Below are positions 1-64,000 of a DNA stretch of 64,000 bases, piece by piece. The translations under genes were made by a program, and so were the position numbers. The notes beneath the pieces were generated by a model. It worked only from the letters and a program-made list of their open reading frames with translations, was not told the DNA's origin and made no database searches. This DNA comes from a bacterium HR11. GTDB lineage: Bacteria; Acidobacteriota; HRBIN11. Position 1 is the stretch's first letter, and each line of letters opens with the position of its first letter. The DNA lies in the NCBI GenBank assembly GCA_002898535.1, contig BEHN01000015.1, positions 1-64,000 on the forward strand, read 5' to 3'.

Positions 1-2
1 CG

Positions 3-182
3 CCCCCTTCCTGTCCGGGTCGGGCCGGACGGCCGACGCCCGGGTCGGCGGCCGGCCGCCCGGACACAGGGGGAAGCGCAGGCAACTGCGTAAGTCCTAA
101 TCGCGTCAAGCAGGTCGAGGTCTTTGCTGTTCAAGAGGGCGGAGCCTGGATGGTCATTACGGTCATCGCCCGCTATTTTTAA
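3..182 (+). pseudogene. C-terminal remnant or partial gene, DUF4258-like
   Basis: A reading frame enters from the left edge and stays open to the TAA at 180-182. Its last ~27 codons (from about 102) read RVKQVEVFAVQEGG then a WMVITVI-type ending, which resembles the C-terminal strand of DUF4258 proteins. The first ~100 bases are GC-rich and give a low-complexity Pro/Gly/Arg translation unlike that family, so the 5' part may be degenerate or replaced. It lies 30 bases before a DUF2283 gene; DUF4258 and DUF2283 genes are commonly adjacent and toxin-antitoxin-like, though no activity is established. The family call is my recognition from a short stretch only. Confidence 0.35.
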
Positions 183-212
183 GGACGATGCCACAAGATG
201 CAGGGGGCATCC

Positions 213-470
213 ATGCGGCTGACTTACGACCCGCGTTATAATATTGCATACATCCGTTTTAAAGAAGAGCCCGTCGAGGGTGTCGATACAATTCAAATCA
301 GTGATGAGTTGATTATCGATATGGCGCCGGACGGGACCGTCTATGGGATTGAGCTTCTGAATGCCAATGAACAGCTTCGGCGAGAAGGAACGGGGCGCCT
401 GATGGTCGTTAACGAAGCCACGGGCGAGCAAGTCGAACTGGCCTTGCCCGTCGGGTCGAACGGAGAATAA
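213..470 (+). CDS. DUF2283 domain small protein
   Basis: An 85-residue protein starting MRLTYDPRYNIAYIRF, the usual opening of DUF2283 proteins, followed by the I-S-D-E-L and D-x-D/G-x-x-x-G-I-E-L-L pattern of the family. I chose ATG 213 over ATG 198 because it begins at the conserved first residue and has a GGGGG Shine-Dalgarno-like run just upstream. DUF2283 proteins are often found beside DUF4258 or DUF4160 partners and are suspected antitoxin-like proteins, but their biochemical role is unknown. The stop codon is immediately followed by the first base of a foldback repeat element at 471. Confidence 0.8.
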   Translation: MRLTYDPRYNIAYIRFKEEPVEGVDTIQISDELIIDMAPDGTVYGIELLNANEQLRREGTGRLMVVNEATGEQVELALPVGSNGE

Positions 471-795
471 CAGAGCCGTTCGGTTCGTGAGAATGGCGTC
501 AGAACAATCTTTCCCATCCCCCGGAAAGCACGATGTTTCAAGCATTCGGCAGGTGGGCAGGTCGGCAGATGGGCAGGTGGGCAGATGGGCAGGTCGGCCG
601 GTCGGGCGACGGGCGTCTATCCCCGGCACACCGGCCGTCATGGCGGTGGCTTCCGGAGAGAGCCCGCCGTCCTGCGGGCGTCCTCCGCATGTACCGCCCG
701 TCATGGCCGGGTCATCCGGAGGAAGCTTGAAAAATCGAGATGGCCGGGCCACCTTCCCGGATGGGAACCGCATTTCTCCCAACCGAACCGCTCTG
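471..795. repeat. Foldback element copy A, CAGAGC-type inverted ends
   Basis: The left end reads CAGAGCCGTTCGGTT and the right end is its inverted counterpart ending in CTCTG. The arms continue inward for about 75 bases: the left arm has TTTCCCATC then TTTCAAGC, and the right arm shows GCTTGAAAAATC and GGATGGGAA in mirror order. The centre begins with tandem octads (GGCAGGTG, GGCAGATG, GGCAGGTC) and ends in a Gly/Arg-rich-looking segment shared with copy C in reverse orientation. There is no transposase or plausible ORF with codon bias. It begins directly after the DUF2283 stop. Target-site duplications are not clear. Confidence 0.85.
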
Positions 796-848
796 ATAAC
801 AGAGACGAAGGGAAGGCGAGACCATCGTGGACCTGGGAGAAGTCGTCT

Positions 849-1331
849 GTGAGGTCCGGTAGGAAGGGGGTTTTCGTATGGGTCGTCTTCGTATGCGCCG
901 TGGGCGTCCGGTCGGCCGGGGCCCAGTGTTCCGTCACGGCGACCAACATCAGCTTTGGGTCGTATGACGTCTTTAGCTCGACGCCCCGCACGGCCACGGG
1001 GACGATCACCGTCGACTGCGACATGGCGCCGCCCCCGGACGTCATCATTCAAATCGGGCCGAGCGCCCACTCGGGGAGCTTCAACCCCCGGCAGATGAAG
1101 CACGTCGCCCGTCCGGACCGCCTGAATTACAACCTGTTTACGGACCCGACGATGACGACCATCTGGGGGGACGGAACGTCGGGGACGGCGACGAGGACCT
1201 GTGAGCAGGTCGTCAAGCCGAAGCCTTGTACGCAGACGGTCTACGCCTTACTTCCGGCCGGCCAGGACGTGGCCGTCGGGCCGTACCAGGACGTCGTGAC
1301 GGTCACGATCATCGTGGTCCCGAAGAAGTAA
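849..1331 (+). CDS. Secreted spore coat U (SCPU) domain protein
   Basis: A 160-residue exported protein. A hydrophobic leader (VFVWVVFVCAVGVRSAGAQ) is followed by CSVTATNISFGSYDVFSS, the hallmark opening of the SCPU/spore coat U domain, then TATGTITVDC and a final VGPYQDVVTVTI strand, as in this family of secreted beta-sandwich proteins. In Gram-negatives such proteins are often chaperone-usher-type fimbrial or surface subunits, but no chaperone or usher gene is adjacent, so its role here is unclear. The start is GTG 849, with GGGAG at about 836-840; longer in-frame starts run into foldback element A and are rejected. Four cysteines in the mature part could form disulfides. Confidence 0.8.
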   Translation: MRSGRKGVFVWVVFVCAVGVRSAGAQCSVTATNISFGSYDVFSSTPRTATGTITVDCDMAPPPDVIIQIGPSAHSGSFNPRQMKHVARPDRLNYNLFTDPTMTTIWGDGTSGTATRTCEQVVKPKPCTQTVYALLPAGQDVAVGPYQDVVTVTIIVVPKK

Positions 1332-1364
1332 GGCGTAGGTGTCGGGTCTCAGGGGTCGGTTTAA

Positions 1365-1623
1365 CAGAGCCGTTCGGTTCGTGAGAATGGCGTCAGGATA
1401 ACCTTTCCCATCCCCCGGGAAGCACGATTTTTCAAGCATCCGGCAGATGGGCAGGTCGGCAGATAGGCAGATAGAAGCCGGGTGGGCAAGGATCAGCCCC
1501 AGGGCTTTTGGGACCATCTGCCCATCTGCCGAACTGCCTATCTGCCAAAGCTTGAAAAACCGTCCTTCCCGAAGGGTCGAAAAAGCCGAATCCATGCGGG
1601 TTTTCACGAACCGAACGACTCTG
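1365..1623. repeat. Foldback element copy B, CAGAGC-type inverted ends
   Basis: This is a 259-bp element with CAGAGCCGTTCGGTT at the left and the inverted equivalent ending CTCTG at the right. Inside the ends, two octad arrays face each other (GGCAGATG/GGCAGGTC on the left, CATCTGCC/GAACTGCC on the right) around a ~40-bp loop, so almost the whole element can fold as one imperfect hairpin. It is nearly the reverse complement of copy D at 31780-32037, including the loop, which suggests recent copying. Confidence 0.88.
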
Positions 1624-1639
1624 ATAAGTGAGGGATGAT

Positions 1640-1828
1640 CCCCCCTATGCGATAGACGCCAGCATCACTGCGGGCGTTGGGATCGCTGGACCCCGGCATG
1701 ACGGCCGGTGTCCGGACAGGGGGACCCCGGCATGACGCCCGGTGTTCCGAGGATAGACGCCAGTCTCCCGACCTGCCCATCTGCCGATTACACCCAAGAC
1801 CGAATCCTCAACGTCCAAGTGGGGTCCG
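1640..1828. repeat. Composite intergenic repeat before trpE
   Basis: The stretch between foldback element B and trpE contains GATAGACGCC at about 1650 and 1752, and two diverged copies of CCCCGGCATGACGGCCGGTG (about 1691 and 1725). The same words occur inside foldback elements A and C. GGCATGAC...GTTCCGAGGA at 1729-1753 recurs with 4 differences at 17461-17485, where it carries the ribosome binding site of a flavin reductase. Octads of the GGCAGATG family appear inverted at about 1775. I see no ORF or convincing promoter. Confidence 0.6.
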
Positions 1829-3225
<1,397 letters not shown>

Positions 3226-3235
<10 letters not shown>

Positions 3236-3450
3236 GTGTTGGGTGTTCGGAAATCTATCGAGTCACGCGGAGTCTTCCGGCCAGTGAACGTTTTCGCTGG
3301 GTCGATCGACTATGCCGAGCCGCTACTTCCATTCCGACGAACATGGCTGAGGGCAAGGGTCAGATGCTGAACCGCTTGATCACGGCCTTGCAGAAGGGTC
3401 GCGCCCGGATGTCTCGGCCGAACACCCAACGCCCGACACCCAACACCGAG
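3226..3450. repeat. Heptad inverted arms around a captured fragment
   Basis: The left arm at the trpE stop (GTGTTAGGTGTTGGGTGTTC) faces the right arm at 3418-3450, built from 7-bp words such as AACACCC, AACGCCC, GACACCC and AACACCG. The arms are inverted relative to each other and enclose about 170 bases holding the four-helix-bundle gene fragment. The left arm overlaps the last bases and stop codon of trpE; the right arm ends a few bases before the trpG ribosome binding site. Confidence 0.8.
3247..3363 (+). pseudogene. Truncated four-helix-bundle (S23) protein fragment
   Basis: In one frame this spacer encodes EIYRVTRSLPASERFRW then DRLCRAATSIPTNMAEGKG. That matches the centre of the four-helix-bundle family (23S rRNA intervening-sequence protein type), whose hallmark is Y-x-x-T-x-x-x-P-x-x-E-R-F, then R-R-A-x-x-S-I-P-x-N-I-A-E-G. 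The family is normally ~115-125 residues; here the N-terminal ~12 and the C-terminal ~70 residues are absent, the frame then running into unrelated repeat. It has no start codon or ribosome binding site of its own and sits between inverted heptad arms. I read it as a relic captured with the repeat. The function of intact members is not firmly established. Confidence 0.65.
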
Positions 3451-3467
3451 ACCAAGGAGTCCCTCGC

Positions 3468-4052
3468 GTGATCGTGTTAATCGACAACTACGACTCATTC
3501 ACGTACAACCTCTACCACCTCCTGGTTCAGATGGACCCCGACGTGCGGGTCTTCCGGAATGACGCCATCTCGGTCGAGGCGGTCCTGGACCTGCGACCGA
3601 ACGCCGTCGTCATCTCGCCGGGCCCCGGTCGCCCCGCCGAGGCCGGCATTTGCATCGAGTTGATCCGGCGGGCCGGCGACCGCATCCCGATGCTGGGCGT
3701 GTGCCTGGGTCACCAGGCGATGGCCGAGGCGACCGGCGGGCGGGTCGTCCATGCACCGACGCTCCTGCACGGCAAGACCAGCCGGATCACGCACGAGGGA
3801 ACGCCGCTCTTCCAAGGCGTGGCCAACCCCTTCGAGGCGACGCGCTATCATTCCCTGGCCGTCGAGCCGGAGAGCCTGCCGTCTGACTGGGTCATCTCGG
3901 CCCGAGCCGACGACGGCGTCATCATGGCCATCGAGCACCGCCGCTGGCCGATGGCCGGCGTCCAATTCCACCCCGAGTCGGTCCTGACCTCGGAGGGACC
4001 CCGCATCGTCGAGAATTTCCTGCGCCACTACGCCGGCTGGCCGTGGCGGTGA
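3468..4052 (+). CDS. trpG: Anthranilate synthase glutamine amidotransferase subunit
   Basis: A 194-residue class I glutamine amidotransferase that hydrolyses glutamine and channels ammonia to TrpE. The opening IDNYDSFTYNLYHLL, the oxyanion motif ISPGPGRP, the nucleophile in GVCLGHQ (Cys79) and the C-terminal QFHPES carrying the catalytic His and Glu are all present. The start is GTG 3468 with AAGGAG eight bases upstream. It could also serve p-aminobenzoate synthesis, as amphibolic TrpG/PabA proteins do; no separate pab genes are in the window. It lies on the same strand as trpE but is separated by a repeat and gene relic. The next gene, homoserine dehydrogenase, lies beyond another ~200-bp repeat. 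Confidence 0.93.
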   Translation: MIVLIDNYDSFTYNLYHLLVQMDPDVRVFRNDAISVEAVLDLRPNAVVISPGPGRPAEAGICIELIRRAGDRIPMLGVCLGHQAMAEATGGRVVHAPTLLHGKTSRITHEGTPLFQGVANPFEATRYHSLAVEPESLPSDWVISARADDGVIMAIEHRRWPMAGVQFHPESVLTSEGPRIVENFLRHYAGWPWR

Positions 4053-4059
4053 ATCGGGA

Positions 4060-4246
4060 TCGTTCGGGAGTCCGGCAGTCCGGGAATTCGGGAATTCGGC
4101 ATTGCGGGAAATGGGGAAAGGTGGCCCGGCGGGTAGGGGACTGAGGGGAGACTTTCCGGCTTCTCCCCTTCTTCTCTCTCGGCACCCCCATCGCCCGACT
4201 GCCGAATTCCCGAACTGCCGGATTGCCGAACTGCCCGATTTTTGAG
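4060..4246. repeat. TTCGGGAA octad foldback element
   Basis: The left arm (4060-4112) is a run of 8-bp words of the TTCGGGAA/TTCGGCAA type. The right arm (4195-4240) is the inverted form (CCGAATTC, CCGAACTG, CCGGATTG). About 80 bp of unique sequence lies between them. The array ends just before the GAGGAGG ribosome binding site of homoserine dehydrogenase. It has no coding content. Confidence 0.85.
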
Positions 4247-4254
4247 GAGGTCCG

Positions 4255-5301
4255 ATGAACGAGCTTCGCATTGCCTTGATCGGACTTGGGGCCGTCGGCC
4301 GGGCGTGGGCCCGGCTCGTGACGGAACGGGCCGAGCGGATTCGACGTCTTTACGGCGTCCATCTCGTCGTGACGGGGGTCTTCACGGCCCGCCACGGGGC
4401 GGCCATCGACCCCCGGGGCCTGGACCTGGCCGAAGCGCTCCGGGCCTACGCGGCGGGAGACCTGAAAGCCCTGAGCGCCCAGCCGACGCCGACCGACGGC
4501 GTGTCCTTTGTAGACCTCTGTCCGGCCGACGTCCTCGTGGAACTCAGCGTCCTGAACCCCCAGACGGGCCAGCCCGCCCTCGACTATGTCCGGCGGGCCC
4601 TCCAGCGGGGTCTCCACGTCGTGACGGCCAACAAGGGCCCCATCGCCCTGGCCTACCGGGAATTGCGAGCCCTGGCCCGGGCGCAAAACCGGTGGCTCCT
4701 CTTCGAGTCGTCCGTCATGGACGGAATCCCCATCTTCAGCATGGTCCGATGGGGCCTGCCGGCCGCCGAAATCCGGGGCTTCTACGGCATCCTGAACAGT
4801 ACGACCAACCTGGTCCTGACCCTCATGGAGCAGGGCGCCTCGATGGAGGAGGCCATCCGGCAGGCGCAGGCCATCGGCATCGCCGAGGCCGACCCCTCCC
4901 ACGACATCGACGGCTGGGACGCCGCCGTCAAGGTCTGTATCCTGGCCAACGTCTGGATGGACGCCGACTTAAAGCCGACGGACGTGGACCGTACGGGCAT
5001 CCGAGGCGTCTCCCCGGCGGACCTGCGGGCCGCCCTCGACCGGGGCCACCGCATTAAACTCGTCTGCCGGGCCCAACGCCGGCCGGACGGGACCCTTCAG
5101 GCCTCCGTCCGACCCGAAGAGGTCCCCTTCTACGACCCCCTGGCCCAGACGAAGGAGACGGAGGCCTTCCTGTGCATCGAGTCCGACTCGATCGCTCCCC
5201 TGGCCCTCGTCGAACGGGCCCGGGCGACGCCCGAGCATACGGCGTACGGCGTCTTAGCCGACGTCCTCCAGATCGCCCGCCTGCCCAATCCCGTCGGATG
5301 A
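4255..5301 (+). CDS. hom: Homoserine dehydrogenase
   Basis: A 348-residue NAD(P)-dependent enzyme that reduces aspartate semialdehyde to homoserine, the branch point to threonine and methionine. The Rossmann motif GLGAVGRAW is at residues 10-18, VVTANKGPIALAY is the central signature, and AEADPSHDIDGWDAAVK is the catalytic homoserine-dehydrogenase signature with its lysine. It lacks the C-terminal ACT domain found in many feedback-regulated enzymes, so it is the short form. ATG 4255 has GAGGAGG six to eight bases upstream. A cystathionine gamma-synthase-type gene 1.6 kb downstream would use the methionine branch. The intervening enoyl-CoA hydratase is on the opposite strand. Confidence 0.92.
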   Translation: MNELRIALIGLGAVGRAWARLVTERAERIRRLYGVHLVVTGVFTARHGAAIDPRGLDLAEALRAYAAGDLKALSAQPTPTDGVSFVDLCPADVLVELSVLNPQTGQPALDYVRRALQRGLHVVTANKGPIALAYRELRALARAQNRWLLFESSVMDGIPIFSMVRWGLPAAEIRGFYGILNSTTNLVLTLMEQGASMEEAIRQAQAIGIAEADPSHDIDGWDAAVKVCILANVWMDADLKPTDVDRTGIRGVSPADLRAALDRGHRIKLVCRAQRRPDGTLQASVRPEEVPFYDPLAQTKETEAFLCIESDSIAPLALVERARATPEHTAYGVLADVLQIARLPNPVG

Positions 5302-5317
5302 GGGTTTCCCCAAAAGG

Positions 5318-5405
5318 GGTCGTAGAGCAGTAGGCCAAATAGGTTCAAGAGGTCCCTACCACCCACATCCCGTACTGCTTGGTTGCCCTATTGCTCTACT
5401 CCCTT
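5318..5405. repeat. Inverted octad repeat between convergent genes
   Basis: TAGAGCAGTAGGCCAAATAG near 5322 faces an array of words such as CCCTATTG and CTCTACTC at 5373-5400, giving two inverted arms around a ~35-base centre. It lies between the convergent stops of homoserine dehydrogenase and enoyl-CoA hydratase and could act as a bidirectional termination structure. No U-tract is visible. A few inverted GGCAGATG-family octads follow at 5412-5445. Confidence 0.65.
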
Positions 5406-5448
5406 CCTTCCCCCTGCCGACTGCCCATCTGCCGACCTGCCCATCCTT

Positions 5449-6243
5449 TCATGACGGCCATTGGGGCTTCCTCTTCTCCAGGAAGGCCCGCAGGCCCTCC
5501 TGACCCTCGGGCGACACCCGGAGCCGGGCGGTCGTATCGACGCCCAAAGACAGGGCCGCCTCGAAGGGGAGTCGGGTGACGAGACCCGTCAGGGCCTTCG
5601 TCGTCCGGACGGCCTGCGGCCCGGCCGCCAAGACGGCCTCGGTCAGCTCCCGAACCCGCCCGTCCAGGGCCTCGGCCGGGACGACCTCGTGGACGAGGCC
5701 GATGGCCTTCGCTACATCCGCCGAGAAGAGTTCCCCCGTCAGGAAATACCGACGCATGTAGGTTTCCCCGATTTTCCGATATACGAAGGACGATATGATC
5801 GCCGGGGCGATCCCGAGCCGGACCTCGGTGAAGCCGAACTTCGTGTCCTCAGCCGCCACGACGATGTCTCCGACGGCGCACAGGCCCATCGCCCCGCCGA
5901 CGGCGACCCCGTGGGCTCGGACGATCAGGACCTGCGGGGTCTGGTTCATCAGGTTTAACAGGTCGGCCAATGTCTGGGCGTCCCGGCGGTTTTGCTCCTC
6001 GGTCAGTTCGACCGACTGCCGGAGCCACTCGACGTCGGCCCCGGCGCAGAACACGGGGCCCCGACCGCCGAGCTGAACGACCCGCACGGCCGGGTCCGCC
6101 GCGAGGGCCTGAAAGCAGTCCGTCAACTCGGCGATCATCCGGTCGTTGAGGGCATTGCGGGCCTCGGGTCGGCTCAGCCATATCCGCATGACGGGGCCTT
6201 CAGCCTCGACTTGCAGGGTTTCGTAAGGGATGGACCGCATCAT
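5449..6243 (-). CDS. Enoyl-CoA hydratase/isomerase (crotonase) family
   Basis: A 264-residue crotonase-fold protein. The oxyanion-hole segments are visible as FCAGADVEWL and AHGVAVGGAMGLC, and FGFTEVRLGIAPAIIS carries the Glu equivalent to the first catalytic glutamate of hydratases. The pattern (FTEVRLGIAPAIIS, then YFLTGELFSADVAKAIGLV) is close to methylglutaconyl-CoA hydratases and related enzymes of leucine or fatty-acid breakdown. No other beta-oxidation or leucine-degradation gene is adjacent, so the substrate is not known. It stands alone, convergent with hom and divergent from the CBS gene. ATG 6243 gives MMRSIPYETL; the second ATG (6240) is equally possible. Confidence 0.85.
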   Translation of the reverse strand: MMRSIPYETLQVEAEGPVMRIWLSRPEARNALNDRMIAELTDCFQALAADPAVRVVQLGGRGPVFCAGADVEWLRQSVELTEEQNRRDAQTLADLLNLMNQTPQVLIVRAHGVAVGGAMGLCAVGDIVVAAEDTKFGFTEVRLGIAPAIISSFVYRKIGETYMRRYFLTGELFSADVAKAIGLVHEVVPAEALDGRVRELTEAVLAAGPQAVRTTKALTGLVTRLPFEAALSLGVDTTARLRVSPEGQEGLRAFLEKRKPQWPS

Positions 6244-6254
6244 CGTTCCGCTCC

Positions 6255-6366
6255 AAGCGGGAGATGCAGGGTATGAACATGCAGGATGTGAGATGCAAAA
6301 CGCAAGGGGACTTGGTGTGGGGTGTCGGGTCCTTCCCCAAAACCCAGCACCGAAGACCCACGACCG
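6255..6366. repeat. Mixed heptad repeats (GATGCAG and ACCCAGC words)
   Basis: The spacer between the divergent enoyl-CoA hydratase and CBS genes starts with GAGATGCAGG, ATGCAGGATG and AGATGCAAAA, members of the GATGCAG/GATGCAA 7-bp family. It continues with GGTGTGGGGTGTCGGGTCC facing AACCCAGCACCGAAGACCC. The second half forms inverted arms around a short loop. No clear promoter was found. Confidence 0.6.
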
Positions 6367-6457
6367 AACCCGTGGATTTGCCTTGATCCCGGAACTTCCC
6401 TAAGATGGGGGTGGGCGCCGCCAAGGATGGGGGCGGGTGTCACCAAGGAAGGTGGTC

Positions 6458-6913
6458 ATGCACCGGGTACGGGAGATCATCGAAAAACAAAAAGAGGTCT
6501 TCTCCGTCCGGCATGACTGGACCGTCCTGGACGTGGCCCGATACATGAGCGAGCGCAACATCGGGGCCGTCGCCGTGCTCGATGACAAGGCCCAGGTCGT
6601 CGGTATGTTCAGCGAGCGAGACTTGATGACCCGCGTCGTCGCCGTCGGCCGGGACCCCCGGCAGGTGCGCGTCGCCGAGGTCATGAGCCGGAACGTGCAG
6701 ACGGCTCGCCTCGACGATACCCTGGAAGACTGCATGGAAAAGATGCGGGAGCACCGATGCCGTCACCTGCCGGTCGTGGAAAACGGCCGTCTCCTCGGGA
6801 TGATCTCCATGCGGGACATCATCGAATTCCAACTCATGGACCGGGAACAGCAGATCGAGTTCATGCGGGCCTACATCGCGCAGGTGCCCCCCGGTTTTGG
6901 GTTCTCTCCATGA
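6458..6913 (+). CDS. Two-CBS-domain protein
   Basis: A 151-residue protein made essentially of one CBS-domain pair (Bateman module), about residues 10-70 and 75-135. Each half has the family pattern V-x-x-V-x-D-x-x-x-x-V-G-x-x-S-x-R-D: NIGAVAVLDDKAQVVGMFSE followed by RDL, and HLPVVENGRLLGMISMRD. Such pairs bind adenine nucleotides and act as regulatory modules. ATG 6458 is preferred over GTG 6437 because AAGGAAGG precedes it. Its stop overlaps the next gene's start (ATGA at 6910-6913), so translational coupling with the PLP enzyme is likely and may reflect nucleotide-dependent regulation; that link is inference. Confidence 0.88.
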   Translation: MHRVREIIEKQKEVFSVRHDWTVLDVARYMSERNIGAVAVLDDKAQVVGMFSERDLMTRVVAVGRDPRQVRVAEVMSRNVQTARLDDTLEDCMEKMREHRCRHLPVVENGRLLGMISMRDIIEFQLMDREQQIEFMRAYIAQVPPGFGFSP

Positions 6914-8106
6914 GCCTCAAGGACGAGGACGTCGTCCGCCGATGGCGGTGGGCGACCCGGGCCATCCATGTCGGACAGTCCCCGGACCCGACGACGGGTG
7001 CCGTGACGCCGCCTCTCTACCTGACGTCTACGTATCGTCAGGTCGGTCTGCACGTCCCCTCGCCCTACGAGTATTCTCGTGTCCAGAACCCCACCCGAGA
7101 GGCTTTGGAACAAAACCTGGCCGCTTTGGAAGACGGTCGGTGGGCCTGCGCCTTTGCCTCCGGGATGGCCGCCATCACGGCCCTGGCGATGACGCTCCGC
7201 CCCCGGGACCACGTCCTGGTCGCCTTGAACGTGTACGGCGGCACGTACCGGCTATTTCAATCGGTCCTCCGGGCCTGGGACCTGGACGTAGAGTTCTTCT
7301 ATCCCGTCACGCCGGAAGAGGCCAGGGCTCGGCTTCGACCCGGTCAGACTCGGTGGGTCTTCATCGAGACGCCCAGCAATCCCCTCCTGGAGATCGCCGA
7401 TATCAGCGCCTTCGCTCGGGTCGCCTCGGAGGCCGGCGCCCTCCTGGTCGTGGACAACACGTTTATGTCGCCTTATCTCCAGCAACCTCTCCGGCTGGGG
7501 GCCCACGTCGTCGTCCACAGCACGACCAAGTACATCAACGGCCACAGCGACAGCCTCGGGGGGGCCGTCGTCTTCGGGACGGACCCCATCCTGGAGCCTC
7601 TGTACGAGGGGGTGCGTTTCGTCCAGCGAAGTACGGGCGGCATCTTGAGCCCCTTTGAGGCCTGGCTCGTCCTACGGGGCATCAAGACCCTGCATGTCCG
7701 CATGGACCGACACTGCGCCAACGCCCGAGCCGTCGCCCAGTTCCTGCGAGAGCACCCGGCCGTCGAACGGGTATACTTCCCGGGCTTTCCGGACCATCCG
7801 GGCGCCGAGGTTCACGCCCGCCAGGCCCGCGGCCCCGGCGGGATGGTCACCTTCAGCGTCCGGCCGGGCCTGGACCTCGACCAGTTCTTCCGAAGTCTGC
7901 GGGTCTGCACCTTCGGCGAGAGCCTCGGGGGCGTCGAAACCCTCATCAGCCACCCGGAGACGATGAGCCACGCCGCCCTGCCGGAGGAAGTCCGCCGCCG
8001 TCTGGGCATCCATCCCCGCCTGGTCCGCCTGTCCGTCGGCCTCGAGGACCCGGCCGACCTCATCGAAGACCTGGCCCGGGCCCTGGACCGGGCGGGCGGC
8101 AGGTAG
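6910..8106 (+). CDS. Cystathionine gamma-synthase/lyase family PLP enzyme
   Basis: A 398-residue Cys/Met-metabolism PLP enzyme. TRAIHVGQSPDPTTGAV opens the fold, YSRVQNPTREALEQNLAALE and FASGMAAI are cofactor-site segments, and the Schiff-base lysine is Lys207 in VVHSTTKYINGHSDSLGG. It continues with GGVETLISHPETMSHA and ends VRLSVGLEDPADLIEDL. The family includes cystathionine gamma-synthase, cystathionine gamma-lyase and O-acetyl/succinylhomoserine sulfhydrylases, which sequence inspection alone cannot separate. Homoserine dehydrogenase nearby supports a methionine or transsulfuration role. ATG 6910 overlaps the CBS gene stop; longer in-frame starts lie inside that gene. The start of the protein (MSLKDEDVVRRWRWATRAIH) is a normal N-terminus. 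Confidence 0.9.
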   Translation: MSLKDEDVVRRWRWATRAIHVGQSPDPTTGAVTPPLYLTSTYRQVGLHVPSPYEYSRVQNPTREALEQNLAALEDGRWACAFASGMAAITALAMTLRPRDHVLVALNVYGGTYRLFQSVLRAWDLDVEFFYPVTPEEARARLRPGQTRWVFIETPSNPLLEIADISAFARVASEAGALLVVDNTFMSPYLQQPLRLGAHVVVHSTTKYINGHSDSLGGAVVFGTDPILEPLYEGVRFVQRSTGGILSPFEAWLVLRGIKTLHVRMDRHCANARAVAQFLREHPAVERVYFPGFPDHPGAEVHARQARGPGGMVTFSVRPGLDLDQFFRSLRVCTFGESLGGVETLISHPETMSHAALPEEVRRRLGIHPRLVRLSVGLEDPADLIEDLARALDRAGGR

Positions 8107-8182
8107 GCAATCGGCAGATAGGCAGATGGGCAGGTAGGGAGGTGGGGCCTCGTTCGCTGGTCGCCGTTCACCATTCGCCAAT
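8103..8182. repeat. GGCAGATG octads and CGCCATTC words
   Basis: Starting at the stop of the PLP enzyme, GGCAGATAGGCAGATGGGCA shows the 8-bp GGCAGATG family. It is followed at about 8155-8180 by CGTTCACCATTCGCC-type words of the CGCCATTC family. The array reaches to within ~10 bases of the cupin ribosome binding site. Confidence 0.7.
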
Positions 8183-8205
8183 TATTGCCATTGTGGAGCC
8201 GTGCG

Positions 8206-8580
8206 ATGACCTTACAGAGCATGATCCTCCAGACGAACGTGCTGGCGGCCTTCGCCGCTGAGTCCATCGTCCAGAAGAAAATCGCCCGGACGGACCAGAT
8301 GGAGGTCCAGCTCGTCTGTCTGGACACCGGTCAGTTCTACCCCGTCCACGCCCCGGACGCCGATACCGTCCTGATCGTGTGGGAGGGCCGGGCGGACCTG
8401 ATCCTGGGCGACCAGTCGACCCAGATGGCGACGGGCCACATCGTGACGGTCCCGCGGGGCGTGCGGCGTGGCTTCCAGGCCCGGACGAAGCTGATCGTCT
8501 TCATGGTCCACTCGCCCCCGCTGACGGAGGCCGAGCGGGCCGAGGTCGAACGCCTCCTGCAAAGGGGGGAGTTTCCGTAG
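8206..8580 (+). CDS. Small cupin-domain protein
   Basis: A 124-residue single-domain beta-barrel protein. The segment YPVHAPDADTVLIVWEGRA followed by GHIVTVPRGVRRGFQ matches the two cupin motifs, although the usual metal-binding histidines of motif 1 are mostly missing (only one H in PVHAPDAD). It may therefore be a non-catalytic or differently ligated cupin. ATG 8206 is chosen with GGAG seven bases upstream; TTG 8185 is a weaker alternative. The ligand is unknown. It sits alone between two repeat-filled spacers, on the same strand as the PLP enzyme. Confidence 0.72.
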   Translation: MTLQSMILQTNVLAAFAAESIVQKKIARTDQMEVQLVCLDTGQFYPVHAPDADTVLIVWEGRADLILGDQSTQMATGHIVTVPRGVRRGFQARTKLIVFMVHSPPLTEAERAEVERLLQRGEFP

Positions 8581-8597
8581 GGATCTCGGTGTGGGGT

Positions 8598-8690
8598 GCA
8601 CCGATGCCCCGAGCCGGTAGGCCGATAGGCCGGTAGACGGCTGAGTCGTCGAATTCCTGAACTCCCGAATTCCCGAATGGTCGAGTCGCC
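8598..8690. repeat. GGCCGATA and TTCGGGAA-family octads
   Basis: GGTAGGCCGATAGGCCGGTA (8-bp words) is followed by CGAATTCCTGAACTCCCGAA and further CCGAATTC-type octads at 8650-8685. The array ends at the GTG start of the glycosyltransferase-like membrane protein, leaving almost no conventional leader. Confidence 0.7.
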
Positions 8691-8692
8691 CC

Positions 8693-10186
8693 GTGCGGAG
8701 TTTTCCGATCTATTTGGCGCTGGGATGGTTCTTGCTGGCCCTGGCCGTCCGGGGGGCCTTCCTGACGAGCCATCGGGACCGAGACTGGCCGTACAGTATC
8801 TTTTACTACGTCGACAGCATGGCCTACTACCGGTACGCCGAGGGCCTGGCCCGGGGCACGCTGGCCGACGCTGAGGTTCTTTATCACCCACCGTTGACGG
8901 GCTGGTTCACATGGCTTCAATTCCGTCTTTGGGGCCTTCCGCCGGCGCCGGGGTGGCGCTACAAGCTGGGCTTTGCAGTCGTCAACGCCTTCACGGTGGC
9001 CCTCACCTACGCATGTCTCCGACGATGGGGCTTTCCCGGGCTCGCCCCCTGGGCGGCCCTCTGGCTGGCCTTTTCCTTCGCCATGCTGGAGGTGTCCGCG
9101 ACGCCGAACGCCGAGACGTTGTATACGGCGGGCCTTCTGCTGACGCTGGGCGCCCTCATGGAGGGGCATGCCCGACCCGGCCTGGCGTGGGGCCTGCTGG
9201 CCGGCGTCATCGGCGGGGTGACCAGCCTGGCCCGGGCCGAGCATCTCAGCCTGTTCGTCTTGCTGAGCGCCTATCTGACGCTCCGAGACCGGACCCGGTG
9301 GTCCCGGGCTCGGCGTCTTTGGCTGGCCGGTCTGGTCCTGGGTCTCTTGGTCGTATTGGTTCCGTGGACCCTCTACACGGCGACGGCCCTGCGCCGGATC
9401 AACGGCCAGTTACGGTCGACGGGGGTGCCGCCTATCCGGTCCTGGGCCCTCATCACTCAGTACGACGCCTTCAACTTTGCGCTGGCCAATCATCCCCAGG
9501 CCGACGGGGGCTTTGACCCCGCCTTGGTCCCGACGGCCGCCCGTACGGGCCGGCTGTCCCTGACCGATCCCGTGGCCCGGCTTTACTACGACACCGGGTA
9601 CCGTCTGGGCTGGCAGTGGATTCAGGAGGACCCGGCGCGGTTTGGCCGTCTCGTCCTGCGGAAGGTCGGCCGCTGGCTGAGCGGGCTTTCCCTGGGATGG
9701 GGCGTCAGCGACTGGCCCGGCGGCCTGGCGGGCGTCCGCTACGCGGCGGATGCCTTCGTCCCGGACCGGCGGTGGCTTCAGTGGCCCCTCCTGGTCGCCT
9801 TTGGAGCGGGGCTAATCGTCGGACTTCGGCGTTTTCCGCCCCTGGGACCCTTGTTGGCCCTCGTCGTCCTGCATCGGCTCGCCGTCACGGTGCTCTTTTT
9901 CGGGTACGCCCGAAACATGATCGTCATCTATCCGGGCGTCGTCATCCTGAGCCTCTGGGGGGTGACGGCCCTGGGACGGCCCCTCGGGAAGGCATTCCGA
10001 CTTTCGGTCTCGCCCCGATGGGCTCGACTCGGATGGGCGGCCCTCATGGGGGTCCTGACAGTCCACACCTTCCTGCACGCGGGGGCCCTCCGGAACTACA
10101 TGGCCTCGGGACCGGCCGACGAACGGGGCAAGATCATTCAAGACGCGACCGTTCGCCTCTGGCCGGCCCCCGATGCTCGACCGTAG
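8693..10186 (+). CDS. Polytopic membrane protein, GT39/ArnT-like
   Basis: A 497-residue integral membrane protein with about ten hydrophobic segments, beginning with YLALGWFLLALAVRGAFL. The first extracytoplasmic loop has D-x-x-Y-Y-R-Y-A-E-G (residues ~43-52), which resembles the Asp-containing loop of GT-C glycosyltransferases of the PMT/ArnT (family 39) type, followed by HPPLTGWFTWLQ. Such enzymes move sugars from polyprenyl carriers to proteins or lipids. The acceptor is unknown. GTG 8693 is used; its leader is an octad repeat and the ribosome binding site is weak, so the true start may be somewhat different. The neighbouring patatin gene is convergent. Confidence 0.7.
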   Translation: MRSFPIYLALGWFLLALAVRGAFLTSHRDRDWPYSIFYYVDSMAYYRYAEGLARGTLADAEVLYHPPLTGWFTWLQFRLWGLPPAPGWRYKLGFAVVNAFTVALTYACLRRWGFPGLAPWAALWLAFSFAMLEVSATPNAETLYTAGLLLTLGALMEGHARPGLAWGLLAGVIGGVTSLARAEHLSLFVLLSAYLTLRDRTRWSRARRLWLAGLVLGLLVVLVPWTLYTATALRRINGQLRSTGVPPIRSWALITQYDAFNFALANHPQADGGFDPALVPTAARTGRLSLTDPVARLYYDTGYRLGWQWIQEDPARFGRLVLRKVGRWLSGLSLGWGVSDWPGGLAGVRYAADAFVPDRRWLQWPLLVAFGAGLIVGLRRFPPLGPLLALVVLHRLAVTVLFFGYARNMIVIYPGVVILSLWGVTALGRPLGKAFRLSVSPRWARLGWAALMGVLTVHTFLHAGALRNYMASGPADERGKIIQDATVRLWPAPDARP

Positions 10187-10229
10187 GGCCCGGGCGCCCG
10201 CCTGGAGCCGGCCATCTCCATGGATTCCT

Positions 10230-11378
10230 CTATCCCACGTGGACCGTCAAGGTGGCGTCGGCCCGAGGGCCTGAGGCCTCGATCCAGGCGCGCCAACCCC
10301 GGACGTCCCCTTGTTCCGGGAGGCCCCGCGTCCGCAGGAACGACCGAAATCGCTCGACGAGCTGGCGGCCCTTGGCCCGGCCGTGCTCCCGAAGCTGACG
10401 CCGGACCGAGACCCGTTCGAAGTCCAGGGCGTCCAGGCCGAAAGTCGTGTCCGGCCATACGACGACGATGGGGAGCCGCAGGGGCGGCGTCCCAGGACTC
10501 GACCGGGCCAGCTCGTTGAGGACCTCCGCCACCTCGACGTCGTTGCGGATGATCTCGTTGACCATGATCTCGGTCCCCCGGCCGGCGATGTCCGTGATCC
10601 GGGGCGGTCGGGGGCCGTCCCACGGGGGCGTCTCCCGCGGCGAGGCGTTGACGACGAGGATCAATTCGGGCTGGCAGATTTCACGCCGGGCCGCCAGAAA
10701 CGGGGCGCTCAGGGGCGTGACGTCCCGGAGGCCGCCGTCCACGAAGAGGTGGGCCCCGACCTCGACGGGCGGGAACATCGTCGGCATCGACGCCGAGGCC
10801 AGGACGAAGTCCACGACGTGGTCCGGGATCGAGCCGGGCCGGCCCCGCTCAAGGGTCAGGGCCAGGGTGCCCTTGTACCGTTCTTGACCGACCCGGACGA
10901 ACCGCTCGTCGTTGCTGACGAGGTAGTACCGGCCGTCCGTCAGGGACGTGACGCCGACGGCCCAGATACACCCGTGGCGGGCCGAATCGGCCAGCCGGTC
11001 CCAGGAGACCGCCGCCTCGATAAGCTTTCGGAGGGGTGCCGCATCGTGGAGGCTCGGCCGCTTCAAGAGCCCGGGCAAGGCCAGCAGGAGGCGGACCTTA
11101 TTCAGGAGGCCCTCCGTATTGCGGGGGATGCGACTCGTGTAGACCTGGTCGTTGCGCTCGATGCCGTCCCATACGGCCCGGAGCGCTCGGACGCCTTCCG
11201 AGAAGTCCGGATACTGGGCCAGACAGGTCGCGTTCAAGGCCCCGACGGACACGCCCGTGAAGAAGCAGAACCGAAGGTCCAGCCGGGCCTCGTCCAGGGC
11301 CTCCAGGAAGCCGACCTGGAACTCCCCCTTGGCACCGCCGCCGCTGAGGACGAGCGCCACCGAAACAGGCATGGCCAT
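10230..11378 (-). CDS. Patatin-like phospholipase/acyl hydrolase
   Basis: A 382-residue patatin-domain protein. The oxyanion loop LSGGGAKGEFQVG lies near the N-terminus, the nucleophile elbow GVSVGAL has its Ser at about residue 44, and the catalytic Asp is in FVDGGLRDVTPL at about residue 214; these make the Ser-Asp dyad of the family. There is no signal peptide, so it is probably a cytoplasmic or membrane-peripheral lipase. The C-terminal ~100 residues (LDALDFERVSVRRQLREHGR and on) are arginine-rich and outside the core. Two nearby ATGs (11378 and 11372) are possible starts. It follows topA on the same strand, separated by a perfect stem-loop repeat. Confidence 0.85.
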   Translation of the reverse strand: MAMPVSVALVLSGGGAKGEFQVGFLEALDEARLDLRFCFFTGVSVGALNATCLAQYPDFSEGVRALRAVWDGIERNDQVYTSRIPRNTEGLLNKVRLLLALPGLLKRPSLHDAAPLRKLIEAAVSWDRLADSARHGCIWAVGVTSLTDGRYYLVSNDERFVRVGQERYKGTLALTLERGRPGSIPDHVVDFVLASASMPTMFPPVEVGAHLFVDGGLRDVTPLSAPFLAARREICQPELILVVNASPRETPPWDGPRPPRITDIAGRGTEIMVNEIIRNDVEVAEVLNELARSSPGTPPLRLPIVVVWPDTTFGLDALDFERVSVRRQLREHGRAKGRQLVERFRSFLRTRGLPEQGDVRGWRAWIEASGPRADATLTVHVG

Positions 11379-11394
11379 GGATCCATGTATGGCG

Positions 11395-11435
11395 AGTCGC
11401 GAACGGCGAACAGTCCTCGGTCGCCGTTCGCGACT
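11395..11435. repeat. Perfect 14-bp stem-loop, CGCCATTC family
   Basis: AGTCGCGAACGGCG (11395-11408) is exactly complementary to CGCCGTTCGCGACT (11422-11435) with a 13-base loop. The words belong to the CGCCATTC/GGCGAATG family seen at 33810-33895 and 35985. It lies downstream of topA and upstream of the patatin gene on the minus strand and may act as a terminator or attenuator, but no U-tract follows. Confidence 0.75.
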
Positions 11436-11448
11436 ACACTATGCGTCA

Positions 11449-13908
11449 TCATTTTGATTTCGAAGTCGCGCCCCGAGGGGGCCGTTCAGACGCCGTAGTA
11501 GCGGCCGGGGCCTTGCGGACGCTCCGGGCGCAAGTCGGCCGGACGCAGACGGTTCGCCGGCCGAATCGGACCTGATAGGGTGCACCGCAGGCCGGACACG
11601 CCTTTCGGACGATCGTCCCGGAGAAGGAAAAGCTACAGGCCGGATAGCGACTACAGCCATAGAACAGCCGACGACGCTTGGCGGACGAGGCGTTGGCCTT
11701 CCGGGCGAAACGGGCGACCATCTCGCCGGGACAGCCGTCGGCCAGGCACGGGACGTCGGCATAGAGGGGCGCCGTCGCCTTGCAATCCGGCTCGGTACAC
11801 CGGTAGTAGTACCCGTAGGGGCCCGACCGGAGGACGATGGGGGCGTGGCCGGCCGAGCACGTGCGGTCGGTCCGGACGGCCGGCCAAGACGTGCCGTGAA
11901 CGGCCCGGATTTGGCAGACGGCGCATTCCAGGACGGTATCCCGCCGGTCCTTCCGCAGGGTCATCGGGCGCCCGCATCGGGGGCAGGCCGGGGTCGCCGT
12001 AGCGGCGGGTGCTTCTTCGTCGGACCGGGCCTCCGCGGGGGGCGGCGTCAGGGCCGCCTCGTAGTCGGCCTTGTAGGTACAGCCCTCGGCCTGGCGGCTA
12101 CAGTAGAGAAATCCCCCGTTCCGGCTCCACCGCAGGATGAGTCGCCCCTCCCCGCAGGCCGGGCAGGGCGTCGAAAGTTCGACGCCCTGTTTGTAAGACG
12201 GCATGTCCTTCTGGGCCTGCCGGAGCTGACGGAGGAGGACCTGATAGAAGGCCTGCAAGATTTCCTGACGGCGCTTTTTCCCCGTCTCGACCTCGTCGAG
12301 GGAGGCCTCCATTCGGGCCGTGTAGTCGTAATCCATCATGTCGGGGAAAAACTTCTCCAGGAGGTCGCAGACGAGCCGACCCAGGGCGGTCGGTCGGAAG
12401 AACTGACGGTCTTTCACGACGTAGTCCCGGTTCTGGATGATGGACACGATGGTCGCATACGTGCTGGGACGACCGATCCCACGCCGTTCGAGCTCCCGGA
12501 TGAGGGTCGCCTCCGTGTAGCGAGGCGGCGGCTGGGTGAAGTTCTGCTTGACCTCTAAGTCCCGGAGGGTGAGGACCTCGCCTTCTTTCAAAGGCGGGAG
12601 CCGCTCGGCGTCGGCTTCCGGCTCCTCGGTCTCGGGGAGTTCCTCCTGGTACAGCCGTAGATAGCCCGGGTAGACGAGGACCTCGCCGCGGGCCTCGAGC
12701 TCGTAGTCACCGGCCCGGACCGTCACGGTCGTGACGTCGACCTCGGCGTCGGCCATCTGGCTGGCGACGAACCGCTTCCAGATGAGTTCATACAGGCGGG
12801 CCTCGTCGGGCGAGAGGTGGGGTCGGACGACGTCCGGCGTGAGGTCCACGTGGGTCGGCCGGATGGCCTCGTGGGCGTCCTGGGCGTCGGCCTTGGCCTT
12901 AAACCGACGGGGCGTCGCCGGGAGGTCCCGGGCGCCAAAGTGTTCCCGGATGAAGGCCCGGGCCGCCTGGATGGCTTCCTCGGAGATGCGGACGCTGTCG
13001 GTCCGCATGTAGGTGATCAGACCCATCCGGCCCTGCGGAAGGTCCACGCCCTCGTAGAGGCGTTGGGCGATGGCCATCGTCTTCTGGGCCGACCACCGCC
13101 ACCGCTGGGCGGCCGCCTGCTGGAGCTTGGCCGTGATGAACGGCGGAGGCGGCGTGCGGTGCTTGCGCCTTTTCTCGACCCGCAGGACGACGTACTCGGC
13201 CGACCGAAGGGCCTGCTCGGTCGCCCGAGCGGCCGCTTCGTCGGGTAACTGGATTTTCCGACCGGCCTGACGGACGAGGCGGACCCAAAAGGCGGGTCGG
13301 CCGTCCGGCTGGACGAGGGCCCGGATCGTCCAGTACTCCTGGGGGACGAACCGCTCGATCTCCCGCTCTCGTTCGACGATCAGCCGGAGGGCGACCGACT
13401 GGACGCGGCCGGCGCTCAGACCCCGCCAGACCTTGTCCCACAGGAGGGGACTGATCTGATAGCCGACGAGGCGGTCGAGAATCCGACGGGCAAACTGCGC
13501 TTCCACGAGGTTCGGGTCGATCTCCCGGGGCTCCCTCAGGGCCTCGGCGACGCCCCGCTGGGTAATCTCCCGAAGCCAGACCCGGGCGATGGGTTTGCCG
13601 AGAGGCTCGAGTTCCTGGGCGATATGATAGCTGATGGCCTCCCCCTCCCGGTCGGGGTCCGTCGCCAGGAGGATGCGGTCGACGGCCTGGGCCGCTTCTT
13701 TCAACTCCTTCAAGACGGGGCCCCGGCCCTCGACGACGACCCACTGGGGCTCAAAGTCCTTCTCGACCTGCACGCCCAGCTTGTTTTTCGGCAGGTCCTT
13801 CACGTGGCCCTTCGAGGCCCGGACGACGTAGCCGGGCCCGAGATACCGGGCCAGCGTCCGGGCCTTGGCGGGCGACTCGACGATGACCAGCGTTTTGGAT
13901 TCAGCCAT
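11449..13908 (-). CDS. topA: DNA topoisomerase I (type IA) with zinc-finger tail
   Basis: An 819-residue topoisomerase that relaxes negative supercoils. The N-terminal Toprim domain shows VIVESPAKARTL, SKGHVKDLP and LLATDPDREGEAI. The active-site tyrosine is in GLITYMRTDSVRIS at about residue 300, and GRGIGRPSTYATI-type signatures (RRGIGRPSTYATIV) and AGRVQSVALRLI are present. From about residue 590 there are several C4 zinc-ribbon modules (CPACG, CPRCG, CSAGH, CLADGCPG, CPACGAPYQ), more than the minimal enzyme needs. The length is typical of bacterial TopA. ATG 13908 opens MAESKTLVIVESPAK. The protein ends in a basic low-complexity tail. Confidence 0.96.
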   Translation of the reverse strand: MAESKTLVIVESPAKARTLARYLGPGYVVRASKGHVKDLPKNKLGVQVEKDFEPQWVVVEGRGPVLKELKEAAQAVDRILLATDPDREGEAISYHIAQELEPLGKPIARVWLREITQRGVAEALREPREIDPNLVEAQFARRILDRLVGYQISPLLWDKVWRGLSAGRVQSVALRLIVEREREIERFVPQEYWTIRALVQPDGRPAFWVRLVRQAGRKIQLPDEAAARATEQALRSAEYVVLRVEKRRKHRTPPPPFITAKLQQAAAQRWRWSAQKTMAIAQRLYEGVDLPQGRMGLITYMRTDSVRISEEAIQAARAFIREHFGARDLPATPRRFKAKADAQDAHEAIRPTHVDLTPDVVRPHLSPDEARLYELIWKRFVASQMADAEVDVTTVTVRAGDYELEARGEVLVYPGYLRLYQEELPETEEPEADAERLPPLKEGEVLTLRDLEVKQNFTQPPPRYTEATLIRELERRGIGRPSTYATIVSIIQNRDYVVKDRQFFRPTALGRLVCDLLEKFFPDMMDYDYTARMEASLDEVETGKKRRQEILQAFYQVLLRQLRQAQKDMPSYKQGVELSTPCPACGEGRLILRWSRNGGFLYCSRQAEGCTYKADYEAALTPPPAEARSDEEAPAATATPACPRCGRPMTLRKDRRDTVLECAVCQIRAVHGTSWPAVRTDRTCSAGHAPIVLRSGPYGYYYRCTEPDCKATAPLYADVPCLADGCPGEMVARFARKANASSAKRRRLFYGCSRYPACSFSFSGTIVRKACPACGAPYQVRFGRRTVCVRPTCARSVRKAPAATTASERPPRGATSKSK

Positions 13909-13914
13909 ACGGGA

Positions 13915-14187
13915 TTCCCTCGGGAAATCGGCACTCCGGGAATTCGGGAGTCCGAAGATTCATCCTCATCCCAGCTCCACTCGCCGGCGAACGGGGCTGA
14001 AATGAAAACGGCCTATCGGCCGAACGGCCGAACTCCCCGATTCCCGGACCCCCGGATGACCCTTCGCGACCCGGGGACGGCCGGGGTATGGGGATCATAG
14101 GCCAAACCGGCGGACTTGGCCAGGGAAGCCTCAGGGGAAGGTGGGATGAGACGTAGCGATGCCCTTCGGTCGGGCCGGCCTCCGGTC
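13915..14187. repeat. TTCGGGAA octad foldback and unassigned spacer
   Basis: Upstream of topA, a left arm (CTCGGGAAATCGGCACTCCG and following octads) faces a right arm at 14030-14062 (CCGAACGGCCGAACTCCCCG and following) around ~80 bp of unique sequence. The remaining 14063-14187, up to the end of the phosphomannomutase gene, holds no ORF or structure I can name. Confidence 0.65.
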
Positions 14188-15591
14188 CTAATGACCCATC
14201 GGGGAGCCCGTCGTCGGGACGCCGAAGGCCCGGAGCGTAGCGTACACGACCCCGTAAATCTCGTCCTGAATCCGCCGGAGGGCTTCTTCGGAAAGGGCCT
14301 CAAACCGCAGGACCAGGGCCGGCTGAGTATTAGACGCACGCACGAGACCCCACCCGTCGTCGTACTTGACCCGGACGCCGTCGACGTCGACGAGAGGCCG
14401 GCCGAGCCGACGGAAATGGTCCGTGACCCGCTCGACGACCCGGAACTTGACCTCGTCGGGACAGTAGACCCGGATCTCAGGCGTCGCATACGTCTTCGGC
14501 AGGTCGGCCAGGAAGGCCGAGAGGGGTTGCTGGCTGTGGGAGAGGATCTCGATCAGACGGGCGCCGGCGTAGATGGCGTCGTCGTAGCCGAAGTAGCGGT
14601 CGCCAAAAAACATGTGGCCGCTCATCTCGCCGGCCAGGGGCGCCGCCAGTTCCCGCATCTTGGCCTTGATCAGGGAGTGACCGGCCTTCCACATCACGGG
14701 AATTCCGCGCAGACGCTCGATCTCCCATTCCAGGAGGAGCGTACACTTGACCTCAAAGATGATGGGCACGTCCCGTTGGATGCTCAAGAGGTCCCGGGCG
14801 AAGATGATCAAAAGCTGGTCCCCCCAGATGATCTCGCCCCGTTCGTCGACGACCCCGATGCGGTCGGCATCGCCGTCGAAGCCAATCCCCAGGTCGGCCC
14901 CGACTTCCAGGACCCTGGCCCGGAGGTCCCGGATGTTTTCCGGGACGACCGGGTCGGGGTGGTGATTCGGGAATGAGCCGTCCATCTCGCAGTAGAGGCA
15001 CGTGACCTCGGCCCCCATCCGCTCGTACAGGACGGGTGCCACGGGGCCGGCCGTGCCGTTGCCGGCGTCGACGACGACCCGGACCCGCCGAGGGCCGACG
15101 TTCAGGTTGTCCAAGACGTGCTGGACGTACTGGCCGATGATGTCCGGCTCGGTCCGAAGCGACCCCGGCCCGTCGGCGATGAAGTCCCCTGACTCCATGA
15201 GTTGACGGACTTCCTGGATCTGGGGCCCGTACAGGGTGTCCTTACCGACGCAGAGCTTGAAGCCGTTGAACTCGGGTGGGTTATGACTGGCCGTGATCTG
15301 GACGCCCCCCTGGACGGGCAGGACAAACAACGAGAAGTACAGGAGGGGTGTCGGCACGACGCCGACGTCGACGACGTCGCACCCGCTATCCATGAGGCCC
15401 CGGGCCAGCGCCCGAAATAAGGGCTCGGAGCTGTGGCGGCAGTCCCGCCCGACGGCCAAGACATGCCGCATGCGGCGACGTACATAAGTCCCGAAGGCCC
15501 GGCCCAGGGCGTAGGCAAAGTCCTCGTCGATGTCCGAACCGACGACGCCCCGGATATCATATTCCCGAAAGATCAAAGGATTCCATTTCAC
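14188..15591 (-). CDS. Phosphomannomutase/phosphoglucomutase
   Basis: A 467-residue alpha-D-phosphohexomutase of the AlgC/ManB type, interconverting hexose 6- and 1-phosphates for sugar-nucleotide supply. The N-terminal FREYDIRGVVG motif, the phospho-serine loop ITASHNPPEFNG (Ser ~101), the metal-binding loop GIGFDGDADRIG and the C-terminal phosphate-binding region (VRASNTQPALVLRFEA) are all intact. The four-domain length is normal. The substrate preference (mannose versus glucose) cannot be told from sequence alone. ATG 15591 begins MKWNPLIFREYDIRG as usual for the family. It probably supplies precursors for polysaccharide or glycoconjugate genes such as the glycosyltransferases in the window. 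Confidence 0.92.
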   Translation of the reverse strand: MKWNPLIFREYDIRGVVGSDIDEDFAYALGRAFGTYVRRRMRHVLAVGRDCRHSSEPLFRALARGLMDSGCDVVDVGVVPTPLLYFSLFVLPVQGGVQITASHNPPEFNGFKLCVGKDTLYGPQIQEVRQLMESGDFIADGPGSLRTEPDIIGQYVQHVLDNLNVGPRRVRVVVDAGNGTAGPVAPVLYERMGAEVTCLYCEMDGSFPNHHPDPVVPENIRDLRARVLEVGADLGIGFDGDADRIGVVDERGEIIWGDQLLIIFARDLLSIQRDVPIIFEVKCTLLLEWEIERLRGIPVMWKAGHSLIKAKMRELAAPLAGEMSGHMFFGDRYFGYDDAIYAGARLIEILSHSQQPLSAFLADLPKTYATPEIRVYCPDEVKFRVVERVTDHFRRLGRPLVDVDGVRVKYDDGWGLVRASNTQPALVLRFEALSEEALRRIQDEIYGVVYATLRAFGVPTTGSPMGH

Positions 15592-15614
15592 GGCGGCCGC
15601 CCTGCGAGAGTACT

Positions 15615-15724
15615 ACGAGGTATGAGATGCAGAATATAGGGTACCAGATGCAGGATGCAAGGTGTTGAATGTCGGGTTTTTAGGGGGACCAGGCAAAGCC
15701 TGATCCCTGACCCTAAACACCGGA
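15615..15724. repeat. GATGCAG heptads and GACACCC-family arms
   Basis: GATGCAGAATATAGG and AGATGCAGGATGCAAGGTG (7-bp words) run into GGTGTTGAATGTCGGGTTT facing ACCCTAAACACCGGACACCC at 15709-15729. The spacer lies between phosphomannomutase and the lipoprotein gene, which share a strand. Confidence 0.7.
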
Positions 15725-15741
15725 CACCCCCACCGGGGGTG
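15725..15741. terminator. Perfect 7-bp GC hairpin after the lipoprotein gene
   Basis: CACCCCC and GGGGGTG are separated by three bases, six bases downstream of the lipoprotein stop on the minus strand. The stem is very GC-rich, but no U-tract follows, so Rho-independent termination is uncertain; it could be an mRNA 3'-end stabiliser. Confidence 0.45.
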
Positions 15742-15746
15742 GGCGG

Positions 15747-16733
15747 CTATGGCTGGACGGCGGCCTCGGCCTCCATCCGCTGACGGACCCGCTCGATGGC
15801 CGCCCGGACTCGCCGGTCGCCGCCAGCCTGGCGAGCCGCCTGAGTGAACCATGATAGGGCTTCTCGGAGGTTCCCGGTCGCCTCCGCACAGACGCCCAGA
15901 TTGTATAGGACTGGGACGGCCAAGGGAGCCCGTTCGTAAGCACGCCGCCAGTCTTCACAGGCCCGGTCGAGTCGGCCATCCCGAGCCCATCGGATACCTC
16001 CCTCGAGGAGGCCTCGCGCTTCGGGGTCCGGGACGGCTTCCTCATCGGTCATGAGGGGAATCCGCACGACGGCGTAGCGAGGCGCTACGTCCGTCAAGAA
16101 TTCATCGAGGGCCCATTGCCGGGCCGCTCGCAGGAGCTCGCCCGGGGTCGGGAGGGTTTCCCGGCGGTCTGGGCAAGCCCGCCGGGCGGCCGTTCCCCGG
16201 ATGTCCCGGCTGTAGACGACGCGACCCGTGGCGACGTCGATCAGGCGGGGAATAAAAACGAATATCGCCTTTCGCTCGATGCAGTAAACCGGAACGGACT
16301 CGTAGCGGACGCACTTCTTCCCCTCCCACTGGACACACTCCCGACGCTGTTCTGTGTATGGTTGATCGTCTACGTCCGCGACGGTCACGGTCCCCGTATA
16401 AAGACCTTCGACACCGAAACGCCGGCCCCATCGGGCCAATTCACCGGGGTCGCCGGATAACTGAGCCGGGAGACTCTCCGGAGCCCGGACCGAAAAGTAG
16501 GGCCGCCCTTCGACCCAAAGGCCCTTCAGGCGAGTCTCGATCTCAGCGGCCAGGGCGTATCCCTCAGGACCTGCCATAGGTAGGACGACCACGTTCCGGT
16601 ACCGGACGGCCTCGGGATACCGGGCTGGCAGGAGGACCTGCGTCTTCACGGCTGGGCCTGCACATCCGAGGACGCCGAGCAGGCTGATGACGCCGCCGAT
16701 GGTCCACCCTGCATAATCCCTGTAAAGAGGCAT
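15747..16733 (-). CDS. Outer-membrane-type lipoprotein with TPR repeats
   Basis: A 328-residue protein with a signal peptide ending in the lipobox LGVLGC (Cys24). Residues ~45-130 (YRNVVVLPMAGPEG, GVEGLYTGTVTVADVDDQ) look like the nucleotide-free TolB_N/LpoB/CsgG-type fold in which a protein tests a variable set of envelope factors, but I cannot assign a family with certainty. A cysteine-rich stretch (RRECVQWEGKKCVRYESVPVYC) is unusual. The C-terminal ~90 residues contain TPR-like helices (GGIRWARDGRLDRACEDWRR and VPVLYNLGVCAEATGNLREA). It is probably an envelope assembly or scaffold lipoprotein. It sits alone, with repeats on both sides. Confidence 0.7.
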   Translation of the reverse strand: MPLYRDYAGWTIGGVISLLGVLGCAGPAVKTQVLLPARYPEAVRYRNVVVLPMAGPEGYALAAEIETRLKGLWVEGRPYFSVRAPESLPAQLSGDPGELARWGRRFGVEGLYTGTVTVADVDDQPYTEQRRECVQWEGKKCVRYESVPVYCIERKAIFVFIPRLIDVATGRVVYSRDIRGTAARRACPDRRETLPTPGELLRAARQWALDEFLTDVAPRYAVVRIPLMTDEEAVPDPEARGLLEGGIRWARDGRLDRACEDWRRAYERAPLAVPVLYNLGVCAEATGNLREALSWFTQAARQAGGDRRVRAAIERVRQRMEAEAAVQP

Positions 16734-16762
16734 CCCTACACTCCATCGAACTCACCTCAAAA

Positions 16763-16783
16763 CCTTCTCCCTGGGGGAGAAGG
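16763..16783. repeat. CCTTCTCC hairpin
   Basis: CCTTCTCC and GGAGAAGG are separated by five bases just upstream of the lipoprotein gene, followed by CCGGGTGAGGG. Similar CCTTCTCC...GGGTGAGGG hairpins are widespread repetitive motifs in many high-GC bacterial genomes. The role here is unknown. Confidence 0.6.
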
Positions 16784-17020
16784 CCGGGTGAGGGCCTTGA
16801 TCCAGAGCTCCTTTCTCTGAGATCAGGGACTCTTGAGACGAGTTCATTGTTAGCTTGTATACTTTGGGAATCCGAGCAATTCGTCGTGAAGTAGCCGAAT
16901 TACCGAACGGCCGAATTCCCGAATTGCCAACGTGTTCAGTATACAGGGAAGCCATCCAGGATCCAACGGCCTGGGGACAGAGGGCCGACTCGGCGTTCAG
17001 TGCCGAATGCGAAGTGTGAA
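16784..17020. other. Spacer with octad patch, no gene seen
   Basis: This part of the 760-bp gap between the lipoprotein and flavin reductase genes has relatively AT-rich sequence at 16845-16870 (including TATACT), which could hold a promoter, but I found no well-spaced -35 element. TTCGGGAA-family octads (CCGAATTACCGAACGGCCGA and on) occupy 16890-16928. No ORF is convincing. Confidence 0.45.
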
Positions 17021-17357
17021 CAGATCCGTTCGGTTGGGAGAAATGCGTTTCCCCTCCGGGAAAACGGTGGCCCGGCGACCTCGATGTTTCAAGCTTCCTC
17101 CGGATGACCCGGCCAGGACGGGCGGTGCATGAGGGTGACGCCCGCAGGACGGCGGGCTCTCTCCGGAAGCCACCGGCATGACGGCCGGTGGGCCGGGGAT
17201 AGACGCCCGTCGCCCGACCGGCCCATCGGCCGACCTGCCGACTGCCCATCTGCCTATTCTGCCGACCTGCCCATCGGCCGACTGCTTGAAACATCGCGCT
17301 TTCGCGGAGGTACCCTTTCCGCTCTCCATCTCACTTCTCACCTCCCGAACAGCTCTG
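17021..17357. repeat. Foldback element copy C, CAGAGC-type inverted ends
   Basis: The left end is CAGATCCGTTCGGTTGGGAG and the right end is the inverted form terminating AGCTCTG. The element is largely the reverse complement of copy A (471-795): the arm with GGTGGCCCGGC...TTTCAAGC, the CCGGATGACCCGGCCA segment and the octads follow in mirrored order. It also carries GATAGACGCC and CCGGCATGACGGCCGGTG, the words found in the trpE upstream repeat. It contains no gene. Confidence 0.85.
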
Positions 17358-17364
17358 TTAACAC

Positions 17365-17415
17365 ACCGCATCTTGCATCCTGCATCCCGCATCCTGTATC
17401 CTGCGTCTTCTGCAC
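17365..17415. repeat. GCATCCT heptad array
   Basis: Seven consecutive 7-bp words of the form GCATCCT, GCATCCC, GTATCCT run from about 17368 to 17410. They are the reverse complement of the GATGCAG/GATGCAA family at 62060-62115 and 15625-15655. Confidence 0.8.
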
Positions 17416-17493
17416 TGAACCCCGTCCCCTCCAGCACGTCGTTGCCCTATCGAAGAGGCTGGCATGATGGCCAGCGTTCCGAGGAGGTCTCTC

Positions 17494-17976
17494 ATGGACG
17501 TGGAAGCCAAGAAGCGGGCCCTCCGCATGATCACCTATGGCCTGTATGTCCTGACGGCGGCCGACGGCGACGAGGTCGCCGCCGGTACGGTTAATTGGCT
17601 GTCCCAAGCGTCCTTTGAGCCCCCGTTGGTGATGGTCGGCATCAAGGTCGGCAGTCATCTCCACGCCTTGATCGAGCGGACGGGCGCCTTTGCCGTCAAC
17701 GTCTTAGCGGCCGATCAGAAGGCCATCGCCCAGGACTTCTTCCGCACGACGAAGGTGGAGGACGGCAAGCTTTCGGGCCATCCCTTCGAGCCAGGACCTG
17801 CGACGGGAGCGCCCTTGCTGGTCGAACTCCCGGCCTGGTGGGAGGCCCGGGTCGTCGATAAGGTCGCCCGGGGGGACCACACGGTCTACGTCGCTGAGGT
17901 CGTCGAGGCCGGTGTGCGCCGTCCGGACGCCAAGCCCCTCGTGATGTGGGACACGGGCTGGTACTACGGCGGATGA
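17494..17976 (+). CDS. Flavin reductase-like domain protein
   Basis: A 160-residue FMN-binding split-barrel protein of the flavin reductase/flavoredoxin group. The opening RALRMITYGLYVLTAADGDE, the TVNWLSQASFEPPLVMVGIK segment and FAVNVLAADQKAIAQDFF match the NAD(P)H:flavin reductase-like domain, which binds FMN and passes electrons to flavins or partner proteins. ATG 17494 has a strong GAGGAGG upstream that lies inside a repeat copy (17461-17485). The next gene, an NADPH-dependent FMN reductase, is 77 bases downstream on the same strand. Together with an exported protein they may form a small redox operon. The electron acceptor is unknown. Confidence 0.87.
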   Translation: MDVEAKKRALRMITYGLYVLTAADGDEVAAGTVNWLSQASFEPPLVMVGIKVGSHLHALIERTGAFAVNVLAADQKAIAQDFFRTTKVEDGKLSGHPFEPGPATGAPLLVELPAWWEARVVDKVARGDHTVYVAEVVEAGVRRPDAKPLVMWDTGWYYGG

Positions 17977-18053
17977 CGGGCGGCGTTTTGGGTACTCTGG
18001 GACCGGTGGCTCGCTATGAAATGCGCCCATCGGATTGGAATCGGAGGGCCGTC

Positions 18054-18617
18054 ATGGAGGTCGTTCGGGTCCTCGGCATCGCCGGAAGCCTGCGGCGGGG
18101 CTCCTACAATCGGGCCCTGCTCCGAGCCGCCCAGGAACTCTTGCCCGACGGGATGACCCTGGAGGTCTTCGACTTGCGGGACATCCCGCCGTACGACATG
18201 GACGTCGAACAGCAGGGCCTGCCTCCCTCCGTGGCGGCCCTGAAGACGGCCATCCGGCAGGCCGACGCCCTGCTGATCGCGACTCCCGAACACAACTGGT
18301 CCGTCCCGGGCGTCCTCAAGAACGCCATCGACTGGGCGTCCCGGCCGCCCGGAGACAATTCCTTCCAGGGAAAGCCCGTCGCCCTCATGGGCGCTTCGAC
18401 GGGCCTCTACGGGACGGTCCGGGCCCAGCTTCACCTCCGACAGGTCCTGACGTCCCTGGACGCCTATGTCCTGAACCGGCCCCAGGTCCTCGTGGCCCGC
18501 GCCCAGGAAAAGTTCGACGCCGAGGGCCGCCTGATCGACGAGCCGACCCGGACGCTTGTCCGAAACCTGTTGGTCGCCTTGCGGGACTGGACGCTTCGGC
18601 TCCGGGGGACGGCATGA
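18054..18617 (+). CDS. NAD(P)H-dependent FMN reductase (flavodoxin-like)
   Basis: A 187-residue flavodoxin-fold protein of the NADPH-dependent FMN reductase family. The FMN phosphate loop GIAGSLRRGSYNRALLRAA is near the N-terminus, LLIATPEHNWSVPGVLKNAI with DWASRP is the isoalloxazine-side signature, and KPVALMGASTGLYGTVRAQ follows; this is the ChrR/YieF/azoreductase-like pattern. Such enzymes reduce flavins, quinones or metals such as chromate. ATG 18054 has GGAGG seven bases upstream; the longer frame to 17946 overlaps the previous gene and is rejected. It likely works with the flavin reductase upstream. Confidence 0.88.
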   Translation: MEVVRVLGIAGSLRRGSYNRALLRAAQELLPDGMTLEVFDLRDIPPYDMDVEQQGLPPSVAALKTAIRQADALLIATPEHNWSVPGVLKNAIDWASRPPGDNSFQGKPVALMGASTGLYGTVRAQLHLRQVLTSLDAYVLNRPQVLVARAQEKFDAEGRLIDEPTRTLVRNLLVALRDWTLRLRGTA

Positions 18618-18720
18618 CCGGTCTGCACTCCCGCAACAATGCGGCTACTTCGTTCGATAATACCTACATCTTGAAAACCGAAGGCCCACCACCCAGCATC
18701 ATGTCCGTGCGAGGAATCTC

Positions 18721-19266
18721 ATGAAGGAGACGAAAACCATCGTCGCGGCAGTCCTCATCGGGACGGCCCTGCTTCTGGGGACCGGTCAGGGTCGGCCCCC
18801 GGCCGGCGCGGACTTCGCACAGGAATACCGAGCCCTCCGGGCTTCCCTGGAGGCTTTCTGGCAACGAGTCCCACTCCTCCTGAATAACGTGCAGTTTGTC
18901 CGCGGGACCGGCAACAGCTACGGCATCTACGACCCCCGGCCCACGGCCGCCTTCCGAACCGGGGAGCCGATCTACCTGTACCTGGAGCCTGTCGGGTACA
19001 CGCTGAAAAAGAACCCGACCGGCTTGTACGAGTTTGGCTTTTCGGCCGACTTTACCGTAAAGGACGCCGCCGGCAAGGTCCTGGGCGGTCAGACCGGCTT
19101 TGCCGACCTGAACTTCCGCTCCTGGAACTTCAACACGGAGGTCGCTTTGACCTTCACGTATCGGTTCTCGGGTCTGAAGAAGGGCTCGTACAAAGTCGTC
19201 ACCGTCGTCCATGACAAGTTCTCGGACAAGCGGGCGACCGTCGAGCAGGCCTTCACCATCCTGTGA
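18721..19266 (+). CDS. Exported protein of unknown function
   Basis: A 181-residue protein I do not recognise. It has a signal peptide (KTIVAAVLIGTALLLGTGQG) and a mature domain rich in beta strands with aromatic residues (EPIYLYLEPVGYTL, LYEFGFSADFTV, NFNTEVALTFTYRFSGLKKG). GSYKVVTVVHDKFSDKRATV near the end resembles an immunoglobulin-like or all-beta carrier domain; this is only a structural impression. ATG 18721 has GAGGAA nearby. It follows the two flavin enzymes by 103 bases on the same strand and may be co-transcribed, which would place an extracytoplasmic partner with a cytoplasmic redox pair. No function is proposed. Confidence 0.7.
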   Translation: MKETKTIVAAVLIGTALLLGTGQGRPPAGADFAQEYRALRASLEAFWQRVPLLLNNVQFVRGTGNSYGIYDPRPTAAFRTGEPIYLYLEPVGYTLKKNPTGLYEFGFSADFTVKDAAGKVLGGQTGFADLNFRSWNFNTEVALTFTYRFSGLKKGSYKVVTVVHDKFSDKRATVEQAFTIL

Positions 19267-19356
19267 ATCCGGACTTGGAGGGGATTGGCCGGACATCGTT
19301 GAAGGTACAGGCATGACCAGTGCCCAGCCAAGGGCCGATACCTTGTTTGCCTGTCC

Positions 19357-20382
19357 TTACCGCCCGGCGATGGCTTGCCGGACCTGCTCCCAGACGGGCG
19401 GGTCGATCTTAAACGTCCCCGTGCCCTGAAGCCGTTCCCACAGGGTTCGATACTGGGGCTCCCGAGCGACTAAGTCCTTCAAGAGTTGGATACCCTGCTC
19501 GACGCGGCCGTGCTCGATTAGACGGACGGCGTGCCAGAAGCGCCACTCGGTCTTCTCCGGTGCCAGGGCGACGGCCTGTTCGAAGGCCCGTTGGGCCCCA
19601 TCGATGTCGCCCTGCTCCATCCGACGACCGGCCTCGAACCAGAAGAGCTGAATGCCCCGCCAGATCCGGTATAACCGGCGGAGTTCTGCGACCGGCTGGG
19701 GATGGTCGTCGACCCGCAGGTCCAGGACGACGTTCCGCCAGTCGGGTCCCTCGGGCCGGACCCGGACGATCTTCATGGCCGCCGACTGCCGGCACCGGAG
19801 GTCCCCGCCCTCGGCCTCGGCCGCCTCGAGGGCCGCTAGGAACCGCTCGGCCAGAGACCCCTTCGTCCGCTCGAAGGCGTCCCCCATCGCTTGCCACACC
19901 CGGTCGTTGGCCAGGAGGTTCCCTTGGGCCGAGTAGTCCGGCCCTGTCCGATGGCCGGCTGCCGGCGTCGCCCGGCGACCCGTGTGGGCGGCGATGCGGC
20001 CCTCGGTGTCGACGACGGCGACCTGCCGGAGTTCCCGGTCGGGGTCGGCCCCCAAGAGGGCCTCGAGGGCTTGGGGGGCCGTCTTGCCGCCCCGCAGGAG
20101 GGCCAGGCCGAGGGGACCATAAGACACGTCCACGTAAGCCTGGGTCGCTATGGCGCCGACGCCGGGCTCGGCCCAGATGACCGTCGGGCCGACGACAAAA
20201 TAGCAGGACTGGACGGCCACGCCCATCTCGTTGGCCGCCTTGTCGATGGCCACGATGGAGTAGGTCGCCACGGGTTCGGTCCACCCCTCGGCCGAGGCAG
20301 TGGCGCTTTGGACTAAAATCGACAGGAGGAGTCCCCAGAAGGGTAGAACAAGTTTCCGGCCGCGAGTGCGATGCATGCTCAT
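19357..20382 (-). CDS. Secreted DUF1028 protein
   Basis: A 341-residue exported protein with a signal peptide (KLVLPFWGLLLSILVQSATASA). The body begins YSIVAIDKAANEMGVAVQSC and continues GVGAIATQAYVDVSYGPLGL, the DUF1028 family, which is related to Ntn-hydrolases and peptidoglycan-associated proteins. The C-terminal ~100 residues contain TPR-like sequence (GDIDGAQRAFEQAVALAPEK). Most DUF1028 proteins have a shorter tail, so the TPR-like extension is a feature of this version. It lies downstream of the TonB-type receptor on the same strand but behind a strong hairpin. The substrate is unknown. Confidence 0.82.
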   Translation of the reverse strand: MSMHRTRGRKLVLPFWGLLLSILVQSATASAEGWTEPVATYSIVAIDKAANEMGVAVQSCYFVVGPTVIWAEPGVGAIATQAYVDVSYGPLGLALLRGGKTAPQALEALLGADPDRELRQVAVVDTEGRIAAHTGRRATPAAGHRTGPDYSAQGNLLANDRVWQAMGDAFERTKGSLAERFLAALEAAEAEGGDLRCRQSAAMKIVRVRPEGPDWRNVVLDLRVDDHPQPVAELRRLYRIWRGIQLFWFEAGRRMEQGDIDGAQRAFEQAVALAPEKTEWRFWHAVRLIEHGRVEQGIQLLKDLVAREPQYRTLWERLQGTGTFKIDPPVWEQVRQAIAGR

Positions 20383-20408
20383 CCTCCGGGCAGATGGGGT
20401 GAGGATTC

Positions 20409-20434
20409 GGACGGGCGGGTTTCACCGCCCGTCC
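20409..20434. terminator. 10-bp perfect GC stem-loop after the TonB receptor
   Basis: GGACGGGCGG and CCGCCCGTCC flank a six-base loop (GTTTCA), ~18 bases past the receptor stop on the minus strand. It is the strongest simple hairpin in the window. A U-tract is absent, so it is a terminator candidate of unusual form or an mRNA-end structure. Confidence 0.6.
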
Positions 20435-20451
20435 GTCTGGAGGGTTCGGGG

Positions 20452-23295
20452 TTAGAACTGGAGACGGCCCCCGATCCGGAAAATCCGGGGGGCGATGATC
20501 TGAAGGGGCGTGCCGTATGCCGGCCCCGTCAATTCGACGGCGTTCAGGACGACGTTGGAGTTCGTCAGGTTGTAACCGTCCACCATGAGCTCCAAGGACC
20601 GCCCGCCCGGGAGCCGAAAGATCTTCGAGAGCCGCATATCCAGCGTGAAGACGGTGTCATACCGGTCTTCGCCCGGCCGGACGGCAAACACGGTCACGGG
20701 ACCCTGGTTGAGGTCGACCGTCAGGAGACGGTTCCGGGGCTGACCCGACTGAACCCGCAAGTTGCCGGCCAGGTTGACGTCCCACGGGAGCAAGTAACTG
20801 CCCGACAGCTTGAAGATGACAGGCCGGTCCCAGTAGGGCTGACCCTTCGCGTTGACGAGGTTGTTCGGGTCGATGGCCAGGGCACCGATCCCGAAGATGT
20901 CGAAGCTCGAGCCCGGGGCGACCCGATTCGACGTCGTGCGGGAGAGCGTCAGGGAGGCCAGCATTTGCCACCGGCGGGAGAAGCGTTTCTCGACGATGAT
21001 ATCCAAGCCCCGGTAGTTCTGGTCGAGTTCCTTGGCGTTGCGGACGACGAACCGGTCCTGGCCGATGGTCGCCGGGTCCTGATTGTAGACCGTGATGGGA
21101 TTCCCCGTGACCGGGTCCGTCACGGTCGTCGGGACCCAGCGGACGCCGACGTTCTCGATGCCCAGGAGCCGCCGCTCCTGCCGGTACGTGAACGTGAGGC
21201 TCAACCGGAGGTCCTCCATGAGCTCCCGGTCGAAGCCGACGACGAGCTCGTTCGTATACGGCTGTTTGAGGTCCGGTGCCAGGCTCGTCAGGACGCCCCC
21301 GAAGGCAAAGAGTAGAGGACCCTCTTCGCCCTTCTGGAATTTCTTGTCTCCGTTTAAGTCGACCCAGACGCGGAATTCGCCGCCCAGCGAGTTCGGGTTC
21401 ACGGGGTCCGTGTCACCCGTACTGATCTGGTAGTAGTAGCGGGACAGGTTCAGCTTCAGGGCCGTCTTGCCGTCCCCCGTCAGGTCGTAGACGACGCCCA
21501 GCCGGGGAGAGACGTTCGTCCAACTGATGACGTCCATTTCGGGGAAACTCCGGGCCGGGGCGAAGTTGCCGGCCGGGCTCGACTGGGCCGGGAGCCAGCC
21601 CCGGACGTTCTCGAGCCGGGCCCCGACGTAGAAGCTGAAGCGACCGATCAGGTACGTGTCCGAGGCAAAGACGGCGTTGAACTGGGTGTTCCGCTTGACG
21701 TCCACGGGCGTGTTCCACAGGAGGACAAAGGCAGGCTCGCCGTTGAAGGTGTAGAGGTTCACGTCGTCGATGGCCGTGCCCTCGTAACTGTTGGGGTTGT
21801 ATGAAAAGTCCCAGCCGAGGTGGAACTCATGCCGGCCGCCCAGCCACCGCTCGACGAAGTATGTGGCGACGACCTTCGACTGGAGACGATGCCGGTTGAA
21901 GATGAACTGGAGGGTGTTGGCCCCCGTGACCTTTCCGGTCGTCAGCTCGGTCGTCGACTGAAGACCCCGGCGCTTGGCTTCCTCCTTGATATACAGGGGG
22001 AAGAAGATGTCGACAAAGCTGACCCGGGCATCGACAAAGAGATTCGAGCCGAAAGAGCCGTTCCAGGCCAGTTGGTAAATGTCAAAGGTGTCGTCTTCCT
22101 TCCAGTTCGACAGCGGCGTGTTCAAAGCGCTGGCGCCCCGCTGGGGTTTGTCATACCACTGGCGGGTGTAGAAGGCATCCAGGGTGTGCTTCGGGGCGAC
22201 CTGATACGTCAGGTTGAACAGGATCGACGGCATGTCGGTCGACTCGACGACGGGGTTGCCCTGCTCGTCCACAAAGCCGGGCACGAAGCGATGCACCCGC
22301 CAGATGCGGCCCGACGTGAAGAACCGGAGCTTCTGCCGGGCGCTCGGGATCAGCGGACCCCCGAGTTGAAGCGTGGCGTCCTGCAGGAACTTGAAGCCTG
22401 TCTCCTGAATCCCCTGCCGCCGAAGCTCGTCGGTCACGTTGCTCGACTGCGTGTTCAGCTTGATGCCGAACAGCGTGCCCTCCTTGCCGCCCTGATAGTA
22501 GCCGGCCAGCTGACCCTGCAGGCGGTCCGTCCCCCGCCGGGTCACCATGTTCACGTACACGCCCGGCGTCCCGACCTCGACGGGGTGGCCGGCCGTCGAG
22601 ATTTGGACCTCCTCGAAGCTATCGTAGTCGTAGTAGAAGTCGGCAAACCCGATGGCCTCGGGGTCCGTCACGTTGACCCCGTTCAGGGCTTGTGTGTTCT
22701 GGGCCGGGACCGTGCCCTTGGACGTGAATCCCGCCTGGAGGCCCGACTCGCTACCGCCGACGTCGATGCGGTCCGTCACCAGGCCCGGCGTCTTGTACTC
22801 CAGTAAGTTCCAGATGTCCCGACCGCCCGGCACGTTCTGCAGGACTTCTCGCGTGACGTTCACGCTCTCCTTCGTGCTCGTCACGTCCACCGTCGGCGAG
22901 CGGCCCACGACGGTCACCTCTCCGCCGGCCGCCACCGTCATCGCCTCGTCGACCAGGACCGTCTGGGCCACGGCGACCCGGATACCCTCCCGGGTGACCG
23001 TCCGAAATCCGCTCATCTCCAGCTTGACGGTGTATATGCCTGGCGGCAGGAGCGGAAATTGATACACGCCGTTGACGTCCGTCACGCCGACCATCTGACC
23101 GGCGACCAGGACGGGACTCGTGATCGTCACCGTCACGCCCGGGAGGGGCTTGCCCTCGGGGTCCCGGACCTTGACCAGGATGCTCCCCGTCTGGACCTGC
23201 CCCCACGCCGCGTGGGTTCCCCATATCAGCAGACCCAGGAGGCATCCAAAGGCCCAGCGTTTCATACGGAACCGATGGAGCCGACGAATGTCCAT
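20452..23295 (-). CDS. TonB-dependent/Oar-like outer membrane receptor
   Basis: A 947-residue outer-membrane protein. After a signal peptide (MKRWAFGCLLGLLIWGTHAA) comes a carboxypeptidase-regulatory-like domain (residues ~37-120: ILVKVRDPEGKPLPGVTVTI), then a plug-like region with VVGRSPTVDVTSTKESVNVT and ITNQLNGVN-type sequence (QNTQALNGVNVTDPEAIG), then a long beta-barrel ending ARPIRIGGRLQF-like (APRIFRIGGRLQF), whose terminal Phe is typical of barrel assembly. Proteins with this layout in Acidobacteria and Bacteroidetes take up large substrates or act like Oar. ATG 23295 is chosen with GGGAGG six bases upstream. I cannot see a TonB box. The ligand is unknown; the DUF1028 gene follows. 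Confidence 0.87.
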   Translation of the reverse strand: MDIRRLHRFRMKRWAFGCLLGLLIWGTHAAWGQVQTGSILVKVRDPEGKPLPGVTVTITSPVLVAGQMVGVTDVNGVYQFPLLPPGIYTVKLEMSGFRTVTREGIRVAVAQTVLVDEAMTVAAGGEVTVVGRSPTVDVTSTKESVNVTREVLQNVPGGRDIWNLLEYKTPGLVTDRIDVGGSESGLQAGFTSKGTVPAQNTQALNGVNVTDPEAIGFADFYYDYDSFEEVQISTAGHPVEVGTPGVYVNMVTRRGTDRLQGQLAGYYQGGKEGTLFGIKLNTQSSNVTDELRRQGIQETGFKFLQDATLQLGGPLIPSARQKLRFFTSGRIWRVHRFVPGFVDEQGNPVVESTDMPSILFNLTYQVAPKHTLDAFYTRQWYDKPQRGASALNTPLSNWKEDDTFDIYQLAWNGSFGSNLFVDARVSFVDIFFPLYIKEEAKRRGLQSTTELTTGKVTGANTLQFIFNRHRLQSKVVATYFVERWLGGRHEFHLGWDFSYNPNSYEGTAIDDVNLYTFNGEPAFVLLWNTPVDVKRNTQFNAVFASDTYLIGRFSFYVGARLENVRGWLPAQSSPAGNFAPARSFPEMDVISWTNVSPRLGVVYDLTGDGKTALKLNLSRYYYQISTGDTDPVNPNSLGGEFRVWVDLNGDKKFQKGEEGPLLFAFGGVLTSLAPDLKQPYTNELVVGFDRELMEDLRLSLTFTYRQERRLLGIENVGVRWVPTTVTDPVTGNPITVYNQDPATIGQDRFVVRNAKELDQNYRGLDIIVEKRFSRRWQMLASLTLSRTTSNRVAPGSSFDIFGIGALAIDPNNLVNAKGQPYWDRPVIFKLSGSYLLPWDVNLAGNLRVQSGQPRNRLLTVDLNQGPVTVFAVRPGEDRYDTVFTLDMRLSKIFRLPGGRSLELMVDGYNLTNSNVVLNAVELTGPAYGTPLQIIAPRIFRIGGRLQF

Positions 23296-23310
23296 GGTAA
23301 CCTCCCCCAA

Positions 23311-23596
23311 GACAAAAGTCTGGTCATGCGGGGCGACTTCGAATGTCAGTGTTCGGTCTTGATCCGACGCTCGACGGGGCTTCTTATGACCACGTATCCC
23401 ATTGCAAATCGCGTGCCGGCGCCTTGACTCCGTGATCAGGAATAAAATATCGTCTTATTTACGTAATTTAGGCAAAAATTGGCCATCAAAATCATGCAAT
23501 AACCGCCTCCGATCCAAAAGATTGGACGCGGGATGGCCGCCTTCAAGAAATTAAACGGTCGGCCGGAGCGGTGGGTTCGGCTCGACTGATAGGCCG
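23311..23596. other. AT-rich spacer upstream of the TonB receptor
   Basis: A 286-bp gap with a strikingly AT-rich core (23443-23500: AATAAAATATCGTCTTATTT, then ACGTAATTTAGGCAAAAATT). Unlike most spacers here it has no word array. It probably carries the promoter and regulatory region of the receptor gene, but I could not fit a confident -35/-10 pair on the minus strand (TTGCCT with ATATTT-like sequence is badly spaced). Confidence 0.5.
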
Positions 23597-24751
23597 TCAT
23601 ACCGTCCGTGCCCCGAGGATCCACAGCCGGTCGTACAACGCCAGAAAGCGGTCGGCCGCGTCTTCCCATCGGAACTGACAGGCCCGCCGGCGGCCCCGTT
23701 CCCGACAGGCCGAACGTAGGTCCTGGTCTTCCAAGACCCGGCGGATCGCCTGGGCCATCTCGGTGGGGTCCGTAGGGTCGAAGTACACGGCCGCGTCGCC
23801 GGCGACCTCGGGAAGGGCCCCGGCCCGGCTACAGACGACGGGAGTCCCGACGGCCATCGCCTCGACGACGGGCAGGCCGAAGCCCTCGTCCAGGGAAGGC
23901 TGGACCAGGGCGGCGGCGCCGGCGTAGACCGCCCGGAGGGTCTCGACGTCGCAGTAGGGTACCCATCGGACCCAGCCGAGTTGAGTCCAAGGATAGTACC
24001 GTCGGACGGTCCGTCGCCAGGCGGCCTCAGGCATCCCGGCGAGGACTAGGCGGTGGGTCATGAGCTGTTGCCGCCACAAGTCGATGCAGACCTCGATCAG
24101 GCGATGCAGGTTTTTGTGGGGCTTATCATTGCCCACGTAGAGGAGGTATTCCCTCGGCGGGAGGCCCAGGGTTCGGCATTGTCGTTCGACTTCGTCGGTT
24201 CCGATGGGGACCCTAAAGGCTGGATGGATGCCATTCGGGATGACGTGGATTTTGTCCGCCAGCCCAGGAAAGTAATGCAAGATCTGACGGGCAGCCGTCT
24301 GAGAGACGGTAACGACGCAAGCGGACCGTTCGGCACTCCAGCCGATCAGCCATCGGGCGAAGCGGGCGACCCAAGGCCCGGCCCGACGGGGCCAGACTTC
24401 CAGGAGGATGGCGTCATGCAGGGTCAAGACGACTGGGCACCGGAGGCCCATTGGAACGGGAAAATAGGGGGCATGGAACACGCAGGGTCCGTCGACGTGA
24501 CGTCGGACCCGCCAGGGGATTTCGACGTGGGTGCGCCATTCAAAGGGTCGAGCCCGAGTCCACTCCACCCGGACCGTAGAGCCCGTATCGGGGAGCAGGG
24601 ACGCCAGCAGAGGCTGAGCTTCCATGGGGGCCAGCAGGAGCCACTGAAAGGATGGCGGGGCCTGCCTCATGAGGGCCGGCAGGAGTCCCTGGATATGGGT
24701 ACCGACCCCGTAGTCTCGGATCTTTCGGGCGTCAAAGACGATCCAAGCCAT
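23597..24751 (-). CDS. Glycosyltransferase, GT4 (GT-B) family
   Basis: A 384-residue GT-B glycosyltransferase. The N-terminal FDARKIRDYGVGTHIQGLLP motif and HAPYFPVPMGLRCPVVLTLHD match family-4 bacterial mannosyl- or hexosyltransferases; VIPNGIHPAFR is the domain linker; YLLYVGNDKPHKNLHRLIE and DEGFGLPVVEAMAVGTPVVC form the donor-binding C-terminal half with the E-x7-E motif. The donor and acceptor are unknown. ATG 24751 is used because the homology begins there; the frame remains open further upstream with no homology. It may build the same polymer as the GT39-like protein and phosphomannomutase, but there is no polysaccharide cluster here. Confidence 0.9.
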   Translation of the reverse strand: MAWIVFDARKIRDYGVGTHIQGLLPALMRQAPPSFQWLLLAPMEAQPLLASLLPDTGSTVRVEWTRARPFEWRTHVEIPWRVRRHVDGPCVFHAPYFPVPMGLRCPVVLTLHDAILLEVWPRRAGPWVARFARWLIGWSAERSACVVTVSQTAARQILHYFPGLADKIHVIPNGIHPAFRVPIGTDEVERQCRTLGLPPREYLLYVGNDKPHKNLHRLIEVCIDLWRQQLMTHRLVLAGMPEAAWRRTVRRYYPWTQLGWVRWVPYCDVETLRAVYAGAAALVQPSLDEGFGLPVVEAMAVGTPVVCSRAGALPEVAGDAAVYFDPTDPTEMAQAIRRVLEDQDLRSACRERGRRRACQFRWEDAADRFLALYDRLWILGARTV

Positions 24752-24804
24752 CGTATCGGGTCCTGACAGGGGGTCCGGGTGGCATCTGGAGGTCCGTGGG
24801 AGGC

Positions 24805-25128
24805 TTAACGGGCTGACAGGGGATTCGTCAACCGCCACAGGATGAAAAGCCCGACGGCCGCCGAAAGGACCAGCTTGGTCAGGCTGACTTGGACGTGGAA
24901 GGGCTCGACCCACCGGTACGCGAAAAACTCCTGCCATGCAGGTCCCAATCGGGACTCGACCCAGCTCAGTCCCCACCAGGTGACGGCGGCGACCAGTCCT
25001 GAGAAGCCCACGATAGTCACCAGGCGGACCGTGTAGAGCAAGGTCCGCACGAGCAGGTACAGGGCGACGACGACGATCAAGCCGGCGATGATCCACCCGA
25101 CGTCCCCGTAGGCCCAATTACGGGGCAC
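24805..25128 (-). CDS. Small membrane protein, unknown
   Basis: A 107-residue protein with about three hydrophobic segments: VGWIIAGLIVVVALYLLVRT, LVTIVGFSGLVAAVTWWGLS and LTKLVLSAAVGLFILW. I do not recognise a family. GTG 25128 is chosen because AGGAGG lies eight bases upstream; a longer frame to 25167 exists. It precedes the glycosyltransferase by 53 bases on the same strand and may be co-transcribed with it. Base use matches its neighbours. Confidence 0.55.
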   Translation of the reverse strand: MPRNWAYGDVGWIIAGLIVVVALYLLVRTLLYTVRLVTIVGFSGLVAAVTWWGLSWVESRLGPAWQEFFAYRWVEPFHVQVSLTKLVLSAAVGLFILWRLTNPLSAR

Positions 25129-25259
25129 GGACGGCGCCTCCTGTCCGACACGGTGGGCGGGGACCACCTCGGCCCACCCGGTGTCTGGTAGGATAACTTT
25201 AGGATAGCCGATGGGCGTCGAGGGAACAAGCTACCCTATGGGCCCCGGATCTGTCCGCG

Positions 25260-27782
25260 TCAGGGGGTCGCCAAGAAGACAGCCGGGAACCCCCGAAGGC
25301 GGAACATCGGTGGGGTCGTCCCTTCTTTCGGGACCCGGAAGGCCAAGCGGATAGCGTAGGATCGGGGCAGGCCCCGGCCGTCGCCCCGGGCCAGGTGCCA
25401 GGCCAGGTCCCGACCCTCCAGGTAAGCCGTCGTCCCCCAAAGCTTTTCCAAGATGGCCGTCGGAAGAAGGACGGTCCCGTCACTCGTCTCGACCTGAAAA
25501 TCTGAGAGGCCCTCTTTCCAGACGACCAGCGTCAGGTCCGCCTTCGCTTGAGACGTCGGGGTCAGGATGAGCTCAAGCTCATAGGCCGAGCCCTCGGGCG
25601 ACGAAGGCCGGGGGGCGGCCATTTCATCCGCCAGAGGCTTCCAGGCGACGACCCGGAGCTTCCACCCCTCGGCCTCGACTTCGTCTTCGAGCCAGTAGCG
25701 AGGCTGGCCCCGGACGTAGCGGTCAAACCAGGCCAGGACCCGACGCATTTCGTCCAGCTTATGCTGAGGCTCCCGCAGGCCGTGCTCCTCCCGGGGGTAG
25801 ACGACGAACTCGACCGTCTTTTTCAGAAACTGGAGGGCCTGGTACATCTCCTTGGAGTTACTGATAAACGTGTTGGGGTCTTCTTTGCCGTGAATGATCA
25901 GGACGGGCGTCTGGACGTTCCTGACATACAGGGCCGGCGAGTGCTTCAGGTAGGTCTCCAGGTCGTTCCAGTAGTAGTCGCCCAGGTAGTCGGGCTCCCA
26001 GCTCGGGAGGTAGGAATTGCTGAAGTCGGTGATGAGGTTGAAGATGCCGAACATCGAGACGGCCGCCTTGAAGCGGTTCGTCTGCGTGATGGCCCAGTTG
26101 GTCATGTAGCCGCCGTAGCTCCCCCCGAAGATGCCCATCCGCTCGGGGTCGGCCCAGCCCTGGGCGACGACGTAGTCGACGCCGGCCAGGATGTCCTGGA
26201 AGTCGCCGCCGCCGAGGTCCTTGAAGTTAGCGATGGCGAAGGCATGGCCGTAGCCCGAGCTTCCCCGGAAGTTGGGGGCCAGGACGGCGTAGCCGTGGGC
26301 GGCAAAGAACTGAAAGTAGAGGTACTGCCGAAGGGTATTGGCGACCCGGGCGTTGGGGCCCCCGTGGACGGCGACGAGCAGAGGCGGCTTCGGGCCCGGC
26401 GGCGGGGGCGTGAGGGGTTCGACGAAGATACCCTCGATGGTCTTTCCGTCCCGGCTCGTCCATTGGATGACCCGCTGGGGGGCCAGGGCGTAGTCGCGAA
26501 AGTCGGGATTCAAGTCCGTCAGCCGCCGGGGTTCGCCTTTCGCGGAAAGGACCCACACGTCGGGCAGCGTCTCGGCGTTCTCCCAGACGGCGACCCAGGG
26601 GTCCGGCTTTGTCGGGACGATATCGAAGGTCTGCACGACCCGTTGGTCCCCCAAGAGGATCCCGTAGGACGAGACGCCCGGTCGGACTTCAAAGATCCAC
26701 TCCCAGACGCCCTTTTCGGCTTGGACGGCCAGTCGGTCATCGGGGAGCCACCGGAAGTCTCGGGCCTCGGCGTCCGTGACGGCACTGACGAACTGCCACT
26801 GCTCCCGGGGGACGGGTCGGTCCAGACGGGCCCAGTCCGCCGTCAGGACGACGACGTCGGTCCGGGCGTAGCTATACCTGGGGTCCCATAAGGCCAGGAA
26901 GGCCAGCTTCGTGCCGTCGGGGGAGAAGCGGGGGCGGAGCTCAAAGCCCGGGGCGTCCGTCAGGGGACGGGCCGTCCCGGCGGGAATGTCCAGGACCCAG
27001 AGGTCGAACCTCATCATGTCGTCGGGCTTGCCCGTATAGTTCGTCGCAAACACGAGCCAGGGCTCTCGGGGGTGGACGTCAAAGTCCTCGATGCCGAAGT
27101 CGCCGACGTAGAGCCATTCCGGCGTCGGACGGCTCGGCGACTCCTCGACGGGCACCCGGACAAAGGCCCGGGGATACTTTTCCCGGTCGACGACCTCCTC
27201 GTCGAGCTTTCGCTTCTTCCGGTATCGCTCGTATTCCTTTTCGGCGGCCGGCTTCGGGTACTCCGTCAGGACGATGAGGGCCCGGCCGTCGGGGGCCCAG
27301 CGGAATGCCCGGGCGCCCCGGGGGAGGTCCGTCACCGGCTGGGGTAAGCCCCCGTCCGTCCTCCAGACCCATACCTGGGGGAACGTCTCCTTCTCATCCT
27401 TTGCCTCGTCCTCGGGTTCGGTCCAGCCGGTCCGGTCCGTGATGAAGGCCAGGGCCTGGCCGTCGGGACGCCACTGGAGATGGCGGATGTCCTTTCCAGG
27501 CGGGAGGAGCAGACGAGAGGTCCCGTCCGAGACGCTCAGGAGACGGAGTTCATAACGGTAGCGACTCTTTTCCCAATCCGTCGTCCGGACGACGACGGCG
27601 ACATGCTTGGTATCCGGCGATAAGGCGACCTCGGTCGGCAGGCTCCAGGACAGGATCGTCTTCATGTCCAGAGGCTTCTTCCCAGACATGGGCGCCGCTC
27701 CGAAACCGGACATGCCACTCAGGGTCCCGACAAGCAACAAAGCCCCCCACAGGGGCCTGGACCAGGGACAGACCGTAAGCAT
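25260..27782 (-). CDS. Exported S9 (prolyl oligopeptidase family) peptidase
   Basis: An 840-residue serine peptidase with an N-terminal signal-like segment (LWGALLLVGTLSGMSG), a seven-bladed beta-propeller-type region (residues ~40-420, with repeated ARDFRWLPDD, RPRFSPDGTKLAF strands), and an alpha/beta-hydrolase domain. The catalytic Ser is in IFGGSYGGYMTNW (~557), Asp in LIIHGKEDPN (~634) and His in YPREEHGL (~666), matching S9C-type acylaminoacyl/dipeptidyl peptidases. Past the hydrolase domain there is an extra ~130-residue C-terminal region (from about 700: AEGWKLRVVAWKPLADEMAA and on) that I cannot assign. The start is not certain because the ribosome binding site is weak. It is transcribed away from the coiled-coil gene. 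Confidence 0.9.
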   Translation of the reverse strand: MLTVCPWSRPLWGALLLVGTLSGMSGFGAAPMSGKKPLDMKTILSWSLPTEVALSPDTKHVAVVVRTTDWEKSRYRYELRLLSVSDGTSRLLLPPGKDIRHLQWRPDGQALAFITDRTGWTEPEDEAKDEKETFPQVWVWRTDGGLPQPVTDLPRGARAFRWAPDGRALIVLTEYPKPAAEKEYERYRKKRKLDEEVVDREKYPRAFVRVPVEESPSRPTPEWLYVGDFGIEDFDVHPREPWLVFATNYTGKPDDMMRFDLWVLDIPAGTARPLTDAPGFELRPRFSPDGTKLAFLALWDPRYSYARTDVVVLTADWARLDRPVPREQWQFVSAVTDAEARDFRWLPDDRLAVQAEKGVWEWIFEVRPGVSSYGILLGDQRVVQTFDIVPTKPDPWVAVWENAETLPDVWVLSAKGEPRRLTDLNPDFRDYALAPQRVIQWTSRDGKTIEGIFVEPLTPPPPGPKPPLLVAVHGGPNARVANTLRQYLYFQFFAAHGYAVLAPNFRGSSGYGHAFAIANFKDLGGGDFQDILAGVDYVVAQGWADPERMGIFGGSYGGYMTNWAITQTNRFKAAVSMFGIFNLITDFSNSYLPSWEPDYLGDYYWNDLETYLKHSPALYVRNVQTPVLIIHGKEDPNTFISNSKEMYQALQFLKKTVEFVVYPREEHGLREPQHKLDEMRRVLAWFDRYVRGQPRYWLEDEVEAEGWKLRVVAWKPLADEMAAPRPSSPEGSAYELELILTPTSQAKADLTLVVWKEGLSDFQVETSDGTVLLPTAILEKLWGTTAYLEGRDLAWHLARGDGRGLPRSYAIRLAFRVPKEGTTPPMFRLRGFPAVFLATP

Positions 27783-27831
27783 CGATCGGCCTCGACGTAC
27801 GGTCAGGGATGCTTCTTGGCTGGGATTCTTC

Positions 27832-27860
27832 TTGGCAGGGGAAGAGAATCAATGTATGAT
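27832..27860 (+). promoter_or_regulatory. Promoter for coiled-coil gene, TTGGCA-17-TATGAT
   Basis: TTGGCA (27832-27837) and TATGAT (27855-27860) are spaced by exactly 17 bases, close to the sigma-70 consensus. The start codon of the coiled-coil gene lies ~34 bases downstream, after AGGAGG. The spacer between divergent genes supports it. Confidence 0.65.
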
Positions 27861-27893
27861 TTGGATTAGAAAGATAGGCCCAGGAGGCGAATG

Positions 27894-28601
27894 ATGCCAG
27901 TCATCACGATCCCGAAGGCCCTCCGGGATCGGCTGGGCGACGAAGGCTCAGACGCCTTAGCTGACCTCATGAATGCGGTGATCGACCAGGCGCGGACCGA
28001 CATGTTCTCTCTGGTCGTGGAACGGTTTGAACGACGGCTCACCGAGGAGTTCGGCAAGATGAACGAGCGCATCACGTCCCTGGAGCAGACTTTTGAACGG
28101 CGCCTGGCCGAGGAAATCGGCAAGGTCAATGCCCGCATCACCGAGGAAATCGGCAAGGTCAACGCCCGCATCACTGAGGAAGTTGGCAAGGTCCACGAGC
28201 GCATCACGTCCCTGGAGCAGACTTTTGAACGGCGCCTGGCCGAGGAGATCGCCAAGGTCAACGCCCGCATCACCGAGGAAATCAGCAAGGTCAATGCCCG
28301 CATCACCGAGGAAATCGGCAAGGTGAACGAACAGATCACTGAGGAAATTGGCAGGGTCCACGAACGGATCACGTCCCTGGAGCAGACCTTCGAACGCCGT
28401 CTGGCCGAGGAAATCGGCAAGATGAACGAGCGCATCACGTCCCTGGAACAGCGATTTGAGCGGCGGTTGGCGGAAGAGACGGCTAAGCTCCGCCAGGAGA
28501 TCGCCGAGCTCAAGGCCGACCTCATCCGTTGGATGTTCATCTTCTGGGCGGGCCAGTTAGTCGCCATATGGGGGATTCTCCTCGCCTTTTTCCGACGATA
28601 A
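27894..28601 (+). CDS. Coiled-coil protein with tandem repeats and C-terminal TM
   Basis: A 235-residue protein consisting mostly of a long heptad-patterned coiled coil built from two alternating repeat units, EEIGKVNARIT (11 residues) and ERITSLEQTFERRLA (longer), recurring about eight times between residues ~45 and 195. It ends in a hydrophobic segment (LIRWMFIFWAGQLVAIWGIL) and a basic tail FFRR, suggesting a C-terminally anchored membrane coiled coil similar to the DUF1640-type proteins. At DNA level units such as GAGGAAATCGGCAAGGTCAA are nearly identical, so repeat number may vary. ATG 27894 has AGGAGG six bases upstream (ATG 27891 is also possible). The partner is unknown. Confidence 0.75.
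   Translation: MPVITIPKALRDRLGDEGSDALADLMNAVIDQARTDMFSLVVERFERRLTEEFGKMNERITSLEQTFERRLAEEIGKVNARITEEIGKVNARITEEVGKVHERITSLEQTFERRLAEEIAKVNARITEEISKVNARITEEIGKVNEQITEEIGRVHERITSLEQTFERRLAEEIGKMNERITSLEQRFERRLAEETAKLRQEIAELKADLIRWMFIFWAGQLVAIWGILLAFFRR
28035..28465 (+). repeat. In-frame tandem DNA repeats in coiled-coil gene
   Basis: 33-bp units (GAGGAAATCGGCAAGGTCAA and on) and a larger unit containing CGCATCACGTCCCTGGAGCA recur in tandem within the coding region, all multiples of three, and differ by only a few bases. This looks like recent duplication and gives a locus prone to copy-number change without loss of frame. Confidence 0.8.
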
Positions 28602-28618
28602 TACTTGCGGCAAAGGGC

Positions 28619-28640
28619 GAGTCTCGGGGCGTAGAGACTC
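28619..28640. promoter_or_regulatory. Hairpin in pyrR leader
   Basis: GAGTCTC and GAGACTC flank GGGGCGTA in the 83-base spacer before pyrR. It is a perfect 7-bp stem. PyrR in other bacteria binds a hairpin in pyr leader RNA; the canonical PyrR-binding loop sequence is not evident here, so whether this is the target is a guess. Confidence 0.4.
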
Positions 28641-28684
28641 CGAGGCTCCGGCCCGAATCCGACGTCCATCTCGAGGGACTGCCG

Positions 28685-29245
28685 ATGCGGATCGTCATGA
28701 CCCCTGAAGACATGAGTCGGACGTTGAGTCGGATGGCCCATGAGATTGCCGAGAAATTTAACCGGGAGATCGCCCAGGCCGTCATGGTCGGCATCCGGAC
28801 CCGGGGTCTCCCCCTGGCCCAGCGGCTCCAGGCCCTCCTCCGGGACGTCACTGGCGTGACCCTCCCCCTGGGCGTCCTGGATATCACGCTGTACCGGGAC
28901 GACCTGACCCAAATCGGACCGGCCCCCCTCGTCCGTAAGACGGAACTCCCCTTTCGAGTCACGGACCGCCCCGTCTTTCTCGTCGACGACGTCCTGTTCA
29001 CGGGTCGGACCATTCGGGCGGCCCTGGATGAGCTCGTCGACTACGGCCGGCCCCGGACGGTCCGACTGTTTGTCCTCATCGACCGAGACCATCGGGAGTT
29101 ACCCATTCAAGCGGACGTCGTCGGCCAGTTTGTGGCGACCGAACTCGACGAAATCGTTCACGTCCTCCTTCGGGAAACCGACGGCCGGGACGGCGTCGTC
29201 GTCGCCCGGCGGACCGAACCCCTGGACCCCGAGGCCCTGGTATGA
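28685..29245 (+). CDS. pyrR: PyrR regulator/uracil phosphoribosyltransferase
   Basis: A 186-residue protein of the PyrR type, which in other bacteria binds pyr mRNA in a UMP-dependent way to attenuate transcription and has uracil phosphoribosyltransferase activity. The PRPP loop is [20 protein letters not shown], preceded by [14 protein letters not shown] and [12 protein letters not shown], all signature segments. ATG 28685 is used (28697 is an alternative). The upstream frame extension overlaps the coiled-coil gene end and is rejected. The stop overlaps the pyrB start (ATGA, 29242-29245), so the two are translationally coupled. Dihydroorotase follows. Confidence 0.92.
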
Positions 29246-30270
29246 CGGGTAGGACCGAACCGACCTTGGACATGACGAGCCCAGGCCAATGGCATCGGCG
29301 GCATCTGCTGGCCATCGAGCCCCTGAGCCGGGAGGAGATTCTCACGGTCTTAGACGTTGCCGCCGCCATGAAGGAGGTCTCCCAGCGGGACGTCAAGAAG
29401 GTCCCGGCCCTCCGGGGCAAGACGGTCGTCCTCCTGTTTTTCGAGCCCTCGACCCGGACCCGGACGTCCTTCGAGATCGCCGCCAAGCGTCTGAGCGCCG
29501 ACACCGTCAGCTTCTCCGTCTCGACCAGTAGCGTCTCCAAGGGCGAGACGTTTCTCGACACGGTCCTCAACATCCAGGCGATGGCCCCCGACGCCATCGT
29601 CGTCCGGCATCGGAGCGCCGGCGCTCCCCACTTCATCACGAACTACATCGACGCCTGCGTCATCAACGCCGGCGACGGCAGTCACGAACATCCGACTCAG
29701 GCCCTCCTGGACGCCATGACGGTCCGGGAGCGGCTCGGTCGCCTGGACGGCCTGAAGGTCGCCATCGTCGGCGACATCCTCCACAGTCGGGTCGCCCGGT
29801 CCAATGTCTTCCTGTGGCACAAGATGGGGAGCGAGGTGTGGCTCTGCGGGCCGCCGACGCTCCTGCCGCCGGTCTTCCGCCGGTGGCCCGTTCGGGTGAC
29901 GTACCGTCTCGAAGAGGCCCTCGAGGGGGCCGACGTCGTCATGGTCCTGCGGCTCCAGCTCGAACGCCACGTCAGCCTGCGCTTTCCCTCCGTCCGGGAG
30001 TACTTCCAGCGGTACGGTCTGACCCGGGAGCGCCTGAAGTACGCCAAGGAGGGCGTCCTCATCATGCACCCGGGGCCGATGAACCGGGGCATCGAGATCG
30101 AAAGCGAGGTCGCCGACGGGCCTTACTCGGTCATCCTGTATCAGGTCGCCAACGGTATCGCCGTCCGGATGGCCGTCCTGTACCTCCTGCTGGGAGGAGC
30201 GGCCAGTCTCATCAATCCGACGGGACCGGGATCGGACCCTCGATATCTGACCACAGACTATGGACCATAG
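29242..30270 (+). CDS. pyrB: Aspartate carbamoyltransferase catalytic subunit
   Basis: A 342-residue enzyme that joins carbamoyl phosphate to aspartate in pyrimidine synthesis. The carbamoyl-phosphate loop [19 protein letters not shown], the [11 protein letters not shown] segment, [13 protein letters not shown] and the aspartate-binding MVLRLQLER region are all present, and [11 protein letters not shown] completes the signature. No pyrI regulatory subunit is in the window. The last ~22 residues (after [13 protein letters not shown]) and the stop come from a repeat element that also occurs as non-coding sequence at 50862-51012, so the protein's end has been replaced or extended by the insertion. 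Its start overlaps pyrR. Normal members are ~305-320 residues. Confidence 0.94.
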
Positions 30271-30340
30271 ACCATGGACCCCCGGGGCCCAAGCCGGTCT
30301 ATGGTCTGGGGTCGATGGTCGGATTGATGAGAGGGGATTC
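30207..30340. repeat. Foldback element, CTCATC-type ends, overlapping pyrB
   Basis: The left end (CTCATCAATCCGACGGGACC, ~30208) and right end (GTCGGATTGATGAG, ~30324-30337) are inverted repeats. Inside are heptads of the CCATAGA/GGTCTAT family facing each other across CCCCCGGGGCCCAAGCC. The first ~60 bases match 50862-50905 closely and are coding here (3' end of pyrB) but intergenic there. The pyrB stop is inside the element. Confidence 0.85.
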
Positions 30341-30428
30341 GGTTGTTCGGGAACTCGGGAAATTCGTCGTGTTGTGAAGTAGCCGGATTCCCGGATTGCC
30401 GGCCTCCCGAATTCCCGAGCTCCACACC
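30341..30428. repeat. TTCGGGAA-family octads before pyrC
   Basis: TTGTTCGGGAACTCGGGAAA at 30342 is followed after TCGTCGTGTTGTGAAG by inverted words (CCGGATTCCCGGATTGCCGG, CCGAATTCCCGAGCTC). It separates pyrB from pyrC. GTGAAGTAGCCGGATT also occurs as GTGAAGTAGCCGAATT at 16887, so the same loop-flank sequence is shared by two arrays. Confidence 0.75.
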
Positions 30429-30456
30429 CAGCCCCTGACATCGCGAGTGCCGAGCT

Positions 30457-31776
30457 ATGGCTGACCGGCTTTTGATTCGCGGCGGCCGGGTCATCGACCC
30501 GGCCCAGGACCTGGACGACGTTCGGGACGTCCTCATCGAGGACGGCGTCATCCGAGAGGTCGCTCCCCATATTCGGGCCCCGGCTGACCGGGTCATCGAA
30601 GCCCGGGGCCTCGTCGTCGCCCCCGGCTTCATCGACATGCACGTCCACCTCCGGGAACCGGGTGAAGAGGACAAGGAAACCATCGAGACGGGGACCCGGG
30701 CGGCGGCCGCCGGGGGCTTTACGGCCGTCGCCTGCATGGCGAACACGAACCCCGTCAACGACACGGCGGCCGTGACCCAGTGGGTCCTCGAACGGGCCCG
30801 GGCCGTCGGCGTCGTTCGGGTCTATCCGATTGCGGCCGTCACCCGGGGCCTGCAGGGCCAGGAGCTGACCGAGATGGGGGAGCTCGCCGACGCCGGGGCC
30901 GTCGCCTTCAGCGACGACGGTCGGCCCATCCGTTCGGCCCAGGTCCTGCGGTGTGCCCTCGAATACAGCCGTATCACCGACCGGGTCGTCATCGACCACT
31001 GCGAGGACCCCGACCTGACGCAGGGCGGCGCCATGAACGAGGGCTACTACTCGTCGCTCCTGGGCCTGCCCGGTATGCCCCCCGAGGCTGAGGCCATCAT
31101 CGTCGCCCGGGACATCTTTTTGGCCCGACTGACGGAAGCGCCCGTTCATATCGCTCATGTGAGCACACGGGCGGCCGTCGAGCTCGTCCGCTGGGCCAAG
31201 CAGAAGGGTCTCCCCGTGACCGCCGAGGCGACGCCCCATCACTTCACCCTGTCGGACCGAGCCGTCTATGAAAGGCCCTACGACACGAACCTCAAGATGA
31301 ACCCACCCCTCCGGACCGAGGACGACGTGGCGGCCGTCGTCGAGGGCTTGGCCGACGGGACGATCGACGCCATCGCCAGCGACCACGCCCCCCATCGCCT
31401 CGACGATAAGCGGGTCGAATTCGACTCGGCCGCCTTCGGCGTCATCGGCCTCGAGACGGCCGTCGCCCTGGCCCTGGACCGGCTCGTGCATACCGGGCGA
31501 TTGAGCCTCCGCCGGATGGTCGAGCTGTTCACCGTCGGACCGGCCCGGGTCCTGCGGCTCCCGACGCCGACGGTCGCCCCGGGTCGGCCGGCCGACCTGA
31601 CCCTGATCGACCCGGAACAGGTCTGGACGTATCGGGTCGAGGCGAGCTTCTCCCGAAGCCGTAACAGCCCCTTTGACGGTTGGACCTTTCGGGGCCGGGC
31701 CGTCCGGACGATCGTCGGCGGCCGGGTCGTCTTCGAAGCCCCCGCGCAACACGCGGGCGGTCAGGAACGAAAATAA
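30457..31776 (+). CDS. pyrC: Dihydroorotase
   Basis: A 439-residue zinc amidohydrolase that cyclises carbamoyl aspartate to dihydroorotate. GFIDMHVHLREPGEEDKETI carries the first metal ligands (His-x-His, ~61-63), VIDHCEDPDL the next, IAHVSTRAAVELV and VTAEATPHHF the later histidines, and AIASDHAPHRLDDK the catalytic Asp. It is the class I multifunctional-type length. The start ATG 30457 is in CGAGCTATGG with a weak ribosome binding site. Its gene ends exactly where foldback element D begins. Order pyrR-pyrB-pyrC on one strand implies one pyrimidine operon interrupted by repeats. Confidence 0.94.
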   Translation: MADRLLIRGGRVIDPAQDLDDVRDVLIEDGVIREVAPHIRAPADRVIEARGLVVAPGFIDMHVHLREPGEEDKETIETGTRAAAAGGFTAVACMANTNPVNDTAAVTQWVLERARAVGVVRVYPIAAVTRGLQGQELTEMGELADAGAVAFSDDGRPIRSAQVLRCALEYSRITDRVVIDHCEDPDLTQGGAMNEGYYSSLLGLPGMPPEAEAIIVARDIFLARLTEAPVHIAHVSTRAAVELVRWAKQKGLPVTAEATPHHFTLSDRAVYERPYDTNLKMNPPLRTEDDVAAVVEGLADGTIDAIASDHAPHRLDDKRVEFDSAAFGVIGLETAVALALDRLVHTGRLSLRRMVELFTVGPARVLRLPTPTVAPGRPADLTLIDPEQVWTYRVEASFSRSRNSPFDGWTFRGRAVRTIVGGRVVFEAPAQHAGGQERK

Positions 31777-31779
31777 ATA

Positions 31780-32037
31780 CGAAGTCGTTCGGGTGGTGAA
31801 AACCCGCATGGATTCGGCTTTTTCGACCCTTCGGGAAGGACGGTTTTCAAGCTTTGGCAGATAGGCAGTTCGGCAGATGGGCAGATGGTCCCAAAAGCCC
31901 TGGGGCCGATCCTTGCCCACCCGGCTTCTATCTGCCTATCTGCCGACCTGCCCATCTGCCGGATACTTGAAAAATCGTGCTTCCCGGGCGTTGGGAAAGG
32001 CTGTCCCGACGCCATTCTCACCAACCGAACGGCTCTG
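31780..32037. repeat. Foldback element copy D, CAGAGC-type inverted ends
   Basis: Left end CGAAGTCGTTCGGGTGGTGA and right end ACCGAACGGCTCTG are inverted. The element is close to the exact reverse complement of copy B, including the loop that contains CCCAAAAGCCCTGGGGCCGA and CACCCGGCTTCTATCTGCC. It starts 4 bases after the pyrC stop and ends 45 bases before the M4 peptidase start. Confidence 0.88.
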
Positions 32038-32082
32038 CTAAGCGGATGATGAATCATGACTTCTATCGGGTGGAGGTGACCG

Positions 32083-33774
32083 ATGCGACGGGTATGGATC
32101 GCCTCAGCGCTCCTGGCGGCGCTCCTCATGACGGGCGCCGACCGACCCCGGGAACCCCGTCTTCTCCGGGATGTCCTCCCACCCCCCCATCCTTCGCAAT
32201 TCGCTTCCGGAAACTTCTTCGCTCAAACCCCCTCGGACACGGTCGCCCGGGACGCTTGGCTCCGACAGAAGGTCCTGGCGGGGGAATTGCGGCTCCTCGC
32301 GCAGGAGTCCTCGCTTGGGGGGCTTCGCCACGAGCGTTTCCAACAGTACTATCAGGGCTACCCCGTCTTCGGGGGCCAGGTCCTCCGCCACTGGAAGGAC
32401 GACCGCCTGGCCTGGGTTAACGGCCAGTTTTTCGAGATCATTCGCCTGCCCGTCGTGCTACCGTCGGTCTCCGAAGCGCAGGCCCTGGCGGCCGTCGAGC
32501 GGGACCTCCCGGTCGCCCGGGGAAGTCTCCGGGTCGGCGTGCCGGGTCGGGGGACGGTCATCGTCCCGAGGGAGCCCCGCGTGACCCTCATCGTCTTGCC
32601 GTGGCCCCTGGACGATCCCCAGCGGTTTTACCTGGCCTACCAGGTCGACGTCGTGACGGAAGGATTCCGGGCCTATCGGTATTTCGTCGATGCGGCGACC
32701 GGCGAGGTCATCGGTCGGCTGGACCGGACGTATACGCAGACCGGCGAGATCGGCGCCGGCCACGGCCAGTGGTACCCCTTGAAGCTTCCCATCGTCTCCT
32801 TCGGCGGGGGCTTTGCCCTGGCCGACGTGTGGCGGCCCTCGAAAGGCACGCTGGGCGGCCCTTATGCCATCGTCACGTTTAACGACCGGAACGAGTGCTG
32901 TCCGAACGACGCGTGCCTCCGGGACGATCACGTGGGCCTGAGCCCGACCCGAGAGTGGTCGGACCCGGCCGAGGCGGATGCCCACGCCCGGGCCGGCTGG
33001 GTCGACGACTTCTACTTCCGGGTGTTCCGGCGGAACGGCATCGACGGCCGATGGATCCCGGCCGTCCAGATCGTCCACTTTTGCGAGGACTTCCTGAACG
33101 CTTTCTTCACCGATGAGTTCTTCCCGAACCTGGGCCTGATGGTTTACGGGGACGGCGTCCCGTCCTACACGTATCCCTTCACGGCGGGTTTCGACGTCAT
33201 CGCCCATGAATTCACCCACGGCGTGACGGCGGCCACGTCGAATCTCGTGTATTTTCGGGAATCCGGCGCCCTGAACGAGGCCTTCTCGGACGTCATGGCC
33301 GTGACGGCCGAGTTCTTCTTCGAGCCCGAGGGGCAGGGCTTCGGGCAGGCCGACTGGCTGATCGGGGAGGACCTCTTTAAGGCGCCCTGGCCCTTCTGTC
33401 CGGGCACCCGGGCACTCCGGTCCTTTGTCGACCCTGAGGGCGGCGGCTGTGGCTATCAACCGTCCCACTATGCGAACCGCTACCTGGGGAGCGAGGACAA
33501 CGGCGGCGTCCACATCAACTCGGGGATCATCAACCACGCCTTCTACCTGCTGGCCGTCGGTGGCCGGCACCGACTGTCGGGGATATCCGTCCCGGCCATC
33601 GGGCGAGACAAGGCGGCGGCCGTCTTCTACGTCGGCTTCACGCAGTGCCTGACGCCGACGTCCGTTTTTCGGGACGCCCGTTACTGCACGGCCCAGGCGG
33701 CCCGTCAGCTTTACGGACCGTCGGAGGAATCCGCCGTCCATGTGGCCTTCGACGCCGTCGGCGTGCCCCGGTAG
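32083..33774 (+). CDS. Secreted M4 (thermolysin family) metalloprotease
   Basis: A 563-residue preproenzyme. After a short signal sequence (VWIASALLAALLMTGADRP) there is an FTP-like propeptide (residues ~60-220: LRHERFQQYYQGYPVFGGQV), then the catalytic domain: zinc ligands in HEFTHGVTAA (His375 and His379) and ESGALNEAFSDVMAV, and the second-domain NGGVHINSGIINHAFYLL motif with the catalytic His. This is the M4 layout of a zinc endopeptidase that matures by removal of its propeptide. Extra cysteines (NECCPNDACLRDD) are present. Start ATG 32083 follows GGTGGAGGTG. A cytoplasmic partner is not apparent; it is probably secreted for protein degradation. Confidence 0.93.
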   Translation: MRRVWIASALLAALLMTGADRPREPRLLRDVLPPPHPSQFASGNFFAQTPSDTVARDAWLRQKVLAGELRLLAQESSLGGLRHERFQQYYQGYPVFGGQVLRHWKDDRLAWVNGQFFEIIRLPVVLPSVSEAQALAAVERDLPVARGSLRVGVPGRGTVIVPREPRVTLIVLPWPLDDPQRFYLAYQVDVVTEGFRAYRYFVDAATGEVIGRLDRTYTQTGEIGAGHGQWYPLKLPIVSFGGGFALADVWRPSKGTLGGPYAIVTFNDRNECCPNDACLRDDHVGLSPTREWSDPAEADAHARAGWVDDFYFRVFRRNGIDGRWIPAVQIVHFCEDFLNAFFTDEFFPNLGLMVYGDGVPSYTYPFTAGFDVIAHEFTHGVTAATSNLVYFRESGALNEAFSDVMAVTAEFFFEPEGQGFGQADWLIGEDLFKAPWPFCPGTRALRSFVDPEGGGCGYQPSHYANRYLGSEDNGGVHINSGIINHAFYLLAVGGRHRLSGISVPAIGRDKAAAVFYVGFTQCLTPTSVFRDARYCTAQAARQLYGPSEESAVHVAFDAVGVPR

Positions 33775-33897
33775 GATGGACCATGGACCATAGACCATGG
33801 TGTAACGTCGAATGGCGAACTCGCCACTCGCCATTCGCTATTCGCTATTCGCCATTCGCCATTCGCTACTCGCCATTCGCCACTCGCCATTCTCAGA
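33775..33897. repeat. CCATAGA heptads and CGCCATTC octad array
   Basis: GGACCATGGACCATAGACCA (7-bp family) at 33777-33800 is followed by about ten 8-bp words of the CGCCATTC/CGCTATTC family (33823-33895) that run up to the ribosome binding site of the next gene. It is the longest one-armed array in the window. Confidence 0.85.
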
Positions 33898-33908
33898 AGG
33901 AGGGAGTC

Positions 33909-35015
33909 ATGCGGCGTCCGAAGCCCGTAGCCCCAGCTTATTCCGTAGTCTTCTTGCTCTTCTTCGCCGCGGACCTCTCGGCGCAGGGGGCTGCACGCCG
34001 GCAGGTCGTCGTCACGGTGCCGACGGCGAACCTCCGGGCCGAGCCGTCTTCGGCGGCCGCCGTCGTCGCCCAGGTGCCGAAGGGCACCGTCCTGGAAGTC
34101 CTGGAGGAGCGGGGTCTGTGGCTGAAGGTCCAGTACCGACACCCCGAGAAGGGCCTCGTCCAGGGCTACATCGCCGCCCGTCTTGTGGAGCCCGTGCCGG
34201 AGGAGGCGCCGCCGACCCCGAAACCGCCGGAAAAGCCGACCGAAAAGCCGCCCCCGCCGCCGGCCCCCAAGCCGCCGCCATCGCCGCCGGCGGCCCGTCC
34301 GGCGCCGGCTCGCCGAGCCCCGTCGGAGCGGTACTGGGAATTCAAGGTCCTCGCCGGTCTGAATCCCGGCGTGGCCGACGGCTACGACCAGACGGTCACG
34401 GACCAACTGGCCATCTATTTTGAGCCCGTGCCCCTGGAGGGCCGCTACGGGGCCAAGCCGGCCCCTGTCTTCGGCCTCGGCGTCGAGTACCGCCTGAAGC
34501 CCCGCCTCGGAGTCGGCCTGGAGGGCGACTTCATGCTGGGCAAGACGTCGGCCGACCTTACGGCCCAGGTCCCCCACCCCCTTTATTTCGGCGTTCTGCG
34601 GGAGACTCGGGCAGATGACATCGGCGACTTCAGCTACCGAAAGTTCGGCGGCACTCTTTATGCCGCCTACTATCCGGGCGAGCCCACGGCGGGCCTGCGG
34701 TTCTCGGTCCTGGCCGGCGTGAGCGTCCACGTCATGCAGTTTGAGGCCCTCACCGGCCTCGAAATTCAGGAGTCGGCCTATCCCTATGACGACCCGCCGA
34801 CCGTGACCGGTGTGACCAAGGAATCGAAGTCGGGGACGGTCTTCGGGGGCGTCGTCGGCCTGGGGCTCCACTATCGGCTGACGCGGTCTGTCACGTTGGA
34901 CGTCCAGCCGCGGGTCCTCTTCGAGACGGGCTCTCCCAAGGGGCCCCTTGGGGAGGAAATCCAGCCGAAGGCGGTCAGTCTGCGGGTCGTCGCCGCCCTG
35001 CGGTTCCGACCTTGA
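33909..35015 (+). CDS. Outer-membrane beta-barrel protein with SH3 domain
   Basis: A 368-residue exported protein. A signal sequence (AYSVVFLLFFAADLSAQG) is followed by a bacterial SH3-type domain (residues ~30-95: VVTVPTANLRAEPSSAAAVV and LWLKVQYRHPEKGLVQGYIA), a proline/lysine-rich linker (~95-135) and a C-terminal beta-barrel-like domain (~140-368: GLGVEYRLKPRLGVGLEGDF, repeated aromatic strands, ending VVAALRFRP). SH3 domains in envelopes bind peptidoglycan, so it may link the cell wall to the outer membrane. ATG 33909 has GGAGGGAG upstream; it is preferred over longer frames in the repeat. No family name is certain. Confidence 0.7.
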   Translation: MRRPKPVAPAYSVVFLLFFAADLSAQGAARRQVVVTVPTANLRAEPSSAAAVVAQVPKGTVLEVLEERGLWLKVQYRHPEKGLVQGYIAARLVEPVPEEAPPTPKPPEKPTEKPPPPPAPKPPPSPPAARPAPARRAPSERYWEFKVLAGLNPGVADGYDQTVTDQLAIYFEPVPLEGRYGAKPAPVFGLGVEYRLKPRLGVGLEGDFMLGKTSADLTAQVPHPLYFGVLRETRADDIGDFSYRKFGGTLYAAYYPGEPTAGLRFSVLAGVSVHVMQFEALTGLEIQESAYPYDDPPTVTGVTKESKSGTVFGGVVGLGLHYRLTRSVTLDVQPRVLFETGSPKGPLGEEIQPKAVSLRVVAALRFRP

Positions 35016-35027
35016 CAGGACCGGCTT

Positions 35028-35939
35028 TCAGGAGGTCGCCCATCCGTACATGCGGGCGACCTCCGTTACAGTTTCTCCGATGCGGGCCGGGTTGTCGACG
35101 ACCGTCACGCCGGCTTCCTGCAGGGCCTGGACCTTAGTCGCGGCCGTACCCCGACCGCCCATGATGATGGCCCCGGCGTGCCCCATCCGGCGCCCCGGCG
35201 GCGCCGTCCGCCCGGCGACGAAGGCCACGACCGGCTTAGGGAAGCCGCTCTCCTGGATGTAAGCGGCCGCCTCCTCTTCCGCCGTCCCTCCGATCTCCCC
35301 GATCAGGACGACCATGCGCGTCTCGGGGTCGTCCCGAAAAAGCCGCAGGATATCGACAAAGGACGACCCGACGACGGGGTCCCCGCCGATGCCGACGCAC
35401 GTGCTCTGCCCCAGCCCCCGCTGGGTGATCTGAAAGACGGCCTCATAGGTCAGCGTCCCACTTCGGGAGACGACGCCGACAAAACCGGGCCGATGGATGT
35501 GACCCGGCATGATCCCCAACTTCGCCTTGCCCGGCGAGATGACGCCCGGACAGTTGGGTCCGATCAGGCGGGCGCCCCGTTGACGGACGAACTCGACGAC
35601 CCTCAGCATGTCCAGGGGCGGAATGCCCTCCGTGATGCAGACGATGACCCGAATGCCGGCGTCGGCCGCCTCTAAGATGGCGTCCGCCGCATAGGGCGCC
35701 GGTACGAAAATCAGAGAAGCATTTGCCCCCTCCTTGCGGACGGCCTCCTCGACGGTGTCGAAGACGGGCACGCCGTCCGTGTTCGGCAGGTCTCGCAAGA
35801 CCTGGCCGCCCTTGCCGGGCGTCACCCCGGCGACGACTTTCGTCCCGTACCGAAGACACTGCTCCGTGTGGAATCGACCTTCTTTGCCGGTGATCCCCTG
35901 GACGACGACCCTCGTCGCTTCGTCGACCAAAATGCTCAT
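35028..35939 (-). CDS. sucD: Succinyl-CoA synthetase alpha subunit
   Basis: A 303-residue subunit of the ADP-forming succinate-CoA ligase of the TCA cycle. The CoA-binding Rossmann region reads [20 protein letters not shown], the ATP-grasp-side signature [17 protein letters not shown] is intact, and the phosphorylated histidine is in [12 protein letters not shown] (~254). I use ATG 35939 ([15 protein letters not shown]) with a GGGGG run upstream; ATG 35996 would add 19 residues without homology. It lies 102 bases after sucC on the same strand, with a repeat between, so the two genes form an operon, in the usual order sucC then sucD. Confidence 0.94.
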
Positions 35940-35984
35940 GACAGCCCCCTTGACCCTCGGGTCATAGACGACAGATAGGACCTC

Positions 35985-36041
35985 AGCGAATGGCAAATGG
36001 CGAGCGGCGAACAGCGAACGGGGTCCTATCTGCCCATCTGC
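35985..36041. repeat. GGCGAACA and CCTATCTG words between sucC and sucD
   Basis: GCGAATGGCAAATGGCGAGC, GGCGAACAGCGAACGGG (8-bp CGCCATTC family, reverse sense) are followed by CCTATCTGCCCATCTGCC (GGCAGATG family, reverse sense). Both arrays sit in the 102-base sucC-sucD spacer. Confidence 0.75.
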
Positions 36042-37223
36042 CTAAGACAGTTGCTTGCCCGCCAGCTCGACGACCTTTCGGGCCGCCTCCTCCATGTCGT
36101 GGGCGACCGTGAAGTTCAGGCCTGACTCGGCCAAGATCCGTCGGCCCTCCTCGACGTTCGTGCCCTCCAGGCGAATGACCATCGGGACTCGCACGCCGAC
36201 CTCCCGGGCCGCCGTCACGATCCCTGTCGCCAGGCGGTCGCACCGCAGGATGCCGCCGAAGATGTTGATCAGGACGGCCTTCACCCGTGGGTCGGCCATC
36301 AAAATCCGAAACGCCTGGGCGACCTGCTCCGGACTGGCGCCCCCACCGACGTCCAGAAAGTTCGCCGGCCGACCGCCGGCCCACTGGATGATGTCCATCG
36401 TCGCCATCGCCAGGCCGGCCCCGTTGACCATACAGCCGATGTTTCCGTCCAGACGGATGTAGCTCAGTCGGGCCCGGGTCGCCTCGACCTCCAGGGGGTC
36501 CTCCTCTTCGACATCCCGCAAGGCCGCCAGGTCGGGATGACGGTACAGGGCGTTGTCGTCCAAGACGACCTTGGCGTCCAGGAGGAGCAGTCGGTCGTCG
36601 GTTCGACGGACGAGGGGGTTGACCTCGACGAGCGTGGCGTCGCATCGCCAGAAAGCCTCGACGAGGCCCTGGACGATGCGGCCGAATTCGGCCAGGAGGG
36701 ATCCCTGAAAGCCCAACCGGAGGCCCAGCCGCCGGGCCTGGTAGGGATGGATCCGGTCGAGGTCCCACAGGACTTCCCGGACGATGGCCTCCGGCTGGCG
36801 GACGGCGACCTCCTCGATGTCCATCCCGCCGGCGGGGCTGGCCATGACGATGGGCTTCTGGAGGCTCCGGTCGACGAGGACGGCCACATAGTACTCGGCG
36901 GCAATGGGGACGGCCTCCTCGACGAGGACCCGACGGACGATCTTGCCCTCGGGTCCCGTCTGGGGCGTCACGAGACGATGGCCCAGGAGCTGGCGGGCGG
37001 CGGACTCGACGGCCTCGGGCGTGTCGGCCCGACGGATGCCGCCGGCCTTGCCCCGGCCGCCGGCGTGGATTTGGGCTTTCACGACGAAGGCGGGGGCGCC
37101 CTCGGCGGCGAGGCGTTCGGCGACGGCACGGGCGGCCGGGGGGGATTCGGCGACGTCGCCCCGGGGGACGGGGAGGCCGAACCCCTTCAAAATCATTTTG
37201 GACTGGTATTCATGAATATTCAT
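36042..37223 (-). CDS. sucC: Succinyl-CoA synthetase beta subunit
   Basis: A 393-residue ATP-grasp subunit. MNIHEYQSKMILKGFGLPVP opens, followed by VVKAQIHAGGRGKAGGI, EYYVAVLVDRSLQKPIVMAS and EVNPLV; LDGNIGCMVNGAGLAMATMD, ANFLDVGGGAS and NIFGGILRCD complete the signature. Together with SucD it makes succinyl-CoA hydrolysis drive nucleotide phosphorylation. The nucleotide specificity (ADP or GDP) is not decided by inspection. A possible promoter lies at 37285-37313. The start codon follows GAGGGG. Confidence 0.95.
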   Translation of the reverse strand: MNIHEYQSKMILKGFGLPVPRGDVAESPPAARAVAERLAAEGAPAFVVKAQIHAGGRGKAGGIRRADTPEAVESAARQLLGHRLVTPQTGPEGKIVRRVLVEEAVPIAAEYYVAVLVDRSLQKPIVMASPAGGMDIEEVAVRQPEAIVREVLWDLDRIHPYQARRLGLRLGFQGSLLAEFGRIVQGLVEAFWRCDATLVEVNPLVRRTDDRLLLLDAKVVLDDNALYRHPDLAALRDVEEEDPLEVEATRARLSYIRLDGNIGCMVNGAGLAMATMDIIQWAGGRPANFLDVGGGASPEQVAQAFRILMADPRVKAVLINIFGGILRCDRLATGIVTAAREVGVRVPMVIRLEGTNVEEGRRILAESGLNFTVAHDMEEAARKVVELAGKQLS

Positions 37224-37284
37224 CTATACCCCTCCGATGGGGACCGGTCCACCGGACGACCGAGACCGGACGCGGCGCCCCTCT

Positions 37285-37313
37285 ATGATACACCGGCCGG
37301 CCGCACCCGTGAA
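37285..37313 (-). promoter_or_regulatory. Possible sucC promoter, TTCACG-17-TATCAT
   Basis: On the minus strand TTCACG (37313-37308) and TATCAT (37290-37285) are 17 bases apart, ~55 bases upstream of the sucC start. The -35 is a weak match and the -10 is good. Nothing else in the 105-bp spacer looks like a promoter. Confidence 0.45.
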
Positions 37314-37328
37314 ATGGCCCCGGAGGTC

Positions 37329-38102
37329 TCAGTCGAGGTGCGGGCCGACCAGGTGACCGACGAGGGCCCCGACCAGCAGACCGGCCAGGATCGTCAGACT
37401 GTACCACCGCCGGGGGGCATGGAGCACAATGGGGACGAACTCGACGGTGACGACGTATAGGAGGGCCCCGCTCGAGAAGCCCAGGCCGACGGCCGCCCAG
37501 GGTCGGAGGACGTCCATCATCCAGGCCCCGAGGACGGTCATGCCGCCCATCCCGAGGGCGCCCCCCAGGGCCCGTCGGAAGGGCGCCCCCGTGGCGGTCA
37601 TGACGGCCGCCAGGGTCAAGCCGTCCGGGAATTTGTGGACCAGGATGGCCAGGAAAGCGATCGTGCCTAAGTCCGTCTGGGTTCCGACGGCGCTCCCCAG
37701 GAGGGCCCCATCCATCAGAGAGTGCACGAGCAAGCCGACCAGGATCGTCGCCCCCCAGTGGGTATGACGGATCAGGTCATGGAGGTGCTGACGATCGGAG
37801 ACCCATAGTTCGTGCTCCTCCACATGGTGGGTGTGGAGGAGGGAGGGGTCTAACCATCGTTGGAGGAAGAAGGTCAGGAAGAAGCCAGTCAGTAAGTACC
37901 GGAACCCGGTCTCGCCGGCCTCGTCCAGGAGGGTCGGCATGATTTCCAGGACCGTCAGGGCCATCAGGAACCCGGCGCTCAGACCCAGCAGGGAGTAGCG
38001 GACGTCATGGGAAACGCTCCGGACCCGCACGAAGACCAGGGCCCCGAGGACGTTGCCCAGGGCCGCCGTCAGGGCCGGCACCCAAAGGGCCGCAGGCGGC
38101 AT
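37329..38102 (-). CDS. ZIP family metal transporter
   Basis: A 257-residue integral membrane protein with eight predicted hydrophobic segments. The characteristic metal-binding helices are HSLMDGALLGSAVG (TM4) and HKFPDGLTLAAVMTA (TM5), matching the H-x-x-x-D-G and H-x-x-P-E/D-G motifs of ZIP zinc or iron transporters. A histidine-rich loop (LLHTHHVEEHELWVS and HLHDLIRHTHWG) precedes TM4 and likely binds metal. The start is ATG 38102. It is transcribed like sucCD but separated from sucC by the promoter region. The metal is not known. Confidence 0.88.
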   Translation of the reverse strand: MPPAALWVPALTAALGNVLGALVFVRVRSVSHDVRYSLLGLSAGFLMALTVLEIMPTLLDEAGETGFRYLLTGFFLTFFLQRWLDPSLLHTHHVEEHELWVSDRQHLHDLIRHTHWGATILVGLLVHSLMDGALLGSAVGTQTDLGTIAFLAILVHKFPDGLTLAAVMTATGAPFRRALGGALGMGGMTVLGAWMMDVLRPWAAVGLGFSSGALLYVVTVEFVPIVLHAPRRWYSLTILAGLLVGALVGHLVGPHLD

Positions 38103-38219
38103 GAATCATCCCCCTCGACCGAACCATCGAGTCCGGGAAATGCGGCTACGACGTGCTCTCCTCATCGGCCGGGAAAGATAGCGACGTCAGGGGCGGGACG
38201 TGTTTCGCCCTCACCGTGG

Positions 38220-38312
38220 CGGATAGCCCATGTTAGCTCATAGGTCATGGCTGATGGGTCATGGAACCATGAGCTATCAGCCATGACCCATGAGCCAATA
38301 TGAGCTATCCAC
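38220..38312. repeat. ATGAGCC heptad foldback element
   Basis: GCTCATAGGTCATGGCTGAT and GGTCATGG (7-bp words) face CCATGAGCTATCAGCC and ATGACCCATGAGCC, with only two bases between the arms. It sits upstream of hisD's end, between hisD and the ZIP gene. Bases 38103-38219 show nothing recognisable. Confidence 0.85.
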
Positions 38313-38327
38313 GGCCCCCTCACTCCA

Positions 38328-39614
38328 TCACCCCTTCGCTCGGATACGGGCGGCCGCCGCGTGGGCCGGCAGGCCCTCGGCCTCGGCGAGTCGTTCGACG
38401 ACCCCAACGGCCGCCCCGACGCCCGGTGGGTGAATGCGAATCCAGGAATACCACCGGCCGAAGTCGTAGACGCCCAGGGGGGAAGCGAAACGGGCCGTCC
38501 CGGCCGTCGGCAGGACGTGGTTGGCGCCCGCCCAGTAGTCGCCGAAGACGACCGACGACAGGGGACCGACGAAGACAGCCCCGGCATTGCGAATCCGGCG
38601 GGCGGCCTCCTCCGCCCCGTCGGTCATGACCTGCACGTGTTCCGGGGCGATGCGATTGGCCCACTCGACCATCGCGTCCCGGTCGTCGAAGACGACGATG
38701 CCGCCCCGGGCGAGGGCCGCCTCGATGGTCGTCCGGGTCGCCAGGAATTCGACCTGGCGGACGACCTCGGCGGCGATGGCTTCGGCGTGGTTCATCGACG
38801 TCGTGAAGCAGAGGACGCAGGCATGCTCGTCGTGCTCGGCCTGGGAGAGGAGGTCGGCGGCGACCCAGGCGGGCTGGGCGGTCTCGTCGCACAGGACGAG
38901 AAGCTCCGTCGGCCCGGCGATGGCGTCGATGGCGACCTGCCCGTACACGAGCCGCTTGGCGATAGCGACATAGACGTTTCCGGGGCCGACGATTTTATCG
39001 ACCCGGGGGATGGTAGCCGTCCCGTACGCCATGGCGGCGATGGCGACGGCCCCGCCGACCAGGTAGACCTCCTCGACGCCGGCCAACCGAAGGGCGGCCG
39101 CCAGGACGGGCTGTTCAAAGAATCGGCGGGGGGGCGTACAGACGACGATGCGGGGGACGCGAGCGACCCGCGCCGGGAGGGTCGTCATGAGGACCGTCGA
39201 GGGATAGGCGGCCCGGCCGCCGGGGACATATACGCCGACGACGTCCAGGGGCCGAAACTGGAGACCGACCCAGGCCCGTCCGTCGTCCCATCCCCAGGAC
39301 GACAAACGGTAGCCCTCGTGGAACCGTCGAATGCGGTCGGCCGCCTGCTGAAGGGCCGTCACGACGTCCTGAGGCGCCTGGTCGGCCAGGCGTTGGAGTT
39401 CGGTCGGCGGCACCCGGAGGTCCTCCGGGGTCAGGTCGACGCCATCGAACTCCCGGATGTAGCGCAGGACGGCGGCGTCGCCTTCCCGGCGGACGTCGTC
39501 GAGGATCTGGGCGACCTGCTCGGTCAGTTCGGCCGGGAGCGAGACCTGCCGCTGTTCGATGGCTTCCAAAAAAGCCTGGCTTTCAGGGGACGGAAACCGC
39601 CAGATCCGAAGCAT
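38328..39614 (-). CDS. hisD: Histidinol dehydrogenase
   Basis: A 428-residue zinc enzyme that oxidises histidinol to histidine in two NAD-dependent steps. The signatures IAGPTELLVLCDETAQPAWV, ADLLSQAEHDEHACVL (with Zn ligands Gln and His) and VYVPGGRAAYPSTVLM are present, and the C-terminal NHVLPTAGTARFASPLGVYDF matches the family. No other his gene is in the window, so it is an orphan hisD or the pathway is dispersed. ATG 39614 opens MLRIWRFPSPESQAFLE. The length is typical. Confidence 0.94.
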   Translation of the reverse strand: MLRIWRFPSPESQAFLEAIEQRQVSLPAELTEQVAQILDDVRREGDAAVLRYIREFDGVDLTPEDLRVPPTELQRLADQAPQDVVTALQQAADRIRRFHEGYRLSSWGWDDGRAWVGLQFRPLDVVGVYVPGGRAAYPSTVLMTTLPARVARVPRIVVCTPPRRFFEQPVLAAALRLAGVEEVYLVGGAVAIAAMAYGTATIPRVDKIVGPGNVYVAIAKRLVYGQVAIDAIAGPTELLVLCDETAQPAWVAADLLSQAEHDEHACVLCFTTSMNHAEAIAAEVVRQVEFLATRTTIEAALARGGIVVFDDRDAMVEWANRIAPEHVQVMTDGAEEAARRIRNAGAVFVGPLSSVVFGDYWAGANHVLPTAGTARFASPLGVYDFGRWYSWIRIHPPGVGAAVGVVERLAEAEGLPAHAAAARIRAKG

Positions 39615-39649
39615 CGGCCAAACACTCTAAAGGATGCGGGCTACGAGAA

Positions 39650-39740
39650 ATTGGCAGGTGGGCAGATGGGCCAATGGGCTCATCGCTCACGGGGCATAGC
39701 CCATGAGCCGTCAGCTATGAGCCGTGAGCCGACATGAGCC
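39650..39740. repeat. GGCAGGTG octads and ATGAGCC heptads
   Basis: GGCAGGTGGGCAGATGGGCC (8-bp family) passes into ATGGGCTCATCGCTCACGGG and ATGAGCCGTCAGCTATGAGC (7-bp family) within one spacer, showing two word families side by side. Confidence 0.75.
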
Positions 39741-39742
39741 GA

Positions 39743-39860
39743 CAGGACTGTTCAGTTCAGGAGAATCCGGATAGACCGACTTTCTCCATCGCCCGGGAAA
39801 GACGATTTTTCAGACACCCGTAGGGCAGACGTCCCGACCGCAGGACGGCGCCGGAAGGGG
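39743..39860. repeat. Single arm of a CAGAGC-type foldback element
   Basis: CAGGACTGTTCAGTTCAGGA and CCCGGGAAAGACGATTTTTCAG correspond in order to the left arm of elements A and B, but the opposite arm is missing. It continues into GACACCC...GGGTGTC (39818-39864), a hairpin downstream of rplQ on the minus strand, which may be its terminator. Confidence 0.6.
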
Positions 39861-39869
39861 TGTCGCCGA

Positions 39870-40316
39870 TTATCGGCGGACCCGCTTGGCCTTCTTTTCC
39901 AGGCGCTTCTGGCGTTCCGAGATACGGACTTCCTCGGACCCGACGAAGCAGATGATGGCCAGCTCGGCCCCGTCGCCGACCCGGAACTTCCCGGTTTTGA
40001 CGATCCGGGTGTATCCGCCGGGCCGGTCGGCGAATCGAGGCAGGATGTCCCGCACGAGCCGCTTCATGGCCGCCTTATGGTGAAGAAACCGCCAGATACG
40101 CCGGTAGACGGCCGTCTTCCGGGCCTCGTCGGCGCCCTGGAGGGTCGAGCGGGCCGCCGTGACCAAGCGCTCGACGTATCGGGCCAGTTCCTTCGCCTTC
40201 GGGAGGGTCGTCTGGATCTTCTCGTGGAGCAAGAGAGAGATGGCGAGATTCCGCATGATGGCCCGGTGATGCTCGCTATCGGCTCCAAAGCGCCGGACGA
40301 CGCGACGATGCCGCAT
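39870..40316 (-). CDS. rplQ: Ribosomal protein L17
   Basis: A 148-residue protein of the large ribosomal subunit. MRHRRVVRRFGADSEHHRAI with MRNLAISLLLHEKIQTTLPK is the standard L17 opening, and YTRIVKTGKFRVGDGAELAI is the conserved C-terminal half; the basic tail (RQKRLEKKAKRVRR) is a little longer than in E. coli. It is the last gene of the minus-strand alpha operon, downstream of rpoA by 58 bases. Confidence 0.96.
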   Translation of the reverse strand: MRHRRVVRRFGADSEHHRAIMRNLAISLLLHEKIQTTLPKAKELARYVERLVTAARSTLQGADEARKTAVYRRIWRFLHHKAAMKRLVRDILPRFADRPGGYTRIVKTGKFRVGDGAELAIICFVGSEEVRISERQKRLEKKAKRVRR

Positions 40317-40374
40317 GGTGACGCTCCTGATTCGACCGTTCGGCCATTCGGCGATGTCCCCGGCAGGTCGGGCC

Positions 40375-41352
40375 TCACTTGTTTCGCAGAGAGAGGCCGT
40401 ACCTCTGGAGGGCTTGTTCGATTTCCTCGACGGACTTGGGACCTACGTTGGGGAGGTCTTGCAGTTCCACAGAGGACATCTGGACGAGCTCGGCCACACG
40501 TCGGATGCGGTTGTTGTACAGGACCCGGACGATCTTATTCGGCAACCCCAGCTCGGCGATGTCCTGCTGGAGGATCTCCGTCCCCGGCTCGGCTCGGGTC
40601 GCTTCTTCGGCGGCCGCTTCGCCCGCCGAGGCGGCGGGCATGGCGACCTCCGGCTCGGTGACGTTCTGGAACAACTGCGCGTGGCGAATCCAGAGTTCCG
40701 TCGCCTGGCGCAGGGCCTCGACGGGCGTGACGGTCCCGTTCGTCCAGATTTCCAGGATCAGGCGGTCGTAGTCCGTGCGTTGACCCACGCGGGTCGGCTC
40801 CACGTGGAAATTGACCTTACGGACGGGAGAGTGGATCGAGGAAACGGGGATGAAGCCCCGGGGCAGGCCGGGCGTCTGATTCCGCTCGGCCGGCACGAAT
40901 CCCCGGCCCTTCTTGACGATCATCTCGAGCTCGATGTAACCATCCCCGCCGATGGTGCAGATGTAATGGTCGGGCTCGAGGACCTCGACCTCGGCGTCGT
41001 GCTCGATGTCCCGGGCGTAGACGGGGCCCTTGCGGTCGGCTCGCAAGTAGAGCCGCTTGGGCTTGTCCGTCAGGAGGCGGACGACCAAGTGCCGGAGGTT
41101 CAAGAGGATCTCGTAAACGTCCTCGACGACGCCGGGGATGGAGGCGTACTCGTGAAGGTTTTCATTGACCCGGACGGCCACGACGGCGGCGCCCTCGATC
41201 GAAGACAGCAAGATGCGTCGGAGGGCGTTGCCGACCGTGATCCCGTAGCCTCGCTCAAAAGGAGCCGCCGTGAAACGGCCAAAGTACCGGCTGTACGTGT
41301 GCGGCTCGACCTCCACGACCTCCGGCATGAGGAATTCTTCTGTCTGAATCAT
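40375..41352 (-). CDS. rpoA: RNA polymerase alpha subunit
   Basis: A 325-residue RNA polymerase subunit. The N-terminal assembly domain (residues ~1-235) contains FTAAPFERGYGITVGNALRR, SSIEGAAVVAVRVNENLHEY and IHSPVRKVNFHVEPTRVGQ; the C-terminal domain (IAELGLPNKIVRVLYNNRIR to PNVGPKSVEEIEQAL) binds UP elements and activators. An alanine/glutamate-rich linker (AMPAASAGEAAAEEATR) joins them. ATG 41352 with AGGGGAGG upstream is chosen over a 14-residue longer frame. Its position after rpsD and before rplQ is the classical alpha operon. Confidence 0.96.
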   Translation of the reverse strand: MIQTEEFLMPEVVEVEPHTYSRYFGRFTAAPFERGYGITVGNALRRILLSSIEGAAVVAVRVNENLHEYASIPGVVEDVYEILLNLRHLVVRLLTDKPKRLYLRADRKGPVYARDIEHDAEVEVLEPDHYICTIGGDGYIELEMIVKKGRGFVPAERNQTPGLPRGFIPVSSIHSPVRKVNFHVEPTRVGQRTDYDRLILEIWTNGTVTPVEALRQATELWIRHAQLFQNVTEPEVAMPAASAGEAAAEEATRAEPGTEILQQDIAELGLPNKIVRVLYNNRIRRVAELVQMSSVELQDLPNVGPKSVEEIEQALQRYGLSLRNK

Positions 41353-41394
41353 ACAGGTCCTCCCCTGATGTTTAGGGTTTGGGTCGGGCCCCAC

Positions 41395-41519
41395 CCCTGG
41401 ATACCGTCATGACGGGACGGCGTCGAGAAGGAAGCGGTCACTGAAGTAGACCCACGACCGACCCGCCCTCGGCTCAAGCGATGGGGTCGCCGGGTCCTCA
41501 CGGGGCTCCTTAACAGAAG
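41395..41519. other. rpsD-rpoA spacer
   Basis: A spacer of about 125-165 bases with GTTTGGGTCGGGCCCCACCC and ACCGTCATGACGGGACGG patches, the latter a perfect short inverted repeat (CCGTCATGACGG). I see no promoter. Confidence 0.4.
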
Positions 41520-42149
41520 CTACTTGGAGTAAAGCTCGACGATCATGTGCTCCTGAACCGTGAAATCGATATCCTCCCGACGAGGCTCGGCGACGACGCG
41601 GACCCGGCCCTCTTCTCGATGGGCCGAGAGCCATGCCGGCACGGGTCGATGGGAAGCCGCAAATTCGATGGCCTGCTGGACCATCGGATTCTGACGGGCC
41701 GCCTCAGTCAGTTGAATTTCCTGCCCGACGGCGACCTCGTAAGACGGGATGTCGACCTTCCGACCGTCGACGAGGACATGGCCATGACGGACGAGTTGAC
41801 GGGCATGGGCCCGGGAATGGGCCAGGCCCGCTCGGTAAATCACATTGTCCAAACGTTTTTCCAGAAGCCGCAAGAGGTTCTCCCCTGTCGGACCCCGGAG
41901 ACGGAGGGCTCGCTCAAAATAAAGCTCGAACTGGCGTTCCAGGACGCCGTAAATCCGCTTGACCTTCTGCTTCTCCCGAAGCTGCATACCGTAAGGGGTC
42001 AGCCGGGGATGCCGGGTCCGGCCGTGCATCCCGGGCGGGTAGTTCTTCCGCTCTAAGGGGCATTTCGTGTAACACTTAATGCCCTTCAAGAAGAGCTTCA
42101 TGCCCTCACGACGGCACAATCGACATCGAGGTCCTGTATAACGTGCCAC
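41520..42149 (-). CDS. rpsD: Ribosomal protein S4
   Basis: A 209-residue small-subunit assembly protein. The N-terminal zinc motif [20 protein letters not shown] with KC gives Cys residues at about 9, 12, 26 and 31 (C+ form). [20 protein letters not shown] and [20 protein letters not shown] form the S4 RNA-binding domain. It is the usual alpha-operon gene between rpsK and rpoA, where in other bacteria S4 controls translation of the operon. Confidence 0.97.
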
Positions 42150-42272
42150 GGTCGTCTCTCCGATTCAGGGTATGGGTCCCGAGTGCCACGTCCCAGGGCA
42201 GTCCCCGGGTTCTGAAGTCTGGAGTCCCCGGTCCCTCACCCGGGACCCGGCATCGGCCACCCAGGTTTTCCA

Positions 42273-42659
42273 TCACACCCGACGGCGCTTTGGGGGACGA
42301 CAGCCGTTGTGGGGGATCGGCGTGACGTCCTTGATCGACCGGATCTCCAGGCCTGCTGTCTGTAAGGCCCGGACCGCCGACTCCCGGCCGCTCCCGGGGC
42401 CTTTGACCCGCACGTGGACAGCTTTCACGCCAAAGCGGAGGGCCTCCTGGGCCGCCTTCAGGGCGGCCTGCTGAGCCGCATAAGGTGTCCCCTTCCGGGA
42501 GCCCTTGAACCCGATGGTCCCACCCGAGGCCCACGTGATCGTGTTCCCTTCCAGGTCGGTGAACGTCACGATCGTGTTGTTGAACGTCGAATGAATGTGG
42601 GCGATGGCCTCGGTGACATGGACCTTCTTTTTCTTCTTCCGAGGGGCCGGCTTGGCCAT
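42273..42659 (-). CDS. rpsK: Ribosomal protein S11
   Basis: A 128-residue small-subunit platform protein. After a very basic start ([15 protein letters not shown]), [20 protein letters not shown] and [20 protein letters not shown] match S11, ending [11 protein letters not shown] use ATG 42659; the longer frame upstream is repeat-derived. A ~190-base spacer with an octad foldback separates it from rpsM. Confidence 0.96.
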
Positions 42660-42848
42660 ATAACGTCCTCCCGTGACCCGGCCGTTTGGGAGATCGGAGG
42701 TCCGGCCGTTCGGGACTCGGCATGCAGGGGTGGGGCGGCCCGGCCCCCTGACATAAGTCCCGTCGGTATCGGAGCCCTGCTTCGGCCGCGGCCGTCCCGA
42801 CCGCCCGCCGTCCCAATGGCCGGACGGCCGAATTCCCGAACTGCCGAT
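42660..42848. repeat. TTCGGGAA-type foldback between rpsM and rpsK
   Basis: GGCCGTTTGGGAGATCGGAG and GGTCCGGCCGTTCGGGACTC face CCGGACGGCCGAATTCCCGA and ACTGCCGATCC at the far side, so two arms of 8-bp words enclose ~100 bp of GC-rich sequence. The array is inside the ribosomal superoperon. Confidence 0.8.
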
Positions 42849-42849
42849 C

Positions 42850-43233
42850 CTACTTCCGGACCTTCTTCTTTTTGATAGCGATCTGGCGGCCTCGAGGACC
42901 CTTACGGGTACGGGCGTTTGTGCGCGTCCGCTGACCTCGCACGGGGAGGCCCTTGACATGACGGATTCCGCGGTAACAGCCGATATCGATCAGGCGCCGG
43001 ATGTTAGCCTGAACTTCCTTCCGAAGCTCGCCCTCGACCTTGTATTGAGTCTCGATAATGTGGCGAATCCGGTTGATTTCGTCTTCATGCAAATCCTTGA
43101 GCTTCCGGTAGATGTCCACGCCGGCCTGCTGGCATATCTTCAAAGCGCTGGACCGGCCGATCCCATAAATATAAGTCAGGGCCACGAAGGTCGGCTTGGA
43201 CGCCGGCAGGTCGACGCCCGCGATACGGACCAT
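42850..43233 (-). CDS. rpsM: Ribosomal protein S13
   Basis: A 127-residue small-subunit head protein. [20 protein letters not shown] and [20 protein letters not shown] open it; [20 protein letters not shown] and [10 protein letters not shown] are the tRNA-contacting tail, followed by the basic end AIKKKKVRK. It follows rpmJ by 12 bases on the minus strand. Confidence 0.97.
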
Positions 43234-43245
43234 GTCGGACCTCCC

Positions 43246-43359
43246 CTATCCTTGACGCTGTTTGTGTTTCGGGTTTTCGCAGATCACCCGGACCCGGCCC
43301 TTCCGGCGGATGACCCGACACTTATTACAGATACGTTTTACCGATGCCCGGACCTTCAT
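43246..43359 (-). CDS. rpmJ: Ribosomal protein L36
   Basis: A 37-residue protein, [20 protein letters not shown] then [17 protein letters not shown], with the zinc ligands C-x2-C, C and H of the C+ form. It is too short for many gene finders. It lies between infA and rpsM in the standard position. A TTGCCC-17-TATAAT promoter is 68 bases upstream. Confidence 0.97.
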
Positions 43360-43426
43360 AGGATGGCTCCGTAGAGAAGCTCGGCCGACTCGTCGGGTAG
43401 ACGGGGCACGCTGAAATCCGGCTTAT

Positions 43427-43455
43427 ATTATAGGGCGCTCCCCTCCGCCGGGCAA
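43427..43455 (-). promoter_or_regulatory. Internal promoter before rpmJ, TTGCCC-17-TATAAT
   Basis: On the minus strand TTGCCC (43455-43450) and a consensus TATAAT (43432-43427) are exactly 17 bases apart, in the otherwise repeat-free spacer between infA and rpmJ. It would drive rpmJ-rpsM-rpsK-rpsD-rpoA-rplQ as an alpha operon separate from the upstream ribosomal genes. Confidence 0.75.
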
Positions 43456-43517
43456 CGACTCGCACGGCGGGCCGACTGGAGAGAACCGACCCAGGACGGT
43501 AGGGGGATTCAAGGCTG

Positions 43518-43535
43518 ACCGCTACTTATAGCGGT
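43518..43535. terminator. Hairpin over the infA stop codon
   Basis: On the minus strand ACCGCTA and TAGCGGT flank a 4-base loop and include the final codons and TAG of infA. There is no U-tract. It may end or stabilise the upstream transcript just before the internal promoter. Confidence 0.45.
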
Positions 43536-43746
43536 ACACGATGCGGCCCCGGGTCAAGTCGTAAGGCGAAAGCTCGACCCGCACGCGATCACCAGGCACG
43601 ATCTGAATGAAATGCTTCCGCATCCGGCCCGACACATGGGCCAGGACGACCAAGTCCTGGCCCTCGATCTTGACGCGAAACATGGCGTTGGGCAGGCTCT
43701 CGAGGACGACGCCCTCGACCTCGATGGCTTCTTCTTTCTGGGCCAT
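43522..43746 (-). CDS. infA: Translation initiation factor IF-1
   Basis: A 74-residue OB-fold initiation factor that binds the ribosomal A site. [20 protein letters not shown] and [20 protein letters not shown], then [14 protein letters not shown], are the canonical features. I use ATG 43746; the longer frame is repeat. It lies between map and rpmJ, as in many bacteria. Confidence 0.97.
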
Positions 43747-43774
43747 ATGACGGGCTATCCTCCGGAAAGGCCAT

Positions 43775-43812
43775 GAGCGTTGGGTATTAGGTGTGGGGTA
43801 CGAAAGACCCCA
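43775..43812. repeat. Degenerate GGTGTTGGG heptads
   Basis: GAGCGTTGGGTATTAGGTGT and GGGGTACGAAAGACCCCAGA are words of the ACACCCA/GGTGTTG 7-bp family, with a small GGGGTnnnnnnACCCC hairpin. It is in the map-infA spacer. Confidence 0.6.
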
Positions 43813-43835
43813 GACCCATTTCGGAAGCCGGTGCA

Positions 43836-43853
43836 CCTCGTCTCGAGACGAGG
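43836..43853. promoter_or_regulatory. Perfect 18-bp palindrome between map and infA
   Basis: CCTCGTCTC is directly followed by GAGACGAGG with no loop. It is an uninterrupted dyad, more like a dimeric protein-binding site than a hairpin. No repressor gene is nearby. Confidence 0.5.
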
Positions 43854-43869
43854 CATTCCGATGACCCCG

Positions 43870-44745
43870 TCAGGGTCGTGGTCCATGATCTGTCGCCTGG
43901 GGTCCGATGAAATCCTCGTCCTCATCGGGGTTGGTCAAGATCCAAGGCCCCCGATCCGTGATGGCGACCGTATGCTCGAAATGAGCGGCGAAACTCCCGT
44001 CTCGGGTTACGACCGTCCAACCGTCCGGGAGGACCTCCGTCTCGCCCGACCCCGTTACGACCATCGGCTCGATGGCGATCACCAGACCCGGTCGAAGCCG
44101 GATACCCTGATGCGGGGCCCCATAATTGGGCACGACCGGGTCCTCATGAAGGTGCCGGCCGACCCCGTGGCCGACGTATTCTCGAATGACCCGGAGGCCA
44201 TTCTCGTGTTCGACCCACGTCTCGATGGCATGACCGATGGCGCCGATATGATGACCCGGCCGGGCTTGGGCGATCCCCCGCGCGAGGGCCTCCCGGGTGA
44301 CGGCGATCAGACGGGCATGAACCGGATCGACCGACCCGACGGGAAAAGTCGCGGCCGCATCGCCCACGTAGCCGTCCCAGCGGACCCCGACGTCGATGCT
44401 CACGATGTCCCCCTCCCGGAGACGCCGCTTCCGGTTGGGAAGCCCGTGGACAACTTCCTCGTTGATCGAGACGCAGATATGGCCCGGGAAGGGGGTGTCG
44501 GCAAAGTCCGGCTGGTATCCCCGAAACACCGTCTCGGCCCCATGTTCCCGGAGAAAGGCGTCGGCCAGCTCGTCAAGCTCATACACCGGGAGACCCGGCT
44601 GGACGGCGGCCCCCAAGAGGCGCAAGAGCTGCCCCGTCAGCCGGCCGGCTTCCCGAAGCCGGCGAAGCTCCTCCGGGGTCTTGAGGGTAATCCGACCTGT
44701 CCGTCGACTCAGCCAGTGCCGTGCCCACTGGACGATGTAGTCCAT
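43870..44745 (-). CDS. map: Methionine aminopeptidase, type I
   Basis: A 291-residue metallopeptidase that removes initiator methionines. The five metal ligands appear in DIVSIDVGVRWDGYVGDAAA (two Asp), YVGHGVGRHLHEDP (His) and LVIAIEPMV...FEHTVAI (two Glu). Residues after ~250 (DEDEDFIGPQATDHGPRP) are outside the family and look derived from a repeat word (ACCACGACC), as at the pyrB end. It follows adk and precedes infA. Confidence 0.94.
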   Translation of the reverse strand: MDYIVQWARHWLSRRTGRITLKTPEELRRLREAGRLTGQLLRLLGAAVQPGLPVYELDELADAFLREHGAETVFRGYQPDFADTPFPGHICVSINEEVVHGLPNRKRRLREGDIVSIDVGVRWDGYVGDAAATFPVGSVDPVHARLIAVTREALARGIAQARPGHHIGAIGHAIETWVEHENGLRVIREYVGHGVGRHLHEDPVVPNYGAPHQGIRLRPGLVIAIEPMVVTGSGETEVLPDGWTVVTRDGSFAAHFEHTVAITDRGPWILTNPDEDEDFIGPQATDHGPRP

Positions 44746-44764
44746 AACTTCTACTCAGTATTAG

Positions 44765-44790
44765 CAGAGCCATCCGGCTCGTGAAAGTCC
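44765..44790. repeat. Single CAGAGC end fragment
   Basis: CAGAGCCATCCGGCTCGTGA resembles the terminal inverted repeat of the foldback elements, with no partner. It is in the adk-map spacer. Confidence 0.5.
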
Positions 44791-44819
44791 TGATATCCTG
44801 ATACCCAAGACCTGCCACC

Positions 44820-45485
44820 CTACCCCTGAGTCAGCCATTGCCGGACATATCCGGCCAGGCATTCAAAAATTTTGTCCTCCGGCTGGTCGGCGTCGAGTCG
44901 GACGAGCCGACCCCGGGTCTCATAGTACTGGACCAGGGGGGCTGTCTGCTCCCAGTAGACCTGAAAGCGTTTTTGGATGACCGCCTCCGTGTCGTCGGTC
45001 CGTTGGATCAAAGGCGTCCCGCACACCTCACAGCGCCCGTCGGGTGGAATCCGGTCCACGTTGTAAACTCGCTCGCATCGAGGGCATATTCGCCGTCCCG
45101 CCAAGCGCCGGACCGCCACGGCCTCCGGCAGGTCCAACAGTACACACCATAGCCGCTCGGTCTCCCCACGGCGGGCCAGGTAGCCCTCTAATTGTTCGGC
45201 CTGGGCGAGGTTCCGAGGATAGCCGTCTAAGACGACGCCCTCGTGGGTCCCGGCGGCCTGGTCCAGATAATGGGAGACGACCTCCAGGACCGTCGCATCG
45301 TCGACGAGTCGACCGGCCTCGAGGACCGGCCGGACCCGCGCCGCCAAGGGGTGCGCTTCCTGGGCGATCCGGCGGAGCAGGTCCCCCGTGGCGACCCGAA
45401 AGAGGCCAAAGGCCTCACAGAGACGATGGGCCTGGGTCCCCTTGCCGGCCCCCGGGGGGCCCAGCAGGACGAGATACAGCCGCAT
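44820..45485 (-). CDS. adk: Adenylate kinase, zinc-lid type
   Basis: A 221-residue nucleotide kinase (AMP + ATP to 2 ADP). The P-loop is LLGPPGAGKGTQAHRL, the AMP-binding segment is ATGDLLRRIA and GYPRNLAQAEQL, and the LID has the four-cysteine zinc site CPRCERVYNVDRIPPDGRCE with VCG. ATG 45485 has GGGGAG upstream. It sits between secY and map. Confidence 0.96.
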   Translation of the reverse strand: MRLYLVLLGPPGAGKGTQAHRLCEAFGLFRVATGDLLRRIAQEAHPLAARVRPVLEAGRLVDDATVLEVVSHYLDQAAGTHEGVVLDGYPRNLAQAEQLEGYLARRGETERLWCVLLDLPEAVAVRRLAGRRICPRCERVYNVDRIPPDGRCEVCGTPLIQRTDDTEAVIQKRFQVYWEQTAPLVQYYETRGRLVRLDADQPEDKIFECLAGYVRQWLTQG

Positions 45486-45496
45486 GGACGCTCCCC

Positions 45497-45706
45497 TTTC
45501 GGCCGTTCGGGAGTTCGGCAATTCGGGAATTCGGCAGGTGGGCAGATGGGCAGATAGGCAGATGGGCAGGTAGGTGAAGGTGGCTATCCGTTAGGGTGAC
45601 CCGTTTCCTGTCGCCGGCCTCCAGGCCGCATCCCCGCCCCGGCCGGCCCCCATGCCCGAGTCCCCGAACTCCCGAATTCCCGGATTCCCGAATTCCCGAA
45701 CGACCG
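45497..45706. repeat. Octad arrays in the secY-adk spacer
   Basis: TTCGGGAGTTCGGCAATTCG then GGCAGGTGGGCAGATGGGCA (two 8-bp families) form one side, and CCGAACTCCCGAATTCCCGG with further CCGAATTC words (45662-45700) the inverted other side, around ~80 bp of unique DNA. Confidence 0.85.
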
Positions 45707-45707
45707 T

Positions 45708-47093
45708 CTAAAAGTACCGCCGGCCCCGAATCCGGCCCCGTTTGAGGAGGCCTTCGTAGTGGCGCATCGTCAACTGGGCTTCCATCTGCTGGAGCGTGTC
45801 GAGGGCCACGCCGATGACGATCAACAGGGACGTCCCGCCAAAGTAAAAGGGTACGTTTAGGCCATTCTTAATAAAGTTAGGCAAGAAATTGTCAAAGAAC
45901 ACGCCGACGGCCCCCGGTAAATGGTGCAGATGGATGCCCGTGATCAGGATCTCCGGCAGGATGGCGATGATCACCAGGTAGAGGGCCCCGACCAGCGTCA
46001 GCCGCGACAGGACCTGGTCGATGTACTCGGCCGTCGGCCGGCCCGGCCGGACGCCCGGGATGAAGGCCCCGTACTTCCGGATGTCTTCGGCCACGTTCGT
46101 CGGATTGAAAATGACGGCCGTGTAGAAGTACTGGAAGAACACGATGCCGACGGCGTACAGGAACGTGTAAAGAGGCTCCCCAAAGCTCAGGGCGTCGATG
46201 ACGCTCTTCAGGACCCGGCTCTGGGGCGCAAAGAGGGCCAGCGTCTGGGGAAAGGTCACGATGGAGACGGCGAAGATGATGGGGATCACGCCGCCGGGAT
46301 TGAGTTTCAAGGGCAAATGGGTCGCCACGCTACTGTACACCCGTCGGCCGACGACCCGCTTGGGGTACTGGATCGGAATCCGGCGCTGGGCCTGCTCGAA
46401 CCAGATGATGAAGGCCACGACGGCGACCATCAGGAGGGCCAGGGGGATCAGGGTCAGGACCGAGATCTGGCCCGCCCGCAGGCCCTCGACGGTCCGGAGG
46501 ACGGCCCGGGGAAAATTAACGGCGATGCCGGCAAAAATGATCAGGGAGATGCCGTTTCCGATGCCCTTCTCGGTGATCTGCTCCCCGAGCCACATGACGA
46601 AGATCGTCCCGGCCGTCAGGGTGATGAGCGTCAGCGACCGGAAGCCCCAGCCCGGGTGCTGGACGACGCCCGGGATGTTCTCGACGGACAAGGCGATCCC
46701 GTAGGACTGAATCAGACTCAGGGCGACGGTCAGGTAGCGCGTGTACTCGGTGATCTTGCGGCGGCCCAGCTCCCCTTCCTTCACGAGCTGTTCCAGACGG
46801 GGGACGACGACCGTCAGGAGCTGGAGGACGATGGAAGCCGTGATGTAAGGCATGATGCCCAGGGCGAAGACCGTCATCCGCTCGAAGGCCCCGCCGGTGA
46901 ACAGGTCGATGATGCCGAAGATCGTGCCACGCTGACCCCGGAAGAACTCCTCCAGGGCCTTCGGGTCGATGCCCGGGATGGGGACGACGGCGCCGAGCCG
47001 ATAGATGGCCAGGAACCCCAGGGTGAACAAGACCCGCCGCCGTAGGTCTGGGACCCGAAAGATGTTGGCCAGGCGTTCCAGTTGCTCGATCAT
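45708..47093 (-). CDS. secY: Protein translocase subunit SecY
   Basis: A 461-residue ten-span channel protein of the Sec translocon. [76 protein letters not shown] and [20 protein letters not shown] are the SecY signatures. ATG 47093 with GGAGG ten bases upstream is preferred over the ATG at 47102, which overlaps that site; its start overlaps the rplO stop. Standard spc-operon position. Confidence 0.96.
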
Positions 47094-47542
47094 GCCGACC
47101 ATACCTCCACCCGACCGCCGGCCCGTTGGATCTTCTCGACGGCCGACCGGCTGAATCGGTGGGCCTGGACGATCAGGGGTTTCGTCAGTTCGCCGCGACC
47201 CAGGACCTTGACGCCGTCGCCGACGGTCCGGATGAGGCCCTTTTCCAGGAGGGCCGTCGGCGTGACGGTGGCGCCGGCCTCGAAGTGCCGGTCCAGTTGA
47301 TCCAGGTTGACGATCGCGAAGGACCGTTTGAAGGGATTGCGGAATCCCCGCTTGGGCAGGCGCCGATGGAGGGGCATCTGGCCGCCCTCGAAGCCCAGGT
47401 ACATGGAGTAACCAGACCGCTGACCCTGGCCCTTATGGCCCCGGGTGGACGTCTTCCCCATCCCCGAGCCGGGCCCCCGCCCGACCCGCTTGGGGGCCGT
47501 CTTCGCGCCAGGTGCCGGTCGCAAGTGATGGACCCCGATCAT
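47090..47542 (-). CDS. rplO: Ribosomal protein L15
   Basis: A 150-residue protein. [20 protein letters not shown] and [20 protein letters not shown], then [20 protein letters not shown], are L15 hallmarks. ATG 47542 is used with GGAGG seven bases upstream; it overlaps the rpmD stop (ATGA). Longer frames upstream are shadows of rpmD. Confidence 0.96.
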
Positions 47543-47772
47543 GATGACGCCTCCGACGTATGGGACGACGGTGCCGACGGCGGCGGGACGGGCTCGACCC
47601 GGACGAGGTGCTGGACCTTTCGAATCATTCCCCACAGGGTCGGTGTCACCGGGAGGACCCGTTCGTAGCCGGGTCGCCCGAGACCCAGGCTCTTGAGGAT
47701 GCGGCGGTGTTTCTCCGGTCGTCCGACACCGCTTCGTACCTGAACGACCCGAACCCACTTCTCCTCAGCCAT
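47539..47772 (-). CDS. rpmD: Ribosomal protein L30
   Basis: A 77-residue protein, longer than the usual ~60. [20 protein letters not shown] and [20 protein letters not shown] match L30; the last ~20 residues ([19 protein letters not shown]) form an extra Pro/Ser tail. Its start is ATG 47772 and its stop overlaps rplO. Confidence 0.93.
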
Positions 47773-47806
47773 GGTCGCCCTCCTGTCGCCGGCCCGCCCG
47801 GCCCGG

Positions 47807-48328
47807 TCAGGCTCCCGGAGCGGTCCGCACACGATAGATTTGAGAGACTTCTTTACCCCGGAGGCGGGCGATCTGTTCCGGCGAGCGTAACTGCTGTAAA
47901 GCGTTGAAGGTCGCCCGGACGACGGCAAAGGGATTGTTCGACCGCAGGCTCTTGGTCAGGACGTCCCGGATGCCGGCCAGCTCCATGACGGCCCGGACGG
48001 GTCCCCCGGCGATGACGCCCGTTCCCCGCGAGGCCGGCCGCAGGATGACGAGGCCGGCGTCGTGACGGCCGATGACCTCGTGGGGGATCGTCGTATCGAC
48101 GAGGGGGACCTCGATGAGATTCTTCCGGGCCCGCTTGATGGCCTTCTGGATGGCCATCGGGACCTCGCGGGCCTTCCCCTTGCCGTACCCGACGTGCCCG
48201 TTTTCGTCCCCGATGACGACCAAGGCCATAAAGCGTAGGCGCTTGCCTCCGGCCACGACCTTCGTGACCCGGTTGACGAAGATGACCCGGTCCTTTAGCT
48301 CCCCGACAGGACGGGTGAACTTTTGCAT
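47807..48328 (-). CDS. rpsE: Ribosomal protein S5
   Basis: A 173-residue small-subunit protein. [40 protein letters not shown] and [19 protein letters not shown] match the N- and C-terminal S5 domains. ATG 48328 (MQKFTRPVG) is used because longer frames run into repeat sequence. Confidence 0.96.
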
Positions 48329-48339
48329 ATCGACCCTCG

Positions 48340-48415
48340 TGCTCAATGCTCTAAGTGTCGGGTGTCCGGTCCTTTTTCGAGGACCCAACGTCCGGCACCC
48401 AAGACTTCACACCCA
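48340..48415. repeat. GTGTCGGG heptad arms between rplR and rpsE
   Basis: TAAGTGTCGGGTGTCCGGTC faces ACCCAACGTCCGGCACCCAA and ACTTCACACCC across TTTTTCGAGG. It belongs to the ACACCCA/GGTGTTG 7-bp family. Confidence 0.75.
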
Positions 48416-48784
48416 TTAGACTTGGATGCCCTTCGCTCGTAAGCCCTCACAGACGGCCCGGACCTGGCCGTGGAACTTGAAGCCGGCCCGGTCAAAGACG
48501 GCCTGCCGGATCCCTCGAGCCGCCAGCCGTTCGGCCAGGAGTTCGCCGACTCGACGGGCCAGCTCGACGGTCGCGTTGCGCCGGCCCTCGGCCCGAAAGA
48601 TCTTCTCCAGGGTCGAGGCGGCCGCCAACGTATGGCCCCGCTCGTCGTCGATGGCCTGAGCATAGACGTGGCGGAGGCTCCGGAAGACGGCAATGCGGGG
48701 CCGCTCGGCCGTCCCCCGGACCTTCTTCCGGATCCGCCGGTGACGTCGCCATCGACGCTCCTGACGTGTACGGTACCGAGGCAT
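48416..48784 (-). CDS. rplR: Ribosomal protein L18
   Basis: A 122-residue 5S rRNA-binding protein. RRIRKKVRGTAERPRIAVFR and SLRHVYAQAIDDERGHTLAA, then FDRAGFKFHGQVRAVCEGLR, are the L18 signatures. It follows rplF by 52 bases. Confidence 0.96.
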   Translation of the reverse strand: MPRYRTRQERRWRRHRRIRKKVRGTAERPRIAVFRSLRHVYAQAIDDERGHTLAAASTLEKIFRAEGRRNATVELARRVGELLAERLAARGIRQAVFDRAGFKFHGQVRAVCEGLRAKGIQV

Positions 48785-48836
48785 GGGCGTTCTCCTGGTC
48801 TCGGTATCGGGGATGCGACACCGGACATCGAAAATG

Positions 48837-49385
48837 TTACTTCTTGGCCGCCGACTTGCCCGGCTTCAGACGCCACGGCTCGTCCACGTACTTAATGCCC
48901 TTCGCCTTGTAGGTCATCGGGGGCCGGATGCTCCGGATGGTCGCGGCGTACTGGCCCAGGACGTACTTGTCCGGCCCCCGGAGGGTGAACCGGTTTTTGT
49001 TCTTGGGGTCGAACTCGACCTCGATCCCCGGGGGGATCGGGATCTCGACGGGGTGGGAGTATCCCACATAAAAGATGAGAGCGTTGCCTTTCCGCTCGAC
49101 CCGATAGCCCGTCCCGACGACTTCCATGCCGATGCTGAAGCCCTCCGTCACGCCCCGGACGGCGTTGGCGGCCAGGGCCCGATACAGGCCGTGCAGGGCC
49201 TTTTGGGTCTTGGAGTCGTCCTTGCGGAGGACGACCAGGCGGCCGTCTTCGACCCGGAACTGGATCCCATGGCCGTAATGGACCTCGACCCGTCCCCGGG
49301 GGCCCTGGACGAGGACCCGGCTCGGCTCGACCTGGACCTGCACGCCAGGCGGGATCGGAATGGGTTGACGACCGATCCGCGACAT
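48837..49385 (-). CDS. rplF: Ribosomal protein L6
   Basis: A 182-residue two-domain protein. SRIGRQPIPIPPGVQVQVEP opens it, YRVERKGNALIFYVGYSHPV is in the second domain and GPDKYVLGQYAATIRSIRPP leads to the C-terminal end. ATG 49385 is used; the frame upstream is octad repeat. Confidence 0.96.
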   Translation of the reverse strand: MSRIGRQPIPIPPGVQVQVEPSRVLVQGPRGRVEVHYGHGIQFRVEDGRLVVLRKDDSKTQKALHGLYRALAANAVRGVTEGFSIGMEVVGTGYRVERKGNALIFYVGYSHPVEIPIPPGIEVEFDPKNKNRFTLRGPDKYVLGQYAATIRSIRPPMTYKAKGIKYVDEPWRLKPGKSAAKK

Positions 49386-49439
49386 CTTCGGCTTCTCCCC
49401 GTCGGGCGTCCGGCCATCCGGGACCCGGCGTAGGCCCAC

Positions 49440-49483
49440 TCCCCCGCCCGAATTCCCGAACTCCCGGATTCCCGAACTCCCGA
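49440..49483. repeat. CCGAATTC octad array between rpsH and rplF
   Basis: CCGCCCGAATTCCCGAACTC and CCGGATTCCCGAACTCCCGA, five 8-bp words in a row, end right at the rpsH stop. Confidence 0.85.
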
Positions 49484-49882
49484 TTAAAATACCGTCATGA
49501 GCCACTCGCCGCCCAGGCCCCGGCGGTAGGCCTCGCGGCCCGTCATGACGCCCTTGGACGTCGATAGGATTGCGATGCCCAGCCCGCGTCGGACGAGGGG
49601 AATCTGATTTCGACTCACGTAGATCCGCCGGCCCGGCGTACTGACCGACTCGATCTCGTGGATGGCGTACTCGCCTTCAGGCGAACGGCGCAGGTAGATC
49701 TTCAGGATCCCCTGCTTGCCGTCCTCGATGAACTTAAAGTCCTCGATGTAGCCCTCGTCTCGGAGCACGCGAGCGATGGCCAGCTTGAGCCGGGAGGCCG
49801 GGATCTCGACGACCTCCTTACGAGCCATCACGGCGTTCCGAATCCGAGTGCACATGTCACTGATCGGGTCATGCATCCCCAT
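49484..49882 (-). CDS. rpsH: Ribosomal protein S8
   Basis: A 132-residue 16S central-domain protein. DPISDMCTRIRNAVMARKEV, PASRLKLAIARVLRDEGYIE and LVRRGLGIAILSTSKGVMTG, ending REAYRRGLGGEWLMTVF, are typical. ATG 49882 (MGMHDPI) or 49876 (MHDPI) may be used. Confidence 0.96.
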   Translation of the reverse strand: MGMHDPISDMCTRIRNAVMARKEVVEIPASRLKLAIARVLRDEGYIEDFKFIEDGKQGILKIYLRRSPEGEYAIHEIESVSTPGRRIYVSRNQIPLVRRGLGIAILSTSKGVMTGREAYRRGLGGEWLMTVF

Positions 49883-49896
49883 GGCGGACGGCCTCC

Positions 49897-50082
49897 CTAC
49901 CAACTGGCTTTCCGGACGCCCGGGATGAGGCCCATCAGGGCATGTTCCCGAAAGCAGAGACGACACATCCCAAACTTCCGGAGAAAGGCCCGGGGTCGCC
50001 CACACAGCCAACAGCGGTTTCGCTGACGAACCCGAAACTTGGGTTTCTTCCGCGCTTTGGCGATCAGGCATTTTCGTGTCAT
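49897..50082 (-). CDS. rpsN: Ribosomal protein S14, zinc-binding short form
   Basis: A 61-residue S14 of type [21 protein letters not shown] and [20 protein letters not shown] show the two C-x2-C pairs. It lies between rplE and rpsH as usual. It overlaps neither neighbour. Confidence 0.96.
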
Positions 50083-50085
50083 GTT

Positions 50086-50820
50086 TTACGACTCCCGAAA
50101 GGGAAAGCCCAGGGCCCGCAGGAGCTCGTAGGCTTCTGCGTCGGTCCGGGCCGTCGTCACGATCGTGACGTTCATCCCTCGAACCTTCGAGACCTTGGCG
50201 TAATCGACCTCCGGGAAGACGAGCTGTTCCCGGATACCTAAGGTGTAATTGCCCCGGCCGTCGAATCCGTGGGGGGAGATCCCCCGGAAGTCCCGGACCC
50301 GGGGCAGGGCCACGTGGATGAGACGGTCCAGGAACTCCCACATCCGCCACTTCCGCAAGGTGACCGAGCAACCGACGACCATGCCCCGCCGGATTTTGAA
50401 GCCGGCGATGGACCGGCGGGCCCGCCGCAGGACGGGTCGCTGGCCCGTGATGGCGCTCAGGGTGTAGACGGCCTCCTGCTGGAGCTTATCGTCCCGGGCC
50501 GCATCGCCGATGCCCATGTTGATGGCCACACACTCGATGCGGGGGACCTGCATGACGTTCTTGTAGCCGAACTTCTGCATCAGGTAAGGTACGACTTCCT
50601 GTTGGTAGCGCTTCAAAAGCCGCGGAAAGTAGGGCTCCTCCCTGGGCTCCTCCGGGACGACCTCGGGCTGGACTTCCGGCTCGGCGACCGGGGCCTCCGC
50701 CTCAGGGGGCGCCGCCGGGCGGGCCGACTTCCGACGAGGGGTCGGAGCGGCCGGGGCGGTCCGCTTTGTGGCCGTCTTTTTCTTTTCCGACGGGGCCGTT
50801 TCCTTTTTACGAGTGGCCAT
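50086..50820 (-). CDS. rplE: Ribosomal protein L5 with long N-terminal extension
   Basis: A 244-residue protein, against ~180 usual. The L5 core starts near residue 71 ([20 protein letters not shown]) with [40 protein letters not shown] and [20 protein letters not shown]. The first ~70 residues are Lys/Ala/Pro/Glu-rich low-complexity sequence ([20 protein letters not shown], then [16 protein letters not shown]). ATG 50820 has GGGATGGAATC upstream. L5 binds 5S rRNA; the tail's role is unknown. Confidence 0.94.
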
Positions 50821-50861
50821 GATTCCATCCCTCGGTAGCTGGGCCATGAAGTAGAACCCGT

Positions 50862-51012
50862 CTCATCCATCCGACGGGACCGGGATCGGACCCTCGATAT
50901 TAGACCACAGACCAAAGACCACAGACCGCAGACCATGGACCATAGACCATAGAGCCCCTGGGGCCAAGCCGGTCTATGGTCTGCGGTCTATGGTCTATAG
51001 TCGAATCTATGA
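50862..51012. repeat. Foldback element, CTCATC-type ends, in rplX-rplE gap
   Basis: Left end CTCATCCATCCGACGGGACC and right end ATAGTCGAATCTATGAG are inverted. Seven words of the CCACAGA/CCATAGA type face GGTCTATGGTCTGCGGTCTA across GCCCCTGGGGCCAAGCC. It is the second copy of the element overlapping pyrB (30207-30340), and here it splits rplX from rplE by 259 bases. Confidence 0.88.
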
Positions 51013-51079
51013 GATCGCTTGTAATAAGGCCACTGGAGTAGCTGGGAAATCTAACACCCAAGACCGAGATGCCGAAGAC

Positions 51080-51418
51080 CTACTTGGTCCACTCCCGGTC
51101 CAGGATGCCCGAGCATCGCTTGCAGACCCGGACCTTCGTGCCGTCCTCGAGACGACGGTGGCCGACCCGGGTCGGACGGCCGCATTCCGGGCAGACGACC
51201 ATCAAATTCGAGACGTGAATCGGCGCCTCCATGGGGACGATACCGCCTCGGGTCCCGCGCGCCCGGTCCGGGCGAAGGTGCTTTTTCACGATCCGGACGC
51301 CCTCCACGACAGCTCGCTGCTCTTTTGGGAAGACGCGCAAGACCCGGCCGATCCGACCGCGGTCCCCACCACTGATCACCATGACTCGGTCGCCCTTCTT
51401 CACGTGAAGTGACGGCAT
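51080..51418 (-). CDS. rplX: Ribosomal protein L24
   Basis: A 112-residue assembly initiator of the 50S subunit. SLHVKKGDRVMVISGGDRGR is the KOW motif, followed by VEGVRIVKKHLRP and CPECGRPTRVGHRRLEDGTK with CKRCSG, an added zinc-ribbon-like C-x2-C pair. ATG 51418 is used; the frame upstream is heptad repeat. Confidence 0.95.
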   Translation of the reverse strand: MPSLHVKKGDRVMVISGGDRGRIGRVLRVFPKEQRAVVEGVRIVKKHLRPDRARGTRGGIVPMEAPIHVSNLMVVCPECGRPTRVGHRRLEDGTKVRVCKRCSGILDREWTK

Positions 51419-51464
51419 GACGACACCTCTCGAGTGAATGACGCGATGACGGGACGGCATGACG

Positions 51465-51548
51465 GGGTAGCCTATGGGCTCATGGCACATAGCTCATCGT
51501 TATCGGCCACGCGCTATGACCTATAAGCCATGACCCATGAATCCCGTC
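51465..51548. repeat. ATGAGCC heptads between rplN and rplX
   Basis: GCCTATGGGCTCATGGCACA and TAGCTCATCG face GCTATGACCTATAAGCCATG and ACCCATGAAT. It is the 7-bp family of 38220-38312. Confidence 0.75.
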
Positions 51549-51565
51549 ATCACGCCGTCACTTTT

Positions 51566-51934
51566 TCATAAGACCTCCGGCGCCAGCGAGATGATCCGCA
51601 GGAATTCCTTGTCCCGGAGTTCCCGGGCGACGGGCCCGAAGACCCGAGTCCCGATAGGGTTGCCTTGTTTGTCGATCAGGACGGCCGCGTTATCGTCGAA
51701 TCGGATATAAGTCCCATCCGGCCGTCGAATTTCCTTTCGGGTCCGGACGATGACGGCATGGACCACGTCGCCTTTCTCGACCCGACCGCCAGGTTCAGCC
51801 TCCTTGACGGAGGCGGCGATCACATCCCCGATCGAGGCATAGATGGTATTCCCCTTCCCGACGGGGTGGATACACATAATCTTTTTGGCACCCGAGTTGT
51901 CCGCCACATTCAGGATCGTACCCATCTGGATCAT
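51566..51934 (-). CDS. rplN: Ribosomal protein L14
   Basis: A 122-residue protein. [40 protein letters not shown] and [20 protein letters not shown] match L14. Its start overlaps the rpsQ stop by four bases (ATGA), so the two are coupled. Confidence 0.97.
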
Positions 51935-52266
51935 GGGAGCTCCTCCGGGGCTTCGGCTTCCGCTTCCGGTTTCCGGATGAGTTCCTCGACCTCATAACCG
52001 GCGGCCCGTCGCAGGATGCGGACGACGCGCCAGCGTTTATGCCGGCTCAGAGGCCGCGTCTCCATGATCTCGACCCAGTCCCCGACCTGGCATGTCTGGT
52101 TTTCGTCGTGGGCCATGTACTTTTTGCTCCGGACGATCACTTTCTTGTACAAGGGATGCGGGAAGCGGCGGTCGACCCGGACGACGACGGTCTTTTGCAT
52201 CTTATTGCTGACGACGATCCCCTGCAGGACTTTCCGATGACCTCGGCGGGTCTGGGTTTCCGTCAT
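51931..52266 (-). CDS. rpsQ: Ribosomal protein S17
   Basis: A 111-residue OB-fold protein, longer than the ~85 usual. [40 protein letters not shown] and [20 protein letters not shown] are S17; the last ~20 residues are a Glu/Pro tail ([13 protein letters not shown]). It overlaps rpmC and rplN by ATGA junctions. Confidence 0.95.
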
Positions 52267-52456
52267 GACACACCTCGCCGTTTTTCGTTCAAGACGGTCA
52301 GCACCCGGGCCAAGTCCCGCCGGGTGCGCCGGATCTCCATCCGGTCGTCCAGTTGGCCGAGCTTATGCTTCAGCCGTAGACGAAAGAGCCGATCCCGCAG
52401 GTCCTGGGCCATCTTCTGGAGTTCGTCCACGGTATGTTGGCGCAATTCTTGGGCCT

Positions 52457-52460
<4 letters not shown>
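52263..52460 (-). CDS. rpmC: Ribosomal protein L29
   Basis: A 65-residue helical protein near the polypeptide exit. [20 protein letters not shown] and [20 protein letters not shown] match L29. It overlaps the rplP stop and the rpsQ start by ATGA. Confidence 0.96.
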
Positions 52461-52885
<425 letters not shown>

Positions 52886-52919
52886 GGCCGTACCCTTTCA
52901 TGACGTCGTTATTTGGCCA

Positions 52920-53582
52920 TCAAGACTCCTGCGGGGTCGCCGCCTGGGGCAGGTAGCTCGTCTTGTCACCCCGGTAAATCCAGACCTTCACGCCGATGGT
53001 CCCGTACTTGGTCCGGGCGATGGCGAACCCGTAGTCGATGTCGGCCCGAAGCGTGTTCAGCGGCAAGCGGCCCACCAAATACCATTCGGCCCGGGCAATC
53101 TCAGCCCCCGCCAGGCGGCCCTTACAGCGGACCTTGACGCCCTTAGCGCCGAACCGGATGGCGGCGTCCACGGCCCGGCGCATGGCCCGCCGAAAGTTGA
53201 CCCGCCGTTCCAACTGAAGGGCGATGTTTTCGGCGGTGATCTGGGCATCCAGCTCGGGGCGCTCGACCTCGACGACGCTGACGCGCACCTCGCGGATGCC
53301 GTACCGCTCGCTCAGGCTCCGGTTCAGTTGCTCGACTTCACGGCCTCGATGGCCGATGATGAGGCCCGGCCGGGCCGCATGGATGATCACCCGCATCCGT
53401 TCCGGGTAGCGCTCGATTTCGATCCGGGAGATGTTCGCATGATAGTATCGCTGTTTGATCTCCCGCCGGATGGCCAAGTCCTGATGGAGCCACTGAGCGT
53501 AAAACCGCTTGCTGTACCACCGGGAGAGCCACGGCCGGTTATAGCCAATCCGAAAACCGTACGGATGGACTTTTTGACCCAA
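52920..53582 (-). CDS. rpsC: Ribosomal protein S3
   Basis: A 220-residue head protein. [20 protein letters not shown] opens it; [20 protein letters not shown] is the KH-domain GxxG region, and [20 protein letters not shown] with [20 protein letters not shown] is the C-terminal domain. It follows rplV by 58 bases that contain a heptad repeat. Confidence 0.97.
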
Positions 53583-53585
53583 AGG

Positions 53586-53655
53586 TCACCTCCGATATGT
53601 AAGGGCCAAGCGCATAGAGCCCAGAGTTATACCCTTGGCCCTATGCCCTTGGCCT
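53586..53655. repeat. CCCTTGG heptad inverted arms
   Basis: AAGGGCCAAGCGCATAGAGC faces CCCTTGGCCCTATGCCCTTG across AGAGTTATA. The right arm runs into the 3' end of rplV, whose final basic codons (KRPRA) are thus built from the repeat. Confidence 0.75.
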
Positions 53656-54051
53656 TTTCGGGCGGCGGACCTCCGTCCTGGGAAGGGCCGCCAGTCGGAT
53701 CGTGATATGACTGTGATGAACCCGACGCGGAAACACCTTCCGGGTCCCCGCCCGGAAGCGGCGCCACATCCGGGTCGGCCCCATGTCGACGTAACAACGC
53801 CACACGAAGAGTTCTTCCGCCGTATAACTGCCCTGTTCTCGATTTTCAGCATTGGCCACGGCTGACTGCAGGACCTTGTAAATGATCCGGGCCGCCTTCT
53901 TGGGCGTGAACTGCAGGATCCGGAACGCTTCCGGCACACTCTTCCCCCGGATGAGGTCGATGACGAGACGGGCCTTCCGAGGGGAGATACGCACATGCCG
54001 GGCGATGGCCCGACTCACTTCGACAGGTTGAGCCGCTTCGACCTGCACCAT
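53641..54051 (-). CDS. rplV: Ribosomal protein L22
   Basis: A 136-residue exit-tunnel protein. VSRAIARHVRISPRKARLVI, DLIRGKSVPEAFRILQFTPK and ADMGPTRMWRRFR-like sequence (YVDMGPTRMWRRFRAGTRKV) match L22. The last ~15 residues come from the heptad repeat. It follows rpsS by 20 bases. Confidence 0.96.
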   Translation of the reverse strand: MVQVEAAQPVEVSRAIARHVRISPRKARLVIDLIRGKSVPEAFRILQFTPKKAARIIYKVLQSAVANAENREQGSYTAEELFVWRCYVDMGPTRMWRRFRAGTRKVFPRRVHHSHITIRLAALPRTEVRRPKRPRA

Positions 54052-54071
54052 CCGATCCCTCCGACCCCGAC

Positions 54072-54356
54072 TTACTCCCGTCGAGCCTTCTTTTCCGACT
54101 TATCCGGGTGGCCCCGAAACGTCCGGGTCGGGGCAAATTCCCCCAGCTTGTGACCGACCATGTTCTCGGTGATATACACGGGCACGAAGGTCCGGCCGTT
54201 GTGGACGGCAATCGTCAGGCCGACCATCTCGGGAATGATCGTCGAACGGCGGGACCAGGTCTTGATGACGACCTTCTCCCGGGCCGTCCGGGCCTGCAGG
54301 ACTTTCTTCAACAGGTGCGCATCTACGAAAGGTCCCTTTTTACTCGACCGACCCAT
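54072..54356 (-). CDS. rpsS: Ribosomal protein S19
   Basis: A 94-residue head protein. [40 protein letters not shown] and [20 protein letters not shown] are S19. ATG 54356 is used. It lies between rplB and rplV. Confidence 0.97.
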
Positions 54357-54400
54357 AGCGGCGGCTCCCTTGGCGGCTTCCGGCGTTAGGTACCGGGTGC

Positions 54401-55222
54401 CTATTTTCGTCGCTTGACGATAAAGGCCTGGGTCCGTTTGTTCCGTCGGGTCTTGTAGCCCTTGGTCGGTTGGCCCCACGGCGTCACAGGGTGGCGGCCC
54501 GGGTGGGTCTTACCCTCGCCGCCGCCGTGGGGATGGTCGACGGGGTTCATACAAGTCCCCCGGACGTGGGGGCGGCGGCCCAGCCAGCGGGACCGGCCGG
54601 CCTTTCCGAGCGTCACGTTGAAGTGGTCGAGGTTCCCGACCTGGCCGATGGTGGCATAGCAGTCCAGGTGCACACGCCGGATCTCACCCGACGGGAGCCG
54701 GACCTGGGCGTACTCGCCCTCCTTGGCCATGATGACGGCCATCGAGCCGGCCGAACGGGCGATGGCCCCGCCGTGGCCCGGCCAGAACTCGACGTTGTGG
54801 ATCGGGATGCCTTCCGGGATATATCGCAAGGGCAAAGCGTTGCCGACCCGGATCTCGGCGTCCGGCCCAGTCTGGATGATGTCCCCGACCTTCAGACCGT
54901 CGGGATGAAGAATGTAGCGGCGTTCACCGTCGGCATAGCACACGAGGGCGATGTTCGCCGACCGGTTCGGGTCGTACTCGATGGATTCGACCCGGGCCGG
55001 AATGCCGACCTTGTCGTAACGACGAAAGTCGATGACCCGGTAGCGTCGCTTGTGACCGCCGCCCCGCCACCAGACGGTGATACGGCCGGCATTGTTCCGA
55101 CCGCTCAGACGCTTCCGCCCGAAGGTCAGGGGCTTGTAAGGTTCGTCCCGCGTGACTTCCGTCCGGACCAAGACGGTCATGAACCGCCGGCCGGGCGTGT
55201 ACGGCTTAAACCGCTTCAGCAT
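54401..55222 (-). CDS. rplB: Ribosomal protein L2
   Basis: A 273-residue peptidyl-transferase-centre protein, exactly the E. coli length. [60 protein letters not shown] and [20 protein letters not shown] with [13 protein letters not shown] are conserved. ATG 55222 is preferred over GTG 55234. Confidence 0.97.
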
Positions 55223-55235
55223 ACCGATCCCCACG

Positions 55236-55538
55236 TCAGACCTGGAGGATATCGATCTTCTGACCGGCCTGGAGCTTCACCAAGGCTTTCTTCCAAGCCG
55301 GCTTGGAGCCCCGTCGGCCCCGTCGCCACATGCGGCCCCGGGGCTTCGGCTTCATCCGAATGACGCGGACCTTCTCGACTTTCACGCCGAAGATCTGTTC
55401 GACAGCTTGGCGGATCTGGATCTTGTTGGCCGCCGGGTGCACGCGAAAGGTATACCAGTTCTGCGTCTCGCGCAGGCGGTCGGCCTTTTCGGAGTACACG
55501 GGGACTTGTACAATTTCATAAGGACTCAGCGCCTTCAT
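55236..55538 (-). CDS. rplW: Ribosomal protein L23
   Basis: A 100-residue protein at the exit tunnel. [40 protein letters not shown] and [20 protein letters not shown] match L23. ATG 55538 overlaps the rplD stop (ATGA). Confidence 0.96.
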
Positions 55539-56167
55539 GGCTGACAAATCCTCTGAAGCTCTTCAAAGGCCCCTTGGGTCACGACCAAATGTGTATGAGT
55601 CAGTAGATGATAAGCGTGGACATCTCGGACGGCCGCCACGTCGACGCCCGGGATGTTCCGGACCGACTTGACGAAGTTCTCCTCGGGTTGAACGTCGACG
55701 AACAGGACGCGGTCAACCCCGGGCCGGAGGCGGAGCCGTTCCAAGAAGGCCACGCCGGCCTTCGTCGAGGGCCGCTCCATCGTCAGGGCATGAAGGACCG
55801 TTACCCGGCCCTCCCGGAGGCGATCGGCCAGGACGATCCGCAAGGCCAGCCGGGTCTTCTTGGCCGGCAGGGGATAGGCGTAGTCCCGGGGCTTGGGGCC
55901 GAAGACCGTCCCCCCGCCGACCCACAGGGGCGACCGGATGCTCCCGTGGCGGGCCCGGCCCGTCCCCTTCTGCCGCCAGGGTTTCCGGCCGCCGCCCCGG
56001 ACCTCACCCCGCGTCTTGGTCGAGTGGGTCCCCCGTCGTCGGCAGGCCAGATAATGGCGGACGACCTCCCATACGACGTAGGTCTTGGGCGGTGTATCCA
56101 GGAGGTCCGGCCCGACCTCGACCCGGTCGACGACTTCGTCCTGCATCGTCCGCACGGGGAGCTCCAT
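55535..56167 (-). CDS. rplD: Ribosomal protein L4
   Basis: A 210-residue protein. [40 protein letters not shown] and [20 protein letters not shown] are the L4 loop signatures. It follows rplC by two bases. In other bacteria L4 autoregulates this operon. Confidence 0.97.
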
Positions 56168-56169
56168 CG

Positions 56170-56862
56170 TCAGCCTCCGGCTCGCTGTTGCACGGCGGCA
56201 TACTCTTCCATCTGGCCGGCCAGGGTCGACTTGGCCTTCAGGACGTATACGTAGCCGTTGGGGGCCCCGGGGACGCTTCCGACGACCCCGAGGACGTGCT
56301 CCTCGGGCACGATCAGGGCGACCCGCAGGTTCCGGACCTTCAGCCGACGGACGGCCATCCGACCCGCCATCCGCTTGCCCTTCAGGACCCGGCCGGGGTC
56401 GGTATTCGTCCCGATCGAGCCGGGCCGCCGGTGGACCTTGGACCCGTGGGAGGCCGGCCCTCCGCCGAAGCCGTGGCGGTGGACTCCGCCCTGAAAGCCC
56501 CGGCCCTTCGTCCAGCCGACGACGTCGACCTTCTCGCCCGTCTGGAACACGTCGGCGACCGTGATCTGCTGGCCCAATCGGACCTCCCCCAGGAGGGGGA
56601 ACTCGACCAGCTTCCGGACAAAGGGCAAGCCGTGCTTTTTCAAATAGCCCAGGAGGGGCCGGTTCAGGTGACGGGCCTTCACCGGCTCCAGCAGGCCGAG
56701 CTGGACGGCCCGGTAGCCGTCCCGCTCCGGCGTCCGGACCCGGGTCACGACGCAGGGCCCGACCCGCAAGACCGTCAGGGGCAGGGCCCGACCGTCCTCG
56801 TCAAACCACTGCATCATGCCGATTTTCCGACCGATGAGGCCAGCGACCGTATATCCAGGCAT
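56170..56862 (-). CDS. rplC: Ribosomal protein L3
   Basis: A 230-residue protein. GLIGRKIGMMQWFDEDGRAL, GRGFQGGVHRHGFGGGPASH and GSKVHRRPGSIGTNTDPGRV are the L3 central-loop hallmarks. It lies between rpsJ and rplD. The start ATG 56862 has GGGGAGG upstream. Confidence 0.97.
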   Translation of the reverse strand: MPGYTVAGLIGRKIGMMQWFDEDGRALPLTVLRVGPCVVTRVRTPERDGYRAVQLGLLEPVKARHLNRPLLGYLKKHGLPFVRKLVEFPLLGEVRLGQQITVADVFQTGEKVDVVGWTKGRGFQGGVHRHGFGGGPASHGSKVHRRPGSIGTNTDPGRVLKGKRMAGRMAVRRLKVRNLRVALIVPEEHVLGVVGSVPGAPNGYVYVLKAKSTLAGQMEEYAAVQQRAGG

Positions 56863-56893
56863 GGCCGTCCTCCCCGTCGCGCCGTCCCGCCCG

Positions 56894-57217
56894 TTAGAGT
56901 TCGATGCCCGGCGCCTTGATCTCCACGTCCACGCCGGCCGGGAGCTCCAGGCGCATCAGGGCATCGATCGTCTGGGGCGTCGGGGCGATGATGTCGATCA
57001 GGCGCTTGTGGGTCCGGATCTCGAACTGCTCCCGCGACTTCTTGTCCGTATGAGGCGACCGCAAGACCGTCCACCGGTTGATCTCCGTCGGCAGGGGCAC
57101 GGGGCCCGCCACCCGGGCGCCCGTCCGCCGAGCCGTCAGGACGATCTCCCGGGCCGACTGGTCGATCAGCCGGTGGTCAAAGGACTTCAGCTTGATACGG
57201 ATCCGAGGCTCTTTCAT
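56894..57217 (-). CDS. rpsJ: Ribosomal protein S10
   Basis: A 107-residue protein, also a transcription-antitermination factor (NusE). [40 protein letters not shown] and [20 protein letters not shown] are canonical. It follows fusA by only 18 bases, with no tuf gene between. Confidence 0.97.
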
Positions 57218-57235
57218 ACCTTGGCCTCCGACGCC

Positions 57236-59311
57236 TTACCGGGCTTGGATGAGTTTGTCGGCGACCTGCGCCGGCACGGGTTCGTAGTGGTCGAACTGGA
57301 GCGTGAAGATCGCCCGACCCTGCGTCTTAGACCGAAGGTCCGTGGCGTAGCCAAAGGTCTCCGCCAGGGGGACCATGGCGTTCACGACCCGCACGCCGGG
57401 TCGGGGCGCTTCGACGGTCAAAATCTTTCCCCGCCGGGCATTGAGGTCGGCGATGACCTCACCCAGAAAGTCCTCGGGCGTGATGACCTCCAGCTTCATG
57501 ATGGGTTCCAGCAGGACCGGGGCCGCCCGTCGGACGGCCTCCTTGAGGGCCATCGAACCGGCGATCTTAAAGGCGATCTCGCTGGAGTCCACCTCGTGGT
57601 AAGACCCGTCGAATAGAACGACCTTGAGATCGACCAGGGGGTACCCCGCCAGGGGGCCCTCCTGCATGGCTTCTTCGACGCCGGCCCGGACGGCCGGGAT
57701 GAACTCCTTGGGGATGACGCCGCCCCGGATCTCATCGACGAAGACGAAGCCGCCCCCCGGGGGCAGGGGCTCGACCCGGAGGAAGCAGTGGCCGTACTGG
57801 CCTCGGCCGCCGGTCTGCTTGATGTACTTGCCTTCGGCCTCGGCGGCCCGTGTGATCGTTTCCTTGTAAGCGACCATCGGCCGGCCGAGATGGACCTGGA
57901 CGCCGAACTCCCGGTACAGCCGGTCGACGATGATTTCCAGGTGGAGCTCGCCCATCCCGGCCAGGAGCGTCTGGCCCGTCTCGGGGTTGACCCGAAGCTG
58001 AAGGCTGGGGTCCTCGACCAGGAGCTTCTGGAGGGCCGGCCCCAGCTTTTCCTGGTCCTCCCGGGTTTTCGGCTCGACGGCGGCGACGAGGACGGGTTCG
58101 GGGAACTCGATGGCTTCCAGGAGGATCGGGTGCCGAGGGTCGCAGAGGGTGTCCCCCGTCGCCACCGTCTTGAGGCCGACGGCGGCGCAGATATCACCGG
58201 CGTAAGCCTCGCTGATCTCCTCCCGCTTGTTGGCGTGCATCCGGACGAGGCGCCCGATCCGCTCCATCTTCCCCCGAGTCGCATTTAGGAGGGTATCCCC
58301 GTTTCGGAGTTGACCCGAGTAAATGCGAATGTAAGCCAGGTGGCCGATGTAGGGGTCCGTCATAAGCTTAAAGACCAAGCCACAGAAGGGCTCCCCATCG
58401 TCGGGCTTGCGGTAAACCTCTTGGCGAGTCTCGGGGTGCCAGCCCTTGACGGGCGGCAGGTCTAAAGGGGAGGGCAGGTAGTAGACGACGGCATCCAAGA
58501 GGGGTTGGACGCCCTTGTTTTTAAAGGCGGACCCGCAAAGGACGGGCACGACCTTCAATTGCAGGGTCAGGTTTCGGAGGCTCCGCCGGATTTCGTCGGG
58601 TGTCGGCCACACACCGGCCACGTACCTTTCCATGATGTGATCGTCCAGTTCGGCCAACTTCTCAAAGAGGAGGTCTCGCCAATGCTGGACCCGGGCTTGG
58701 TACTCCGAGGGAATGTCCACGACGTCGTACTCGGCCCCCAGAGTTTCGTCCCGATAGACGTAAGCCTTCTGCTCGATGAGGTCGATGACGCCCTGGAAGC
58801 GGTCCTCGGCCCCCAAGGGGTACTGGACCGGCACCGGAACGACCCGGAGGCGGTCGACCATCATCTGGACGGTCCGCTCGAAGTCGGCCCCGATACGGTC
58901 CATCTTGTTGACGAAGACGATCCGAGGCACGCGGTACTTGTCGGCCTGCCGCCAGACGGTCTCCGTCTGGGGCTGGACGCCCTCGACGGCACTGATGACG
59001 ATGATGGCCCCGTCCAAGACCCGCAGAGACCGCTCGACCTCGATGGTGAAGTCGACGTGACCCGGCGTGTCGATGATGTTGATGCGATGGTCCCGCCAGA
59101 AACAAGTCGTCGCGGCGGCCGTGATGGTGATGCCCCGTTCCTTCTCCTGGGGCATCCAGTCCATCGTGGCCGTGCCCTCATCGACTTCACCGATCCGGTG
59201 AGTGATCCCCGTATAATAGAGGATCCGCTCCGTCGTCGTCGTCTTACCGGCGTCGATGTGGGCCATGATCCCGATGTTCCGGAAACGTTCTAAGGGAATC
59301 GTCCTCGGCAT
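57236..59311 (-). CDS. fusA: Elongation factor G
   Basis: A 691-residue translocation GTPase. The G1 motif is [20 protein letters not shown], then the switch I region [15 protein letters not shown]3 DTPGHVDFT and G4 VNKMDRIG; domains II-V follow, with [20 protein letters not shown] in domain IV. It follows rpsG by 20 bases. Confidence 0.97.
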
Positions 59312-59331
59312 CGCCGTCTTCCCTCACGACC

Positions 59332-59802
59332 TCACCACCGAAAGTGGGCAAAGGCCCGGTTGGCCTCCGCCATCCGATGGACCTCATCCCGCTTACGGAT
59401 CGCCGCCCCCCGGCCCTGGGCCGCCTCCAGGAGCTCTGCCGCCAAGCGTTCCTGCATCGACTTCTCGTTCCGCTGTCGGGCCGCCTCCAGGATCCAGCGC
59501 ATGCTCAGCGAGACAGATCGATACTCGGGAACCTCGATGGGGATCTGGTACGTCGCGCCCCCGATCCGGCGAGAACGGACCTCCATCCGAGGCCGACAGT
59601 TCTCGATGGCCTGCAAGAAAACCTTTAGGGGCTCCTCCTTCGTCCGCTGACGGATCAGCTCCATAGCTTCGTAAAAAATCCGCTCGGCCTTCGACTTCTT
59701 CCCCTTCCGCATGATGTGGTTGATGAACTTCATGACCAACGTGCTGTGATAGACCGGGTCGGGTAAAACTTCCCTTCGTTCGACCGGACCCTTACGAGGC
59801 AT
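59332..59802 (-). CDS. rpsG: Ribosomal protein S7
   Basis: A 156-residue 16S assembly protein. MPRKGPVERREVLPDPVYHS, FINHIMRKGKKSKAERIFYE and RIGGATYQIPIEVPEYRSVS are canonical, ending HRMAEANRAFAHFRW. It is separated from rpsL by a 399-bp spacer, unlike the tight spacing typical of str operons. Confidence 0.97.
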   Translation of the reverse strand: MPRKGPVERREVLPDPVYHSTLVMKFINHIMRKGKKSKAERIFYEAMELIRQRTKEEPLKVFLQAIENCRPRMEVRSRRIGGATYQIPIEVPEYRSVSLSMRWILEAARQRNEKSMQERLAAELLEAAQGRGAAIRKRDEVHRMAEANRAFAHFRW

Positions 59803-60201
59803 GGCCGTCTCCTTCAGTATTCGGTAGCGAGGCCATCGGGCAGTCAGGCAGTAAAGAATAAGGTAGTAAGATATGGGGGAACCGACTGTCCATCGTCAGG
59901 CCGATGGCTGTCTCCCCCGCTTCAGCAGATTCAGGACGACGTACCGTCAAGACGGGGTCAGGCGAGAAGGGGTCGCCCAAGCCGAATCGCCGTCCTGCTC
60001 ACCCCAACACCCTTCTCCGGCGACGGGAACGTCGGTTCCATCTCTTGGGCCGAATTCCCTTATCACCTTATTGCCTTACTGCCTCACTCCACGGCCGATT
60101 AGAAATGCGAATCCCTCTTGTCTCAAAGGACCGCCTGGAAAAGAAGACGCTTCGAGGCCGATGACCGGACGGGTCGGAATCGGTCCCCGTTCGGAAAGGG
60201 A
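59803..60201. repeat. rpsL-rpsG spacer with CCTTATTG octad foldback
   Basis: GGCAGTCAGGCAGTAAAGAA and AATAAGGTAGTAAGATATG (59835-59875) face CCTTATCACCTTATTGCCTT and ACTGCCTCACTCC (60058-60092), 8-bp words in two inverted arms around ~180 bp of unique sequence. CATCGTCAGGCCGATGGCTG and other short dyads lie inside. No ORF is supported. Confidence 0.75.
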
Positions 60202-60576
60202 CTACTTCTTCGGGCGCTTGGTCCCATACTTGGAGCGGGACCGACGACGCGCTTCTACGCCGGCGGCGTCCAGGGTGCCGCGGACGATATGATAGCGGAC
60301 ACCTGGTAGGTCCTTCACACGCCCACCCCGGACCAAAACCTTCGAGTGTTCCTGCAAGTTATGGCCGATGCCCGGGATGTAGGCCGTCACTTCCATCCCG
60401 TTCGTCAGCTTGACACGGGCGACCTTCCGTAGAGCCGAATTCGGCTTCTTGGGCGTCGTCACGAACACACGTGTGCACACACCCGCCTTAAAGGGATTGC
60501 CCTGCAAGGCCGGACTTTTGGACTTGCGCCGGACCCTCTCTCGGCCCATCCGAACTAACTGGTTGATCGTCGGCAT
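60202..60576 (-). CDS. rpsL: Ribosomal protein S12
   Basis: A 124-residue decoding-centre protein, exactly the usual length. [40 protein letters not shown] and [20 protein letters not shown] show the streptomycin-site lysines in the sensitive form and the conserved modified Asp. ATG 60576 is used. It is the first gene of the superoperon, with two promoters upstream. Confidence 0.97.
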
Positions 60577-60614
60577 GCGCAATCGCCCCTATCATTCCGG
60601 TTCACGTGTTCAGG

Positions 60615-60643
60615 AATTTAGACCTCTGCCCCGACCCTGTCAA
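60615..60643 (-). promoter_or_regulatory. rpsL: Proximal rpsL promoter, TTGACA-17-TAAATT
   Basis: On the minus strand a consensus TTGACA (60643-60638) and TAAATT (60620-60615) are exactly 17 bases apart. Transcription would start about 30 bases upstream of the rpsL ATG. It is the best sigma-70-type match in the window. Confidence 0.75.
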
Positions 60644-60750
60644 GAGGCCAGAGAAGCGGACGCCACCGCCCCGGGTCCCTCGGTGCATGCCCCCGCCCCC
60701 CCTAAAAAGCCCGTCCCGCCTGCTCCGTCCTGAAATGCGCGGTGTCCATA

Positions 60751-60780
60751 ATATTACGTCCGCCCCACGGATCCCGTCAA
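60751..60780 (-). promoter_or_regulatory. Distal rpsL promoter, TTGACG-18-TAATAT
   Basis: On the minus strand TTGACG (60780-60775) and TAATAT (60756-60751) are 18 bases apart, ~175 bases upstream of rpsL. With the proximal promoter it would give tandem promoters. Confidence 0.6.
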
Positions 60781-60837
60781 CTGCGGGAAGGGCGAAATAG
60801 CAGGGGTGAGAGGCCGCCGCCTTGGGTCGATGGGGCC

Positions 60838-61190
60838 GGTCGGGGGTTCGGGAATTCGGCCATCCGGGAATTCGGCAATTCAGCAGTTCGGCCGGTGGGG
60901 CCGGTCGACCCTTTTATCCAAGCCCCGCTCGTTAGAGCGGGGTCCGGAGCTATCCGGCCGTTCGGGAGTCCGGGGATTCGGGAATTCGGGAGTTCGGGAG
61001 CCCGGGCATGGGGGCCGGCCGGGGCGGGGATGCGGCCTGGAGGCCGGCGCCGGCGGTCGGCGACAGGAGGGGCGAAGAGTCGGGAAAGCTTCAGGAAGAC
61101 GTGGGGACTTGGAACGATGAATGTCCCTTGCCTTCTACGTCGGCCGCCGAACGGCCTTCCCGAATTCCCGAACTCCCGAAGTGCCGATCT
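60838..61190. repeat. Three TTCGGGAA octad arrays before rpsL
   Basis: Arrays at 60842-60895 (TTCGGGAATTCGGCCATCCG and on), 60958-61005 (TTCGGGAGTCCGGGGATTCG and on) and an inverted one at 61145-61190 (CCGAATTCCCGAACTCCCGA) lie between pheA and the promoters. The first two face the third, giving nested inverted arms. The unique sequence between them contains no ORF I would support. Confidence 0.8.
60923..60942. repeat. Perfect 8-bp hairpin, CCCCGCTC/GAGCGGGG
   Basis: CCCCGCTC, loop GTTA, GAGCGGGG. It lies between octad arrays downstream of pheA (minus strand). No U-tract follows on either strand. Confidence 0.55.
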
Positions 61191-61191
61191 G

Positions 61192-62013
61192 CTAAGAGGC
61201 TTCTCGGGGGAACGAGCCCAGGACTTTCATCCACTGCGTGTGTTGGGCGAGCTCGGCCAGGGCCTCGGCGACCGGTGGGTCGTCCCGATGGCCCTCGAAG
61301 TCGACGTAAAATACGTACTCCCAGGGCCGGTTCCGGGCCGGCCGGGACTCCAGCTTCAAGAGGTTGATGTGCCGTCGGGCCAGGCACCCAAGGGCCCGGT
61401 ATAGAGAGCCCGGGACGTGAGCGACGGCCATCACGAGCATCGTCTTGGAGGGTCCCGACGGCCGAGGCGCCGGGTCCCGCCCGAGGACGATAAAGCGCGT
61501 GTAGTTCTCCGGCACGTCCTGGATCCCCTCGGCCAGGACGGTCAGACCGTACAGGTCGGCCGCTCGACGGCTGGCCACGGCGGCGACCCCCGCCAGGCCC
61601 TGTTCCCGAATCATGCGGGCGCTCCCGGCCGTGTCGTACTGGGCGATGACTTCCACGCCCAGACCCCGCAGGAAGCCCTCGCACTGCTCGAGGGCTTTCG
61701 GGTGAGAGTAGACCCGTCGGATGTCGGTCAGGGCTTGACCCGGCAGGGCCATCAGACACAGCTCGACGGCCACGACCCGCTCGCCCCGCACGAACAGGTC
61801 ATACTGCCGAAGCAGGTCGTAGACCTCGTTGATCCCCCCGGCGATGGAGTTCTCGACGGGGACCATCCCGTAATCGACCTGCCCGCGGGCGACGAGCTGG
61901 AAGACCTGGGCGAACGTATCGCAGGGAACCGGCTCGACGGCCTCGCCGAAGTACCCGACGACGGCCTCTTCCCCAAAAGCGCCCCGCTCGCCCTGAAAGG
62001 CCACCCGTACCAT
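61192..62013 (-). CDS. pheA: Prephenate dehydratase
   Basis: A 273-residue monofunctional enzyme that makes phenylpyruvate from prephenate for phenylalanine. The catalytic domain (residues ~1-180) has VAFQGERGAFGEEAVVGYFG, GMVPVENSIAGGINEVYDLL and the TRF motif in PENYTRFIVLGRD; the C-terminal ACT domain (HVPGSLYRALGCLARRHINL then LLKLESRPARNRPWEYVFYV) binds phenylalanine as in feedback-inhibited members. There is no chorismate mutase domain. The start is ATG 62013. No other phe or tyr gene is next to it. Confidence 0.94.
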   Translation of the reverse strand: MVRVAFQGERGAFGEEAVVGYFGEAVEPVPCDTFAQVFQLVARGQVDYGMVPVENSIAGGINEVYDLLRQYDLFVRGERVVAVELCLMALPGQALTDIRRVYSHPKALEQCEGFLRGLGVEVIAQYDTAGSARMIREQGLAGVAAVASRRAADLYGLTVLAEGIQDVPENYTRFIVLGRDPAPRPSGPSKTMLVMAVAHVPGSLYRALGCLARRHINLLKLESRPARNRPWEYVFYVDFEGHRDDPPVAEALAELAQHTQWMKVLGSFPREAS

Positions 62014-62044
62014 GGTCCGGCCCTACCGATCCTCGTCGGCCTTA

Positions 62045-62122
62045 TCAAAATCCAGGAATGCAAGATACAAGACACAAGATGCAGGATGCAAGATGCAGGA
62101 TGAGAATGCAAAATGCGGAGTG
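62045..62122. repeat. GATGCAG heptad array
   Basis: AGATGCAGGATGCAAGATGC and similar 7-bp words run from about 62057 to 62115. They are the reverse complement of the array at 17365. Bases 62123-62224 hold nothing I can name. Confidence 0.8.
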
Positions 62123-62224
62123 GAGATCCCAATCCCGCCCGAACGGGGTCCCGTGCGATACGGGATGCGAGATCTCGGCGGCCGACTCGATGGAAGTCGG
62201 TGAGGCCAATCTACGATGGCCTGC

Positions 62225-64000
62225 CTAAGGCGGAGTCGTCGGCGGCCCGCCGAGGTCCAGCCGGTCATGGTAGAGGAACGCCTGGAACAGAAGCCCGAAG
62301 GTCCCCCAGGTCGTGTGCCGCCACACGGGATTAAAGGCGTACAGCAGGACGTGGCCCCGGCCGACGGGTACGTCGACCAGGAGGGGTCGGCCGGCCAGCT
62401 CGGCCGCCCCGTCGAGTAAGCCGCTGATGAGCAGACGGTCCGCCGGTTTCGGGAATCGCAGGACGACACGTGGCCGCTCGGCCACCGGCGGGATGCGCCC
62501 CTGAAGGAGGACCTGGGTCTGGGGGTCCTCCGGCTCAAAGCCCTCGGCCCACGGCGGGAGCTCCGGGGGTTTGGGCGGTTCCACGTAAGGACGGCCCTGG
62601 GGGATGTCCGGGTCCCGGGCCGAGCCCCGGCCGCTGGGCTTGGCACCGACCTCCGGCTCGAGGCCGCCGAACAGGACGGCTCCTTGCGGCGTGAGGCCCA
62701 CGCTCAGGAGGGGACCCCGGCTGAAGTAGACGGCGAAGGTCGAGTCGTAGCCCGACGCCAGCAGACTCCGGGGTTCGACGACCTCGGCCTGCAGGACGGC
62801 CCCGATGACCCGCGCCCGTCGGGGCTCGCTGACATAGACCCACCGGGTCAGGCCGTACTGCACGGGAAACTGGACCGACGAGCCGATGGCGATGAGAACG
62901 CCGCCCCGGTCGAGGAACCGCCGGATATGCTGGACGCCCTCCAGGCCCATCCCGGGCCGCATGTCGTCGGTGCTGTCGATGGCCCCCAGGTTCGGCGTCA
63001 AGGGCGTACGCTTCCAGGGGATCGGGGCCGTCCCGGGCAGACCGTTCACGAGCTGGTCCGGCGTCCCGATGCCCGGCGCCAGGATGAGGACGTCCCATCG
63101 AGCCTTCAGGTCCGGCGTCCGACCGATGACCTGGACCGACACATAGTCGTAAGGGACGTTCAACTGGTCGAAGGCCAGCCGATACCAGCCCTCCGCCTGC
63201 GTATTGGCCCAGCTGTGGACGACGGCGATGCGGGGGGCCGTCACGGGAAAAGTCGGGACCGTCGGCCGCCGGTCCGTCCGGACGGCCCTGAGGCCCAGCT
63301 CCCGGAGGACGGCCTCGATGCGGTCGGCCCCGCGGCGTCCGTCCAAGACGACCGTGCCAGCCGGAAACTCGCCCACGTCCGACTTCCAAAACGCCGCCAG
63401 GGCCTCCATGGAGACGCCCCTCAGACGGAAGGGCAGGAGGGCGACTTCAGGCTCGCCCGTCGGCCGGACGAGAAAGAAGGGACCGCTCCCCTCGACTCGG
63501 GTCGGCGGCCGGACCGAGTCCCGGACCGGCTCCGTCGAGGCTTCCAGAATCGCCGGGTCCATCACCCGGACGGTCTTCGTGTGGAACAGCGCCCCCAGGG
63601 TCCACCCCGTGTCGTCGTAAGGCTGGGGATCGTTCGGGTTGTAGTACTGCTGGTCCAAGAGGGTGTCGGCCAGACGGCTGTAGGGCTGGTCCATCCGGAC
63701 GACCCAGCTCCCGGCCGGGAACTCGCCGTCCCGGACCTTGACCGGCTCGGTCAGCCGATGGACCTCGACGGCATGGGCCTGCAGGAGGCGGAGGAGGCGC
63801 GCCTGGAGGGTCGGCCGGGCGTCCGGTACGGGGAATACGTAGGCGGCCGGGCCCTCCGTCCGGGCCTTGGCGACCGACCGAAGGCCCTTCACGTAAAAGC
63901 TCCGCAGGAAGTCTTTCGCATGCGTGGCGACGTAGTAGAGGCCCGTCAGGACGCCGCTCTCCTGCAGATTAATGTTGTTCCGAAGAGACCACCGGACGGT
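62225..64000 (-). CDS. M14-like peptidase family protein, C-terminal part
   Basis: A reading frame open to the right edge, so the N-terminus and any M14 catalytic zinc site are outside the window. The visible ~590 residues begin INLQESGVLTGLYYVATHAK and include ARLLRLLQAHAVEVHRLTEP, a domain TAPRIAVVHSWANTQAEGWY with DVLILAPGIGTPDQLVNGL (a glutamine-amidotransferase-like fold lacking a clear catalytic triad), and a C-terminal VDVPVGRGHVLLYAFNPVWR. This layout matches large exported M14 family proteins in Acidobacteria-like genomes. No catalytic residue can be checked here. It ends 211 bases upstream of pheA on the same strand. Confidence 0.6.
   Translation of the reverse strand, partial: TVRWSLRNNINLQESGVLTGLYYVATHAKDFLRSFYVKGLRSVAKARTEGPAAYVFPVPDARPTLQARLLRLLQAHAVEVHRLTEPVKVRDGEFPAGSWVVRMDQPYSRLADTLLDQQYYNPNDPQPYDDTGWTLGALFHTKTVRVMDPAILEASTEPVRDSVRPPTRVEGSGPFFLVRPTGEPEVALLPFRLRGVSMEALAAFWKSDVGEFPAGTVVLDGRRGADRIEAVLRELGLRAVRTDRRPTVPTFPVTAPRIAVVHSWANTQAEGWYRLAFDQLNVPYDYVSVQVIGRTPDLKARWDVLILAPGIGTPDQLVNGLPGTAPIPWKRTPLTPNLGAIDSTDDMRPGMGLEGVQHIRRFLDRGGVLIAIGSSVQFPVQYGLTRWVYVSEPRRARVIGAVLQAEVVEPRSLLASGYDSTFAVYFSRGPLLSVGLTPQGAVLFGGLEPEVGAKPSGRGSARDPDIPQGRPYVEPPKPPELPPWAEGFEPEDPQTQVLLQGRIPPVAERPRVVLRFPKPADRLLISGLLDGAAELAGRPLLVDVPVGRGHVLLYAFNPVWRHTTWGTFGLLFQAFLYHDRLDLGGPPTTPP

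Follow-up and report, generated by a model that had tools for sequence, protein, structure and literature searches.

The target of the Correia and ERIC elements is the dinucleotide TA. Together with Chunjie, they belong to the high-copy bacterial MITEs, which are shorter than 500 bp, carry terminal inverted repeats, are flanked by target duplications, reside between genes and are mobilised in trans (PMC10969869). BrickBuilt of Porphyromonas gingivalis is a MITE-like element, present in 19 copies, in which a 23-nt tandem repeat is trapped between a leader and a tail, and a second element of the same species, 464/PgRS, has similar ends and a different tandem repeat (PMC4596501). As for insertion sequences, IS701 duplicates exactly 4 bp (PMC2266710) and IS5 duplicates YTAR (PMC10359306).

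The closest known relatives in design of the family described here are MITEs, especially BrickBuilt. As in BrickBuilt, the elements are non-autonomous and intergenic, and unlike arms with short terminal inverted repeats surround a tandem repeat. However, BrickBuilt has 19 copies and direct repeats of 23 nt, whereas the present family has about 250 copies and repeats of 7-8 nt, which are often arranged in inverted halves. Unlike BrickBuilt, it also combines the same pair of arms with several unrelated kinds of repeat and has recombinant arms, and the BrickBuilt terminal inverted repeats printed in PMC4596501 differ from the ends found here, with no end sequence in common. With Correia, ERIC and Chunjie the family shares its short length, terminal inverted repeats, target duplications and intergenic location, but it has a 4-bp NTAN target, a GC-rich interior and no identified parent IS.

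The window, i.e. the whole 64,000-nucleotide stretch of DNA that was analysed, belongs to contig 15 of bacterium HR11, an Acidobacteriota MAG of 2.99 Mb in 49 contigs that is 95% complete. A preliminary description had placed four complete copies in it, and all four are present, with ends that match CAGAGCCGTTCGGTT with 0-4 mismatches. The copy at 471-795 (325 bp, forward strand) is a complete hybrid element with a left arm of type A and a right arm of type C; it is flanked by the target duplication ATAA at 467-470 and 796-799. The TAA of the left target copy (468-470) is the stop codon of an upstream ORF of 95 codons (183-470, DUF2283-like according to the preliminary description), and the element directly abuts it, as had been reported. 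The copy at 1365-1623 (forward strand) is a complete A-B element of the canonical length of 259 bp with the flanks TTAA and ATAA and a 97% match to the A-B consensus. Two complete copies lie on the reverse strand: a D-C element of 337 bp at 17021-17357 (flanks TGAA and TTAA, 94% to the C-D consensus) and an A-B element of 258 bp at 31780-32037 (flanks AATA and CTAA, 97% to the A-B consensus), whose B end is degenerate, the left end of this copy having 4 mismatches to CAGAGCCGTTCGGTT. A relic at 39743-39820 (forward strand) consists of a decayed A arm only, of which 39780-39820 is 83% identical to the consensus, and a possible relic end, CAGAGCCATCCGGCTCGTGAAAGTCC after TTAG, is found at 44765-44800 (forward strand) with 3 mismatches and without a partner end.

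The inner motif of the window copies is TTTTTCAAGC or GTTTCAAGC. The form TTTCCCATC, which had been attributed to the inner arms in general, occurs unchanged in just two copies, those at 471 and 1365; it is replaced by TTTCCCCTC in the copy at 17021 and by TTTCCCAACG in that at 31780. Similarly, the description of the centres as filled with octads is true of the 258-bp copies, but the centres at 471 and 17021 are longer and contain a second repeat of the GGCATGACGGCCGGTG type. The repeat GGCATGACGGCCGGTG...GGGGATAGACGCC is also found free in the spacer at 1690-1760 of the window and inside the centres of C-D elements. Between 471 and 1623, two elements lie on either side of one short ORF (about 830-1331), and single genes bracketed by pairs of elements about 1.3 kb apart occur elsewhere too. 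A separate intergenic repeat of ~100 bp at 16743-16850 is 84-90% identical to many places in a congener, G001, and to a few places in the host.

A search of the host and related genomes, which had been proposed earlier, revealed a very large family. With up to 2 mismatches, the CAGAGCCGTTCGGTT end has 508 matches in the host genome (261 forward and 247 reverse) as opposed to 3 (1+2) for the reversed-letter control, and hence there are about 250 elements, which at 290 bp each make up ~2.5% of the genome. Among the 119 relatives examined, G001 is the only one rich in element ends (65+53). A second congener, G002, has almost no ends by pattern search and a handful of decayed arms of 72-82% identity. 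The extended end was found in only one other GTDB genome, the Acidobacteriota sister MAG JZ-1.bins.94; in other Acidobacteriota there were single end matches, none with a convincing partner end, and neither an exact match to the element in viral contigs nor an Rfam match was found. The many ends in the host and G001 and the decayed arms in G002 suggest that the family is probably ancestral to the genus, and that it has probably been amplified in two species and is dying in the third.

Element statistics refer to sampled stretches of the host, in which 90 distinct complete elements were chosen via their ends, a few of them being counted with two alternative starts. These elements are gene-less and 223-516 bp long, apart from one outlier of 75 bp, with a mode of 258-260 bp, and no transposase content was seen in them. 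They carry the terminal inverted repeat CAGAGCCGTTCGGTT at both ends. Of the “very long arms” of the preliminary description, pairing is limited to the ~15-bp terminal repeat, the inner TTTTTCAAGC repeat and, in elements of the common form, the inverted octads; the rest of the arms differ. Hence, the arms are conserved sequences that are unlike each other and do not make up a simple long inverted repeat; the left one is of type A or D and the right one of type B or C. Both left types have GTGAGAA...GAAAGCACGAT-TTTCAAGCAT in common, and both right types lead into TTTTTCAAGCTT. The 90 elements comprise 54 A-B, 23 C-D, 6 A-C and 1 B-D pairings and 6 others, so that a left arm is paired with a right arm in 84 of 90, for which common descent accounts in part. 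In the hybrid copy at 471-795, the A/B consensus fits 471-576 and the C/D consensus fits 524-795; hence, the switch lies within the shared stretch around GCACGAT/TTTCAAGC. Exact target duplications flank four of the six A-C hybrids, which shows that the hybrids moved as units. The inner TTTTTCAAGC could have marked where an element nested inside the larger one ends, but this was ruled out, as 45 of its 48 instances are no more than 110 bp away from an outer end.

The mobility of the elements was evident from their flanks. An exact 4-bp duplication flanks 37 of the 90 host elements, whereas 1000 shuffles of the right flanks, which preserve base preferences though not every bias, gave 8.5 on average and never more than 20. 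Among the 14 complete elements sampled in G001, six have such a duplication versus 1.3 by shuffling. No excess was found for duplications of any other length. The target is NTAN, mostly TTAA, ATAA or CTAA; a 2-bp target consisting of TA only was ruled out because the outer two bases also agree between the ends. In the 59% of sampled host copies that lack an exact duplication, its absence is plausibly due to age, nesting or truncation.

In order to find empty sites, the two flanks of an element were joined and searched for in the available sequences of the host and its relatives, and this resulted in three base-precise cases, two of which come from comparisons between sister species and the third from a transposase relic of which an intact copy exists. 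The host element at L069:1509-1836 on contig C11 is absent from contig L054 of G001, where 200 bp align without a gap at 92% identity. Another element of C11 (L069:2549-2964), which interrupts the beginning of a relic IS4-type transposase, is absent from an uninterrupted relative, L110, where there is a single TTAA. Lastly, a G001 element (L118:1316-1654) corresponds to a single ATGA in the host (L096:18816-18623). Around the copies in the window, empty sites are only coarse and have no base-level junctions because the spacers are too diverged: in G002, the spacer at the place of 1365-1623 is 61 bp long versus 498 bp in the window, and that at the place of 17021-17357 is about 356 bp shorter than in the window. 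The target duplications and the precise empty sites in orthologous spacers, which the preliminary description had suggested looking for, support its reading of the elements as non-autonomous and MITE-like. Length, terminal inverted repeats, a duplication of fixed length and presence or absence at a site, i.e. all of the MITE features that we tested, are found in this family; an autonomous partner was not found among the seven transposase families searched.

A comparison of the centres was based on an alignment of 42 A-B elements from both species. Most host copies have GGCAGATG octads, and GTGACGGC octads, GATGCG and GGTGTT heptads and others are also present, so that the same arms enclose octads of the GGCAG or GTGACG kind or heptads of the GATGCG or GGTGTT kind. 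Elements of different centre classes are 76-89% identical in their arms, or ~85% in round terms, and 51-61% identical in their centres, which is close to random given a shuffled baseline of 50%; in the closest pair across classes, the arms are 94% and the centres 53% identical. Elements with foreign centres have exact target duplications too. As judged from these alignments, the arms have been conserved and the centre has been swapped repeatedly for unrelated short tandem repeats. Many centres are pairs of inverted arrays that fold strongly (z of -4 to -8), whereas for others z is near 0. The canonical 259-nt form has a foldback of about -152 kcal/mol and a centre z of about -6. Since several centres show no significant folding, the foldback is frequent but not required.

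The repeats also exist on their own. In our sample, 13 of 80 octad arrays lie away from any element, and G002 has dozens of octad-only matches despite having almost no elements; the arrays are therefore older than the elements or independent of them. Across the genus, spacers are filled by tandem octads of the GGCAGATG type and by heptads of the types GGATGCA, GGTCTRT, RGCGAAT, NGGTGTT and CATRGCT; such arrays are found in the window at 5406-5445, 8090-8148 and 45480-45574 and at many other loci, also outside elements and in G002.

Could the elements be functional cis elements, such as terminators or RNA-processing hairpins, that are selected at gene ends and are not primarily mobile? They are intergenic, they form a strong hairpin and some of them begin exactly at a stop codon. 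However, the flanking gene pairs (-+ 6, ++ 5, +- 4, -- 2) show no preference for gene ends, there is no Rfam match, and copies are absent from orthologous spacers in the sister species. Contact with stop codons is only mildly above the control: 31 of 113 ends with a stop triplet close an ORF of at least 90 codons versus about 21 expected from control sites. It arises mainly because TAA and TAG are themselves NTAN sites (NTAA/NTAG targets), and duplication of the target restores the stop codon. We therefore regard such a cis function as a very improbable explanation. Of the sampled copies, a single one is located in an ORF of at least 120 aa, although 72% of target-type sites fall within crude ORFs, so that insertions into genes have been removed or avoided, which is in line with mobile elements. 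It is extremely unlikely that these are REP/REPIN-like palindromes whose hairpin is the recognition site of a single-strand transposase of the Y1 type (TnpA-REP/RAYT), by which they would be spread. The family does resemble REP, BIME and REPIN sequences in being palindromic, intergenic and of high copy number, and the canonical form folds back strongly, but it has a clear 4-bp target duplication, which Y1 enzymes are not known to leave, several copies have centres with z near 0, and the host has no RAYT. The only match to Y1_Tnp (PF01797) in the genus is a partial one in G001 (L182, contig C103:2685-2879).

In a more specific version of the favoured explanation, the elements would be MITEs of a known IS family, IS701 or the IS5 group, and the assembly would lack its full-length member. 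The 4-bp duplication of IS701 fits, and the TA core of the IS5 target is shared, but the outer bases are often those of ATAA/TTAT, and the target is hence NTAN and not strict YTAR. The ends CAGAGCCGTTCGG disagree with the signature ---YACT-Y--YR that has been published for the ends of IS701. The search for a transposase covered the IS701, IS4/IS5, IS1182, IS1380, IS630 and Y1 families, and in the host none of PF13546, PF01609, PF13751, PF13586, PF13701, PF13358 and PF01797 gave a match above the cut-off. PF13546 (IS701 family, DDE_5) was found in none of three congeners, in which PF01609 (IS4/IS5 and relatives) and PF13586 had nothing over the cut-off either. As neither the IS701 ends nor the IS701 and IS5 transposases fit, we file the family under neither, and consider this version unlikely. 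The single IS4-type relic (L110:1037-2235, at about 154750-155950 of host contig C2) is a frame-shifted transposase with a YDRRMGLEEQLRDTKG signature, the IS4 YREK signature in pieces and 18-bp ends CTGACCGCTTATCACTTT; these ends are its own and different, which rules it out as the partner. Related remnants are found on contigs C11 (split by an element of the family) and C4. Pairs of ends 1.2-1.3 kb apart are not autonomous copies, as they enclose ordinary genes and no transposases. A transposase with the same ends, sought at the suggestion of the preliminary description, was thus not found; the mobiliser may be extinct, missing from the assembly or a member of a family beyond the seven searched.

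From the sequence evidence, it is very probable that this is a family of non-autonomous MITE-like transposable elements mobilised in trans, and its mobility is solid. A transposase of the cut-and-paste type, presumably with a DDE mechanism, would recognise and bind both end-arms and cut NTAN with a 4-bp stagger, which would result in the 4-bp duplication flanking each insertion. The arms (about 73 bp on the left and about 80 bp on the right) would hold what movement needs, and the centre would be a passive cargo of octads or heptads that is exchanged repeatedly, probably by recombination or slippage with like arrays in nearby spacers. As the centre is often an inverted pair, the whole element would fold back. 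A more doubtful idea is that the arms are a carrier that captures and inverts any short tandem array in spacers and then spreads it. If this were true, the element would be a source of the diverse arrays of octads and heptads with which the spacers of the genus are filled, and on every occasion a copying step that depends on the hairpin would restore the inverted symmetry.

In summary, this is a real and abundant MITE family, apparently an orphan, in which the tandem repeats of the centre can be swapped, and its roughly 250 copies occur in a group in which few such elements have been described. It goes beyond the BrickBuilt precedent in its scale, its 7-8-nt units, its many alternative repeats, their frequent inverted arrangement and its recombinant arms. 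Recombinant arms with intact target duplications show that a mixture of left and right ends can be used by the machinery. The unequal conserved arms and exchangeable centres amount to a natural experiment, both on what a MITE needs for its mobility and on the way in which tandem repeats spread through the genomes of bacteria.

Follow-up and report, generated by a model that had tools for sequence, protein, structure and literature searches.

Between trpE and trpG, positions 3227-3447 of the window (by which we mean the whole 64,000-nt stretch of DNA that was analysed) hold two facing arms of approximately 7-bp units, GGGTGTT/AACACCC, which flank a 40-aa remnant of an S23-family gene (PF05635). 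The features of the locus, with the element at the 3' end of trpE, are as follows:

1829..3235, + strand: trpE (anthranilate synthase I), its 3' end shortened by the element relative to the congener G001
3227..3250, + strand: 5' arm, a short inverted tandem array of GGGTGTT units that holds the trpE stop (arm alignment)
3247..3366, + strand: fragment of an S23 gene (PF05635) that spans profile positions 14-53 of 106 (profile match)
3418..3447, + strand: 3' arm of AACACCC units, complementary to the 5' arm (arm alignment, RNA fold)
3468..4052, + strand: trpG (anthranilate synthase II)

The arms contain about three heptad units each. They are 88% complementary over 24 nt (3227-3250 and 3418-3441), and in a second register, 3235-3246 against 3436-3447, all 12 of 12 positions pair. 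The arm score was equalled in none of 5000 mononucleotide shuffles and at none of 9106 other window sites sharing that geometry. RNA fold prediction likewise pairs the arms (-99.2 kcal/mol, z -3.1) and puts the S23 reading frame in the loop of a predicted long stem. Both the trpE stop codon (TAG, 3233-3235) and the sole in-frame upstream start codon within the element (GTG at 3229) lie inside the 5' arm.

A sequence-only reading had described the locus as a truncated four-helix-bundle gene of the S23 family, known from the protein encoded in the 23S rRNA IVS, enclosed by inverted heptad arms inside trpE-trpG, and this description holds. The enclosed frame matches PF05635 with E 6.8e-10 and 39.6 bits (cut-off 33.8) and TIGR02436 with 38.7 bits (cut-off 24), and with both curated cut-offs exceeded the fragment belongs to the S23/23S_rRNA_IVP family. 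Since the match ends at profile position 53 of 106, the C-terminal half of S23 is missing from the window copy. The absence of any intact homologue and of any profile match had been named as what would speak against this description, and we found both homologue and match. In G001, where we read the sequence directly, trpE-trpG is without an element and TrpE is about a dozen residues longer; a gain in the window genome (G000) and a loss in G001 both fit this difference.

Inverted arrays around S23 genes

A profile search of G000 (2.99 Mb) gave seven PF05635 matches. Reading their flanks directly, we found six between inverted short tandem arrays, while the seventh, L002, is truncated where its contig ends, with an array on the remaining side. 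The elements have one unit each (GGCAGATG, GGATTGC, GAATGAT, GGGTGTT, GATCCG-type and GCGAGTG). It had been proposed to search the genome for an intact parent gene with the same flanks: intact homologues are indeed present, but none of the other matches among the seven has GGGTGTT arms, so that for the window copy no direct parent was found. Comparison with G001 shows several kinds of change. The L004 element is absent from G001, and a different heptad hairpin lies there, so that this is no clean empty site; L001 and its G001 relative L019 have the element in common and differ in their flanks; and L007 has lost the first half of S23 by a deletion not present in G001 while retaining its arms, so that it has decayed in the manner of the window copy. 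The arms gain or lose whole units between the congeners.

The arrangement extends well beyond this genus. Among 36 S23 loci of relatives (L001-L036, out of 105 listed PF05635 matches), a strict detector, calling tandem arrays (≤400 bp) on both sides with an inverted score of ≥12, was positive at 22, as against none of 30 trpG loci; mispaired flanks gave 26 positives out of 1260. In a broad set, made up of the 80 best stretches among at least 584 related ones from a scan of genome contigs, it found two-sided inverted arrays at 32 loci vs 2 of 285 shifted positions in the same loci, and an array was present on at least one side in 67 of the 80. A more sensitive, array-agnostic test aligned the 300 bp upstream with the reverse complement of the 300 bp downstream, omitting loci with short or N-rich flanks (2 of 36 among the relatives, 2 of 80 in the broad set). 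By this test 72 of the 78 remaining broad loci and 31 of the 34 from relatives exceeded the 95th percentile of mispaired flanks, leaving six broad loci without significantly complementary flanks; at a fixed score of ≥12 the figures were 71 of 78 broad loci vs 14 of 281 shifted positions. L110 of the broad set and L020 of the relatives are apparently one locus. The best tandem period of the 156 broad-set flanks was 7 in 71, 14 in 17 and 8 in 15, and on viral contigs the strict detector was positive at 4 of 11 loci. Two loci stand out by their arrays: the flanks of 3001-3315 in L071 hold long arrays on both sides that are direct, not inverted, and at L082 both arms are very long (180 nt overlap, 91% complementarity).

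Members of the S23 set come from Bacteroidota, Pseudomonadota, Cyanobacteriota, Planctomycetota, Acidobacteriota, Bacillota, candidate phyla and others, and one comes from an archaeal MAG. The S23 tree covers 77 of the 80 rows (L088, L124 and L141, with in-frame stops, were omitted), has few columns and is poorly resolved. It needs 11 changes for Bacteroidota, 9 for Pseudomonadota and 6 for the 6 rows of Planctomycetota, a pattern that would be compatible with transfer without amounting to proof of it.

The repeat unit varies between elements and is common to both arms of one element. Arm-unit similarity was 0.89 for S23 pairs at least 65% identical (16 pairs, among them the duplicate L020/L110 and plasmid copies that are close relatives), 0.61 for pairs 55-65% identical and 0.55 for those below 45%. 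As judged from these comparisons, the arms diverge together with their S23 gene, and the unit goes with the element lineage, being neither specific to the host nor a sequence of the whole family. An origin of the arms from the target is not supported, because related S23 genes at different places keep one unit. Unit order is only weakly mirrored between the arms, with 3 of 47 elements beating 90% of unit shuffles; this rules out exact mirror-copying as a general rule, and the arms are thus not simple mirrored copies. Taken together with the gain and loss of whole units between congeners, the weak mirroring means that the arms behave as slipping tandem arrays with a common unit. Read inward, the 5' arm is G-rich (GC skew above 0 in 50 and below 0 in 7 of 58 elements), which recalls the quadruplex-forming heptamers in the accessible text of PMC4692102.

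Inverted pairs were also collected irrespective of S23 from a specificity sample of 60 stretches of 20 kb (1.2 Mb) in three genomes, on contigs mostly known to carry S23, which yielded 20, 14 and 7 pairs per genome. All eight pairs with interiors of 300-600 nt enclose S23 (six by our own profile, two by the PF05635 matches at G000:C1:212277 and G028:C27:488768), vs none of 27 with interiors below 150 nt, one of four at 150-300 nt and neither of the two above 600 nt. The eight interiors measure 377-521 nt and are filled by S23 or its remnant, and none of them has a recombinase between terminal inverted repeats. Two S23 genes in the G028 sample were missed by the detector, and their inverted heptads are visible by eye. 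The sequence-only reading had regarded the S23 gene as captured by the repeats; the eight gene-sized interiors, and the divergence of arms and S23 in step, reverse this, making S23 the regular gene of the element. Its suggestion that other heptad elements might carry fragments of other genes mostly failed, with one possible exception, an inverted GGATTGC pair in G013 (L230 13625-14572) whose 890-nt non-S23 interior may contain another gene.

The window itself contains five inverted hairpins or pairs without S23:

1442..1546: S23-less inverted octad hairpin of the GGCAGATG type, its unit as in the S23 element L001
31856..31960: S23-less inverted octad hairpin of the GGCAGATG type
45495..45700: S23-less inverted octad hairpin, common to G001 with differing repeat numbers
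50902..51002: S23-less inverted heptad hairpin, AGACCAC/GGTCTAT, missing at the orthologous G001 place
60960..61187: S23-less inverted octad pair, part of a repeat family that recurs at several other G001 places

These S23-less hairpins are also polymorphic between G000 and G001. Other repeats of the window include one of approximately 240 bp (60953-61193), found at around ten other places in G001 with 72-86% identity, and tandem 33/66/132-bp coding-like repeats at 28026-28438. A larger repeat family (window 470-860 and 1360-1640, L225 2831-3909) has palindromic ends, AACAGAGCCGTTCGGTTCGTGA... / ...CCGAACCGCTCTGATAA, and octad hairpins are nested mid-way in it.

Insertion polymorphism, siting and selection

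Filled and empty versions of one junction were found on cyanobacterial plasmids. Site 1 is filled in T. variabilis (two records) and Scytonema NIES-4073, and six other records match in two pieces (90% cover, 97.0-97.3% identity). Among Nostocales strains, T. variabilis ATCC 29413 has the plasmid element on its plasmid C. In the empty sites that we read, L273 and L274, the gene junction measures 13 nt, compared with 441 nt when filled, a 428-bp difference placed directly after the upstream TAA; L276 has a decayed remnant. The site-1 element alone (420 bp, 78-83%) recurs in other contexts in Aulosira AP018309 and Nostoc plasmids. Site 2, in another plasmid operon, is filled in L272, L280 and L279 and empty in L278, L281, L284 and L282, with the insertion likewise at a stop codon; L283 carries a different insert there. 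L282 has a different S23 element one junction onward that is missing in L272, and an element with matching heptad arms and a non-S23 interior interrupts the S23 gene of L279. Yet another junction occurs in three states: filled with S23 (L301, L310), without S23 but with arms of that type (L308), and unfilled (L309). Candidate 5-bp target-site duplications are GTAAT at site 1 and TTCTA at site 2, the latter overlapping an arm unit, and none is evident at sites 4 and 5. The filled and empty plasmid sites and the related copies in other contexts bear out the mobility that had been thought plausible from the window alone.

Of the 32 broad-set elements with detected arms, 27 had measurable neighbours and 20 of these had a co-directional upstream frame. 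In 15 of the 20, the 5' arm begins -15 to +11 nt from the stop codon of that frame. For random positions the share within 10 nt of such a stop is 4.5%, in a control not restricted to intergenic DNA, so that targeting and selective survival are inseparable in the comparison. Copies of S23 at different loci (L271/L277/L272/L280; L001/L019) are under purifying selection, with dN/dS 0.10-0.15 at dS 0.86-1.3, and the S23 protein is therefore of importance to whatever maintains or spreads the element. With E 7.8e-38, S23 is homologous to 2GSC, the solved structure of the S23 protein XCC0516, and the available text of PMC4990558 describes the Xanthomonas S23 structure as a toroidal homopentamer. Residues invariant in the family alignment (W6, Y17, Q34, S41, N45, A47, E48, G49, S68 and E71) could form a binding site or an unrecognised active site.

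Heptad-armed S23 elements also lie between cas6 and cas4 in type I-D CRISPR operons of two cyanobacterial plasmids (L302 1119-1896, L303 1273-1954). Such elements may account for the presence of S23 among genes listed as CRISPR-associated, such as '23S rRNA IVP' among the CRISPR-adaptation associations in the accessible part of PMC10910872. A Dolichospermum sequence, 98.8% identical, had to be discarded as a clean empty cas6-cas4 site, as it holds another insert. Membership in a defence system was also rejected, PADLOC giving nothing for three of four S23 proteins and one weak Cas11e match (E 0.006).

A probable mobile S23 element, rival explanations and known systems

Insertion polymorphism, relocation and absence from the congener together point to a mobile element that resembles the 23S rRNA IVS and resides at gene junctions, and we consider it likely that the window contains a decayed copy of such an element, with S23 as its own gene between inverted arrays. 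The intact element is approximately 0.4-0.6 kb long and consists of one four-helix-bundle gene between inverted arrays of 7-bp (sometimes 8-9-bp) units; it is small, very widespread in bacteria and has no recognisable enzyme for moving. We envisage that the arms form a long DNA or RNA stem bound by S23, and that S23 would direct copying and spread of the element with host enzymes, no nuclease, recombinase or RT being encoded inside. By analogy with the Coxiella 23S IVS, the stem in the transcript may be cut by RNase III, and such cutting would make insertions at operon junctions tolerable. Decay of S23 by deletion would then give rise to truncated elements like that of the window, and perhaps to the common solo hairpins. 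A wider proposal, which we put forward tentatively, is that S23 elements form a class of mobile element of their own across bacteria, in which the ~120-aa pentamer is the sole protein and itself directs copying or insertion, the arms are defined by architecture and not by sequence, and much bacterial heptameric-repeat DNA is their footprint.

It seems to us rather unlikely that S23 elements are instead non-autonomous and moved in trans by a Y1/REP transposase or an RT, with S23 as an accessory like Avd, the protein of diversity-generating retroelements whose fold family resembles PF05635 and is homologous to S23 according to the available text of PMC10053308. Y1_Tnp was matched in 18 of 22 S23-positive vs 7 of 18 S23-negative genomes and RT in 11 of 22 vs 3 of 18 (all drafts), as this explanation would predict, but genome size and the overall load of mobile elements confound this association. 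Moreover, the draft window genome gave no match to either Y1 transposase or RT (PF00078), the drafts of G001 and G002 gave no RT match, and with 11 of the 22 S23-positive drafts lacking RT, RT as a required partner is not supported.

Heptad hairpins could also be primary, arising by slippage or spread by something else, with S23 as an inserted or captured passenger. The S23-less hairpins outnumber S23 elements in the 1.2-Mb sample, those of the window's own genus with unrelated units come and go, and at L004 one genome has a hairpin where the other has an S23 element. We nevertheless regard this order of events as improbable: gene-sized interiors are S23 without exception in that sample, the arm unit co-diverges with S23, and related copies in different contexts keep S23 and arms together. 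Very improbable, finally, is a host-serving intergenic module for RNA processing or attenuation, scattered by ordinary transfer and loss, for although purifying selection and the placement at stop codons in operons, including that between cas6 and cas4, would suit it, plasmids that are ~97% identical differ in whether they carry the element, relatives of that element lie in unrelated neighbourhoods, and some copies are truncated or interrupted, all of which speaks against such a module.

The mobile S23 element differs from other short or repeat-bounded elements in what it carries. Diversity-generating retroelements combine Avd with an RT, and the window element, with no cognate RT match in the draft genomes, falls outside them. 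Like MITE/REP-type elements, S23 elements are short and have inverted repeats, and their S23-less versions could be mobilised in trans; unlike those, they have arms built of tandem repeats whose unit is arbitrary, and at full length they carry a non-transposase gene. A classical IS or transposon has a recombinase between its inverted repeats, whereas the sampled S23 elements have S23 or its remnant only.

Heptameric simple repeats of Xanthomonas, Nostoc and Calothrix are named STRR, and to our knowledge heptameric intergenic repeats have stood unexplained since their description in cyanobacteria and Xanthomonas; 'four helix bundle protein' is a common annotation with no function attached. These repeats (STRR/SSR) resemble the window arms in being tandem 7-bp units in intergenic DNA. 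In the accessible text of PMC4692102, heptamers of Xanthomonas and Nostoc often form convergent pairs (70 and 75 pairs in two Xanthomonas genomes) and show no general link with mobile elements, and S23 is not mentioned; in contrast to that account, heptads are here the arms of S23 elements across many phyla. TAACTGA repeats are described in Beggiatoaceae (PMC4679880, available text). No paper linking heptad arrays to S23 genes outside rRNA was found in the open literature, which covers little of subscription journals and bioRxiv. The link gives the four-helix-bundle annotation and the intergenic heptads one common cause, and raises the question of how a DNA segment spreads without a known recombinase.

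The 23S rRNA IVS, known from Leptospira as well as Coxiella, is like the S23 elements in having an S23-family ORF in a stem loop. In Coxiella it is ~430 nt long, with tandem heptamers GACAGAT of strain-variable number just upstream of the ORF and a stem reportedly cut by RNase III (PMC4990558, available text). Among the S23 loci searched for six short 23S words, only L029 contained one, and a 23S location of L029 was rejected, as it has no Rfam match. S23 elements differ from the rRNA IVS in lying at protein-gene junctions and not in rRNA, as the window element does between trpE and trpG, in their many copies per genome with a heptad unit of their own each, and in their long tandem arms on both sides, and the rRNA IVS would thereby become one niche of a general element.
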